This document shows positions 1 to 47,913 of a stretch of DNA of 47,913 bases, piece after piece. The translations under genes and the position numbers were made by a program. Position 1 is the first letter of the stretch. Each line of letters begins with the position of its first letter. The notes under the pieces are model-generated. The model did not search any database. It had not been told where the DNA came from and worked only from the letters and a program-made list of their open reading frames with translations. This DNA comes from Acidobacteriaceae bacterium (GTDB taxonomy: Bacteria; Acidobacteriota; Terriglobia; Terriglobales; Acidobacteriaceae), in contig DAHVZT010000055.1 of NCBI GenBank assembly GCA_027323885.1, positions 1 through 47,913 on the forward strand, read 5' to 3'.

Positions 1-407
1 CGCGGCAAGGCACGCGCCACAGCATCGAGGATTCCGTTTAAGAAATTAATAGATTCCGGCGCGCAATACAGCCTGCCGATCTCAAGCGCCTCATTGATAA
101 TCACCGGCAGCGGCGTGGCCGGATAGCCGAGCATTTCCGCAACCGCCGCCCGGAGCAGGTTGCGGTCAACCGCAGCCATGCGTTCCAGCCGCCAGTGCTC
201 GCTTGCCTTCACGATCAGATCGTCGATCTCGTCCTGCCGGGCCACAGCTACGCGGAACAGATCCTCGCTGAAGCCTTGCGTGGCGGGATCGACATTTTCC
301 CGCGCCTGCCAAAACGTCCGCTGTACTTCGTCGGCATTCTGGCGTCCGACGTCGGCCTGGAACAGCATCTGCATGACCATCTCTCTGGATTTTCGGCGCT
401 TTCCCAT
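1..407 (-). CDS. nusB: Transcription antitermination factor NusB (3' end cut by window edge)
   Basis: NusB binds boxA RNA with NusE (S10) and supports antitermination of rRNA operons. The gene begins with ATG at 407 and runs off the left edge, leaving about 135 residues. The visible C-terminal part has the NusB signature: a run beginning RMAAVDRNLLRAA, then PVIINEALEIG and ESINFLNGILD, which correspond to the conserved INEA...K/R...F.NG.LD helices of the family. The start lies 3 nt after the ribH stop codon at 411-413, so the two genes are almost certainly co-transcribed and translationally linked; ribH-nusB is a widely conserved pair. Only the last few residues are expected to be missing. 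Confidence 0.93.
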   Translation of the reverse strand, partial: MGKRRKSREMVMQMLFQADVGRQNADEVQRTFWQARENVDPATQGFSEDLFRVAVARQDEIDDLIVKASEHWRLERMAAVDRNLLRAAVAEMLGYPATPLPVIINEALEIGRLYCAPESINFLNGILDAVARALP

Positions 408-410
408 CCT

Positions 411-1289
411 CTACCTGTCCGCCGCTTTTGCCGCGATCTTGCGTTGAATGTCGACCATTTCAATGGCTGCCAACGCCGCCTCAAATCCCTTATTGCCCAT
501 CTTCAAACCTGCGCGATCCAGCGCCTGCTCCAGAGTTTCGCAGGTGAGAACGCCGAAGGAGTGAGGGACTCCAGTTTCCTGCTGCGACTGTCCGATGCCG
601 CGCGAAACTTCGTTGTAGATCGCTTCGTAATGCGCAGTCTCTCCGCGCAGCAGCACACCCAGCGTCACAATGGCGTCCACCTGCCGGGTATCGGCCAGCA
701 TGCGCGCGGCTGCGGGAATCTCCCAGGCTCCGGGCACGCGCACAATCTTGACATCTTCCCTTCGAGCGCCGCTGCGCAGCAAGGCATCGAGCGCGCCCTG
801 CAGCAGGCGGTCCGTAATCACGGCGTTCCAGCGCGCCACGACGACGCCAAATCGCATGCCATCGGCGCTCAGATCTCCCTCCACGGCAATCGGCTTGCCG
901 TGAAACGGATTGTCGAACTCCCAGAATCCGAAAAGCATTCCCTGGACTGGCTCGGCGATAAACATACGTGACTTCCAGTGGGTCTCCGCGACAGGCCCGA
1001 TTGCGTCCGCGGGCAGGCCTGTTCTTTCCGCCCAACCTTTCGCAATGTGATGGACGCTGTCCAGGCTGGTCGCCTCAATCAGGACCTCCGGAGTCTTCTC
1101 TCCGCTTACGGGCCAGGCTCCGTGGACGAACTCGAGGCTCGCCAGCGGCGCCAGGAAGGGAGCTCCGGTGCTTCTAGCATCCTGCCAGCCTTTCCCGGCC
1201 TCAAAGCCGAGAGCTGTGAAAAAGCCCATGAGTTTTTCCAGCTCCGCAGGTGTGGCCGCTGGCCGCACCAGGGTGATGCCCTTGATCAT
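411..1289 (-). CDS. ribH: VOC (glyoxalase-like) domain fused to 6,7-dimethyl-8-ribityllumazine synthase
   Basis: Lumazine synthase condenses 5-amino-6-ribitylamino-uracil with 3,4-dihydroxy-2-butanone 4-phosphate in riboflavin synthesis. From ATG 1289 (292 residues; AAGGA upstream) the protein has two parts. Residues about 1-130 look like one VOC/glyoxalase module (start MIKGITLVRPAATP, later GFFTALGFEAGKGW, end FGFWEFDNPF). I do not see the usual His/Glu metal ligands in it, so it may not be catalytic. Residues about 134-292 are a full RibH: R153-W154-N155 (family RFN), ITDRLL, VPGAWEIP at 185-192, GVLLRGETAHYEAI with catalytic His220, and the final NKGFEAALAAIEM. Stand-alone RibH is about 150-160 residues, so the N-terminal half is extra. 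There is no stop or frameshift between the halves. A longer reading frame reaches 1385 but adds a basic tail that looks non-coding. The gene precedes nusB and is divergent from the crotonase gene. Confidence 0.9.
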   Translation of the reverse strand: MIKGITLVRPAATPAELEKLMGFFTALGFEAGKGWQDARSTGAPFLAPLASLEFVHGAWPVSGEKTPEVLIEATSLDSVHHIAKGWAERTGLPADAIGPVAETHWKSRMFIAEPVQGMLFGFWEFDNPFHGKPIAVEGDLSADGMRFGVVVARWNAVITDRLLQGALDALLRSGARREDVKIVRVPGAWEIPAAARMLADTRQVDAIVTLGVLLRGETAHYEAIYNEVSRGIGQSQQETGVPHSFGVLTCETLEQALDRAGLKMGNKGFEAALAAIEMVDIQRKIAAKAADR

Positions 1290-1440
1290 ATTTCCACGTA
1301 TCCTTTCCTTCGATGGTACAACGCGGCCACGCGACACTCCTGAGTTTGCAATCCGATTGCGCAGCTTTCGCACAAGTTGATACACTCTGCAGTTTTGAAA
1401 GAATCATTTTCGATCCCCGTGTAGGGATGAGGTCCTGGTC

Positions 1441-2223
1441 ATGCATTTCGAAAATATTCGCCTGGAAATCCGCGACGGCATCGCCTTCGTGACGCTGAAC
1501 CGGCCCAAGGTTCTGAACGCGTTGAACGCAGCCACGTTGCAGGAACTGCGGACCGCCATCGATCTCATTCGCGATGACGTTGGCATTCGGGCCGCCGTTT
1601 TGACTGGAGCGGGAGAAAAGGCTTTTGCCGCCGGAGCGGACATCCAGGAACTTGCACGGGTGAACGCGGTGGAAGGGCGCGAGCTTGCCTTGCGGGGCCA
1701 GGCGGTTTTCCGCGCGCTCGAAACCTGCGGTAAACCCGTGATTGCCTGCATCCACGGATTTGCCCTGGGCGGCGGATGCGAGCTGGCGCTGGCATGTCAC
1801 TTGCGAATTGCAAGTGAAAACGCGAAATTCGGCCAGCCAGAGGTCAAGCTCGGTCTGATTCCCGGTTACGGCGGCACGCAGCGTCTGGCAAGGCTGGCGG
1901 GCAAAGGAATCGCGCTCCAGATGATTCTGACGGGCGAAATGATCTCTGCCGCGGACGCTCTGCGCGTTGGCCTGGTGAATGAAGTGGTGGCGTCCGATCA
2001 GCTTTTGGCGCGCGGTGAGGCGCTGGCGCGCCTGATCGCGAGCATGGCGCCCCTGGCTGTCCGGTACGCTCTGGAAGCAGTGGATGGCGGCTACGATCTG
2101 ACGCTCGAGCAGGGGCTCACGCTGGAAGCGGACTTCTTTGGCCACTGTTGCGGGACGGCGGACAAGGCGGAAGGCACTGCGGCATTTCTCGCCAAACGCC
2201 CGGCGGTCTGGCAGGGGCGGTAG
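1441..2223 (+). CDS. Enoyl-CoA hydratase/isomerase family (crotonase)
   Basis: A 260-residue crotonase-fold protein that probably hydrates 2-enoyl-CoA in fatty acid or amino acid beta-oxidation in the cytoplasm. The oxyanion-hole segment AFAAGADIQEL (about 61-71) and the block GFALGGGCELALAC (106-119) are present. Both catalytic glutamates of the true hydratases can be located: Glu114 in GGGCELA and Glu134 in FGQPEVKLGLIPGYGGTQRL. That favours hydratase over isomerase-only members. Length is normal for the family. ATG 1441 has a purine-rich GGGATGAGG upstream. The gene is divergent from VOC-ribH with about 150 nt between the starts. The exact chain-length specificity cannot be read from the sequence. 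Confidence 0.9.
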   Translation: MHFENIRLEIRDGIAFVTLNRPKVLNALNAATLQELRTAIDLIRDDVGIRAAVLTGAGEKAFAAGADIQELARVNAVEGRELALRGQAVFRALETCGKPVIACIHGFALGGGCELALACHLRIASENAKFGQPEVKLGLIPGYGGTQRLARLAGKGIALQMILTGEMISAADALRVGLVNEVVASDQLLARGEALARLIASMAPLAVRYALEAVDGGYDLTLEQGLTLEADFFGHCCGTADKAEGTAAFLAKRPAVWQGR

Positions 2224-2265
2224 AGCGCAATCTTTTTTTTCGAGCGCTGGTATTCTTAGAGAGAA

Positions 2266-2814
2266 ATGCGCCATTCCCGCCCCCGCTCTTCTGTTCGCGT
2301 AGCGTTCGCGCTTACATTTCTCCTGCTCCTGGCCGGGTGCAGGCGTGGCGAAAATTCCTTCGACATTCCGGCAAATTCATCCTCCTGGAAAGCGGCGAAA
2401 GATTCGGCCCGCGAGGAGTTGCGCACTCTTCCCGCTCCCTCAAAAAAACTCTTCATCGCCATTCGCCGCGAACCGCAGTGGCAGAATCCTTTCCTCAGCG
2501 TGCGCCGCAACATGATCCAGCTGCGCATTTATCTGCCGGACGAGAATGACAGTCCGGTGGATCGAGGAGGGATCACCCGCATTACGGCCGCACGACGGCA
2601 GGTGATGAACGTTCGGCTTGCCGATCTGCCGCGCGCGCTTGCCTCACTGCCAGAGGGCGCATGGCCCTATGGCCGAATTGTCGCGGTCGAGGAAGGCCTG
2701 GCAGATTCCGCTGACAGCGCGCAACTTCGCAACAACCTTGCAATAACCGTGAACACGGTGGAAGCACTTGGCCTTGTCGCCGAAGAATGGGACGAGCCGG
2801 GATTGGAGCGTTGA
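2266..2814 (+). CDS. Putative lipoprotein, function unknown
   Basis: A 182-residue protein with a lipoprotein signal: basic N-terminus, hydrophobic stretch VAFALTFLLLLAG and a lipobox LLAGC ending at Cys25, so it should be attached to a membrane on the outside of the cytoplasm. The mature part is charged and has no motif that I recognise; residues about 60-135 look like a small alpha/beta domain with several strand-like segments (LFIAIRR, MIQLRIYLP). It lies 42 nt after the crotonase gene and 63 nt before the FAD/Fe-S oxidase gene, all on the same strand, but nothing in it suggests a shared pathway. Coding is supported by the clean signal peptide and normal codon use. Confidence 0.75.
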   Translation: MRHSRPRSSVRVAFALTFLLLLAGCRRGENSFDIPANSSSWKAAKDSAREELRTLPAPSKKLFIAIRREPQWQNPFLSVRRNMIQLRIYLPDENDSPVDRGGITRITAARRQVMNVRLADLPRALASLPEGAWPYGRIVAVEEGLADSADSAQLRNNLAITVNTVEALGLVAEEWDEPGLER

Positions 2815-2877
2815 CTTGAGCTCTTGTGCAGGAGACCTAAAGCTTTTCGAAATCCGTAATGTGCAACCGGAGCGCGC

Positions 2878-5802
2878 ATGAGCACGCCCCAGTTCCCTAT
2901 CCTGGCGGAGAAAAGACAAGCCCATCCACACGAGTCCTTTTCCGCACAGGCGGAACTGCATGCCGAACTGCGGAAAACATTTCGAGGGAACATCAAATTC
3001 GATCTGGGCTCCCGCGCGCTGTACGCCACCGATGCATCGAATTATCGGCAGCTTCCGATTGCGGTGTTGGCGCCGCGCGATGCAGAGGACGTGGAAGCCG
3101 CGGTCGCAGCCTGCCGGAAATTCGGCGCGCCGGTCCTGTCGCGCGGCGGAGGAACAAGCCTCTCCGGTCAGTGCTGCAATGTCGCCGTCGTTCTCGACTT
3201 CTCCAGATATGTGGACAAGATCCTGCATCTGGATCCGGAGCGCAAGGAGGCAACGGTACAACCGGGCATTGTTCTGGATCGCGTGCGCCAAGCGGCCGAG
3301 CTGCACCACCTGACCTTTGCCCCGGATCCGGCCACGCACAGCCGCTGCACCCTTGGCGGCATGATCGGCAACAACTCGTGCGGCGTGCATGCGCTGATGG
3401 GCGGCAAGACGGTTGACAACATCGACTCCATGCGCGTGCTTCTCTACGATGGCACAGTGCTCGAAGTTGGAGCGACTGCGGAAGACGAGTTGCAGGCCAT
3501 CCTTGCTGGAGGAGGAAGACGCGGTCAAATCTATGCGGGTCTGAGGACCATTCGCGACCGGTATGCCGCACTGGTCCGCGAGCGCTTCCCCGACATTCCG
3601 CGCCGTGTCTCCGGCTACAACCTGGATGAACTGCTGCCGGAAAACGGGTTCCATGTAGCACGCGCTCTGGTCGGCACAGAAGGCACCTGCGTCACCGTGC
3701 TCGACGCGAAGCTGCGGCTGGTACACAGTCCACCGTGCCGTATTCTGGCCGGCCTGGCGTTTGCCGATCCTTTCGTTGCCGCCGATCACGTTCCCGCCGT
3801 ACTCGAGCACAAACCGATCGGACTGGAAGGCTTCGATGGCATGCTTGTCGATTTCATGCATCGGAAGAGGCTCGCCGTTGAAGACATTTCTCTGCTGCCT
3901 GAGGGACGCGGCTATCTGCTGGTGGAGTTCGGCGGAGAAAGCGGAGATGAGGCCATGGAACGGGCGAAGGCATTGCTGGATGCCTGCAAGCATTTCTCCG
4001 CCGTACCGCGCATGCGGCTGTACACGCCGCAGGAGGCGGCGCGAGTGTGGCATGTACGCGAATCCGCGCTCGGCGCGACTGTTTTTGTACCCGGCGACCC
4101 GCATCGCTGGGAAGGATGGGAAGATTCCGCCGTCCCGGTCCATCGGCTCGGCGGCTATCTGCGCGACCTGTTCGCAGCCATGCAGCCCTATGGCTATTCC
4201 GCGCCAATGTACGGTCACTTTGGCCAGGGTTGCGTACACATGCGGTTCAACTTTGACTTCGAGACCGAAGCCGGTATTCAAAAGTACCGCAGCTTTATCG
4301 ATGAGGCTGCGGACATTGTGCTGGCGCACGGCGGCTCTCTGTCTGGCGAACACGGAGATGGCCAGTCGCGCGGAGCACTGCTGCCCAAAATGTTCGGGCC
4401 GGAACTGATGCAGGCGTTTCGCGAATTCAAGGCCCTGTGGGACCCCACCAATCGAATGAACCCTGGAAAAATGATCGACCCGGTGGCCGTGTATGAGCCG
4501 CAGGACAATTTACGTCTGGGCGCGGGATATACGGCAAAGTCTGTCGAGACACATTTTCAATTTCCAGACGACGGCGGATCGCTCTCCAATGCGACCTTGC
4601 GCTGCGTGGGCGTGGGCGCCTGCCGCAAGGAAGATGCGGGAACCATGTGCCCGAGCTTTATGGCAACGCGGGACGAGCGGCACTCCACGCGCGGCCGCGC
4701 CCACCTGCTGTGGGAAATGCTGCAGGGATCTTTGCGCGAAGAAGGATGGCAGAGCGAGGCCGTCAAGGATGCGCTGGAACTATGCCTCTCCTGCAAGGCC
4801 TGCAAACATGAATGTCCGGTGAACGTCGATGTCGCGACGTACAAAGCCGAGTTTCTGTCGCACTACTATGAAACACATCGTCGGCCGCTGCATGCGTACG
4901 CATTCGGCATGATGGACCGCTGGGCGCATTTCGCCTCCGCTGTTCCGGCGATTGCCAACCTTCCGGGACGCGTGCTAGGGGTGCGTGACGTACTGAAGTC
5001 GGTCCTCGATATCGCGCCGCAGCGATCCATTCCGGAATTTGCGAAAAGAAGCTTTCAACGCAGCTTGAGGGCCGAATCTTCCGCCCACGCTGAGGACAGG
5101 CCCGCAGTTCTACTGTGGCCCGATACATGGAACAATTATTTCCACCCGAAGACGTCGCACTCCGCACGGCAGGTCCTCATCGGCGCAGGTTTTCGAGTGG
5201 AGGTCCCACGCGGGCATGTTTGCTGTGGGCGCCCGCTTTACGACTTTGGAATGATGGATCGGGCCAAGCGCTATCTGCTGCGGGTGCTGGACGCGCTCGC
5301 ACCTCAACTCCAGGCCGGTACACCCATTGTGGTGCTCGAGCCAAGCTGCGCGACCGTCTTCCGCGACGAGGCGCGAAACCTGCTCGGCGGCGATCCTCGC
5401 GTGGAGAAACTGGCTGCGCAGACCTTTCTGCTGAGCGAGTTTCTGACGCAAAAAGCGCCGGCCTATGTGCCCTCAAGGCAGGAAGGACTCCACATCCTGG
5501 TCCACGGACATTGCCATCAGAAACCACGCATGTCCGAAGAGCTTCAGCTTCTGCGGGCCGCGGCCGGCAGCGTGGAAGCACTCGATTCGGGCTGCTGCGG
5601 TATGGCGGGCCCCTTCGGCTTCGAGAAGGAAAAATATGGCATTTCGACCACTCTCGCCAATCGGGTGCTGATGCCCGCCGTCCGGAATGCGGCAAAGGAA
5701 ACAGTGATTGTGACAGATGGGTTCAGTTGCCGCGAGCAGATCGCGCAGATGTCAGACCGGCGCGCACTCCACCTGGCTGAAGTCCTGGCCGGGTCACTCT
5801 AA
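2878..5802 (+). CDS. FAD-binding and Fe-S oxidoreductase (YdiJ-like D-2-hydroxyacid dehydrogenase)
   Basis: A 974-residue fused flavin and iron-sulfur enzyme of the YdiJ type, which oxidises D-2-hydroxyacids such as D-2-hydroxyglutarate or D-lactate and passes electrons on through Fe-S clusters. Residues about 50-280 form the PCMH FAD-binding domain (PVLSRGGGTSLSGQC, then NNSCGVHALMGGKTVDN), followed by the FAD-oxidase C-terminal domain (GHFGQGCVHMR, SGEHGDGQSRG, NPGKMIDP). The ferredoxin-like part has C576-x5-C582-x8-C591-P and C636-x2-C639-x2-C642-x3-C646-P. Two CCG domains follow near residues 780-910 (VCCGRPLYDFG, EPSCAT, HGHCHQK, SGCCGMAGPFG). GGAG lies about 8 nt before ATG 2878. It converges with a D-2-hydroxyacid dehydrogenase; the stop codons overlap. 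The substrate is inferred from the family only. Confidence 0.9.
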   Translation: MSTPQFPILAEKRQAHPHESFSAQAELHAELRKTFRGNIKFDLGSRALYATDASNYRQLPIAVLAPRDAEDVEAAVAACRKFGAPVLSRGGGTSLSGQCCNVAVVLDFSRYVDKILHLDPERKEATVQPGIVLDRVRQAAELHHLTFAPDPATHSRCTLGGMIGNNSCGVHALMGGKTVDNIDSMRVLLYDGTVLEVGATAEDELQAILAGGGRRGQIYAGLRTIRDRYAALVRERFPDIPRRVSGYNLDELLPENGFHVARALVGTEGTCVTVLDAKLRLVHSPPCRILAGLAFADPFVAADHVPAVLEHKPIGLEGFDGMLVDFMHRKRLAVEDISLLPEGRGYLLVEFGGESGDEAMERAKALLDACKHFSAVPRMRLYTPQEAARVWHVRESALGATVFVPGDPHRWEGWEDSAVPVHRLGGYLRDLFAAMQPYGYSAPMYGHFGQGCVHMRFNFDFETEAGIQKYRSFIDEAADIVLAHGGSLSGEHGDGQSRGALLPKMFGPELMQAFREFKALWDPTNRMNPGKMIDPVAVYEPQDNLRLGAGYTAKSVETHFQFPDDGGSLSNATLRCVGVGACRKEDAGTMCPSFMATRDERHSTRGRAHLLWEMLQGSLREEGWQSEAVKDALELCLSCKACKHECPVNVDVATYKAEFLSHYYETHRRPLHAYAFGMMDRWAHFASAVPAIANLPGRVLGVRDVLKSVLDIAPQRSIPEFAKRSFQRSLRAESSAHAEDRPAVLLWPDTWNNYFHPKTSHSARQVLIGAGFRVEVPRGHVCCGRPLYDFGMMDRAKRYLLRVLDALAPQLQAGTPIVVLEPSCATVFRDEARNLLGGDPRVEKLAAQTFLLSEFLTQKAPAYVPSRQEGLHILVHGHCHQKPRMSEELQLLRAAAGSVEALDSGCCGMAGPFGFEKEKYGISTTLANRVLMPAVRNAAKETVIVTDGFSCREQIAQMSDRRALHLAEVLAGSL

Positions 5803-6791
5803 TATCCTTCGTGAACCTGGTTCTGCAAAGGTTCCCCCGCAAGATAACGGCGCACCTGAGCGGCCGCGAAGGTGTAGGCGCGAACGAAAAAGCCTGCCAC
5901 CGAGCCGGCGACGTGCGGAGTCAAAAAGCAATTGGGTGCGGACCACAGCGGATGGCCTTTAGGAAGCGGCTCCGGGTCCGTGACGTCGAGCGCCGCGTGC
6001 AGGCGCCGCGCCTGCAACTCGGCCACCAGCGCATCCGTCTCCACCACCGGGCCACGCGCGGCATTCACCAGCAACGCTCCATCTTTCATGCTGCGGAGCA
6101 TCTCCGCGTTAAACATTCCGCGTGTGGAATCGGTAAGCGGCACCAGAAGCACGACAATGTCCGCGGCCGGAAGAAGCTTCTTCAGCTCGGCGATGGAGTG
6201 GACGCCCGGCTTGGCGGTACGCGCCACACGCAGAATCTCCACGCGGAAGGGCTGCAGCATACGCTCCAACTCGTTGCCTATGCCCCCATATCCGACGATC
6301 AGTACCTTTTTTGAAATCAGTTCATCGCCAAGCACGCGGTACGGTGTCGGCTGACCGCTGTTTGTCACCTCCTCGTCCGCAAGCTTTCCATTCCGCACCT
6401 GTCCATCCCAGAACTGTTCCCGCTGAAAATCGCGCAGCTCGGGAAATCTTTTCAACGAGCCGAGTATGGCAGCGACAATCCACTCCCCTACAGGAACGTT
6501 GTGGATTCCCTGTCCGTCGCACAGCAGAATGCCTTTGGACAGCCAAGGAGTAATCCAGTCCACGCCTGCCAGCAGGCTCTGAATCACTCGAACCCCTCGC
6601 AAATGCTGGAACATCGGTCTGGCAAGGCGTCCATGCATGGGTGGAATCCAGAATTCCACGTCCACGTCGCGGTCGAGATGTTCGGAAAGCGGAACAAATT
6701 CTACAGAGTCTTTGGGGAAATCCTGGAGCAGAGCCGGGGAGATATTTTCGGGAAGGCCGACGCGCAGCATGGCCCGATGATATCGAGCCAC
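5799..6791 (-). CDS. NAD(P)-dependent D-2-hydroxyacid dehydrogenase
   Basis: A 330-residue member of the D-isomer-specific 2-hydroxyacid dehydrogenases, which interconvert 2-oxoacids and D-2-hydroxyacids. The NAD-binding loop GYGGIG is at 167-172. The catalytic set is complete: Arg246 in NAARGPVV, Glu274 in TDPEPLP and His293 in TPHVAGS. The C-terminus PLQNQVHEGY is typical. The longest frame starts with GTG at 6791; ATG at 6770 (second methionine, MLRVGLPE) is equally possible because neither has a strong ribosome-binding site. The last 4 nt overlap the opposite-strand stop of the FAD/Fe-S enzyme (CTAA carries TAG on one strand and TAA on the other). Acting on similar substrates, the two enzymes could form a 2-hydroxyacid/2-oxoacid pair, but they are not in one operon. 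Confidence 0.9.
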   Translation of the reverse strand: MARYHRAMLRVGLPENISPALLQDFPKDSVEFVPLSEHLDRDVDVEFWIPPMHGRLARPMFQHLRGVRVIQSLLAGVDWITPWLSKGILLCDGQGIHNVPVGEWIVAAILGSLKRFPELRDFQREQFWDGQVRNGKLADEEVTNSGQPTPYRVLGDELISKKVLIVGYGGIGNELERMLQPFRVEILRVARTAKPGVHSIAELKKLLPAADIVVLLVPLTDSTRGMFNAEMLRSMKDGALLVNAARGPVVETDALVAELQARRLHAALDVTDPEPLPKGHPLWSAPNCFLTPHVAGSVAGFFVRAYTFAAAQVRRYLAGEPLQNQVHEGY

Positions 6792-6814
6792 GCACGCCGG
6801 AGCAAATCCTGCAG

Positions 6815-7777
6815 CTATTGGTTCGCGGGACTGAGATGGAGAACGTGTTTGGCGATGTCCGGCCAGAATTCGCGGAATACGTTAAATCCGCCGTCGCGTA
6901 TTGCCACCTGAATCAGCCAGCGCTGGCCGGTTTTCGTCCAGGTGCGATAGCGCTGCGGGTAATACAAGTCCCCCAGGCCGGCGGCTGCGCCTTTGCCGAC
7001 AATTTCCGAGTAGTTGAACGTATTTCTTCCGGCATCGTTGGGGGTGATCAAAACGCGCGTGTAGGCATACAGCATGCGTATATACCAGTGGCCGGTGCCG
7101 AGCGAGTAGTAGCGGGAATCCTGACGTGTCAGCGTCGGAACGATCGTGTCGGTCATGTAGTTGCCAACACCTTTATCGACGAAGCCGTGCCAGTAGTAGC
7201 GTCCATACCCGACCATGCCGTTGCCGAATTCGGGATAGCTTTTCGTGACATAAGGAATCTCAGAATCGACTGCATTGAAGATGAATGCGGAATAGTCGAA
7301 TGTGTTTTGAGTTCCGATAATGAATTTCTCTTTGAACGTGGGCGGTGGGGGTTTGGCCCCGACGCTGACGGCGCGGTAGTTGGGTATCCAGCCCATGATG
7401 CGCTTAGGCTGCTGGCCATAATCGAGTGGCGGAGGAACTCCCTTCTGCAGTTCGTCATGTCCATTGGGACTGTAGTGGACACGACCGCCCTTTCCGCCGG
7501 GAACCTGGTCCGGCGTTACCGAGGGGTTGGAAGAAGCAGGCGCCGCTGGACCGGAGGTTTGTTTGCTGCCGGAACCGGCGGCATTCTGGCCGGAGGCGGC
7601 AGGAGCTGGGGGAGTTACCTGAGGTGCTGGATCTGGCGGTGCTCCGGGCGAGCCGGAGGTTGCGCCGTCGGCCGTTTGGGGGCTTGCAGCCTGCGCATAC
7701 ACTTGCCGCGACGTCGAAATGGAGAACGCGCAGAATAAAAGCAGTAAGGGGAGCAAACGTGTTCGACTGAAATCCAA
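6815..7777 (-). CDS. Exported protein of unknown function with Pro/Ala-rich N-terminal linker
   Basis: A 320-residue protein with a Sec-type signal (RTRLLPLLLLFCAFSIS...VYAQ, cleavage after about residue 29), then a Pro/Ala/Ser/Gly-rich linker to about residue 100 and a folded part from about 125. The folded part begins RIMGWIPNYRAVSVG, continues PPTFKEKFIIGTQNTFDYSAF, and is rich in Tyr, Trp and Gly (GNGMVGYGRYYWHGFVDKG). From memory, similar exported proteins recur in many acidobacterial genomes without an assigned function. The start is TTG at 7777, the only start codon giving a signal peptide, with AGGCGG just upstream. It lies 23 nt downstream of the 2-hydroxyacid dehydrogenase start region on the same strand; it would be transcribed before that gene. 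Confidence 0.75.
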   Translation of the reverse strand: MDFSRTRLLPLLLLFCAFSISTSRQVYAQAASPQTADGATSGSPGAPPDPAPQVTPPAPAASGQNAAGSGSKQTSGPAAPASSNPSVTPDQVPGGKGGRVHYSPNGHDELQKGVPPPLDYGQQPKRIMGWIPNYRAVSVGAKPPPPTFKEKFIIGTQNTFDYSAFIFNAVDSEIPYVTKSYPEFGNGMVGYGRYYWHGFVDKGVGNYMTDTIVPTLTRQDSRYYSLGTGHWYIRMLYAYTRVLITPNDAGRNTFNYSEIVGKGAAAGLGDLYYPQRYRTWTKTGQRWLIQVAIRDGGFNVFREFWPDIAKHVLHLSPANQ

Positions 7778-8068
7778 TGGACCGCCTAGAGAGAAGGGTG
7801 GGAAGAGCTATCTTGCTGTTCAGACACAATCCGGGCAAGCCGGGTTCCAATTCTTGAATATCCGACGATCGTTCAGTCAGGAAGTTGCTGTCCTGGTACA
7901 TCTTCAGTCTACTTTCATCCCTTGGTTTTGACCAACCAGCGACGTCTTGCGCGGCGTATCCTGAAACGAGAAGCGGGATAATAGAAGCTGAGGAGGAGTC
8001 CGGTTTCCAGGCCCGCTGAAGCGCTCCTGGAAGTTTGGCATCCTGGACTTGAGCACAGGGATACACCT

Positions 8069-8908
8069 ATGAAGAGAAAATTCGTCCTGGCGGGCGCCTG
8101 CGTGGCGCTTTGCAGTGCCTTCTGCAATGCCGGAGTGGCGCAGAAGAGTGGTTTTGACAATTCTTCGCAACTCGACGCGGGCTTTCACGACATGTACAAC
8201 CTGCATTTCGAGCAAGCGCACGCGGTTTTTGAAAAGTACATGGCCGAGCATCCAAAGGATCCGATGGGGCCGGTTGCGAATGCGGCAGCGTATCTGTTTT
8301 CAGAGTTCCACCGCACCGGCGTCCTCGATATGCAACTGTTCACGAATGACCAGAATTATCTGAAACACAAAGAGACTCCCGATCTGGAAATCAAGAAGAA
8401 GCTGGACGCTGACCTGACCAAAGCGCAGCAGCTTGCCGACCTGATTCTGGCGAACAATCCAAACGACGGGCGGGCGCTGTTCGCTGAAACGCTGTCCTAC
8501 GGCCTGCATGCGGACTATGCCTCTCTGGTGGAACGAAAGGACATTCAGGGGTTCGAGTTCACCAAACAGGGCAGCTTTTATGCCCATCGCTTGCTGCAGG
8601 TGGATCCCAAGGCATACGACGCATATCTGGCGGTCGGGATGGAGAATTACATCCTGGGGCTGAAGCCCGCGCCGGTCCGTTGGCTGCTGCATATGGCGGG
8701 CGGCGAAACAGATAAAGTTCAGGGGGAAAAAGATCTTGAATTGACCGCCTCGCACGGGCATTATCTGCGGCCTCTCGCCAAGTTACTGCTGGCGGTAGCG
8801 GCGATTCGCGACAACGATAAGGCGAAGGCCCGTGGCTTGCTGTCGTCCCTGGCCAACGAGTTTCCGAACAATCCACTCTACGCCCAGCAACTGGCTAAAA
8901 TCAGCTAG
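8069..8908 (+). CDS. Exported TPR-like protein, function unknown
   Basis: A 279-residue protein beginning with a signal peptide (KRKFVLAGACVALCSAFCNAGVAQ, cleavage near residue 24). The mature part is almost all helical with repeated pairs of amphipathic helices that look like divergent tetratricopeptide repeats: FHDMYNLHFEQAHAVFEKYM with HPKDP, later ADLILANNPNDGRALFAETL, and RPLAKLLLAVAAIRDNDKAKAR with NEFPNNP. Pro after a short Asn/Asp turn at the end of each unit is typical of TPR spacing. It probably acts outside the cytoplasm as a protein-binding scaffold. It is an isolated gene: the flanking genes are divergent or unrelated. Confidence 0.78.
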   Translation: MKRKFVLAGACVALCSAFCNAGVAQKSGFDNSSQLDAGFHDMYNLHFEQAHAVFEKYMAEHPKDPMGPVANAAAYLFSEFHRTGVLDMQLFTNDQNYLKHKETPDLEIKKKLDADLTKAQQLADLILANNPNDGRALFAETLSYGLHADYASLVERKDIQGFEFTKQGSFYAHRLLQVDPKAYDAYLAVGMENYILGLKPAPVRWLLHMAGGETDKVQGEKDLELTASHGHYLRPLAKLLLAVAAIRDNDKAKARGLLSSLANEFPNNPLYAQQLAKIS

Positions 8909-9123
8909 GCTCTTTGAGGAATCGCTGGCGCAAGGATCTCGAAGGGCCGGTCCGCTTTGCCAGCCGTCGCACTGAAGTAGCATGTGCAGGTCGCCCGATT
9001 CGGTCACAAAGGCCGTCCCGTTCCAGAAGCCGTACAGGTTGAGGTGATCGCCCAGCGGCGGCGTCCTTCCATTTTGCGCCCTTTGAAAGCTCGCAACCGG
9101 AACCTGCCGGTGTAGCATAAAAC

Positions 9124-10332
9124 GTGCCTTCCAATCGGTCAGACCTGACTGCGAGCCTGCCCGGCAACGTTCCGCTCCTGGACTTTGCCCGCCAATACGC
9201 GGAAATCCGTGAAGATGTCCTTTCCGCCCTGGAGCGGGTATGTGACGGCCATCGATTCATTCTGGGCGAAGAGGTCGCGCAGTTTGAAAAGGCGGCGGCA
9301 CAAGCTTGCAGCACTCCCGGAACGCACCTGTACGGCATTGGGTGCGCCTCCGGCACGGACGCGCTCTGGTTGGCTCTGGCATCGAAAGAAATCGGCCCGG
9401 GCGATGCGGTGGTCACAACGCCCTTCAGCTTTTTCGCAACCGTCAGCTCCATTCTGAGGGTGGGCGCGCGGCCTTTGCTGGCCGATATCGACCCGCGCAC
9501 TTATAACCTGAGCGCCGCAGCAACCAAGGCTTTGCTGCAGGACCCGGGCCGGTACCGCGGACCAGCCAGAATCGCCGCAATCATGCCGGTCCATCTCTAT
9601 GGCCAATGCGCGGACTGGGATGCATTTTCCAGGCTGCAGCAGGACTTCAATGTCGCTCTGCTTGAAGACGCGGCCCAGGCGTTCGGGGCCCGGTGGAATG
9701 GCAGGCCGGCGGGCAGTTTGGGGGACATGGCTGCGTTCAGCTTTTATCCCACGAAAAACCTGAGCGCATACGGGGATGCCGGTATGGTGACGACCCGGCA
9801 CGAGGACCTGGCGGAGCGCGCCCGCATGCTGCGGGCCCATGGAATGCGCCAGCGTTATTACCACGATGAAGTCGGCTGGAACAGCCGGCTGGATACTTTG
9901 CAGGCTGCCGTCCTGCTGGTCAAGCTGTCCTATATCGATCGCTGGAACCAGCAGCGCCGCGAGCTTGCACAGAACTACGGAGAGCTCTTCCAGAAAGCCG
10001 GGCTTGCCGAGTGGGGAACATATCCTGAGCACGGGATCGTGTTACCTTACGTCGAGCCCAGAGGAACCCATGTCTACCATCAGTATGTCGTGCGGGTGCG
10101 ACGGCGCGACGAATTGAGGGCGTTTCTGACCGGACGGCACATCGGTTCGGAGATTTATTATCCCGTACCCCTGCACCTGCAAGCGGCCCTGCGTGAGCTT
10201 GGATACGTTCAGGGAGATTTCCCGGAAAGCGAGCGCGCGGCTGCGGAAGTACTTGCGCTTCCGATGTTTCCAGAGCTTACCCGCCCGGAACAGGAGCAGG
10301 TCGTAGCTGCGATCGCGGAGTTCCTCAGCTAG
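9124..10332 (+). CDS. DegT/DnrJ/EryC1/StrS family PLP-dependent aminotransferase
   Basis: A 402-residue sugar aminotransferase-type enzyme; family members transaminate keto-sugars during nucleotide-sugar or cell-surface sugar synthesis. Family landmarks: HRFILGEEVAQFEKA, the cofactor-binding GCASGTDALWLAL, EDAAQAFGA (Asp182, Gln185), and the PLP Schiff-base lysine Lys211 in SFYPTKNLSAYGDAGM. The C-terminal part carries the usual YHQYVVR and EIYYPVPLHLQ segments. The start is GTG 9124, since no later start codon precedes the conserved PLLDF segment; TAGCAT just upstream could be a -10 element, making the message nearly leaderless. No sugar-nucleotide genes adjoin, so the substrate is unknown. 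The last 4 nt (CTAG) overlap the stop of the opposite-strand lipoprotein gene. Confidence 0.88.
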   Translation: MPSNRSDLTASLPGNVPLLDFARQYAEIREDVLSALERVCDGHRFILGEEVAQFEKAAAQACSTPGTHLYGIGCASGTDALWLALASKEIGPGDAVVTTPFSFFATVSSILRVGARPLLADIDPRTYNLSAAATKALLQDPGRYRGPARIAAIMPVHLYGQCADWDAFSRLQQDFNVALLEDAAQAFGARWNGRPAGSLGDMAAFSFYPTKNLSAYGDAGMVTTRHEDLAERARMLRAHGMRQRYYHDEVGWNSRLDTLQAAVLLVKLSYIDRWNQQRRELAQNYGELFQKAGLAEWGTYPEHGIVLPYVEPRGTHVYHQYVVRVRRRDELRAFLTGRHIGSEIYYPVPLHLQAALRELGYVQGDFPESERAAAEVLALPMFPELTRPEQEQVVAAIAEFLS

Positions 10333-11507
10333 CGGTGCGCGTGGCGGCGCCGTCTGGCCCGGTGGGCAGGATGAGCGCCAATCGCGGTTTGGGCCGGGGT
10401 GGCCTTCTCGCCTTGCGGTAACACCCTCCGCACCAGATTGCCCTCCAGCCTGTAGGTAACCTTCTCCAGGTTGGTGGCGTGAGGAACTCCGGTTGCGGGA
10501 TCCAGACTGACCGCATTGTCCACGGCACGCTCAAAACTAAACTCAGGCGCAGGGGTCGCGGGCGGCTGCGAATCGCCGGGTGTCACAGTGACCGGGAAAA
10601 ATCCCGGGACGTCGCGGAGGCGAAAGGCAGTCCCGTAGCGATGCCGCCGGACGTCCCAGGTGAAGACGCGCACCTGGTCGAAATCGAACGGCATTCCTTC
10701 TTTGTACGGTGTGAGCACAGTCAGATACTCTGGCACCTGGCCATTGGTTTTGCCGGAATCGGGATCGCTCACGGTGCGCAGCACGTAGGCGCCCACCATT
10801 TTTTCATTTTCCGCATACTGCGCAACGTCCTCCGGAACATCGACCTGCAGATCGCGAGAGAGCATCCAGCCGGTTCGCCCGGCGGCATCGCGCACCAGCC
10901 ACCAGTCCTCCATGGGAACGGCCGGCAGAAACTGGCTTTCAAAACTCTGCTTCAACCTCTTCCCCGAACGGGAAATTGCTGCCTGCCGGGTCGCCGCTTG
11001 AGGTGTAGCGGCAAGGCCGGAAGCAGTTGACGGAGGATTACGCGGCACCGAGGCGCGCTCCAGAAGTTTTACTTTACTGTTTGCCGGAAAAAGATAGAAG
11101 CGCTGAGACTTCCGGTTCGGTTCCCGGTGGACATACATCTCGCTGTATAACACCGCCGTGGCCACCGCCTGCTGGCTGGCATGCGCTTTAGCGAGGGCCA
11201 GAAACCTGTTGTACTCGTTTTGGTCGACAACGGCGTGGACTTCCAGCCATCCGACACTCCCCTGCGGAGTCTGGACCTTGATAAAGTGCTTTCCCTGTTC
11301 CAGCACTCGCAGGCGTTCGCCGTTGGTCACCTGGGCAACGCGGTTGGCCACAACGGCCACATGGTCCCGCAGATAGATCTGTTTGACCGAGACATATACG
11401 TATGCGGGAGGCGCGGTTGGGTGGAAACGGCTGCAGCCGTTCACGGCAGTGAGCAAAAGCGCAACGAATAGGAAATTCGCCAGAGTTCTACAGCGACGAA
11501 AGTTCAT
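10329..11507 (-). CDS. Putative lipoprotein with bacterial SH3-like domains
   Basis: A 392-residue protein starting at ATG 11507 (a start 24 nt earlier at 11531 adds eight residues). The signal segment TLANFLFVALLLTAVNGC suggests a lipoprotein although Asn at -2 is not ideal. Residues about 30-95 look like an SH3b module (YVSVKQIYLRD, VTNGERLRVLEQGKHFIKV, GSVGWLEV), and a second one follows at about 115-205 (SEMYVHREPN...KVKLLERA...WWLVRDAAGRTGWML). The C-terminal half has a YRLEGNLVRRVLP segment and ends in a very basic His/Arg tail. SH3b modules usually bind peptidoglycan or peptides. It converges with the DegT-type gene and is divergent from nothing else; the next genes are propeller lipoproteins on the same strand. 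Confidence 0.78.
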   Translation of the reverse strand: MNFRRCRTLANFLFVALLLTAVNGCSRFHPTAPPAYVYVSVKQIYLRDHVAVVANRVAQVTNGERLRVLEQGKHFIKVQTPQGSVGWLEVHAVVDQNEYNRFLALAKAHASQQAVATAVLYSEMYVHREPNRKSQRFYLFPANSKVKLLERASVPRNPPSTASGLAATPQAATRQAAISRSGKRLKQSFESQFLPAVPMEDWWLVRDAAGRTGWMLSRDLQVDVPEDVAQYAENEKMVGAYVLRTVSDPDSGKTNGQVPEYLTVLTPYKEGMPFDFDQVRVFTWDVRRHRYGTAFRLRDVPGFFPVTVTPGDSQPPATPAPEFSFERAVDNAVSLDPATGVPHATNLEKVTYRLEGNLVRRVLPQGEKATPAQTAIGAHPAHRARRRRHAHR

Positions 11508-11569
11508 CGCCCGATAGGGAGACCCGCCCATGTCATCTCAGATAAAGCTGGATTTCTGTCCTTGCCTAC

Positions 11570-12745
11570 TTACGGTACTACGGACAAGGAAATCGCGCCC
11601 GCAGGCTGAGTCCCTGTCGTAGCGGACGCGACAGAATCCAGTTTTCCCGCAGTGGTGGCGTCGAACCCAAAGACCTGAAGATCGGGGTTCCCGCCGCTGC
11701 AGATGACGAAGATGTATTTGCCGGTAGGGTCCAGCGCCATCTGGGTTGGCCCGCTGCCGGTCTGGAAAGGAGAGCTGGCAAGCTGTTTCAGAGCGCCGGT
11801 GGTGGCCAGCGAATAGCCCGTGATCACGTTGACCGTGCGGTTCGCTACATAGACAAACTTATTGGTGGGGTCAACCACGATGGACTGCGGCCCAAGCTGC
11901 GATGGGAACGGCGAGCCGGGAATCTCGTTCAGGGTTCCGTTGGACCCGATGGCGAGAACGCGAATGCCAGCCCCGGCTTCCCCAATGAACAAGTATGTCG
12001 ACTTGTTGTCCGAACCAAACGTGTTGTCGGAAGAGCCGCCGTTGATCAGGGGGCGAATATGCGATTGGTTGCTCACCATACCGTTGACAGGATTGAACAG
12101 GAAGGTGTCGGCGCCACCCAGCCCGAGACCCACGAAGACGTGCGCGCCGTTGGGCGTGACATAGATCTGAGTCGGATTGCCGTTCGATAGCTGAATGGTT
12201 CCCTGGTTGGTCTGCGTCAGCACACCATCCGTCGGATTGATCTGAAAAATCAGCAACTGCGGCGAACTGTTGGAGACCATAAACAACCAGTTGCCGGAAG
12301 GGTCCACCGTCATCCATGTGGGATTCAGGGTTGAGGTAACAGGCTGGCCGTTGTTCCCGAGCGTCAGCACGCCGGTGCTGGGATTGATCAGATAAACGAA
12401 AACTCCCCCGGCAGCGGTCGCCACAAACAAGAGGGTTCCGTTCGGGTTCGCGGCAATGGCGCTGGGCGGAGTTCCCAACGCGTAGGAAGTGCCCGACAAA
12501 CTTGTAAAGGCGGTTTTCGGGACAGGAAAGCCCGCGATTGTTCCTGGATTGTAATTGGCTACGTACGCGTAGGAACTGTTGGCGCTTGTTCCTCCACCGC
12601 CGGAAGTACCGCCGCCTGAACTGGAGCAGGTGTTGTACGCCTGACACTCCGGAATAAAAAACTTGCCGGACCCGCAACCCTCGACAAATATCATGGAGAA
12701 CGCCACAAGCAACGCCAGGCCTGCACCGGACAAGGACGAACGCAT
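11570..12745 (-). CDS. Beta-propeller (lactonase/YVTN-like) lipoprotein
   Basis: A 391-residue protein from ATG 12745; in-frame starts at 12808 (ATG) and 12835 (GTG) would add 21 or 30 residues with no signal character, so the start that places a signal peptide first is preferred. Signal GAGLALLVAFSMIFVEGC ends at a probable lipid-modified Cys, then KFFIPECQAYNTC and a Gly/Ser linker. The rest is a repeating propeller: blades such as GTLLFVATAAGGVFVYLI, GNWLFMVSNSSPQLLIFQI, GAHVFVGLGLGG and NKFVYVANRTVNVITGYSL, each separated by about 45-50 residues with DP/NP turn motifs. It resembles the lactonase (6-phosphogluconolactonase-like) propeller family, but no enzymatic function can be claimed. 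It is directly downstream of a paralogue (12836-14197) and probably in its operon. Confidence 0.82.
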   Translation of the reverse strand: MRSSLSGAGLALLVAFSMIFVEGCGSGKFFIPECQAYNTCSSSGGGTSGGGGTSANSSYAYVANYNPGTIAGFPVPKTAFTSLSGTSYALGTPPSAIAANPNGTLLFVATAAGGVFVYLINPSTGVLTLGNNGQPVTSTLNPTWMTVDPSGNWLFMVSNSSPQLLIFQINPTDGVLTQTNQGTIQLSNGNPTQIYVTPNGAHVFVGLGLGGADTFLFNPVNGMVSNQSHIRPLINGGSSDNTFGSDNKSTYLFIGEAGAGIRVLAIGSNGTLNEIPGSPFPSQLGPQSIVVDPTNKFVYVANRTVNVITGYSLATTGALKQLASSPFQTGSGPTQMALDPTGKYIFVICSGGNPDLQVFGFDATTAGKLDSVASATTGTQPAGAISLSVVP

Positions 12746-12835
12746 TCTCCGGCTTATATTCGCGTTCACGGTGAGTTCTGCCTTGACGTTGGACAATTCC
12801 AGTTCCATTCTCCGGGGTTCGCGGTGCGCAAACAC

Positions 12836-14197
12836 CTATGGTGTGGAAGCGGTGATGTGTTGCGACTCCGCGCCCGAACCGGGGGCGCCATGAACGCCAT
12901 GCAATAGTTCAGGCCTTGGCGTCCCGCCGGATATGGCGATCAGATGATCGCCGTTCGGTCCGAGCGAAAGCGCGGCGAGCGAAGCGGTGGTATTGGCGCC
13001 AATCGCCGAGACCGGCTTCAGCCTGCCGTCCGCAGCGACCGAAAACCGCCGAATGGTGCTGGAGCTACTATTGGCGGCGAACAAATTCCCACCGGAGGGC
13101 CCCATCGCGAGAGAGTTGAATCGAGTGCCGGCTGCTCCGTTTGGAGAACCAGCGACCTCCTCCACCACGCCGTCAGCGACAATGCGGAGCGTTCGAATTC
13201 CGCTACCTGTTTCCGCAACAAACAGGAACCTGGACGCCCCGTCCGAAACCAGGGCGGTATCCGCGGCTGCAGCGCCGCCAACCGGCGCAACGTGCAGCAT
13301 CGGCCCAAGCGCTCCAGTGACCGCATCGAAGGAGAACCCGTCCACTCCGGACAGGCCCATGGCCGCGAACAGGTTGCGGTTATCCGGAGATAGATAGATC
13401 TGCGCGGCTGCGGGACCACTCAAGGGTACGCTCGCAACAAGCTGCAGCGTTCCCGTCTGCGCATTGACGTGAAACTCGGAAAGACGCGAGGTGCTGGAGG
13501 ACGCAACAAACAGCCATTTCCCGGAGCGATCCAGCGACATCCTGACCGGGTGATCGACATGAGCCGCAGGAGCGCCGCCATTCGCGAGTTGCAAACCGCC
13601 GTGGCTCCCGATCCGGTAAACCTGGATGGATCCGGAGTCCATGGCAGCGAAGAGCCACTCGGCCTGCGGAGTAGCGGCGACGGCAGACGGTGCGGAGTTC
13701 CTGACCACGGCGGGATTGCCTGCGCGCTGGATCTGATCGTCAGAGATCGCGTACGGAGTGATGCTTTGCTGCCGCGCATCGGCCACAAAAATGAAGGACC
13801 GCGATCCTGTCATCCCGGTCCCGGTACCGCTTCCAGTGCCGGTGATACCCGTGGTGCCGGTCGTCGTGCCAGTGCCGGTCGCCGTGCCGGTGCCGGTTGT
13901 TCCTGTTGTGCCGGTTGTTCCAGTTCCCGTCCCTGTTCCTGTGCCGGTGGTTCCTGTCGTTCCGGTCGTGCCCGTACCTGTTCCAGTTCCCGTGCCACTG
14001 GTTCCAGTGCCCGTACCTGTGCCCGTACCGGTCGTCGGGGCCGTGCCCGTGCCGGTGGTGGTGGTCGTTGTGCAGGTGTTATAGGCCTGGCAGACCGGGA
14101 TGAAGAAGTTCTTGCAGCCCGTCATCGCCGGTATTGCACCCATCAGGAGGTAGACCGTTCCACGCAGCAGGCTGCGGACGGGTTCGTTGTTATCCAT
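12836..14197 (-). CDS. Beta-propeller lipoprotein with long Thr/Gly repeat linker
   Basis: A 453-residue paralogue of the downstream gene. The signal sequence ends in PAMTGC (Cys28), followed by NFFIPVCQAYNTC, nearly the same as in the neighbour. Residues 43-131 are almost only Thr and Gly in a GT/TGT pattern, a flexible stalk or repeat tract. From about residue 133 a propeller begins (RSFIFVADARQQSITPYAI, EWLFAAMDSGSIQVYRI, GKWLFVASSSTSRLSEFHV, NRNLFAAMGLSGVDGFSF, SRFLFVAETGSGIRTLRI, GNLFAANSSSSTIRRFSV), with about 45-residue spacing. It probably sits on the cell surface or in the periplasm, anchored by lipid with the propeller held away from the membrane. The role is unknown. Its stop at 12836 is less than 100 nt from the start of the paralogue. 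Confidence 0.82.
   Translation of the reverse strand: MDNNEPVRSLLRGTVYLLMGAIPAMTGCKNFFIPVCQAYNTCTTTTTTGTGTAPTTGTGTGTGTGTSGTGTGTGTGTTGTTGTTGTGTGTGTGTTGTTGTTGTGTATGTGTTTGTTGITGTGSGTGTGMTGSRSFIFVADARQQSITPYAISDDQIQRAGNPAVVRNSAPSAVAATPQAEWLFAAMDSGSIQVYRIGSHGGLQLANGGAPAAHVDHPVRMSLDRSGKWLFVASSSTSRLSEFHVNAQTGTLQLVASVPLSGPAAAQIYLSPDNRNLFAAMGLSGVDGFSFDAVTGALGPMLHVAPVGGAAAADTALVSDGASRFLFVAETGSGIRTLRIVADGVVEEVAGSPNGAAGTRFNSLAMGPSGGNLFAANSSSSTIRRFSVAADGRLKPVSAIGANTTASLAALSLGPNGDHLIAISGGTPRPELLHGVHGAPGSGAESQHITASTP
13805..14071 (-). repeat. Low-complexity Thr/Gly-encoding repeat tract
   Basis: About 267 nt inside the propeller lipoprotein gene made of ACC/ACG/ACA and GGC/GGA/GGT codons in short imperfect repeats of 6, 9 and 12 nt. 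It encodes residues 43-131. Because the units are multiples of three, gain or loss of a unit would change linker length without a frameshift. A few interruptions (AP, S, A, I, S, M) break the repeat. Confidence 0.9.
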
Positions 14198-14537
14198 AAC
14201 GCTTTAGTGTACCGCCGGTGAGCGCCCCGCGTCCGGCAGACCCCTCGCCAAACCGTGATTGGAAAGCAGAGCGGAACTCCCGGAAATCCGCCTCTGACCT
14301 GGCCCTGATGCGCGCCGCGAAGCCATCGTGGGCGAATGAAAGGGATGGAAGGCCGACGAGAAAGCGTTGGGACTTGATGAACAACCATCGCGGCAGGGAT
14401 CGTTGCAGGGTACCAGGCGGAGGTTACGGGCAGGCCGGGAAGAGAAGAAAATAAAAGGATTGCACTCCTCCATACCGTCCAAGTGAGGACCACCGGCATC
14501 CAATTCGCATAAGAGATTTTGATTGGGAGGAAATCAA
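14198..14537. other. Intergenic region with no gene seen
   Basis: About 340 nt between the start of the Thr/Gly propeller gene (minus strand) and the DUF4142 gene (plus strand). It must hold the divergent promoters of both. I see short open frames on both strands but none with a recognisable motif, signal peptide or good ribosome-binding site. No convincing -35/-10 pair was found by eye. A strong GGGAGGA ribosome-binding site for the DUF4142 gene lies at its right end. Confidence 0.6.
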
Positions 14538-15071
14538 ATGAAACTCGTTCTTTCCGCTGTTTGCTGCATCGCCCTCGGCTCGGTTGCTATGGCGGCCCCC
14601 AAGAAACCCGCCGCGGGGGCGCCTATGACTGACCAGCAATTCGTGAACTTTGCGGCGCAAACCGACATGGTGGAAGCCAATCTTGGACAACTGGCCCAAA
14701 ACGTGGCCGCTGCGCAGCCGGTGAAAGATTACGGACAGATGCTGGTCACCGAGCACACGAAGGACTTCGGCCAGTTGAACGCCGCCGCCCAACAGGCCAA
14801 TCTCACGGTGCCGAACGCCATTGATACGCAACATGACAAGACCCTGATCAAGCCCATGGAGAAACTGAAGGGGGCCGCTTTCGATCGCCGTTATACGCAG
14901 GAAATGATCGCGGGACACACAAAAGCGATCGCGGTCTACAAGAAGGAAGCCGCGGACGCGCAGAATCCGGCAATCAAATCGTACGCCGAGCAGGCTTTGC
15001 CTGTTCTGCAGCAGCATCTACAAGGCGCAAAGGATCTCGCGAAGTCCAAGTCTTCCGCCAAGGGCAAGTAG
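14538..15071 (+). CDS. DUF4142 family exported protein
   Basis: A 177-residue protein with a Sec signal (KLVLSAVCCIALGSVAMA, cleavage before APKKPA), followed by a single all-helical DUF4142 domain: DQQFVNFAAQTDMVEANLGQLA, VKDYGQMLVTEHTKD with the characteristic His, then AFDRRYTQEMIAGHTKAIAVYKKEA and a final helical segment ending QQHLQGAKDLA. DUF4142 proteins are ferritin-fold-like periplasmic proteins often linked to stress, but their biochemical role is not established. The start is ATG 14538 because GGGAGGA lies 7 nt before it; a GTG-like upstream extension would destroy the signal peptide. The last residues are Lys/Ser-rich. It converges with the histidine kinase gene. Confidence 0.88.
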   Translation: MKLVLSAVCCIALGSVAMAAPKKPAAGAPMTDQQFVNFAAQTDMVEANLGQLAQNVAAAQPVKDYGQMLVTEHTKDFGQLNAAAQQANLTVPNAIDTQHDKTLIKPMEKLKGAAFDRRYTQEMIAGHTKAIAVYKKEAADAQNPAIKSYAEQALPVLQQHLQGAKDLAKSKSSAKGK

Positions 15072-15276
15072 CAAACGGTGCGTCCGGGGGGGGGAAATGT
15101 ACCTCCGGATCGCCACTCCTCGGCAGCAGGCGCTCGCCAACGTCACGGGAAACTAAATTTTTCTTCTGAATCGCTGCTCCAGGGGGAGGATGATCGCGGG
15201 GACAATTCGTTCTCCCTCACGACCTTCGGTGCGCCGCGTGAATGGCCGACCACCGGCGGCCTCTTGAGGCGGAGCC

Positions 15277-18024
15277 TTACGGCTCCCGTTCCGGGGCGAG
15301 GCGCGATTCCAACGGCAGAAAGATCGAGAACACAGTGCCGCTGCGGGTTGGGCCAGGCCGGCTCTTGACGCGCATTTTCGCGCGATGCTTCTGCAGGATG
15401 TCTTTGCTGATCCAGAGGCCAAGGCCCGTGCCATTGGTTCCCTTTGTGGTGAAGAAGGGCTCGGCAATGCGCTGCAGCGTCTGACGGTCCATGCCATGGC
15501 CAGTGTCGCCCACGGTGACCCGAACGCCTTTTTCGCCGGACACGGGATCGGACGCTTCGCGCGTACGCAGATAAAGCGTGCCCTCGCCCCGGATGGCATC
15601 CAGCGCGTTTCCGATCAAATTGCCGAATACCTGTCGCAGTTCCGAGGAGTAGCACTGAACCTCGCTCCGGTCACTGAAGTCTCGCTCGATGCGGGTGCGG
15701 CGAGAGATCCTTTTCTCGTAGAGTGCGGCCGCCGAGTCGAGGACTGTGGAAAGCTTCTCTCGGGTCGGCACGGTGGATTGCCGATGAAAGCGAAGCGACT
15801 GGGTAACGATCTGGCTGACGCGGGCCAGTTCTTCTTCCGCAATCGACGCATAATTGCGGGCGTGCTCGTCCGTCGTGCTTGTTCTTAGGATGTAGAGCAG
15901 ATTGGTGACCGATTCGAGCGGGTTATTGATCTCATGCGCGATCGTGGCCGCAAGGCGGCCGGCAAGCGCCAGTTTCTCCGTCTTGCGCAGCGTCTCTTCG
16001 GCCAGTTTCTGCCTGGTGACATCATGGGCGGCCACCGTCACTCCCACGACCTCGCCATCCGGGCCGTGAATAGGCTCGGCGTAGGTGTCATAGACCTCCT
16101 GGACGCCTTTTATGGTCAGCGTCATCTCCCGCCGGTCGGACATGTCGCGCTCCATCACGGAGCGCTTGAAGTCAATCAATTCCGTGAAGTCGCCGGAAGG
16201 ATCGATTTCATCGTCGCGTCTGCCAATGATCTCGTTCACCTCGAACTTTGGATGGGGACGATGAATCCATGTGCAGCGCAGATCGCGGTCAGCCGTATAA
16301 AGAATCAGCGGAACGTTGCTGAGCGCTACCCGTATGCGCTCCTGAGCCGCCGCCAACTGCCCGCGCGTCCGCTCCAGCTCGTCTACCTCGGTACAGGTGC
16401 CGAACCAGCGTGTCACCTCTCCCGCGGCGTTGCGTACCGGAATCACCCTGGTGATGAAGGAGCGAAACACTCCGTCGGCGCCACGCAGAGGGAACACCAT
16501 TTCAAAGGGATCGCCGGTCCGCAGAGACACATTCCATCGTTCCAGGACCGCTGGCAGGACTGCCGGATCATGGACCGATTGCCAGCCCCAGCCTTTCATC
16601 TGCTCGGCATCCGTGCCTGTATATTCGTACCATCGGCGGTTGTACCAGAAAACGCTTCCGTCCTTCTCTGCCATCCAGGCGAGGGTTGGAATGGAGTCCA
16701 CCAGCGCCGTGAGACGGGCTTCGTTCTCCTCGATTGCCCTCTGAGCCATGCGGCTCTCGGTTATGTCCTCCACCGTGCCCAGGAGTTGCGCGGTACGGTC
16801 AGCCGGATCATGAATCACCCGGACACACACCCGCACCCAGACCACTCTGCCATCCTTGCGCACGTAGCGCTTGGTCATGACCACTTCTCCGGTGGCTCCC
16901 GTCTCGACGCTGCGGTAGAAATCCTCATTCTCGTCGCGATCCTCGGGATGGGTCAGGTCGTTGGACGTCATGCCCTTCAGTTCTTCACGCGTATAACCGG
17001 TGATCCTGGACATCTGTTCATTCGAGAACAACAATCGCCCACTCGCAGCGTCGGTGATGCCAACCCCGACGGGAACGAGATCGAAAAGCGTACGGAACCG
17101 CTCCTCGCTGCGGCGAATTGCTTCTTCCGCGAGTTTGCGATCCGTACTATCGCGAAAGTAAACGGAAAGGCCGCGTTCGGAGGGGTAGCAATGACATTCC
17201 AGCCAGCGGTTCAGCGGATCGGGATAGAACTCCTCAAAGTGGACTGGCCGCCCGCTTTCGACCGCGAGATGGCAGCCGTCGTAGAATTTGGTGCCCTTCG
17301 CATGCGGAAAAAGGTCCCAGACTTTGGCGCCCGTCAGGTCCTCCGGGCGCAATCCAACGATGCGCGCACCCTGCTCGTTGGAGTAGGTGTAGCGCCAATC
17401 CTTATCAAGAACGACCAAGCCATCCGTAATGCTGTCGAGAACGCTTTGAAGGTTGACCGCAAGAGCGTCCCGCTCGCGAGTGGCCAGCACCTCTCCGGTC
17501 ACGTCCTGGCAGATGATAAGGATTCCACCGACCGCGCCACCCACGAGGCGGAGCGGGCTATAGCTGTAGGTCCAATAAACATCCTGAATGACGTTGTTGC
17601 GCCGCCAAGGGATCAGCACCTTTTCCCGATAAAAGCGCTCGCCGCGCTGCAGGACGGCCTCGAGTTGGGAGCCAACCACAGGCCACGATTCCGGCCACTG
17701 CGCGGGTGTGGATTGACCCAAGAGCGAAGGATGCTTGTCCGCTGCGAGCGGAATGTACGCATCGTTGTAGAACTGCAGCATTTCCGGGCCCCACAGGATC
17801 GCTGTAGGAAAGCAGCTTTCCAGCATGGTGCCGATTGCGCCCACCAGTGCCGGCGGCCACTGCGACATAGGCCCGAGAGAGGTGTTCTCCCAGGGAAACG
17901 CACGAATGCGGTCCGCCATTTCCCCAGTCGCGCAGAGGTGGTGAACGTCCTGGGGCGGTGCAGCACCGTCAAGCGTCTGGATTGACGTCTGGCTCCTCAC
18001 AATTGCGCATCGCTCCGGAAGCAA
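15277..18024 (-). CDS. Multi-PAS sensor histidine kinase (no membrane segment)
   Basis: A 915-residue histidine kinase. I count five PAS-like modules at about 36-175, 185-300, 310-430, 440-560 and 570-690; the third and fourth have clear PAC ends (LLGTVEDITESR, WFGTCTEVDELER). The HisKA H-box is AATIAHEINNPLES with phosphorylatable His697, followed by the ATPase domain: N-box GNLIGNALDAI (about 802-811), G1 VGDTGHGM (Asp about 840) and G2 GTNGTGLGLWIS. There is no transmembrane stretch, so it should sense a cytoplasmic or membrane-diffusible cue. The longest frame uses TTG 18024; GTG 18000 with GGAG further upstream is a fair alternative. No response regulator adjoins, so the partner must be elsewhere. 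Confidence 0.9.
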   Translation of the reverse strand: MLPERCAIVRSQTSIQTLDGAAPPQDVHHLCATGEMADRIRAFPWENTSLGPMSQWPPALVGAIGTMLESCFPTAILWGPEMLQFYNDAYIPLAADKHPSLLGQSTPAQWPESWPVVGSQLEAVLQRGERFYREKVLIPWRRNNVIQDVYWTYSYSPLRLVGGAVGGILIICQDVTGEVLATRERDALAVNLQSVLDSITDGLVVLDKDWRYTYSNEQGARIVGLRPEDLTGAKVWDLFPHAKGTKFYDGCHLAVESGRPVHFEEFYPDPLNRWLECHCYPSERGLSVYFRDSTDRKLAEEAIRRSEERFRTLFDLVPVGVGITDAASGRLLFSNEQMSRITGYTREELKGMTSNDLTHPEDRDENEDFYRSVETGATGEVVMTKRYVRKDGRVVWVRVCVRVIHDPADRTAQLLGTVEDITESRMAQRAIEENEARLTALVDSIPTLAWMAEKDGSVFWYNRRWYEYTGTDAEQMKGWGWQSVHDPAVLPAVLERWNVSLRTGDPFEMVFPLRGADGVFRSFITRVIPVRNAAGEVTRWFGTCTEVDELERTRGQLAAAQERIRVALSNVPLILYTADRDLRCTWIHRPHPKFEVNEIIGRRDDEIDPSGDFTELIDFKRSVMERDMSDRREMTLTIKGVQEVYDTYAEPIHGPDGEVVGVTVAAHDVTRQKLAEETLRKTEKLALAGRLAATIAHEINNPLESVTNLLYILRTSTTDEHARNYASIAEEELARVSQIVTQSLRFHRQSTVPTREKLSTVLDSAAALYEKRISRRTRIERDFSDRSEVQCYSSELRQVFGNLIGNALDAIRGEGTLYLRTREASDPVSGEKGVRVTVGDTGHGMDRQTLQRIAEPFFTTKGTNGTGLGLWISKDILQKHRAKMRVKSRPGPTRSGTVFSIFLPLESRLAPEREP

Positions 18025-18158
18025 GGCAGACCGGCGGCGTGATCCAGGCCGGGGTTTCGATCCATGGTGGGAATCCGGCGAAACACGAGAGCACAGGAGA
18101 ATGATGGCTCGATTCCATCAAGTCGACACGCGCCACAGATCCACATACGATTTTCGGC

Positions 18159-18593
18159 TCAATTAGGCTTTTGCTTATGGGAGCGCTTGAAACGTTCATC
18201 CAGGGCCTGGCGCCCGGCAAATCCGGAATCCAGAGTGTGCCAATGGGTGATCTCCGTTTCTCCCATGCGCCAGCACAGCAATACGATTTCTTCGCCCAGG
18301 CGATAGGGAAAATCCAGCAGCCCGGAGTCCAGATCTTTCACCTGCACACCAATGGAGTCGATTTCGGCCAAAGTGTCCTTGACCTGCTGGACGGCTTTGT
18401 CATGTTGGGCACGCCGTTTTGCGACTTCCGAAATGCGCACCAGAGTGCCGCCATTCATGAAAATGCGCTGGCTCAACTGCTGCAACTCTTCCGCAATCGT
18501 TTCCGCCGTCTCTTTGGATTCCATGGCGTTCTTCATCAGCGATTGCAGGACAGGAAGCAGAGTCTGCGCTTCATCCAGCGAAAAGGTTTTCAT
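18159..18593 (-). CDS. DUF2203 family protein in the nadA operon
   Basis: A 144-residue soluble protein of the DUF2203 family. It begins KTFSLDEAQTLLPVLQSLM, continues with a long helical, probably coiled-coil region (about 20-85) and a conserved C-terminal block VKDLDSGLLDFPYRLGEEIVLLCWRMGE followed by ITHWHTLDSGFAGRQ. This matches the DUF2203 pattern of a helical hairpin plus a K.ld.GLvDFP segment. The start is ATG 18593 because GGAGAAGGGG lies directly upstream; the longer frame to 18656 overlaps nadA and lacks a site. It begins 17 nt after the nadA stop, so it should share the nadA transcript and the upstream NAD+ riboswitch. Its function is unknown. Confidence 0.85.
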   Translation of the reverse strand: MKTFSLDEAQTLLPVLQSLMKNAMESKETAETIAEELQQLSQRIFMNGGTLVRISEVAKRRAQHDKAVQQVKDTLAEIDSIGVQVKDLDSGLLDFPYRLGEEIVLLCWRMGETEITHWHTLDSGFAGRQALDERFKRSHKQKPN

Positions 18594-18610
18594 TCCCCTT
18601 CTCCTTCCAC

Positions 18611-19762
18611 TTACCCACGTATCTCCAGCATACGTGCCAGCGCGATACGGGACCAATGCTTTACATCATCCGCGACGCGGATGCGATTGACAACCCTGCC
18701 CTCCACCAGATTCTCCAGTGCCCAGGCCAGATGCTGCGGCGAAATGCGAAACATCGTCGTGCATAAACAACCCGAGTCATCGAGCGTAATGACTTTTTTG
18801 CCGAGCGGGGCGAAGCGCTTGGCAAGCCGGTTAACCAGATGAATCTCCGTTCCAACCGCAAACATGCTGCCAGCCGGAGCCTCTTCCACGATCTTGATCA
18901 GCCGTTCTGTAGAGCCGATCGCGTCGGCCTTTTCACACACTTCCAGGCGGCACTCCGGATGCACGATGACCTGAATCCCTGGATAGGCGGCGCGAACTTT
19001 GTCGGCATGTTCGGGCAAAAATCTTTGATGCACCGAGCAGTGCCCCTTCCAAAGGATGATGCGCGCGGAGCGCAGCCGATCTGGCGTGAGTCCTCCGTTG
19101 ATCTGGTAGGGATCCCACACCACCGTTTCCGACATCGGAATTCCCATTGCATGCGCGGTGTTGCGTCCCAGGTGCTGGTCCGGCAGAAACAGAATGCGCT
19201 TCGCCCGGGCGAAAGCCCAGTCAAAGGCCGCCCTTGCGTTGGACGAGGTGCAGACCAGCCCGCCACGTTCGCCGCAAAACGCCTTGATGGCAGCGGTGGA
19301 ATTCATATACGTGAGCGGCAGCAGACCTCCCGCGGCATCGCCGTTCAGGCCCGCGGCCTGCAGCTTCGACCAACACTCCTCCACCTGGGAGATGTCCGCC
19401 ATATCGGCCATCGAGCAGCCGGCATTCATATCGGGAAGCACAACGTGCTGGTAGGGCTGCGCGAGAATGTCCGCACTCTCCGCCATAAAATGCACGCCGC
19501 AGAAAAGGATATAACGGCTGCTCGACTCGGAAGCGATCTTCGAGAGCTTGTAGGAATCGCCGGTGAAATCCGCGAAGCGAATGACTTCATCACGCTGATA
19601 ATGATGACCTAGAATCAGCGCATCGGTTCCGAGTTCCGCGCGGGCGGCCGCGATGCGGTCATCCATGGTGTGGTCTGGGAGCGTCAGATAATCATCGAGT
19701 GAGCAGCTGCCTTGCAGCCGTTCCAGGGGCTGGTCCAATACGGACTCAAGTGAAATAGACAC
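18611..19762 (-). CDS. nadA: Quinolinate synthase NadA
   Basis: NadA is the [4Fe-4S] enzyme that condenses iminoaspartate with dihydroxyacetone phosphate to quinolinate in de novo NAD synthesis. The 383-residue protein has all landmarks: ILGHHYQRDEVIRFADFTGDS, FCGVHFMAESADIL, the first cluster cysteine Cys116 in DMNAGCSMAD, YMNSTAAIKAFCG, CTSSNA, DQHLGRNTA, the second cysteine Cys271 in VHPECRLEV, and the last in GCLCTTMF (Cys334). The start is GTG 19762 with GGAAG placed 3-4 nt upstream, immediately after the second riboswitch domain; no in-frame ATG exists before the conserved region. nadB and nadC are not in the window. A DUF2203 gene follows 17 nt downstream. Confidence 0.95.
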   Translation of the reverse strand: MSISLESVLDQPLERLQGSCSLDDYLTLPDHTMDDRIAAARAELGTDALILGHHYQRDEVIRFADFTGDSYKLSKIASESSSRYILFCGVHFMAESADILAQPYQHVVLPDMNAGCSMADMADISQVEECWSKLQAAGLNGDAAGGLLPLTYMNSTAAIKAFCGERGGLVCTSSNARAAFDWAFARAKRILFLPDQHLGRNTAHAMGIPMSETVVWDPYQINGGLTPDRLRSARIILWKGHCSVHQRFLPEHADKVRAAYPGIQVIVHPECRLEVCEKADAIGSTERLIKIVEEAPAGSMFAVGTEIHLVNRLAKRFAPLGKKVITLDDSGCLCTTMFRISPQHLAWALENLVEGRVVNRIRVADDVKHWSRIALARMLEIRG

Positions 19763-19770
19763 TGTCTTCC

Positions 19771-19899
19771 GCCTTCAGTTCCGGGTACGAGTAACGTCCG
19801 GGAACGGGGATGTTGAAAGCATTTCCTTTTGCGTGTTGCAGCGGACTCACTACCCTTCGGCCTTTCCGAAGGGCCCAGTCCGCGGGGATGTTGCAACAC
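19771..19899 (-). ncRNA. NAD+-I riboswitch (nadA motif), two tandem domains
   Basis: Read on the minus strand, the leader of nadA folds into two similar domains. Domain 1 (19899 to 19833): P1 GTGTTGC with GCAACAC, the conserved AACATCCCCG (19892-19883), P2 GCGGACT with AGTCCGC, an apical stem CCCTTCGG/CCGAAGGG, and TAGTGA joining back. Domain 2 (19820 to 19771): P1 GCTTTCA with TGAAGGC, the same AACATCCCCG (19814-19805), P2 GTTCC with GGAAC, and a small inner stem ACG/CGT. This layout and the CAACANCCCCG core match the nadA motif described from Acidobacteriota and shown to bind NAD+. The 3' strand of domain 2 P1 directly abuts the GGAAG ribosome-binding site and GTG start of nadA, which implies translational repression at high NAD+. 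The motif match is from memory, not from a covariance search. Confidence 0.92.
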
Positions 19900-19957
19900 T
19901 TATTGGACGCGGTGGCCTGTCAATCGATTCATTCCAGGCCCTGCTTCCTTTAACTCC

Positions 19958-19985
19958 ATTGTAATATGCCGCCGTTCCGGAGCAA
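19958..19985 (-). promoter_or_regulatory. Probable nadA promoter
   Basis: On the minus strand TTGCTC (19985-19980) and TACAAT (19963-19958) are 16 nt apart. The predicted start near 19951 gives a leader of about 190 nt that contains the whole riboswitch. A TTGACA just before the riboswitch has no matching -10 at a usual distance. Confidence 0.55.
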
Positions 19986-20011
19986 TCAGAATTCCATGTG
20001 CAGCGGTTCTA

Positions 20012-20026
20012 TGCATGGATCATGCA
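20012..20026. promoter_or_regulatory. Inverted repeat between nadA and tatA starts
   Basis: TGCATG-GAT-CATGCA is a perfect 6-bp inverted repeat with a 3-nt centre. It lies upstream of the probable nadA promoter and just before the weak tatA promoter, so it could be an operator. No regulator is indicated. Confidence 0.3.
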
Positions 20027-20027
20027 A

Positions 20028-20057
20028 TTGTTTGTTCGCCCTGCCACTGAGTATGAT
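20028..20057 (+). promoter_or_regulatory. Possible tatA promoter
   Basis: TTGTTT (20028-20033) and TATGAT (20052-20057) are 18 nt apart. The -10 ends 8 nt before the tatA ATG at 20066, so the transcript would be nearly leaderless. The -35 is weak. Confidence 0.35.
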
Positions 20058-20065
20058 GGAATCCG

Positions 20066-20704
20066 ATGAGTCTGCCCGATACAGTCTTTATCTTCGTCTT
20101 GGCCTTGATTATCTTCGGTCCCAAGAAACTCCCCGAAATCGGGCGGCAGATTGGCCGTTTGGTTGGGGAGTTCCGGCGGGCGAGCAATGAATTCAAGTTC
20201 CAGATCGAGGAAGAACTGCGCCAGGCGGAACGCACCGAAACTCCGCCCGCCCCAGCCAACACCATCGCGCCGCCTGTGCTTACCCACCCGGAGAATGCGG
20301 ACCTTTCGATTTCGGCAGGCGATGATCCAAGGGCTGGGTTCAGCGATTCAAATTTTGGCGAAGGCATGCCTGCCGGGCAGCACCCAAATCCAGACGCCAT
20401 GCAGGAAGTGGTAGACAGCAGTGCCGCTCTGCAACCGGAAGGAACGTGGAGCGACCATGCCCTGCTCCGGGGGCCTGAAATGCCTGTGTCACCGGCGGCG
20501 ATCACCGCAGCTGCCGGTGCGGAGGCGCGGAGAACTGTCCCTTATGCGCCGCCAGCGGAGAGCAGCCCGGTGAACTCATCGGAGGCGAACGCCAGCGCAG
20601 CCTCGGAGCGTCAGGAGCCGCATCTCCAGAACGGAAATTCCGGCGATGCGCCTCCGGGCTCGACGCACCCTGCCGCTCCGGAGGCTGAAATCCACCATGG
20701 TTGA
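20066..20704 (+). CDS. Sec-independent translocase TatA/TatB family protein with long C-terminal tail
   Basis: TatA/B proteins recruit and move folded, twin-arginine precursors across the cytoplasmic membrane. The first 50 residues are typical: short membrane helix DTVFIFVLALIIFG, the Gly-Pro hinge at about 17-18, then a basic amphipathic helix (KKLPEIGRQIGRLVGEFRRASNEFK). The rest, to residue 212, is an Ala/Pro/Glu-rich, probably disordered tail. TatA is usually 60-100 residues and TatB up to about 170, so the tail is long. There is one TatA/B gene here before tatC, so it may serve both roles; I leave the symbol blank because A and B cannot be told apart. The stop overlaps the tatC start by 8 nt. 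Confidence 0.88.
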   Translation: MSLPDTVFIFVLALIIFGPKKLPEIGRQIGRLVGEFRRASNEFKFQIEEELRQAERTETPPAPANTIAPPVLTHPENADLSISAGDDPRAGFSDSNFGEGMPAGQHPNPDAMQEVVDSSAALQPEGTWSDHALLRGPEMPVSPAAITAAAGAEARRTVPYAPPAESSPVNSSEANASAASERQEPHLQNGNSGDAPPGSTHPAAPEAEIHHG

Positions 20705-21494
20705 TCTGCTGGACCGCGCCCGCACTGCCGTGGGCGAACGGGCTGAGTTGCCCGGAATGAGCCTGCTCGATCACCTGCAGGAGCTTCGAAAGCGGCTGGT
20801 CTACTCGATCGCTTCCATCGCGGTCGGCTTTTTTGTCGCCTACGGATTCCATCAGCGAATCTCACGCATGATGATCGCGCCTATTACCCGGGCATTGAGC
20901 GCCCACCACCTGGACACGCGCCTGGTTTATCTGAATCCAGTGGATCCGTTCAACTTTTATCTGAAGATCGGCATTTTCGGTGGAATTATTCTGGCCGCGC
21001 CATTCATCCTTTATCAGGTATGGCTGTTTATAGCTCCGGGCCTGTACCAGAATGAACGCAGATATGTGGTGCCGTTCATGGCGGCGACTATCGGTCTTTT
21101 CCTTGCCGGGGCGTTCTTCGGCTATCGCTATGTCTATCCCGGCGCTCTGGAATTTCTGATAGGTTATGGCGAACAGTTTCGTCCGATGGTCACCATCGGC
21201 GAGTACACCGAACTATTTCTGACGGTGATCCTTGGGCTCGGTATCATCTTCGAGCTGCCGATTCTGGTTTTCTTTCTCGCGCTGTTCGGCATTGTCAACT
21301 CGCGCTGGCTGTGGAAGAACATCCGCTACGCGGTGCTCATCATCTTTATCGTCGCGGGAATCATTACTCCCACGCCCGACATTTTGACCATGTGCGTCTT
21401 TGCCGCTCCCATGCTGCTGCTTTATCTGCTCAGCATTGGCGTCGCCCACATGGTGCATCCGGACTATCGAAACAGAAACAAGCAGGAGGCTTGA
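20697..21494 (+). CDS. tatC: Sec-independent protein translocase TatC
   Basis: TatC is the six-helix receptor that recognises the twin-arginine signal. The 265-residue protein begins with the family motif MSLLDHLQELRKRL (about 21-34), followed by membrane segments at about 35-52, 90-112, 122-145, 170-197, 205-222 and 226-246. The segment NPVDPFNFYLKI and the periplasmic-facing loop before FRPMVTIGEYTELF are typical. ATG 20697 is preferred because GGAGG lies 12 nt upstream and it overlaps the tatA/B stop; the longer frame from 20646 only adds a basic tail that belongs to the other reading frame. The stop TGA at 21492-21494 shares its A with the ATG of the M28 peptidase gene. Confidence 0.95.
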   Translation: MVDLLDRARTAVGERAELPGMSLLDHLQELRKRLVYSIASIAVGFFVAYGFHQRISRMMIAPITRALSAHHLDTRLVYLNPVDPFNFYLKIGIFGGIILAAPFILYQVWLFIAPGLYQNERRYVVPFMAATIGLFLAGAFFGYRYVYPGALEFLIGYGEQFRPMVTIGEYTELFLTVILGLGIIFELPILVFFLALFGIVNSRWLWKNIRYAVLIIFIVAGIITPTPDILTMCVFAAPMLLLYLLSIGVAHMVHPDYRNRNKQEA

Positions 21495-22432
21495 TGCGCA
21501 ATTGGCACCCGCGCTGGAACATCTTCCTCGCGCTTCTTGTTTGCGCCGCTGGAGCGTTGGCCCATGCTGCGACAGCGCCGGTGAATCATTCCGCGCATCT
21601 ACAGTTTGACGGTGCGCGGGCCCTCCACTATGCGCAGGAATTCGTCGCCTGCGGACCGCGGTGGATCGGCAGTCCAGGCCATGTGTGTGCGGAGAATTTT
21701 CTAAAGAAACAGTTTGCCAGGGACAATCTCGAAGAGGACACCTTTACCACGCAGACGCCCGCGGGCGCCATGACAATGCATAACTTCATTGTGAAGTTTC
21801 CCGGCAAGAAAGATGGCGTGATCGTATTCGCGTCGCATTACGAAACCAACTATCCTCTGCGCAACATCAACTTTGTAGGCGCGAATGACGGTGGCTCGAC
21901 CACTGGCTTTCTGGTGGAACTTGCGAATTACCTGCGCGGCCGCCAGTTAAACGGCTATAGTGTCTGGCTTGTTTTTTTTGACGGCGAAGAGGCGGTCCAG
22001 CAATGGTCCGCATCGGATTCGCTCTACGGCAGCCGCCATCTGGCAGCAAAATGGGACCGCGATGGAACGCTGAAACGCATCAAGGCGTACTTCATCATGG
22101 ACATGATTGGCGACAAGTCGCTCGATGTTGTCCGCGACCAGAACTCTACCCCCTGGCTGTTGGACCTGGTCTACGAAGCCGCCAAAAAGGAAGGCGATCA
22201 GTCCTACTTCTTCGCAAGCTCCAACGCGATCGAGGATGACCATCTCCCGTTTGTGCAGCGCGGCGTTCCCAGCGCCGATATCATCGACTACGATTACGGT
22301 CCCCATGACGTGTTGCATCCCGACGGATACCACCACACCGCGGAAGACACCATGGACAAGATCAGCGCACACAGCCTGACGGTTATCGGGCAGACGATGC
22401 TCGAAACAATCCATTTGCTGAATCAGCGATAA
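21494..22432 (+). CDS. M28 family peptidase, glutaminyl-peptide cyclotransferase-like
   Basis: A 312-residue exported zinc enzyme. The N-terminus MRNWHPRWNIFLALLVCAAGALAHA is a Sec signal with no twin-arginine motif. The mature part has the M28 layout: His115 in VFASHYETNY, Asp132 in VGANDGGS, Glu165-Glu166 in FFDGEEA, an IMDMIGDKS segment with the next Asp, and a C-terminal HPDGYHHTAEDTMDKIS with the last His near residue 280. The FASHYE...NFVGANDGGSTTGFLVELA pattern and short length fit glutaminyl cyclase-like M28 proteins better than large aminopeptidases. The start is ATG 21494 with AGGAGG a few nt upstream; the long frame from 21311 lies inside tatC. It is translationally coupled to tatC, but need not be functionally linked. 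Confidence 0.9.
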   Translation: MRNWHPRWNIFLALLVCAAGALAHAATAPVNHSAHLQFDGARALHYAQEFVACGPRWIGSPGHVCAENFLKKQFARDNLEEDTFTTQTPAGAMTMHNFIVKFPGKKDGVIVFASHYETNYPLRNINFVGANDGGSTTGFLVELANYLRGRQLNGYSVWLVFFDGEEAVQQWSASDSLYGSRHLAAKWDRDGTLKRIKAYFIMDMIGDKSLDVVRDQNSTPWLLDLVYEAAKKEGDQSYFFASSNAIEDDHLPFVQRGVPSADIIDYDYGPHDVLHPDGYHHTAEDTMDKISAHSLTVIGQTMLETIHLLNQR

Positions 22433-22462
22433 TTCACACCCGATCCGGGATAGCATCGAGGC

Positions 22463-23416
22463 ATGCCTGTGGGCGCGACAACAATCCTGGGCGGAGCGCC
22501 TGTGTGGCTATGGGTGCTGTTCCATCTGGTCATCTTTGCGCTGCTGGGCGCAGACTTTTTTCTGACGCGTGATGCGCTGTCTCCGGCAACGATCGAACGC
22601 CGGTCCTACGGCCTGACCGGGGCGTGGATCGCAGCCGCACTGCTGTTTTCATGGCTGATGGCTCGAGTGCTCACGCTGCGATTCGGACTCGAATACCTCA
22701 CCGGCTATGGCATTGAAGAAGCACTCAGCATCGACAATCTTTTTGTTTTCCTGGTCCTTTTTCGTGCCTTCAGGCTTCCACCAGCATCCCAGCGGCGGGT
22801 CTTGTTCTTTGGTGTGCTCGGCGCCATTCTGATGCGTGTTTTGATGATCGCAGCCGGCATTCGCCTTCTCCAGGCGTTCACCTGGACGAATTACCTGTTT
22901 GGAGCAATTTTGATCTACACGGCCGGGCATCTGCTTTGGAAGTCCGCAGGCTCCCAACAGGAGCGAGCGCCGCGCTGGGTCGATTGGCTGACCACAAAGC
23001 TATCGGCGAGTGGCAAAGACCATGGAACGCGCTTCCTGACCAGAGAAGGCGGCAGGCTGCGAGCCACACCGTTGCTGCTCGCACTCATCGCCATTGAGGG
23101 CACGGATGCAATGTTTGCGACAGACTCCATTCCCGCGGTGCTGGCCGTATCGCACCACCCGTTCGTCGTCTACTCATCGAACATTTTCGCAGTACTTGGC
23201 CTGCGCTCACTGTACTTTACTCTCGCCGCAGCACTGGAGCGGCTACATAAACTCCGTTATGGGCTCGCCGCTATTCTTGCATTTGTCGGCGGTAAGATGA
23301 TGCTGACCGAAGTGGTGAACGTTCCCATCTGGGTCTCCATGATTGTGCTCGCGACCTCCGTAGGAATAACGGCGCTCTGGTCGTTTCTGTCGGAACCGGC
23401 CGCCATCCAGGATTGA
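22463..23416 (+). CDS. TerC/Alx family integral membrane protein
   Basis: A 317-residue membrane protein with about eight or nine helices. The two TerC signatures are clear: GIEEALSIDNLFVFLVLF near residues 83-100 and IEGTDAMFATDSIPAVLAVS near 210-230, both with the acidic residues thought to bind metal. This is the Alx subgroup (about 320 residues), linked in other bacteria to manganese export or metal homeostasis; the early link to tellurite resistance is not assumed here. ATG 22463 has GAGG only 1 nt away, so GTG two codons later (22469) may be the real start. It follows the M28 gene after 30 nt. I see no yybP-ykoY riboswitch in that short gap. Confidence 0.92.
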   Translation: MPVGATTILGGAPVWLWVLFHLVIFALLGADFFLTRDALSPATIERRSYGLTGAWIAAALLFSWLMARVLTLRFGLEYLTGYGIEEALSIDNLFVFLVLFRAFRLPPASQRRVLFFGVLGAILMRVLMIAAGIRLLQAFTWTNYLFGAILIYTAGHLLWKSAGSQQERAPRWVDWLTTKLSASGKDHGTRFLTREGGRLRATPLLLALIAIEGTDAMFATDSIPAVLAVSHHPFVVYSSNIFAVLGLRSLYFTLAAALERLHKLRYGLAAILAFVGGKMMLTEVVNVPIWVSMIVLATSVGITALWSFLSEPAAIQD

Positions 23417-23477
23417 GTACAACCCGACGCGGAAGGCTGGTTCGCTCGCGGCGCTCGAGCAAAGGTGCCTGAGCCCA

Positions 23478-24872
23478 TTAGCTGACGATGCCGCGACGCT
23501 CCAGGGCCCGCTTCAGCACAGTTTCAAGCGCCGCCTTTTGCCGGTCGTACTCTTCGCGAGCGATGCGGCCCTCAATCCGCTCGGTCTCCAGCGCGAACAT
23601 CTCCTCTTTCAGACTTTCCAGCAGACGGCCTCCAGAAACGGCTGGCGTGCGGGGCGTTCCCTGCGATGCCGCGGCGCCCGCCACACCTGTCGCACGCAGC
23701 GGAACGGAACTGTTTCCTCCAGCCGTGGCCGCCGCGGGCGCGGCATTCTGCTGCTTCATGGAAACGCCAGCGCCAATGGCCAGCAGAACCACCACCAGCG
23801 AAATGATCCACCACATGTACTTGTGCAGCGGGTCGGGAGTGTCTACGGGCACACCCAGCCCGATTCCTGGACGGGTATTGTTTGCTGCAGCAGCTTGCGC
23901 CGCAGCGGCAGCGTCGGTGTTTCCGCCCTGCTCCGGCCCCGCATTGGGCTGTGTCCCGTTCTGGTCTCCTTGTGTGGCCGCGGTTTCCACCGGCAGCTCT
24001 CCCGTACCGGCAATGCGGAATGCCACCGCCGATTTAGGCGCGAGATTTTTCGATAGAAATGTCTGTACCTTTACGTCTTCATCGATCGGCTGAAATGCCG
24101 CTGCGGGAATGGAGGTAAAGCGCATACTCTTGGGCAGGATGATCGCAAAGTTATCGACGGGAGACGCCACCCGCGCCGGGAGCTCCAGGGTGCCGGAATA
24201 CGGCATTTCAAAGCTCGCCTGAAACCGCGTTTCTCCCGGGCGAATGGGAAAGACGAACGAGTAATCGCCGGGCGGCCCCAATGCGACAGGAGCGGACTGG
24301 ACTGGCATGCTGCCCGGTCCCAGGGCCGCACCAGCAATTTTCTGTGCGCCGCGCGGCAAGTAGATCTCGAACGCGCGGGGCCCGAACTGGGTGAGCGGCG
24401 GCGAAGAGACATTCTTTACGAAAAAGTTTTCCGTGACATGCAAGGTCCTGCCCTGGGCCTCAATCCGCAGCACTTGCGCCTCGGTCGAGACGCCCGGCAC
24501 CTTCTCGGCAGAGTTGTAAACATCCACGTCGACGGTATGCGCGCCGGGAGGCACAGGCTTGAAATAGTTCGCCTTATCATGCGTGACACGCACCAGATGC
24601 ATCGGCTCCGCGTCCGAGACATCGAGCGTGTAATGGCCGTGCGCATCCGTCGTGGTTTGACCCGCGTCCTGCATTCCCTGCTGCAGCCGGACCAGCGTGA
24701 CCGTATCGCCGGCTGCCGGTTTGCCGGTGGTCAGGTTGGTGACTGTGCCGGTGATAGGCGCCGCCCAGGCCGCTGAAACCGCGAAAACAAGCAGGATGAA
24801 AACGCCAAGAGCGGAAAAAACAGGGTGAATGAACGAGGGGACATTCCGGGAGGACAAAGAAATAGATTTCAT
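23478..24872 (-). CDS. Exported carboxypeptidase-regulatory-like protein with C-terminal membrane helix
   Basis: A 464-residue protein at the end of the ccm operon. After a signal peptide (FSALGVFILLVFAVSAAWA), residues about 40-115 form a transthyretin-like carboxypeptidase regulatory domain (ITGTVTNLTTGKPAAGDTV, DAHGHYTLDV). The middle (about 130-300) looks like beta-sandwich with a conserved feel but no motif I know. An Ala/Gln-rich linker leads to one membrane helix (YMWWIISLVVVLLAIGAGV, about 360-380). The cytoplasmic tail ends in a helical block EMFALETERIEGRIAREEY followed by DRQKAALETVL. That block resembles the tail of the small CcmI-like protein just upstream. Start ATG 24872 places the signal first. 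Function unknown, possibly cytochrome c maturation by context. Confidence 0.78.
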   Translation of the reverse strand: MKSISLSSRNVPSFIHPVFSALGVFILLVFAVSAAWAAPITGTVTNLTTGKPAAGDTVTLVRLQQGMQDAGQTTTDAHGHYTLDVSDAEPMHLVRVTHDKANYFKPVPPGAHTVDVDVYNSAEKVPGVSTEAQVLRIEAQGRTLHVTENFFVKNVSSPPLTQFGPRAFEIYLPRGAQKIAGAALGPGSMPVQSAPVALGPPGDYSFVFPIRPGETRFQASFEMPYSGTLELPARVASPVDNFAIILPKSMRFTSIPAAAFQPIDEDVKVQTFLSKNLAPKSAVAFRIAGTGELPVETAATQGDQNGTQPNAGPEQGGNTDAAAAAQAAAANNTRPGIGLGVPVDTPDPLHKYMWWIISLVVVLLAIGAGVSMKQQNAAPAAATAGGNSSVPLRATGVAGAAASQGTPRTPAVSGGRLLESLKEEMFALETERIEGRIAREEYDRQKAALETVLKRALERRGIVS

Positions 24873-25025
24873 CAGGTTCTTTCTAGAAATGATTCGAACA
24901 CATCCATCAGTCATTCAGGAGCAAAGCGAAGCACCTGTTGGCTTGCCGAAAACGCAGGATATTTCGCTCAGAAGCCAATCTCTTCCGCAACTTGCAACTA
25001 TGAAGAAATCTTTGATGCAATCCGG

Positions 25026-25304
25026 CTAAGCGGCATGAACATCGCCTTCCAGAAAATCTATTTCGGCCACAATTTGAGCCGCTTCATTTTCCAGGGCCGC
25101 GCGCTGTGCAGCATAGTCTTCTTCAGGATATTTTCCTGCCCGGTATTCGAAGTTCAAATCGCGCAGGTTTTCATAAACCACATCCTTACGCTCGCGCAAA
25201 AACTCGAGACGTGTCTTCTGCGTCTGTTCTTCCGCTTTTCTTTGCGGATAGAAGACATAGATAAAGATGCCGATCAAGAGCACTGCGCACGCGGCGAAAA
25301 TCAT
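25026..25304 (-). CDS. Small CcmI-like membrane protein with coiled coil
   Basis: A 92-residue protein with one N-terminal membrane helix (IFAACAVLLIGIFIYVFYP, about 2-20) and a charged helical tail. The tail LRDLNFEYRAGKYPEEDYAAQ resembles the segment after the first helix of CcmI/CycH (LrdLd.dl..Gkl.e.ey...r.eLe), which helps CcmF/CcmH handle apocytochrome c. It lacks the TPR region of full CcmI, so only part of that role is possible. Its start overlaps the ccmH stop by 4 nt (ATGA), so it is translationally coupled to ccmH. A 150-nt gap separates it from the next gene. Confidence 0.72.
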   Translation of the reverse strand: MIFAACAVLLIGIFIYVFYPQRKAEEQTQKTRLEFLRERKDVVYENLRDLNFEYRAGKYPEEDYAAQRAALENEAAQIVAEIDFLEGDVHAA

Positions 25305-25795
25305 ATCTCCGTCTCCCTGCGAATTCGCGCCCTGATGGCGGCGGTTTTTTCATCGGCAGCGGTCTCCGCGGGCATGGCCACCGTGTGAAGCCTCCATTTG
25401 CGAATCAGCAGCGCCGTCCCAAGTGTCGCCAGCAGAAACACGATGCCGGGCGCGATCCACGCCACGCGGTTAAATCCGGTCCCGGTCGGCGCGGCGAGCA
25501 CGGTAGGTCCGTATTTGTTGACGAAGTCGCGCAGAATCACGTGGTCGCTGTCGCCACGGTCAAGCGCCGCGCGCAACTCGCCCTCCATGTTTGTGGAAAC
25601 CGTGCAGCCGACGTGATTGCACTCCAAGAGCACCTGGTTGCAACCGCAGGTGCAGATCATCTGGTGGCCAAGTGCGTTGTATCGGCCCGACACGTCGCCA
25701 GCGCCCACGGCGAAAACGAGCAGCAAGCAAGCCAAGGAGAGCTGCAGCCACAGGCGCAGCAGCCCACGATCCAAAATCCCCGACACCTGACGCAT
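25301..25795 (-). CDS. ccmH: CcmH/NrfF-type cytochrome c maturation protein, cysteine-rich variant
   Basis: CcmH holds apocytochrome c thiols reduced for haem attachment outside the cytoplasm. The 164-residue protein has a signal helix (about 13-30), a periplasmic domain and a C-terminal membrane helix (WIAPGIVFLLATLGTALLI). The motif region reads MICTCGCNQVLLECNHVGCTVSTNM with Cys48, Cys50, Cys52, Cys59 and Cys64, in place of the usual LRCxxCqxxSixdSna. The following helix EGELRAALDRGDSDHVILRDFVNKYGPTVLAAP matches CcmH (fv.rYG..vl..P). It lies 4 nt after the ccmF stop. The extra cysteines could bind metal or form a disulfide relay. ccmG and ccmE are not in the window. Confidence 0.85.
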   Translation of the reverse strand: MRQVSGILDRGLLRLWLQLSLACLLLVFAVGAGDVSGRYNALGHQMICTCGCNQVLLECNHVGCTVSTNMEGELRAALDRGDSDHVILRDFVNKYGPTVLAAPTGTGFNRVAWIAPGIVFLLATLGTALLIRKWRLHTVAMPAETAADEKTAAIRARIRRETEI

Positions 25796-25799
25796 TCGG

Positions 25800-27860
25800 C
25801 TAATCCCCCACGCCGGCGGCCTGGGGGATGCCTTCTTCCGCGCGTACCGGCGGTCTGCGGCTTGGTGCTGTTCCCTGCGCTGCGCTCATATTGGGAACCA
25901 GGGCCAGCAGCGTTCCAAGCGCCATGACGATTACCCCAATCCATATCCAGGCCACCAGCGGATTGATGAAGACCTTAATGATCGGCTGGTCCGTGTCGGG
26001 GTTTTTCCCCTCGTACACAACATACAGGTCGCGCTGCAGCGTGGAGTGATCGGCGACCATGGTTTCCGTCTGCTGGCTGGCGTGATAGAAGCGGCGCTCG
26101 GGAGACATCCGCAGCAGGAATTTGCCGTTTTGATACACGTTCAGCAGTTCGTATTCGCTGTCGTAATTCGCGTTCGAGTCCTGCGTGTAGCTCTGGCAGA
26201 CCAGCCGATAAGGACCGATGGACATGGAGTCGTGAAAGCCCATTTCCCGCTCTTTCGATCGATTGAACGCGGAACCAGCCAGCCCGATAAAGACGATCAC
26301 CACGCCGATGTGTACCAGGTACCCGCCATAGCGCCTGGTATTGCGGCGCGTCAACTGCACGACGGAAAACAACAGGTTTTTCCCGGTGTGCCGCTGGATA
26401 ACCCGCGCGCCGCGCCAGAATTCGCTTGCGATGGCGGTTGTGACGAGGGCCGCCAGCGAAAAAGCCATCAAGGAGTAGAGCGTCCCAACGTCGGTCCAGG
26501 GACGCATTCCCGCAGCCATCAGTACAACAGCCGTCAGTACTCCCGCCGCGGTGGGTAGAATGAAATTTTTGCGGACGCTTTTGAACGACGTGCTGCGCCA
26601 CGCGAGCACCGGCCCGATACCTGTGAGGAATAACAGAAAAATCCCGATCGGCACCGCGACGCGATTGTAGAAGGGAGGCCCGACCGTCACTTTGTTGCCC
26701 TGCACATACTCCGAAATGATGGGAAACAACGTACCCCAGAGAATGGTGAAGCAGGCGGCGAGCAGCACGAGATTATTGAACAGGAAGCTCGACTCGCGGG
26801 AGACCAGCGATTCAATCTGGTGCTCCGTCCTCAGATGGTCCCGATTACGAAGATAGGTGAAAAGGCAGACGCTCAGGGTGATGACTTCGAACGTCCAGAA
26901 CCAGGAGCCGATGGAGGATTCCGCGAAGGCATGCACCGAGCTGACCAGGCCGCTGCGCGTCAGCAATGTGCCGAGAATCGTCAGCATGAAGGTGACGAAA
27001 ATCAGCCAGACGTTCCACGCCTTCATCATGCCGCGTTTTTCCTGCATCATGACCGAGTGGAGGAACGCAGTGCCGGTCAGCCATGGCATCAGCGACGCAT
27101 TTTCGACCGGATCCCATCCCCAGTAGCCACCCCAGCCGAGCACGGAATAAGCCCAGTGTGCGCCAAGAAAGATGCCGAACGTTAAAAAGAGCCACGTCAC
27201 CATGGTCCAGCGGCGCGTGATATGAATCCATTTTTCGCCCGGATATCGCATCATCAGCGCACCCAGCGCGAAGGCGAAGGGAACGCTGAATCCTACATAG
27301 CCGAGGTACAACATCGGGGGGTGAATGACCATTTCCGGGTATTGCAATAGCGGGTTGAGTCCAAACCCATCCGCAGGCACAGCACCCTGCACCAGCGCAA
27401 ACGGGGGAGCGGCGAAGACCAGCAGCAATGTGAAAAAAATCTGAATTCCGGCGAGGATCGTCGAAGCGTACGCCGTCAGCTTGACATCCACTTTGTGCCG
27501 CAAACGCAGGACAAATCCATACCCTGCCAGCAGCCACGCCCAAAGTAGCAAAGAGCCTTCCTGACCGGACCAAAGCGCGGCGAACTTGTAGGGCAGTGGA
27601 AGAGCACGGTTGGAGTGGTGCAGGATGTAGGAAACGGAAAAATTATTGGTAAAGGAACAATAGACGAGTGCAAAGGCCGCGCACGTCAGGGCCACAAAGC
27701 TGCCGATACCAGCCCGGCGGGCAGTTTCCGCGAGCCGTTCCGGCATCGCGGTCGAGTCTGGGTGAACCGCAATTTGCCGCAGCGCCACAGTTCCGGCCAA
27801 CAAATTGTAGGCGCACAGAACCAGGCCTAGAAGGATTGCAAAACTGCCGAATGCCGCCAT
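25800..27860 (-). CDS. ccmF: Haem lyase CcmF, cytochrome c-type biogenesis
   Basis: CcmF joins haem to apocytochrome c on the outer face of the cytoplasmic membrane. The 686-residue protein has about 14-15 membrane helices. The tryptophan-rich WWD haem-handling motif is WGGYWGWDPVENASLMPW. Other family segments are LPLPYKFAALWSGQEGSLLLWAWLL, HPPMLYLGYVGFSVPFA and HAFAESSIGSWF, and a large periplasmic domain near the end. The start is set at ATG 27860: a good -35/-10 pair puts transcription start near 27877, and the longer TTG frame at 27884 would lie inside the -10. ccmH follows after 4 nt. The last 30 residues are Pro/Arg-rich, which is not conserved. Confidence 0.93.
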   Translation of the reverse strand: MAAFGSFAILLGLVLCAYNLLAGTVALRQIAVHPDSTAMPERLAETARRAGIGSFVALTCAAFALVYCSFTNNFSVSYILHHSNRALPLPYKFAALWSGQEGSLLLWAWLLAGYGFVLRLRHKVDVKLTAYASTILAGIQIFFTLLLVFAAPPFALVQGAVPADGFGLNPLLQYPEMVIHPPMLYLGYVGFSVPFAFALGALMMRYPGEKWIHITRRWTMVTWLFLTFGIFLGAHWAYSVLGWGGYWGWDPVENASLMPWLTGTAFLHSVMMQEKRGMMKAWNVWLIFVTFMLTILGTLLTRSGLVSSVHAFAESSIGSWFWTFEVITLSVCLFTYLRNRDHLRTEHQIESLVSRESSFLFNNLVLLAACFTILWGTLFPIISEYVQGNKVTVGPPFYNRVAVPIGIFLLFLTGIGPVLAWRSTSFKSVRKNFILPTAAGVLTAVVLMAAGMRPWTDVGTLYSLMAFSLAALVTTAIASEFWRGARVIQRHTGKNLLFSVVQLTRRNTRRYGGYLVHIGVVIVFIGLAGSAFNRSKEREMGFHDSMSIGPYRLVCQSYTQDSNANYDSEYELLNVYQNGKFLLRMSPERRFYHASQQTETMVADHSTLQRDLYVVYEGKNPDTDQPIIKVFINPLVAWIWIGVIVMALGTLLALVPNMSAAQGTAPSRRPPVRAEEGIPQAAGVGD

Positions 27861-28071
27861 AGCGTTTACTGGATAACTCTTCAATTGTCGCAGAGCGGCG
27901 TGGCAATCGCAATTGAGAGGCTGATCTGGAGGAACAGGCTGGAAGCGGCAAGCTCTCAGAACAGGGTCCGTTCAGGCATGTTCACAACCCTTTTTATGCG
28001 GCGAATCCGGCTCCAATGTGGCCATCGCAGCAGAGCAACGCCCGCTCCATTCGCCCCAACCTAGAATTGAG
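27861..28071. other. Intergenic region with ccmF promoter
   Basis: About 210 nt upstream of ccmF. Apart from the ccmF promoter and the decayed barrel-gene remnant that begins at about 28072, I see no gene, structured RNA or clear repeat here. Confidence 0.5.
27884..27912 (-). promoter_or_regulatory. Probable ccmF operon promoter
   Basis: On the minus strand TTGCGA (27912-27907) and GACAAT (27889-27884) are exactly 17 nt apart. The start would be near 27877, leaving a short leader before ATG 27860. It would drive ccmF, ccmH, the CcmI-like gene and possibly the exported protein. Confidence 0.6.
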
Positions 28072-28182
28072 GGATTCATTGGGCCTGTCGGACTGCGCGC
28101 CGAAGTCGGGGACGAGATTTACCTGAACAACGGAACCTACAACAACTTCAGAGCTACTTTCGGCCCAACGATTCGGTTTTAG
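28072..28182 (+). pseudogene. C-terminal remnant of an outer-membrane beta-barrel protein gene
   Basis: On the plus strand the last 36 codons before TAG 28180 encode GFIGPVGLRAEVGDEIYLNN followed by GTYNNFRATFGPTIRF. Alternating polar/hydrophobic strands, an aromatic-rich turn and a terminal phenylalanine are the hallmark of the last strands of an outer-membrane barrel (BamA-recognised C-terminus). Upstream the frame has no usable start and no barrel-like sequence, and it ends at a stop near 27922. So only the tail of a former gene seems to remain. The family resemblance is by eye; it could also be a chance short frame, but the pattern is strong. Confidence 0.6.
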
Positions 28183-28228
28183 CCCTTGGCGCACGCGGGT
28201 TCCGGATCGGGCCGCCGTTCCGGAACCC

Positions 28229-29743
28229 CTAGTTCATCGCGCGTCGACCCTGGGGCGCCGGTGAGGTGACGAAGGCTCCGCTGATCAAATAAACCCCCGT
28301 TCCCTGGATGGGGAATCCTGGGTTGTTGTTGGTGAGGATCGCCAGTCCGTTGGCTCCCCACCGGACCAGCTTGACGGGGGTGCCTATCACGTTGGGAATC
28401 GGGATAGAACCGAGCAACGTGAACTGGGTCAAATCGAATGCCTCAAGCGTGTAGTCCTGGGTGCCCACCTGGTACTGGGTCTGCCCCAGAAAATATGCAA
28501 GGTTCAACCCCCCGTCCGGAACCATTATGTCCGTGCCGTAATTGAAGCCGCCTCCAATGGCATTCACTGGAAATTGTGCCACAATATTTCCGGTGGCCGG
28601 ATCCATCACTTGCCTACCATCGCTATAGAGATATCCCGTGGAAGCGGCGTACTGCAAACCGGTCCCGAAGTTTCCAAAACCCGACTGCTGCCCGTTGTAG
28701 CCGGCTTGATACCCGGCCACAGCCTGCACACCGCTGGAGTTGACCGACAGAACGTAGAAGTTGTTCGCACTGTCCAACCCGCCTCTGGCGTAAATCGTAC
28801 CGGCGTCGGATTTCCACCGGATCGTGCCAATAGTGCCGAGAAGCACGTCCTTTCCGATCAGGTGATACCCGGCTCCCGGGACAGATGTGCTCCGGGCCTG
28901 TGCGTCGTCGTAAATCACCACCCCTCCCTGGTCTTGAAGCGAGGGCATTGACAAGGCCCCTCGCAAAACGGCCACCGTGTGAGGTTGTCCCGGCGCGGAC
29001 GCGATCTGCATCGCATAGTAATAGCCGAAAACTGGATCCGAGCCCAGCGGAATGCCGATGTCTGGGCCCAGTCCCGGCAAATGGAACCGCTGGACAGAGT
29101 GACTGCTGTCCAGACCGGCATACAGGTACGAACCGTCACTGGAGATCGACAGCTTATTTGGCGCGACTGTAACCGCCTGCGAAATGCCGATCTGCCCGGT
29201 GACGGGATCCAATGCCCTGATGGCGTTGGCCGGGGAGGTGCTGCTGCCTATCGCCGACAGATAAAGATGTTGAGACGATGGGGACCAGACGATGTCGTTG
29301 GCGAAGATGGGGACTTTTTCGATTTTGAATCCGCTGTTGCCCGACACCGGTGCGTCCGCGATGGTGAACCCCGCGCCAAAATTCAACGTGGAAGGCGGAG
29401 TGGTGACGGCGATGATGGTGAGCGTGCCGGGGTTCGCGATCGCGGAAGCGGGGATCTGCGCCTGCAACTCGGTGGAGGAAATGAATGTGCTACTGGTTGT
29501 CGCGATCCCGCCGACAGTCATGTCCGGCGCAAAGTTTTTCCCCGTCACGGTAAGCGTAAATGCGGGGCCGCCCGCCACCACGGAACCCGGACTGACCGAA
29601 AGGACCACCGGCGCTGTGGCGGAGGGCCTAGGCCCATAGATACCGGCGAAATTCGGAGCATTGCCGCATCCCGCCAGTATTCCCACGGTGAAAAGGGGCA
29701 GCGCCGCAGCCACGCAGCGAAACAGCGCTTTTCGAGGAGTCAT
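28229..29743 (-). CDS. IPT/TIG-domain beta-propeller lipoprotein (copy 1)
   Basis: A 504-residue probable lipoprotein: start ATG 29743 gives TPRKALFRCVAAALPLFTVG and a lipobox ILAGC at about residue 27. Residues about 45-125 form an immunoglobulin-like IPT/TIG domain (VLSVSPGSVVAGGPAFTLTV, TGKNFAPDMTV, TELQAQIPASAIANPGTLTI). The rest is a propeller of about six or seven blades: SQHLYLSAIG, GSYLYAGLDSSHSVQRFHL, HTVAVLRG, GTIYARGG, GYLYSDGRQVMDPATG, then LAYFLGQTQYQVG and a last TLEAFDLTQFTLLGSIPI. It ends GVYLISGAFVTSPAPQ, almost the same as its neighbour at 29847-31304. A longer frame to 29791 adds 16 unlikely residues. Likely surface-located; ligand unknown. Confidence 0.82.
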   Translation of the reverse strand: MTPRKALFRCVAAALPLFTVGILAGCGNAPNFAGIYGPRPSATAPVVLSVSPGSVVAGGPAFTLTVTGKNFAPDMTVGGIATTSSTFISSTELQAQIPASAIANPGTLTIIAVTTPPSTLNFGAGFTIADAPVSGNSGFKIEKVPIFANDIVWSPSSQHLYLSAIGSSTSPANAIRALDPVTGQIGISQAVTVAPNKLSISSDGSYLYAGLDSSHSVQRFHLPGLGPDIGIPLGSDPVFGYYYAMQIASAPGQPHTVAVLRGALSMPSLQDQGGVVIYDDAQARSTSVPGAGYHLIGKDVLLGTIGTIRWKSDAGTIYARGGLDSANNFYVLSVNSSGVQAVAGYQAGYNGQQSGFGNFGTGLQYAASTGYLYSDGRQVMDPATGNIVAQFPVNAIGGGFNYGTDIMVPDGGLNLAYFLGQTQYQVGTQDYTLEAFDLTQFTLLGSIPIPNVIGTPVKLVRWGANGLAILTNNNPGFPIQGTGVYLISGAFVTSPAPQGRRAMN

Positions 29744-29846
29744 AGGGGCACCCGATTCGGCGAAATCGTAAAGAGCTCTATCCAGTTGCACCGGAACGCC
29801 GGTTCTGCAACGGCGGCCTCGGTTTGGGACATCCAGCGGACCGGCT

Positions 29847-31304
29847 TTATTGGAGTGGTTGTCTCCGCAGTGCCGGCGATGTTACGAAAGTCCCGCTGAT
29901 GAGATACACTCCCATTCCTGGAACCGGTGTGCTTGGACTGCTGTAATTGTTGTTCGTCAGAAATGCCAGTCCATTGGTTCCCCAGCGAATCAGCTTGACG
30001 GGAATACCAGCCACGCTGGGAATAATGATGGAGCTGATCCGGGAAAAGTTTGTTAAATCGAAGGCGGTCAGCGTATAGTCTGGGCCGCCTGCTTCCGCTG
30101 GGGTTTGTCCAAGAAAATACGCGACCTGCAGCGTGCTGTCCGGCACCATCGCGCCGCTGGTGGCGTACGACCCTACAACCGCGCCTGTCGATGGATTGAC
30201 GACTTGCCCATCATCGCTATAAACGTAACCTGTCGTGGCGTCATAATGCAGTTTGGCATGCGTTACGAAAGGCCCGAGCCCGTTCTTGGAAGCAAAGGCA
30301 CCCTTATAATCGTCCGCCATTTGTACGCCATTTGCATCGACCGACAACACATACAGGTCGGAGCTATTGTCGTTTTCACCGTATAGATGTGTGAGATCGG
30401 AACCCCATTGAATGGAATCGATCTCCGCGTAGGGGGCGCTGTCCACTCCGGGCATGGAGGTGGGCCGCGGGGTTGCGTCATCATAGATCACGACCCCGCC
30501 CTGTTCCGATGGAGACTCATTCGGGACGCCACGCACAACCGCGATGGTGTGCGGACTCCCCGGCGCCGCTCCCATTTGCATCGCATAGTACTGGCCCATA
30601 CCGGGACCTGGCCCCAGAGGGATGCTGATGTCTTTCCCCAGATCGGGCAGCGTGAACCGCTGCACTGCGGCAGAGCCATCGATTCCCGCATACAGATACG
30701 AGCCATCACTGGACAGGGCAAGCTGGTCCGGCCCACTTCCCGCATTCTGGGCGATGCCGAGCTGGCCATTGGAAGGGTTCAGCGCGGTGATTGTATTGCC
30801 GTTTGTTGCATTGCTGCCCGAAACGGAAAGATAGATCTGCTGGGAAATCGGGTCCCAGACCATATCGTTGGCTTGAATCGCAACATGGGAGAGTGCGAAT
30901 CCAGCCCCCGATTCGATTGCAAAAGGCAAGCTATTGGATGGGTTGAAGTTCTGTGTGTCCAGGTTAACGGTGGCTGAACCCGTGGTCGATATGTCCGAGG
31001 CCGCCACATCTGCCTGCAATTCCATGCTCGACACAAAAGTTGTCGGCAATGCATTGCCATTCCACTCAACGGTGGAGTTCGAGGTAAAGTTATTCCCTCG
31101 CACGGTAAGGGTGAATGCCGCGCTTCCCGCTATAGCCACATCCGGACTGATTGTGGTGATCGCCGGCGACGGGGGAATACCACCCCCAGGAGGAATATAT
31201 CCCGTAAACTTGGCTCCGCCGCCGCATCCCAAGGCGCCCAGGATAAGTAAAGCCGGAACCATGGATACAGGCTTCCGCACAGTTCCGCGAAAAAGCTTTC
31301 GCAT
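29847..31304 (-). CDS. IPT/TIG-domain beta-propeller lipoprotein (copy 2)
   Basis: A 485-residue tandem paralogue of the downstream gene with the same order of parts: signal and lipobox (VPALLILGALGC), IPT/TIG domain (AITTISPDVAIAGSAAFTLT, VRGNNFTSNSTVEWNG, LQADVAASDI), then a propeller with matching blades (QIYLSVSGSNA, GSYLYAGIDGSAAVQRFTL, HTIAVVRG, GYVYSDDGQVVNPSTG, VAYFLGQTPAEAGG). The C-terminus GVYLISGTFVTSPALRR corresponds to the copy-1 end. The copies differ throughout, so the duplication is old. A good promoter lies about 50 nt upstream; the gap of about 100 nt between copies allows co-transcription. Function unknown; such proteins bind carbohydrate or peptide in some other bacteria. 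Confidence 0.83.
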   Translation of the reverse strand: MRKLFRGTVRKPVSMVPALLILGALGCGGGAKFTGYIPPGGGIPPSPAITTISPDVAIAGSAAFTLTVRGNNFTSNSTVEWNGNALPTTFVSSMELQADVAASDISTTGSATVNLDTQNFNPSNSLPFAIESGAGFALSHVAIQANDMVWDPISQQIYLSVSGSNATNGNTITALNPSNGQLGIAQNAGSGPDQLALSSDGSYLYAGIDGSAAVQRFTLPDLGKDISIPLGPGPGMGQYYAMQMGAAPGSPHTIAVVRGVPNESPSEQGGVVIYDDATPRPTSMPGVDSAPYAEIDSIQWGSDLTHLYGENDNSSDLYVLSVDANGVQMADDYKGAFASKNGLGPFVTHAKLHYDATTGYVYSDDGQVVNPSTGAVVGSYATSGAMVPDSTLQVAYFLGQTPAEAGGPDYTLTAFDLTNFSRISSIIIPSVAGIPVKLIRWGTNGLAFLTNNNYSSPSTPVPGMGVYLISGTFVTSPALRRQPLQ

Positions 31305-31354
31305 TTCTGCCCGCTTTCACCGAGTGAAAATTTATAAGGAATGTTCTGCCGCGA

Positions 31355-31383
31355 ATTGTAGCGTATCGCCTTCGGCACGCCAA
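31355..31383 (-). promoter_or_regulatory. Probable promoter of the IPT/TIG propeller genes
   Basis: On the minus strand TTGGCG (31383-31378) and TACAAT (31360-31355) are exactly 17 nt apart. The start would be near 31348, about 45 nt before the ATG at 31304. Confidence 0.6.
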
Positions 31384-31465
31384 AGCTTTTTTTCGGCGCG
31401 TTTCACGCGTGCCCGTTCCCCGCATTAACGGAGGGCCATTTTCCGTTGCACTCTCTTGCAATCGT

Positions 31466-32116
31466 CTAATTCTTCTGGGCGGACTCTGTCTTCCGCAGGC
31501 GAATGTCCCCTATGCCGACATGGTCTCGGATGTGGTGCTTTCCGCTTGAGATTACGTTTTCCGATTTGCCCAGCCATCCCGATTGCCGTCCTGAGAACAC
31601 GTCGTCCTGAACGTCTCCCACGTCCGTGCTGTTCTTCACGATTCCGTACTCAGCTGGGTTGAGACCCACAAGTTTCAACTCGCCCACCTTGACATCTACG
31701 TCCTTGTCCCCGCTGATGCCGTTGATCGTCACCTCCCCTATCCCAAGATCCACATCCAGGTCCGTCGGATCAGGCACATAGATCGTGACCGTGCCATTCC
31801 GATTGCCGCGTTTGGGCATGTGAAGGCGAATGTTGGCGTGATTGGCCTGGACCTCGAATCGCTGAATCCAGGATCGAACCTCCGCAGGAGAGACATCTGT
31901 CCTGGGTTGAATGACGAGGCGAATCTGAGGATCGCCGGAGCCGGACAAAATCCTGATGTCCCCGACGTTCACCTCCAGGTGAAGTTGCCGGCCGGGCGCA
32001 AAGCTCCTGGTTTCGGTCAGAGCGTTGGGCGCAAGATTTTTCTGGGCATGCGCCATGCCCAGGCCGAGCAGGAATGCAGCGAAACCGGTCCATTTCCTTG
32101 CGTAATTCGCATCCAT
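31466..32116 (-). CDS. Exported DUF4097-like protein
   Basis: A 216-residue protein from ATG 32116, chosen for the GGGGAGAG site 7 nt upstream and the signal peptide WTGFAAFLLGLGMAHA. The mature part is rich in beta strands: RQLHLEVNVGDIRILSGSGD, IRLVIQPRTDV, FEVQANHANIRLHMPKR, GTVTIYVPDPTDLDVDLGIG, DKDVDVKVGELKLVGLNPAE. The repeated VGDI/IGEV/VGEL and DVD.D patterns suggest a right-handed beta-helix of the DUF4097/adhesin-like type, where each turn repeats a short consensus. The longer frame to 33043 is antisense to guaB and is not coding. It is divergent from guaB with 171 nt between the starts. Function unknown. Confidence 0.75.
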   Translation of the reverse strand: MDANYARKWTGFAAFLLGLGMAHAQKNLAPNALTETRSFAPGRQLHLEVNVGDIRILSGSGDPQIRLVIQPRTDVSPAEVRSWIQRFEVQANHANIRLHMPKRGNRNGTVTIYVPDPTDLDVDLGIGEVTINGISGDKDVDVKVGELKLVGLNPAEYGIVKNSTDVGDVQDDVFSGRQSGWLGKSENVISSGKHHIRDHVGIGDIRLRKTESAQKN

Positions 32117-32188
32117 TCTTCTCTCCCCGTGAACTTCCGGCATGGTGGAGCTTACGCCATTCACAAGCTGAAAGTTCCACGGTCTCTG

Positions 32189-32217
32189 TTGCGATAACCC
32201 ATTCGCCACCTTACAAT
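32189..32217 (+). promoter_or_regulatory. Probable guaB promoter
   Basis: TTGCGA (32189-32194) and TACAAT (32212-32217) are exactly 17 nt apart. The start would be near 32224, about 60 nt before the guaB ATG at 32288. Confidence 0.65.
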
Positions 32218-32287
32218 CAGGTATGTCACCCCTGATGCATCTGCACCGCCAGCAACCGTTCCCGCGTCCTTTGACGGGTATCTCCCT

Positions 32288-33811
32288 ATGATCGAATTGC
32301 CGGTTCCAGAAGCCCTGACCTTCGACGATGTTCTTCTCATTCCGGCGTACAGCGAGGTGGTTCCGGGCCAGGTCAGCACCCAGACCCGCGTCACGCGCAA
32401 TATTTCTCTGAATACGCCCTTGCTCAGCGCCGCCATGGATACGGTAACGGAATCGCGTTTGGCGATTGCCATGGCCCAGCAGGGCGGTATCGGTGTCATC
32501 CATCGCAACCTGTCCATTGAGCAGCAGGCCGCGGAAGTCGACAAAGTCAAGCGCTCGGAGAGCGGTATGATTGTCGATCCTGTGACCATTTCGCCGGAAC
32601 AGCTCATTTCGGAAGCGCTGGAGGTGATGCGCCGCTATAAGATATCCGGCGTTCCCGTCACCAAGAACAAGAAGCTCGTCGGCATACTGACCAACCGGGA
32701 CCTGCGCTTCGAAACCCGCACCGACATTCCCGTGGGCGAGGTCATGACGAAGGACCACCTGATCACGGTCGCTGTCGGTACGACCCTGCAGGAAGCCGAA
32801 CTCATCCTCCACAAGCATCGCGTGGAGAAGCTGCTGGTGGTCAACGATCAGTATGAATTGAAGGGTCTGATCACGGTCAAAGATATCCAGAAAAAACTGA
32901 AATATCCAAACGCGGCGAAGGACGTCCAGGGCCGCTTGCGTGTAGCCGCCGCGATTGGCGCAACGGGAGATTTTCTGGAGCGCGCATCCGAGATGGTGCG
33001 CAATCGCGTGGATGCATTGGCCATCGACTCCGCCCATGGACACTCCTCGCGGGTCCTGGATGCGATCCGGCTGGTGAAGAAGAATTTTCCCGACGTGGAT
33101 CTAATGGCCGGCAACATAGCGACCTACGAGGGAGCGATCGCGCTGATTGAGGCAGGCGCGGACGCGATCAAGGTCGGCATCGGCCCGGGCTCCATCTGCA
33201 CCACGCGAATGGTGACCGGCGCGGGCATGCCGCAAATTACGGCCATTTCCGAAGCGTTCCGTGCCGCCAGGCAATATGGAGTTCCCATCATTGCGGATGG
33301 AGGCGTCAAATATTCCGGCGATGTAGCCAAGGCCATTGCTGCGGGCGCGAATACGGTGATGATCGGTTCCTTGTTCGCGGGAGTAGACGAAAGCCCCGGC
33401 GAGACCATCCTTTTCCAGGGGCGGTCCTTCAAAACCTATCGCGGGATGGGTTCTCTTTCCGCCATGGCACAGGGGTCCGGCGAACGGTATTTTCAGAGCT
33501 CGCGCGATCTGGCCGAACAGGGCGAAAGCAGTCCCGCCGCAGCCAGCCGCGAGGGCAGCGCGCAGAACCGGCTGGGCAAGTTCGTACCCGAAGGCATCGA
33601 GGGTCGAGTTCCCTATCGCGGTCCGCTGGAGGCCATGGTCTATCAACTGGTCGGCGGATTGCGCTCCGGAATGGGATATCTGGGCTGTAGCAGCATTGAA
33701 GAATTGCAGCAGAAGGCGCGGTTCATCCGCATCTCCAACGCTGGCCTGCGCGAAAGCCATGTGCATGATGTGATCATCACCCGCGAAGCTCCCAACTACC
33801 ATGTTGAGTAA
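32288..33811 (+). CDS. guaB: Inosine-5'-monophosphate dehydrogenase
   Basis: IMPDH oxidises IMP to XMP with NAD+, the committed step to guanine nucleotides. The 507-residue protein has the normal order: N-terminal barrel part ([39 protein letters not shown]), two CBS domains at about 95-205, then the rest of the barrel. The catalytic loop is [13 protein letters not shown] with Cys304, and the IMP phosphate-binding parts [12 protein letters not shown] and [13 protein letters not shown] are intact, as is the [10 protein letters not shown] flap start. The C-terminus is normal. Ribosome-binding site is weak (no clear GGAGG). A VanZ-like gene starts 6 nt after the stop, so they probably share a transcript. 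Confidence 0.97.
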
Positions 33812-33817
33812 TCGCGC

Positions 33818-34351
33818 ATGATCAGCAAGCGTCGCCGTGTTCTGTTGAGTGCATGGGTGCCGGCTGCGGTATGCGCCGGCCTCATTCTCATGTCATCTTC
33901 CGATACGTTCTCGGCGGAAAATACCAGCTCGGTCCTTCGTCCATTTCTGGAAAGGATGATGGGACCGTTTGCCAACCCAACCTGGATCAAGCTGCTCTAC
34001 GATATTCGCAAAACCGGCCATTTTTTTGCCTATGGGTTCGTAAGCTGCGTATTTTTTCGCGCGTGGCGAATGACCTTCCGCCTAAGCCGTTCCTATTCCG
34101 CCGTGACCGCGTCTTTGCGAGCGGCCGCGGTTGCGCTGCTTTCCACGCTGGTCCTGTGCAGCGCGGATGAATTTCACCAAAGCTTTCTGCCCAAGCGGAC
34201 AGGCTCTCCATTCGACGTACTGCTGGACATGTGCGGCGCGGTCACATGCCACCTGATCATGTTCACCTTTGTCGGCAGCTTGTTGGAACTGACCAATACA
34301 ACGAGTCCGGAACTATATTCCGGGCGCAGGCGGGCACAGACACTGGAGTGA
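33818..34351 (+). CDS. VanZ-like family membrane protein
   Basis: A 177-residue membrane protein with four hydrophobic segments (about 8-27, 67-88, 98-118, 140-163). It has the VanZ signature: KTGHFFAYGFVSCVFFR, then SADEFHQSFLPKRTGSPFDVL and DMCGAVTCHLIM. VanZ-like proteins are named after the teicoplanin-resistance protein but most have no known resistance role. It starts 6 nt after guaB, which may simply be operon economy. The last 25 residues are basic and unlikely to be membrane-embedded. It converges on the PEP mutase family gene with an 18-nt gap. Confidence 0.88.
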   Translation: MISKRRRVLLSAWVPAAVCAGLILMSSSDTFSAENTSSVLRPFLERMMGPFANPTWIKLLYDIRKTGHFFAYGFVSCVFFRAWRMTFRLSRSYSAVTASLRAAAVALLSTLVLCSADEFHQSFLPKRTGSPFDVLLDMCGAVTCHLIMFTFVGSLLELTNTTSPELYSGRRRAQTLE

Positions 34352-34369
34352 CTCGCCCGCGCCGTCGAT

Positions 34370-35236
34370 TCAGCGCGCTTCCACGTGGGTTGTCCGCAAG
34401 GCGTCCCACTGGTCGGCGCCGAGCCGCTGGAAGATCTGGCTGGGGCTAAGAGTGTTGGGGAAATGCAGCGGTTGCGTCGATGTACGAACGGTCCGCAGCG
34501 CCGCATCATACGCGGAGATGGCCGCCGTCAGCAGCACGTCCGACAGCAGCACCATTCGATAGCCCAGGTCACCCACGTCACGCAATGAAAGCAAAGGAGT
34601 CTTGCCACCCAGCAGGATGTTCAGCACACATGGCCCATGCACGCGCTGCGGAATGTCCTCCAGTTCCTTGATTGAGACGGGCGCCTCCACCAGTGCCAGG
34701 TCGGCGCCGACGTCCAGAGCCGCGTTCGCTCTTCCCACCGCTTCCTCAAAACCCAACACGCCGTTTGAGTCCGTCCGCGCAATGATGACGAAATCCGGAC
34801 TTACCCGCGCGTTGACCGCGGCATGAATTTTGCTGACGTACTCCGCGCGCGGAATGACCTGCTTCTGGTCGAGGTGCCCACATTTCTTGGGAAATACCTG
34901 ATCTTCAATGTGTACTCCCGCCGCGCCCTGTCGTTCATACTCGTGGATCGTCCGCGTCATATTGAGTTCGTTTCCATAGCCCGTGTCCGCATCGGCAATA
35001 ATCGGGATGTTCACGGTTGCGGCCATCGCCGAGGCATTCGCCACCATTTCGGACATGGTCGCGAGTCCGTAGTCGGGCAGACCCAATCGGCTGGCGGAGG
35101 TACCCATACCCGTCATGTACAGCGCCGGGAAACCGGCCTGCTCGACCGCGTTGGCCGTCAGACAATCAAACGCGCCCGGTGCAACGATCAATTCACCGTC
35201 CAATAGAAGCTGACGAAGTCGACTCACTGGTTTCAT
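34370..35236 (-). CDS. Isocitrate lyase/PEP mutase superfamily enzyme
   Basis: A 288-residue alpha/beta barrel enzyme. Landmarks are PGAFDCLTANAVEQAGFPALY, the metal-binding ADADTGYGN (Asp82, Asp84), GVHIEDQ (Glu111) and the catalytic-loop motif KKCGH at 117-121 with Cys119, typical of the lyase branch (2-methylisocitrate lyase or oxaloacetate decarboxylase) rather than true PEP mutase. The C-terminal half has ALVEAPVSIKELEDIP. It could be PrpB, but no methylcitrate genes (prpC, prpD) adjoin, so I leave the symbol blank. GAGGA is 7-8 nt before ATG 35236. It is divergent from the MFS transporter gene, so a shared substrate is possible but unproven. Confidence 0.88.
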   Translation of the reverse strand: MKPVSRLRQLLLDGELIVAPGAFDCLTANAVEQAGFPALYMTGMGTSASRLGLPDYGLATMSEMVANASAMAATVNIPIIADADTGYGNELNMTRTIHEYERQGAAGVHIEDQVFPKKCGHLDQKQVIPRAEYVSKIHAAVNARVSPDFVIIARTDSNGVLGFEEAVGRANAALDVGADLALVEAPVSIKELEDIPQRVHGPCVLNILLGGKTPLLSLRDVGDLGYRMVLLSDVLLTAAISAYDAALRTVRTSTQPLHFPNTLSPSQIFQRLGADQWDALRTTHVEAR

Positions 35237-35529
35237 TCAAAATCCTCACTTGGCTAGTCTTGCAGTCTGATCTGCCGCTGCCTCGCTTGCGGCCCGCAGA
35301 AACTGGAAACAACCTGATATTCCGGAGCGAACGCTTTCGTTATTACCTACGTATAAAGGAATTTTCTGAAAAACCTCTGAAGATGCTCAATCGTGCGGAG
35401 GAACAGAACATCTCAAAGGAATTGCTGCATCAGTTTTTTGGGAATCGTTCCGTTCTGATTCTGTCAGACTCTCGTTCCTCGAAAAGGTATTGAAAATCGC
35501 CGCAGAAAGTTGTGGAGGAAAATGCATCT

Positions 35530-36744
35530 ATGCCGCGAATGCAATGGCTGACTGGCGCGACGGTGGTTCAAAAGAAGGCCCTCCTGACCACTTCGCTTGG
35601 CTGGATGCTGGACAGCATGGACATGATGCTGTTCTCACTCGTGCTGGTGGATTTGCAGCGCGATCTGCATATGAGCGCCTCCGTGAGCGGGCTTCTGATG
35701 TCGCTCGCGCTGGTGTCAGCCGCATTTGGGGGCATTTTCTTCGGCTGGTTCGCGGACAAGGTTGGCAGGACACACGCGCTCATCCTCAGCATGCTGATCT
35801 ATTCCATCTTCACCGCGTGCTGCGGATTGGCGCATACCGTTTTAGAGTTGGGAATTTTTCGGGTGCTGCTCGGATTGGGAATCGGCGGGGAATGGGCGGC
35901 AGGCGGCGCACTGGTGGCCGAGACGTGGCCCGATGAGCATCGCGGAAAAGCGATCGGTATTGCGCAGGCATCCTGGGCCTTGGGCTACGCGCTGGGCGCA
36001 GCCATTACGGCATTGATCCTTCCGCATTTCGGCTGGCGAGTCGTATTCTTCGTCGGCGTGCTCCCGGCCTTGGTCACGCTCTGGATTCGGAAATCTGTGG
36101 GAGAACCTGAGATCTGGAAGGCGAAGGCAGCCACCGTGCCGATACGCGCCATGTTCCAGGGCAATCTTGGCATCGCCACACTGGTGACCGCTTCCATGAA
36201 TGCCGCCTCGTTATTCGCATGGTGGGGATTGTTTACCTGGGTGCCAAGATTTCTTTCGCTTCCCGCGGCGCAGGGCGGTCGCGGGCTCAGCATCGTGCAG
36301 GCTTCCTCCTGGACCATCGTGATGCAGGCTGGGACATTCAGCGGATATCTCGCTTTCGGATATCTGGCCGACTACTTTGGCCGCAAGAAGACCTATATCG
36401 CATTCCTGCTCATCGCCGCTGTGCTGGTGCCGGTCTACGCCCATGCGCCCGGCAACACTTCTCTGCTGCTGCTGGGTCCTGTTGTAGGATTCTTCGGCAC
36501 CGGATTTTTCAGCGGCTTCAGCGTCATTGCCAGCGAGGCATTCCCTACCGCGATTCGAGGAACCGCGATGGGCATCGTATACAACCTGGGCCGGTTTTTG
36601 GGAGCGGGCTCCCCCTATATCATCGGATTCATCACAGACAAGAGCGGCATCGTGCTGGCGCTGTCGTCAATTTCTATCGCATTCGCTGCCGCGGCCCTGA
36701 TCGCAACCCGACTGACCGAAACGAAAGGACACGCACTCACTTGA
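35530..36744 (+). CDS. MFS transporter, sugar-acid or aromatic-acid:H+ symporter type
   Basis: A 404-residue protein with 12 predicted membrane helices. The first-loop signature is GWFADKVGRTHALIL, followed by the GLGIGGEWAAGGALVAE segment at helix 4-5 and a second loop GYLADYFGRKKTYIA. LGWMLDSMDMMLFSLVL in helix 1 has the Asp and Met typical of the aromatic-acid:H+ (AAHS) and sialate (NanT) transporter groups. ATG 35530 is preferred with GGAGGA 10 nt upstream; GTG 35512 would add six residues. It converges with uxaA, leaving 4 nt between stop codons, so it might carry galacturonate or a related acid; the family assignment alone does not decide this. Confidence 0.88.
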   Translation: MPRMQWLTGATVVQKKALLTTSLGWMLDSMDMMLFSLVLVDLQRDLHMSASVSGLLMSLALVSAAFGGIFFGWFADKVGRTHALILSMLIYSIFTACCGLAHTVLELGIFRVLLGLGIGGEWAAGGALVAETWPDEHRGKAIGIAQASWALGYALGAAITALILPHFGWRVVFFVGVLPALVTLWIRKSVGEPEIWKAKAATVPIRAMFQGNLGIATLVTASMNAASLFAWWGLFTWVPRFLSLPAAQGGRGLSIVQASSWTIVMQAGTFSGYLAFGYLADYFGRKKTYIAFLLIAAVLVPVYAHAPGNTSLLLLGPVVGFFGTGFFSGFSVIASEAFPTAIRGTAMGIVYNLGRFLGAGSPYIIGFITDKSGIVLALSSISIAFAAAALIATRLTETKGHALT

Positions 36745-36748
36745 TTCG

Positions 36749-38428
36749 CTAGAGCGAAATACCACGCTTCCAGGGAATGAAATCTTCCTGCCGATTGACT
36801 TCGGCTTTGGTATGTTTTTCTCCGCTGGCTACTTGAAGGATGTATTCCAGGATCTCCTCGCCCGACTGCTGGATTGTCTTCTCTCCCGTGATGATGGGAC
36901 CGCAATCGAAGTCAATGATGTCGGGCATTCGATTCGCGAGCGCAGAATTGGTCGACAGCTTGACGACGGGGGCGATCGGATTTCCCGTAGGCGTTCCCAG
37001 TCCGGTGGTGAAAAGGACGATATTGGCGCCCGCTCCAACCTGGCCGGTGACCGCTTCAACATCATTGCCCGGAGTGCAGAGCAGGCTGAGTCCAGGACGT
37101 GTGGCATATTCGGGATAGTCCAGCACATCGACCACGGGCGACGTGCCACCCTTCTTTACTGCTCCCGCGGATTTCATTGCGTCGGTTATGATGCCGTCCT
37201 TGATGTTGCCGGGCGAAGGATTGCTGTCGAAGCCGCTGCCGATCGCCGCGGCGCGTGCGGCGTAGGCCTGCATCAAGGAAAGATACCGATCCGCCAATTC
37301 CCTGGTTACACACCGGTCGATCAAGCTCTGCTCCACACCGCACAGTTCCGGAAACTCGGAAAGAATGGTTCGGCCGCCCAGCACCGCGATAAGGTCAGCG
37401 GTATGGCCGATCGCGGGGTTTGCGGTAATTCCCGAAAAACCGTCGGAGCCGCCACACTTCAGCCCGACAACAAGTTGCGACAGCGGAGCGGGCTTCCGGG
37501 TGGCTTGATTTGCCTGGATCAGTCCCAGGAAAGTTTCACGGATCGCGCGCGATACCATGTCGAATTCCAGCCCGCTCGCCTGCTGATCGAAAATCAGGAG
37601 CGGCTTGTTGAAGTGCGCATCGCGTTTGGCAATTTCCTCACGCAGCAGAGATATCTGTGCGTGCTGACAACCGAGGCTCAAGACCGTGGCGCCGGCCACG
37701 TTGGGATGCCGGATATACCCCGCTATCAATCCACACAGCAGTCGCGCATCTTCGCGGGTCCCCCCACAGCCGCCCTCATGGGTCAAAAACCGAATGCCAT
37801 CCACATTCGGAAAAAGTCTGTGCCCTTCCTGCGCAGCCGGTTCGAGTTCCGGAGCGAACCTTTGGATCTCCTCGATCCTGCCTTTTGTGTAAAGGTCAGC
37901 CAGCCGTGCAACCTGCCGTTGGTAAGCGTGGCCCGAAGCAAACCCCAGTCCGTACTCGAAGGCCTGCTGCAATGCGCGAATGTTGCGGTTCTCGCAGAAA
38001 ACGAGCGGAATTACCAACCAATAATTGCGAGTTCCCACTTGTTCGTCGCTGCGGTGATATCCCAGAAACATGCGATCCTGCCAGCGTGAAACATCGGGAG
38101 CCGTCCAGGAAAGAGAGGCTTCACGTGGGTGAGTTTCCGCAGCCTCATGACGCACATTGGATGTAGCAATCAATTCCCCGCGACGAATGGGCTGGGTCGC
38201 CTTCCCTACCAGTACTCCATACATGATGACAGGATCGCCTGCCTTCAAGTCTCGCAACGCGAATTTATGTTTGGCTGGAATGGGAGACGCAACCACACAG
38301 GGCTGCCCGCCGACGAGGACGGTTTCGCCCGCAGAAAGATTGCGAAGCGCCACCGCCACGTTGTCTGTTGCATCGAGCTGGAGCACTCTTCTATGGAGAA
38401 GTGGGAATGGATTCTGAGTTTCCTGCAT
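36749..38428 (-). CDS. uxaA: Altronate dehydratase
   Basis: UxaA removes water from D-altronate to give 2-keto-3-deoxygluconate in galacturonate breakdown. The 559-residue protein has the two-part layout: an N-terminal SAF domain (about 10-100; KHKFALRDLKAGDPVIMYG) and a large catalytic part with THEGGCGGTRED, LSLGCQHAQIS, GLKCGGSDGFSGITANPAIG, GGRTILSEFPELCGVE and the C-terminal FTTGLGTPTGNPIAPVVKLSTN. Conserved cysteines fit an iron centre. It is the last gene of a three-gene run on the minus strand (uxaC, GH28, uxaA) with a 26-nt gap behind GH28. uxaB, kdgK and kdgA are not in the window. Confidence 0.95.
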   Translation of the reverse strand: MQETQNPFPLLHRRVLQLDATDNVAVALRNLSAGETVLVGGQPCVVASPIPAKHKFALRDLKAGDPVIMYGVLVGKATQPIRRGELIATSNVRHEAAETHPREASLSWTAPDVSRWQDRMFLGYHRSDEQVGTRNYWLVIPLVFCENRNIRALQQAFEYGLGFASGHAYQRQVARLADLYTKGRIEEIQRFAPELEPAAQEGHRLFPNVDGIRFLTHEGGCGGTREDARLLCGLIAGYIRHPNVAGATVLSLGCQHAQISLLREEIAKRDAHFNKPLLIFDQQASGLEFDMVSRAIRETFLGLIQANQATRKPAPLSQLVVGLKCGGSDGFSGITANPAIGHTADLIAVLGGRTILSEFPELCGVEQSLIDRCVTRELADRYLSLMQAYAARAAAIGSGFDSNPSPGNIKDGIITDAMKSAGAVKKGGTSPVVDVLDYPEYATRPGLSLLCTPGNDVEAVTGQVGAGANIVLFTTGLGTPTGNPIAPVVKLSTNSALANRMPDIIDFDCGPIITGEKTIQQSGEEILEYILQVASGEKHTKAEVNRQEDFIPWKRGISL

Positions 38429-38454
38429 ACTCGGCCTTTACGGCTTCTCCTCGT

Positions 38455-40050
38455 CTACTTGATGGACACACAATCTTTCAGGTTGTGGAGTTCCATGACG
38501 TGGAAGTCCTCAACCTGATGCAAAGAAAAAACGGGTGCGATGATCCGTTTAGGAGTTTTGACGCGGAAGAACTCCGCTCCATCCACGTTCTGCATCCAGA
38601 AGACGGGGCGAGCGTCCTCGCCTTGCCAGCTCAGCTCGACATTGGACAGAGCGATATTTTTCACATTTCGTATAAAAAAGCCGCTTCCAGGCATGGCGCC
38701 GAACATCGACGGTTCCGGATATTTCTGTTCATCTTCTGGCGGTGCGACGGCACTCGTCCGGCCCGTGCCCTGTCCGCGATATTGCATATATAAATTCGCG
38801 AACTGGAGGTCTTCAATAGGATGACCCGTTATGCCGCTGATGAGCCCCGCGCCGCCATAGGTGGAACTGGAGTTGTAACTCGACACGTTGCTGACCAGTA
38901 TTCTTTTCAAGCTTCCTACCGGGACCCCTGCGGGTCCACGCATCCGGCTACCCAGCCTGAGGAACAGGGGCGTGTTCACGCAATCGCGCATGGTGATCCC
39001 TGTGATCGTTATATCTTCGAGCGTAGCGCCGTCCACGGTTTCCAGAGCAAATCCCCCGCAGCCTTCAAACACGCAGTTGGCAATGGTGATGTTCTTGAAT
39101 CCCCCATTGGACTCCGTACCGCACTTGATGCGGCCGGTGCGAGGTGTTTTCGAGTCAGCAGGCCAGCGCTTCCACGTGCCATCCAGCATCGAGCCTAATT
39201 CGTACGCGCCTGTCACATAACAGTTGGATATCGTGACATTCTCCGTGGCTCGCGCATGACCCAGGGCAAAGGAGCTTTTCAGACATATTCCATCGTCCCA
39301 TGGAGAGTTGACGCTGCAGTTGGAGATGCGCACATTGCGGCAGCAGTCGACGTCCATGCCATCGCGGTTCGTATCGATCTTCAGGTTGTCGATGGTCAGA
39401 TTGTCCACGCCGGTGGCCAGAATTCCGAAATGGCCACCCTGCAAAATGGAGAAGTCCCGCAAAATGACGTTGTGGCAATTCTTCAGCGCGATAGACTTGT
39501 TCCCCATGCCAGGAGTCTCGGCATGGGGCAATTCCTTTCCGCCGCGGCTCAGGCCTTTGCCCCAGATCAGCCCCGGACCCAGAATGGACACGTTCTGGAG
39601 GTCCTCTCCCCAGATAAGGCTGTTGTGCCAGTGATTGTGTCCGTAGTCCTGATAGTTCTCCCAAGGTTCATTGGATTCCGCAGCATCGTAATAGGCGCCT
39701 GTGGTGGACCCTCCATCTGGCACGCTGGCGGCCAGAATCGTCGCTCCCTGCTCCAGATAGAGCGCCACATTGCTCCTGAGGCGAATGGAAAAGCTGGCGT
39801 ACGTGCCTGCGGGGAACACGACGGTTCCTCCTCCGCTCTCGCTGGCCGCCTGGATCGCTCTGTTGATCGCGGTCTTATCGTTGGCGATTCCATTCCCTTT
39901 TGCGCCAAAGGTTCTTACGTCGTACAGCGTGCTCGTCAAGGAGCCATGCGTCTGCTGAGCCTGTGCACTTGCCGGGACAGCGTTCCCGGCAACAGTTCCG
40001 GCGAGCCCTCCACCGGCTATTTTGAAAAATTCCCTGCGGAAAATGTTCAT
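38455..40050 (-). CDS. GH28-family polygalacturonase-like enzyme with Tat signal
   Basis: A 531-residue right-handed beta-helix enzyme expected to cut pectic galacturonan outside the cytoplasm. The N-terminus NIFRREFFKIAGGGLAGTVA is a twin-arginine signal (RREFFK) with cleavage near ASAQA. YDVRTFGAKGNGIANDKTAI is the standard pectate-lyase/GH28 start. Active-site motifs: TNRDGMDVD (family NTDG), WDDGICLKS (family DD), RIKCGTESNGG (family RIK). The GHG motif is not found in its usual place, where ELGSMLDG stands, as in many bacterial members. Start ATG 40050 is chosen because of the Tat signal; the ribosome-binding site is poor. It sits between uxaC and uxaA, so its product, galacturonate, would feed those enzymes. 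Confidence 0.88.
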   Translation of the reverse strand: MNIFRREFFKIAGGGLAGTVAGNAVPASAQAQQTHGSLTSTLYDVRTFGAKGNGIANDKTAINRAIQAASESGGGTVVFPAGTYASFSIRLRSNVALYLEQGATILAASVPDGGSTTGAYYDAAESNEPWENYQDYGHNHWHNSLIWGEDLQNVSILGPGLIWGKGLSRGGKELPHAETPGMGNKSIALKNCHNVILRDFSILQGGHFGILATGVDNLTIDNLKIDTNRDGMDVDCCRNVRISNCSVNSPWDDGICLKSSFALGHARATENVTISNCYVTGAYELGSMLDGTWKRWPADSKTPRTGRIKCGTESNGGFKNITIANCVFEGCGGFALETVDGATLEDITITGITMRDCVNTPLFLRLGSRMRGPAGVPVGSLKRILVSNVSSYNSSSTYGGAGLISGITGHPIEDLQFANLYMQYRGQGTGRTSAVAPPEDEQKYPEPSMFGAMPGSGFFIRNVKNIALSNVELSWQGEDARPVFWMQNVDGAEFFRVKTPKRIIAPVFSLHQVEDFHVMELHNLKDCVSIK

Positions 40051-40070
40051 ATTTTTTTTGGGCCGTGTGA

Positions 40071-41477
40071 TTAGAGTTTGTAGGCGCGTTTCGCCAGGTT
40101 GTAAGTCAAATCGACGGCAACTTGCTGCGCATCCTCTTCGTCGAGCCGGTGCTCTGCAACGAGCCGCGCCAGATAGGCGCAATCCATTCGCCGCGCCATA
40201 TCGTGCCGACCCGGAATCGACAGAAACGCGCGAGTGTCGTCGTTGAATCCAACGGTGTTATAGAATCCCGCAGTTTCCGTGGTGCTTTCGCGAAAGCGCA
40301 TCATTCCCTCCGGACTGTCGAAAAACCACCAGGGCGGCCCCAGGCGCAACGCGGGATAATGGCCCGCAAGCGGGGCAAGTTCGCGACTGTAAGCCGACTC
40401 GTCGAGAGTGAACAGAATTACAATCAGGCCGGGCTCATTGCCGAAGCGGTTCAACATAGGCTGCAGCGCATGAACGTAATCCGTGGCGGTCGGAATGTCC
40501 GCCCCCATGTCTCGCCCAAACTTCTCGAAAACTGCCCGATTGTGATTTCTAAAACTTCCGGGATGGATCTGCATGGTCAGTCCATCTTCCACGCTCATGC
40601 GAGCCATTTCGGTCAGCATCTGTGCGCGAAACAAAGCACGCTCGTCCGGCGTGGAACTGGCTGCGCAGACCTTCTCATAGAGCCGCTCGGCCTCCCCTGG
40701 GGCAAGATCGGCGGTTGCCGCTGTGGGGTGCCCATGGTCCGTAGCCGTACAGCCAAGCGCCTTGAAGCGCTCGCGCGTTTTTTCCAGCGCGCGCAGATAG
40801 CCTTTCCACGTTCCCACGTCCTCTCCGGAGATTTCGCCCAGGCGAGCGAGATTATTCTGGAATCCCTCATAATCGGGATCAACCACCGCGTCGGGCCGAA
40901 AGGTTGGCAGAATGCGAGCCTTCCATTGGGAATCGCGAATCTTCCGATGATCGGCCAGGGTCTCCAATGGCGAGTTGGTGGTCGACAGCACTTCAATGTG
41001 GAAGCGGTCGTACAGGGCGCGAGGTCGAAACTCCGGCAATGCGAGTTTGGCCGAAATGGTTTCGTAGTAAGCGTCCGCATTCGCCTCAGACAGGCTCTCT
41101 GTCAGTCCGAACAGTTCCTGAAACGCGTAATCCAGCCACAGGCGTGTAGGCGTGCCGCGAAACAGATAGTAGTGGCTGGCGAAGAGCCGCCAGACCGCTT
41201 TCAGATCATGCGGATTTCTCCGGTCCAGCCCGAGCTTCTCCAGCGGAATTCCCTGGCTGTAGAGCATGCGATGCACGTAATGGTCCGGCAGGATAAACAA
41301 CTCTGCCGGATTCGGAAATGGAAGATTCTCGGCAAACCACTTCGCGTCCGTATGCCCGTGCGGACTCAGAATAGGCAGGCGCTCAATGGATCCATACAGG
41401 CGCTTCGCGATGGATCGCGTCACAGGTTCTGCGGGAAAAAGACGGTCTGGGTGCAGGAGGCTCAAGCCATGCTCCAT
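40071..41477 (-). CDS. uxaC: Glucuronate/galacturonate isomerase
   Basis: UxaC converts D-galacturonate to D-tagaturonate or D-glucuronate to D-fructuronate. The 468-residue protein begins HPDRLFPAEPVTRSIAKRLY and shows the amidohydrolase-like first metal motif LPILSPHGHTDAKWFAEN. Other conserved blocks are FILPDHYVHRMLYSQGI, FRGTPTRLWLDYAF, VLSTTNSPLETLADH, MQIHPGSFRNHN and the C-terminal TAGFYNTVGFNDDTRAFLSIP with ARR..C. The length is normal for the family. AAGG lies just before ATG 41477. It is the first gene of the pectin/galacturonate run; GH28 starts 20 nt downstream. Confidence 0.96.
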   Translation of the reverse strand: MEHGLSLLHPDRLFPAEPVTRSIAKRLYGSIERLPILSPHGHTDAKWFAENLPFPNPAELFILPDHYVHRMLYSQGIPLEKLGLDRRNPHDLKAVWRLFASHYYLFRGTPTRLWLDYAFQELFGLTESLSEANADAYYETISAKLALPEFRPRALYDRFHIEVLSTTNSPLETLADHRKIRDSQWKARILPTFRPDAVVDPDYEGFQNNLARLGEISGEDVGTWKGYLRALEKTRERFKALGCTATDHGHPTAATADLAPGEAERLYEKVCAASSTPDERALFRAQMLTEMARMSVEDGLTMQIHPGSFRNHNRAVFEKFGRDMGADIPTATDYVHALQPMLNRFGNEPGLIVILFTLDESAYSRELAPLAGHYPALRLGPPWWFFDSPEGMMRFRESTTETAGFYNTVGFNDDTRAFLSIPGRHDMARRMDCAYLARLVAEHRLDEEDAQQVAVDLTYNLAKRAYKL

Positions 41478-41710
41478 TCCTTAAGTATTATTCGCCAGGC
41501 GGGAGGGAATGCCGCAGCATCTCTCCCGGGGCAAAACAGTCGCGTCTCCAACTTAGAACTTTCTCCAGCCCTTTGTACATCCATTCCGCCGAGCAGGCCA
41601 ACCGGGACCGCCGAAACTAAAGAATAGTTGCGCAGAAGGGACTTGAACAACCATCCGCTCCTCCGATGGCTTCATGCGGTCGCAGCCGCGCCTGCGTTTA
41701 CACTCGACAC

Positions 41711-43603
41711 ATGGCTGCATTTCTCAGGAGCGCTGGATACGTGCCGATTCGCCGCACTTCCTTGTTGCTTGCCTTCAGCATAGCCGCACTGCTCCCGCAT
41801 TCCACTTTCGCGCAGACCTTCAAGCCGCAGGACCTTGCGCCGGCCCCTCCTCGCCCGTCCCCTTCAGTCCGGCAGCAGCCGCAATCTCCAGAGCCTGAAT
41901 CGCTGGCGCAGCGCACGGATGCATTGAACAGGATTTTTCATGACTACTGGGAGGATGAGTTGAAGCATTCCCCGGAAATGGCCTCCACCATCGGGGATCA
42001 CAGGTATGACGACCAACTCTCGGATGAGTCGCCACGCGCCTATGAGGAGGCCCTGGCACGCGGAGAGCGCTTCATCGAACGCCTTGGCGCAATCGACACC
42101 GCTGGGATGCCCGAGCAGGAGAAGCTCAGCAAACAACTGCTGGTTCATGACCTTGTCGACCAGCAGGAATCATCCGTCTGCAAGCCCTGGCAAACACCGG
42201 TAACGCAATTCTCAGGAATCCAGGTGGAACTGCCCGCGCTGGTTGAGATGTTGCGCTTCGCTTCGCCGGATGACTACGACCACTACCTTTCCCGGCTCGA
42301 CAAAATACCGGGCGCGCTGATGCAGATCAGCACCAACATGATGCTGGGGGAACAGGATGGCCGCAGCGAACCGGCCTACATTATGCAAAAGGTTCTGGCC
42401 CAGGTAAACGCCATGGTGCAGGAAAAGCCGCAGAACACTCCGTTTGCGCGCCCACTGCAACACTTCCCGCCGGACATGCCTGCGCAGGAGCAGGAGCAGA
42501 TTCGCACCCAGGTGCTGAATGCCATCCGGACCAGAGTGCAGCCGGCTTACAAGCAGTTTGCCGTCTATCTCGCATCGGATTACATCCCCAAGGCGCGCAC
42601 CGATCCTGGCATTTGGGCCAACAAGGATGGCGATGCGTGCTATGCCTATCTGGTCCAGAGTTTCACCACCACCGACCTGACTCCCGAGGATGTTTACAAG
42701 ATCGGCCAGGAGGATGTCGCGCGCATCCAGCCGCAGTTGATGGCGGTTGTCCATCAGCTCGGATTCAACGACCTGCGCAGCTTTCACCAGGCGCTCGTCG
42801 CAAATCCCAAGGAACACGCGCAGTCCGGGACGCAGTTGATCGAACTCTACCGGCACTACGCCGAACAGATGGAATCCAAGCTGCCGCAACTCGCGACGAA
42901 GCTGCCTAAAACTCCGCTCAGGGTTGTTCGCATGACAAGCTTCGGCTCAGCCGACCAGGTGCCTGCCGATTATCAGCCAGGAACTCCTAACGGCTCGCGT
43001 CCAGGCTGGATTCGCGTCAACACCGTCGATGCAAGCAAGCGCCTGCTGACGCAGGTCGAGCCCATTGCGTATCACGAGGGCGTCCCCGGCCACCATTTGC
43101 AGATTTCGCTGGCGCAGGAGCAGACCGGTCTTCCGGACTTCCGCCGGTTTGAAAGCTACACGGCGTTCGTGGAAGGATGGGCGTTTTACAGCGAGCAACT
43201 CGGCAAGGAAGTGGGCTTCTACCAGGATCCCTACAGCCAATACGGCCTGCTGGAAAATCAAATGTGGCGCGCCGTCCGGCTGGTCGTCGATACCGGAGTG
43301 CATTCCAAACACTGGACGCGCGAGCAGATGGTGCAATATTTCCGTGACCACACGGCCATGGATGACATCACCATCCAGGAAGAAGTGGACCGCTATATCG
43401 CGTGGCCCGGCCAAGCGCTTGCCTATGATATGGGGAGGCTCAAAATCCTGGAGCTCCGGAAAGAAGCGCAGCAGAAACTCGGGAGCAAATTCGACATCCG
43501 CACCTTCCACGATGAGGTGCTCGACTCCGGCGCACTACCACTCGACATTTTGCAGCAGCGCGTCGAGGGCTGGATTGCGCAACAGAATGCGCCCGCAAAA
43601 TAG
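41711..43603 (+). CDS. DUF885 family exported metallopeptidase-like protein
   Basis: A 630-residue protein from ATG 41711, which puts the signal peptide first (RTSLLLAFSIAALLPHSTFA, cleavage near residue 34); the longer frame to 41666 is less likely. The mature part is all-helical DUF885. The zinc-site pattern is AYHEGVPGHHLQ with His455-Glu456 and His461, followed by an EGWAFYSEQLG segment, as in M3/M32-like gluzincins. The N-terminal region has FHDYWEDELKHSPEMASTIGDHRYDD, also typical of DUF885. It probably hydrolyses peptides in the periplasm, but no substrate is known. It is divergent from uxaC with 230 nt between starts and followed by proC after 94 nt. Confidence 0.88.
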   Translation: MAAFLRSAGYVPIRRTSLLLAFSIAALLPHSTFAQTFKPQDLAPAPPRPSPSVRQQPQSPEPESLAQRTDALNRIFHDYWEDELKHSPEMASTIGDHRYDDQLSDESPRAYEEALARGERFIERLGAIDTAGMPEQEKLSKQLLVHDLVDQQESSVCKPWQTPVTQFSGIQVELPALVEMLRFASPDDYDHYLSRLDKIPGALMQISTNMMLGEQDGRSEPAYIMQKVLAQVNAMVQEKPQNTPFARPLQHFPPDMPAQEQEQIRTQVLNAIRTRVQPAYKQFAVYLASDYIPKARTDPGIWANKDGDACYAYLVQSFTTTDLTPEDVYKIGQEDVARIQPQLMAVVHQLGFNDLRSFHQALVANPKEHAQSGTQLIELYRHYAEQMESKLPQLATKLPKTPLRVVRMTSFGSADQVPADYQPGTPNGSRPGWIRVNTVDASKRLLTQVEPIAYHEGVPGHHLQISLAQEQTGLPDFRRFESYTAFVEGWAFYSEQLGKEVGFYQDPYSQYGLLENQMWRAVRLVVDTGVHSKHWTREQMVQYFRDHTAMDDITIQEEVDRYIAWPGQALAYDMGRLKILELRKEAQQKLGSKFDIRTFHDEVLDSGALPLDILQQRVEGWIAQQNAPAK

Positions 43604-43697
43604 CTGGCGCCGGTTGACTTGCGCTCCTCCACCATTCCGCGGCTGCCATGCAGCCAGACCATTCATCGGCAATTCGACACGAAAGGACCACGTATTC

Positions 43698-44525
43698 ATG
43701 ACCACTCCAAAAACGCAGGACACCAAAGTCGCCATGCTGGGTGCGGGAAAGATGGGTGGCATTCTGCTGCAAGCGTTTTTGAAGAATCATCTGTTCCGTC
43801 CAGAAAATATCCGCGCCACCGTCCACCATGCCTCCCGCTGTGAGTCGCTTTCAGTCCAGTGGGGCATTTCCGTCACCACAGACAATCTGGAGGCGGCGCG
43901 TCAAAGCGATCTGATTCTGCTGGGAGTCAAGCCACGAACCATTCCGGAGGTGGTCGAGCAGATCCGTCCCGCGCTCACGGCCAAGAAGATGATCGTCTCC
44001 TTTGCCGCTTCCGTCAAAACCGGCGTCATCGAGCAGGCCGCCGGCGTAGATCTCGCGGTCATTCGCGCCATGCCGAACACGCCCTCGCTGGTCGGCTGCG
44101 GAGCAACCGGACTTTGCCGGGGAAAATTCGTCGCGCCGGAGCAGCTTGCTCTTGCGGAGCAGGTCTTCAACAGCGTGGGCCGCACCGTCACGGTGGATGA
44201 AAAGCACATGGATGCGGTCACCGGACTCTCCGCCAGCGGTCCGGCCTACATCTACATCATTCTCGAATCGCTCGCCGAGGCTGGCGTAAAAGTGGGTTTG
44301 CCGCGCGACATCGCGACGCTGCTGGCCGCGCAGACGGTGCTCGGGGCAGCCACGATGATGATTGAAACCGGCAGCCATCCGGCCCTGCTCAAGGACGCCG
44401 TGACTACGCCGGCGGGCTGCACCATCGATGGCATTCTGGAACTTGAAGAAGGGGGTCTTCGAGTCACTCTCATCAAAGCTGTCATGCGGGCTACCCAGCG
44501 CGCCAACGAACTCGCCGCGGGTTAG
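43698..44525 (+). CDS. proC: Pyrroline-5-carboxylate reductase
   Basis: ProC reduces 1-pyrroline-5-carboxylate to proline with NAD(P)H. The 275-residue protein has the N-terminal Rossmann loop VAMLGAGKMGG, the SDLILLGVKPRTIPEV segment, IRAMPNTPSLVGCGATGL, and the C-terminal dimer domain GLSASGPAYIYIILESLAEAG followed by ATMMIETGSHPALLKDAVTTPAGCTI and a last GGLRVTLIKAV. All residues known to be conserved in the family seem present. ATG 43698 has AAAGGA 12 nt upstream; a longer reading frame that starts inside the DUF885 gene is not used. It converges on the AraC regulator gene with a 19-nt gap. Confidence 0.95.
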   Translation: MTTPKTQDTKVAMLGAGKMGGILLQAFLKNHLFRPENIRATVHHASRCESLSVQWGISVTTDNLEAARQSDLILLGVKPRTIPEVVEQIRPALTAKKMIVSFAASVKTGVIEQAAGVDLAVIRAMPNTPSLVGCGATGLCRGKFVAPEQLALAEQVFNSVGRTVTVDEKHMDAVTGLSASGPAYIYIILESLAEAGVKVGLPRDIATLLAAQTVLGAATMMIETGSHPALLKDAVTTPAGCTIDGILELEEGGLRVTLIKAVMRATQRANELAAG

Positions 44526-44544
44526 CTCAGGTTGCAACAAACAC

Positions 44545-45483
44545 TCAATCGCGGGCTTCCGCAATCGTGGCAAGCCGGCGCCCCTTGATGTCCCGCATGG
44601 GCGGCTCGCCAAAGAATCGCCTGTACTCGCGATTGAACTGACTTGCGCTTTCATAGCCCACTTCGAAGCCTGCGCTCGCCGCATCCAGGCCTTCGTTCAG
44701 CATCCGCTCCCGCGCTACATGCAATCGCAGATGCTTCTGGTATTGCAGAGGGCTCATCGCGGTCAAGGAACGGAACTGATGGTGCAATGTCGAAACGCCC
44801 ATGCGCGCCATTGCGGCTAGCTCCTCAACCCGCAGCGGCTTGGCATAGTTGGTCCTGAGCCATTCGACGGCTTTGGCGGTACGGTGGCTTTGCTCGCCCA
44901 GTGTCGCAATTGCGCGAAGATGCTTTCCTTGCGGGCTGCGCAGCAATCGGAACACGATTTCCTGCTGAATCAGCCTGCTGAGAAAAGGAATGTCCTGGGG
45001 CTCGTCCAAAAGGCCGATCAGCCGCAAGCATACGTCCAGCAGTTGGGGCGAGGTAACGCCGACTGCCATGCCGCGAGCCTCCGAAGATTCCTGCCGCAGA
45101 TGAAATTCCTGCTGGGAAAGAATTTCGCGCACCGCCGCCATTTCCAGTTTGAGCACCAGGCCCAGAATCGGCTCCCTTTCCGTCGCGGCGATCACCTGGC
45201 TGACCACGGGCAAATCGACCGATGTCAGCAGAAAATTGGAACCATCGCACACGTACGTCGCTTTGCCAACGTGGATGCGCTTTTTTCCCTGCGCAAATAC
45301 CACCAGACTCGGCTCGTAAGTGGCGGAGGTGCAAGCGCTGGGTACGGAACGGCGGTAGAGACGCAGACCGGCGATCTCCGTGGCCGTGTCCCCTTCCTCG
45401 AGGGTGCGTTCGGCAATTTTCCGGGCCAGTTCGGCCCGCAGGGCGGGTACGACTGTATCCTCTGAATCCGCGCTTGCATCCAT
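44545..45483 (-). CDS. AraC-family transcriptional regulator (YqhC-like)
   Basis: A 312-residue regulator. The N-terminal ligand or dimer domain matches the AraC_N type (LRLYRRSVPSACTSATYEPSLVVFAQGKK..., LTSVDLPVVSQV). The C-terminal two helix-turn-helix motifs are clear: PLRVEELAAMARMGVSTLHHQFRSLTAMSPLQYQKHLRL and AASAGFEVGYESASQFNREYRRFFGEPP. Start ATG 45483 has GGGAAGG about 12 nt upstream. The gene is divergent from an alcohol dehydrogenase and an aldo/keto reductase, the arrangement of E. coli yqhC-yqhD-dkgA, where YqhC activates aldehyde-detoxifying enzymes. It is therefore likely to control these two genes, and to answer to reactive aldehydes; that is inference. Confidence 0.88.
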   Translation of the reverse strand: MDASADSEDTVVPALRAELARKIAERTLEEGDTATEIAGLRLYRRSVPSACTSATYEPSLVVFAQGKKRIHVGKATYVCDGSNFLLTSVDLPVVSQVIAATEREPILGLVLKLEMAAVREILSQQEFHLRQESSEARGMAVGVTSPQLLDVCLRLIGLLDEPQDIPFLSRLIQQEIVFRLLRSPQGKHLRAIATLGEQSHRTAKAVEWLRTNYAKPLRVEELAAMARMGVSTLHHQFRSLTAMSPLQYQKHLRLHVARERMLNEGLDAASAGFEVGYESASQFNREYRRFFGEPPMRDIKGRRLATIAEARD

Positions 45484-45549
45484 ATATGCAGCCACCTTCC
45501 CGGCTTTCGGTCCTTGGATCCAATCTAAAACCAAATCAGGTCGAATCGG

Positions 45550-45563
45550 GCACAAACGTGTGC
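45550..45563. promoter_or_regulatory. Inverted repeat in the AraC/alcohol dehydrogenase divergent region
   Basis: GCACA-AACG-TGTGC is a perfect 5-bp inverted repeat in the 195-nt region between the two divergent starts, a possible operator. AraC proteins more often use direct repeats, so this is tentative. A second small repeat CGAGC-GAGTT-GCTCG at 45638-45652 lies in the alcohol dehydrogenase leader. Confidence 0.3.
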
Positions 45564-45678
45564 GATGCGACAGGAATAGGCAAGAAATTGGCAGGATGAG
45601 GATACCGCCGGAAAGTGGAGCTTCTGTAGTCTGATGCCGAGCGAGTTGCTCGTTATTTCCAAAAGTCCGAGGTAATTC

Positions 45679-47791
<2,113 letters not shown>

Positions 47792-47851
47792 GCAGCAGTT
47801 TCGGTCTGAGCTGAAGACAGACGGAGAGCCCAAACAGGGCGGAGGACACCA

Positions 47852-47913
47852 ATGAAATTTCTACGGTATGCGCTGTTGACCGGCGCCGTCGCATTCGGTG
47901 TCCTCACACCTGC
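47852..47913 (+). CDS. N-terminus of an exported protein (cut by window edge)
   Basis: ATG 47852 has an excellent GGAGG 7 nt upstream and begins MKFLRYALLTGAVAFGVLTP, a typical Sec signal start. Only 20 codons are inside the window, so the protein itself cannot be identified. It follows the aldo/keto reductase by 60 nt on the same strand; GCCC-AAACA-GGGC upstream is a small hairpin but has no T-run. Confidence 0.7.
   Translation, partial: MKFLRYALLTGAVAFGVLTP

Follow-up and report, generated by a model that had tools for sequence, protein, structure and literature searches.

Genetic context of the nadA leader

The window, i.e., the whole 47,913-nucleotide stretch of DNA that was analyzed (contig DAHVZT010000055.1 of the Acidobacteriaceae bacterium assembly GCA_027323885.1), carries on its minus strand the quinolinate synthase gene nadA (18611..19762; 383 amino acids, GTG start), the product of which scored 302.5 bits with TIGR00550 (cut-off, 262.9) and 322 bits with PF02445. 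An earlier note on this DNA, made from the sequence alone, had read the segment directly in front of nadA as a two-domain NAD+-I riboswitch and had named a covariance search with the Rfam NAD+-I model as a check. This search, using RF03013 (Rfam nadA, NAD+-I), returned two minus-strand matches, domain 1 at 19898-19834 (61.2 bits; E value, 4.2e−12) and domain 2 at 19820-19771 (44.2 bits; E value, 4.2e−07), both above the gathering score of 37.5. The GTG frame starts 8 bases past the end of domain 2, which, together with a TIGR00550 score over the cut-off, bears out the placement of nadA directly after the riboswitch. No Rfam family other than RF03013 reached its own gathering score within the window, and the rest of the window's genome (152 contigs; 73.6% complete) yielded no further RF03013 match.

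A DUF2203 protein is encoded closely 3′ of nadA on the same strand (18656-18159, minus) and may share its transcript, and tatA (20066) and tatC (∼20697) start divergently on the plus strand. In this genome (G000), nadB was found (533 bits); a nadC match was absent from the 73.6% complete assembly. A strict σ70 scan identified no promoter upstream of the riboswitch. By sequence, a possible −10 element, TACAAT, lies on the minus strand at 19958..19963, 59 nt ahead of domain 1, and, of 116 related loci, 36 have TANAAT, at varied distances, in the 140 nt preceding domain 1, compared with 11.5 expected.

Architecture of the two domains

Domain 1 (19834..19898, minus strand) was delineated by its RF03013 match, the predicted fold, and a segment check. 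Its P1 stem of 7 bp (UGUUGCA/UGCAACA; 19898-19892/19840-19834), to the foot of which the predicted fold adds a G19899-C19833 pair, is followed by the J1 bulge ACAUCCCC (19891-19884; segment check), the 7-bp P1a stem (GCGGACU/AGUCCGC; 19883-19877/19847-19841), termed P2 in the earlier note, and the internal loop J2, made up of GG and AGUG (19876-19875 and 19851-19848; fold and segment check). An apical stem, P1b (19874-19866/19860-19852), with eight Watson-Crick pairs and one G-U pair, closes on the loop AAAGG. The 13-nt linker CGCAAAAGGAAAU (19821..19833, minus strand; segment check) leads into domain 2 (19771..19820, minus strand), which was placed by the same three lines of evidence. Here, the 7-bp P1′ stem includes one U-G pair (GCUUUCA/UGAAGGC; 19820-19814/19777-19771), the J1′ bulge is again ACAUCCCC (19813-19806; segment check), and the P1a′ stem has 5 bp (GUUCC/GGAAC; 19805-19801/19782-19778). 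The top of domain 2 is an irregular short hairpin lacking the AGYG internal loop.

As the earlier note had claimed, an identical AACATCCCCG recurs in each domain (minus strand, 19892-19883 and 19814-19805). In addition, ACANCCCC lies in both tandem bulges (minus strand, 19891-19884 and 19813-19806). The penultimate P1 pair is C-G in both domains (C19893-G19839 and C19815-G19776); this pair (C6-G47) is described as taking the adenine of the ligand (PMC7297122). The domain 1 determinants set out in PMC7297122 and PMC7708056 are present, namely the bulge, the 7-bp P1a, the GYG loop, and the penultimate C-G pair. The RF03013 scores and the folding energy put the element well beyond chance; the 161-nt region folded at −64.8 kcal/mol, whereas shuffled sequences averaged −48.2 kcal/mol (z, −4.4; 0 of 200 as good). 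This predicted fold contains the stems that had been proposed; the earlier coordinates and stem lengths (7 bp for P1, 7 bp for P2, and 8 bp for the apical stem) are therefore right. With two domains over the Rfam threshold, the sequence determinants of domain 1 in place, and NadA encoded by the next gene, the identification as a nadA motif is upheld.

Conservation of the domains among relatives

For comparison, a set of 124 loci was assembled from 103 of the 107 genomes of the window's family with hits (G016, G030, G033, and G101 were left out), one second locus, 18 loci from a phylum search, and two sub-threshold loci. Of these, 119 were parsed as tandem, giving 118 distinct sequences. The five that dropped out were L308, in which domain 2 is cut off by the end of the contig, L316, which contains a run of N, L345, with a 71-nt apical stretch over the length limit, and the two sub-threshold loci, L351 and L352. 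By cmscan, L345 is a tandem motif too, with the 71-nt stretch in the apical part of its first domain (8-144, plus strand). To be accepted by the parser, a sequence had to show the bulge pattern (with some other bases tolerated at C13 and C14), a TCA ahead of the second bulge, and a 3′ arm of the form CUGRRRGC. The conservation of these positions is thus in part built in, whereas the first four letters of GCUUUCA (GCUU) were left free.

Across the 118 distinct sequences, P1 and P1a of domain 1 covary with many double changes. Pair 3 of P1 is G-C in 62 and U-G in 50, pair 5 is C-G in 66 and U-A in 36, and pair 3 of P1a is G-C in 61, A-U in 28, and C-G in 22. Roughly folding the apical part gave a P1b of 0 to 20 bp over 117 loci and of 9 bp in the window with the G-U pair included; the 8-bp apical stem of the earlier note is unremarkable. 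Linkers measured 6 to 32 nt among the 118 sequences, and 115 of them fell between 6 and 14 nt. Of 115 sequences, 113, including the window, retain both of the internal-loop residues G36 and G38, and only L338 and L342 do not; this count omits L043, L049, and L346, with fewer than six P1a pairs. Some first domains are unusual: that of L346 (864-906, minus strand), at 31.7 bits, has no internal loop, and in those of L342, L343, and L347 an apical stem is all but missing by eye.

A different pattern was seen in domain 2, the P1 of which is kept in sequence, whereas that of domain 1 is kept only in pairing. The 5′ arm of P1′ was GCUUUCA in 118 of 118 parsed sequences, and the dropped loci L345, L316, and L308 also have GCTTTCA before the second bulge. 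None of the seven P1′ pairs showed a double change; the 3′ strand varies between A and G opposite U, and pair 5 is a U-G wobble in 94 of 118. G was found at both places of the G36/G38 register in only 16 of 118 second domains, and the register was absent in 102, including the window, in line with the J1-J2 contact reported as missing from the published domain 2 structure (PMC7708056). At the fourth position of the bulge, a free base, U was present in 110 of 118 sequences in domain 2 versus 67 of 118 in domain 1. Within the alternatives that the parser admitted, C13 of domain 2 was replaced by U in 5 of 117 (L027, L030, L283, L304, and L330) and by A in 2 of 117 (L291 and L324), and C13 of domain 1 by U in 2 of 117. 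As C13A in either domain is reported to impair repression (PMC10702441), the natural domain 2 variants constitute a test set for this effect.

Likely ribosome-binding site and expression platform

The best duplex with the anti-Shine-Dalgarno tail (−7.4 kcal/mol, for a canonical tail that may differ from this genome's own) was formed by GAAGGCGGA (19776-19768, minus strand). This likely Shine-Dalgarno sequence has six of its nine nucleotides inside the 3′ arm of P1′ and ends 5 nt ahead of the GTG at 19762, and it replaces the GGAAG of the earlier note (19770-19766, just outside P1′). Starts were assignable in 117 of the 118 distinct sequences (L014 was excluded), with the first candidate taken in the 40 that had more than one, and in 112 of these 117 loci the best site had at least 3 of its nucleotides within the 3′ arm of P1′. 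Two further summaries, an "inside better or equal" count (66 of 117) and a "downstream" mean energy, were dropped because energies are undefined for very short stretches.

On the minus strand, a pattern scan between 19700 and 20150 returned nothing resembling a terminator. Together with a ribosome site lying partly in P1′, this fits control by a block of translation, as had been suggested for this locus and as is the published view of the nadA motif (PMC7297122; PMC7708056). On the plus strand, the pattern scan picked out, within the riboswitch (19806-19826), a stem that resembles a terminator and has a T-rich tail; two sites of this kind occurred in the 451 bases, against a shuffle mean of 0.6. 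A leader peptide was considered and rejected. It would begin at the AUG of AAAUGCUUUCA, run for 15 codons (19822-19775, minus strand), and stop at the UGA within the 3′ arm of P1′; 74 of 117 loci have a start codon at this place, yet their UGA is scattered over the three frames (26/25/23).

Distribution and nadA lineages

Within the family to which the window belongs, the motif is frequent, with 107 of 150 genomes over the cut-off (the genome of the window counted), although the filters of this survey lose weak matches. Two matches were found in 102 genomes, one in four, and four in one (G086). Among the single-match genomes (G096, G101, G122, and G145), G122 proved to be tandem after all, the match of G145 is cut short where its contig stops, and G096 contains a run of N. 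The two tandem motifs of G086 (L298 and L313) are similar but not identical and lie on two contigs, perhaps reflecting mixed strains or two nadA copies. In the phylum draw, 36 of 396 genomes were above the cut-off, every one of them in the window's family. Sub-threshold hits outside the family (27.7 bits; L351 and L352, from G407 and G258) were judged to be due to chance; they run antisense inside frames that, read from their translations, encode an M16-type peptidase and a MerR-type regulator.

NadA was encoded 3′ of the motif in 117 of 117 loci tested. It was also searched for in 26 motif-less genomes. Three belong to the same class, and 23 are family members, of which 19 came from the 20 motif-less genomes listed by the family survey (23 others being left out) and four from the phylum draw. 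No NadA match was obtained in 16 of the 23 family genomes searched, a short, weak match only in G010, and partial matches in the three genomes of the same class. The remaining six family genomes (G064, G095, G031, G443, G116, and G435; loci L353 to L358) encode a NadA 50 to 54% identical to that of the window, and RF03013 had no match in these nadA loci even at an E value of 0.1. In their N-terminal part, NadA proteins encoded after the motif share 64.1% or more identity with that of the window; this is a different stretch, which makes the comparison with 50 to 54% a rough one. On these figures, the motif seems to go with one nadA lineage, and L353 to L358 seem to represent a different lineage without the switch.

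A 310-base piece of L016 (G040) recurs letter for letter in L093, from Acidobacteriaceae bacterium KBS 83, the source given for the published domain 2 crystal (PMC7708056). A loose DNA pattern of the tandem arrangement matched at least 120 stretches of public genomes and 107 stretches of viral contigs. Among the 227 pattern loci listed (L055 to L281), GCTTTCA preceded the second bulge in six (L072, L090, L093, L120, L128, and L172), five of which are named, as a Granulicella, two Acidobacteriaceae, an Edaphobacter, and an Acidobacteriota metagenome-assembled genome; the viral set (107 stretches) held no GCTTTCA locus among the matches listed. L058, L062, and L173, which had come from a first arm test, do not have the conserved CA and were taken as chance matches, and 15 pairs lay too close to the locus end for the arm test. 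Rows with many regularly spaced matches (e.g., L058 and L122) look like repeat arrays.

Proposed mechanism and alternatives

The element is an ordinary, intact-looking copy of an already described RNA switch, and we are all but certain that it belongs to the NAD+-I (nadA motif) class and represses nadA. Most likely, it senses NAD+ or its ADP part and turns down nadA translation, and NAD+ synthesis in the window's genome is most likely riboswitch controlled at nadA. Ligand binding and repression by this particular copy are what we infer from the published work on its relatives. Domain 1 would bind the ADP part of NAD+ (or ATP or ADP) in a pocket formed by P1 and the ACAUCCCC bulge, which contacts of C13 with G38 and of C14 with G36 in the internal loop would hold in place. 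The ligand-bound domain 1 would then favor P1′ of domain 2, pairing GCUUUCA with UGAAGGC and burying part of the Shine-Dalgarno sequence, so that nadA translation would fall when the ligand is plentiful. That liganded domain 1 promotes P1′ and thereby hides the ribosome site is the model put forward in PMC10702441, where the full-length RNA is reported to bind one ligand per RNA, with a KD of 31.5 μM for NAD+ and 11.0 μM for ATP.

A simple two-state switch is disfavored by energy-based folding without ligand, in which P1′ already formed with a pair probability of 0.82 to 0.84 in the window and of at least 0.5 in 76 of 117 loci, so that no clear ligand-free alternative fold is visible. A conserved alternative partner of GCUUUCA in the leader was likewise not found, with six or more contiguous pairs in 49 of 117 loci versus 86.9 in shuffles, which were unmasked around the stem itself. 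A competing hairpin between the linker and the 5′ arm of P1′ was not established and is a weak lead. For 102 unique linkers, the mean pairing energy with the 5′ arm was −1.14 kcal/mol versus −0.61 kcal/mol for shuffles (reached in 0 of 200). With 71 linker cluster representatives, the mean was reached by 0 of 300 plain shuffles, by 2 of 300 when the first two and the last base were fixed, and by 16 of 300 when the first two and last two were fixed; in this last case, 42 linkers were at or below −0.5 kcal/mol, against 30.7 expected (standard deviation, 3.5). Permuting the letters of the P1′ arm reached the linker pairing mean in 84 of 300, and such a hairpin is worth about −1 kcal/mol against −17 kcal/mol for the window's domain 2. 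Given that P1′ is predicted to form without ligand and no competing helix was established, the coupling of the domains probably lies in tertiary structure or in the order of folding.

Several other readings were weighed. That the match belongs to another riboswitch class or variant, such as the ubiB variant or NAD+-II, has a negligible probability; the 5′ domain of the ubiB variant is indeed similar (PMC7297122), but the bulged domain 2, the nadA gene, and the want of any other Rfam family at its gathering score in the window refute it on anatomy. Very improbable, too, is a relic that has retained its pairing and lost its response. The absence of a visible ligand-free alternative fold and a domain 2 score just 6.7 bits above the threshold would suit such a relic, but the determinants of domain 1 are intact, the same-genus genome G062 has a similar domain 2 (45.2 bits), and the 5′ arm of P1′ is identical in all 118 sequences.

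A more serious contender, to which we give a minor share, is the arrangement proposed in PMC7708056, in which the domains bind separately and domain 1 responds at low concentrations, with domain 2, at millimolar concentrations, being the real trigger. In its favor, domain 2 retains the pocket, both its J1 bulge and its A-U and C-G pairs (mostly letters that the search pattern required), and that of KBS 83 is reported as crystallized with NAD+ (PMC7708056); against this, 102 of 118 second domains, among them that of the window, lack the G36/G38 register, and the account in PMC10702441 gives no binding by the isolated domain 2 and a single ligand per full-length RNA. Slightly less probable again is a switch that senses the adenylate pool (ATP and ADP) rather than NAD+ and so ties an early step of NAD+ synthesis to the energy state. 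The full-length RNA is reported not to discriminate against ATP, which binds as tightly as ADP, with NAD+ somewhat less tight (PMC10702441), so that cells may be signaling through more than NAD+, and domain 1 is described as recognizing only the ADP part (PMC7297122). However, the motif is said in PMC7708056 never to accompany ATP or ADP synthesis genes, NadA came next in 117 of 117 loci, and the search of the window's genome (73.6% complete) turned up no other copy. The near certainty given above covers class membership and nadA repression, within which these last two readings are submodels.

The invariant strand of P1′ is the point worth experimental work, as its conservation offers bases for probing the role of domain 2 and the way in which one ligand would control the ribosome site. 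Part of this conservation is explained by the ribosome site in the 3′ arm and by the capacity of U to pair with either purine, but the ribosome site does not by itself explain why U is never replaced by C opposite G in 94 sequences. From the alignment, in which counts ignore relatedness, the invariance could reflect a stem that is kept weak or one that makes a further contact. It is conceivable, albeit unlikely, that the 5′ strand of P1′ is more than an anti-Shine-Dalgarno arm and has a second sequence-specific partner, for example by docking with domain 1 in its liganded state, or that P1′ is tuned to be just weak enough; this would supply the missing link between one ligand in domain 1 and the ribosome site of domain 2. 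The invariance of P1′ is not claimed as new, and the published >97% consensus (PMC7297122, legend) may already show it.

Comparison with known systems

The window copy shares with NAD+-I as described (RF03013; PMC7297122, PMC7708056) the tandem bulged stem-loops with ACANCCCC in each, a domain 1 with a 7-bp P1a and an AGYG loop, a ribosome site in P1′, nadA downstream, and a host among the Acidobacteriaceae. Its differences are immaterial and consist of its own stem sequences, its apical stem of 8 bp (9 with the G-U pair), and its 13-nt linker, all within the range of its relatives. The 5′ domain of the ubiB variant (PMC7297122) is alike, with an 8-nt bulge and an internal loop 7 bp apart, but its domain 2 is an uninterrupted 11-bp stem, whereas that of the window has an 8-nt bulge and the gene is nadA. 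NAD+-II (pnuC motif; PMC7749635) has in common the link to NAD+ metabolism; it is found in a pnuC context and is described as binding NAD+ via the nicotinamide riboside side (PMC10702441), whereas in the window only RF03013 matched at gathering level and the gene is nadA. The tandem glycine riboswitch, an analogy drawn in PMC10702441, likewise has two homologous domains, of which the second carries the expression platform, but it responds to another ligand and binds one per aptamer, whereas one ligand per RNA is the reported measurement for NAD+-I.
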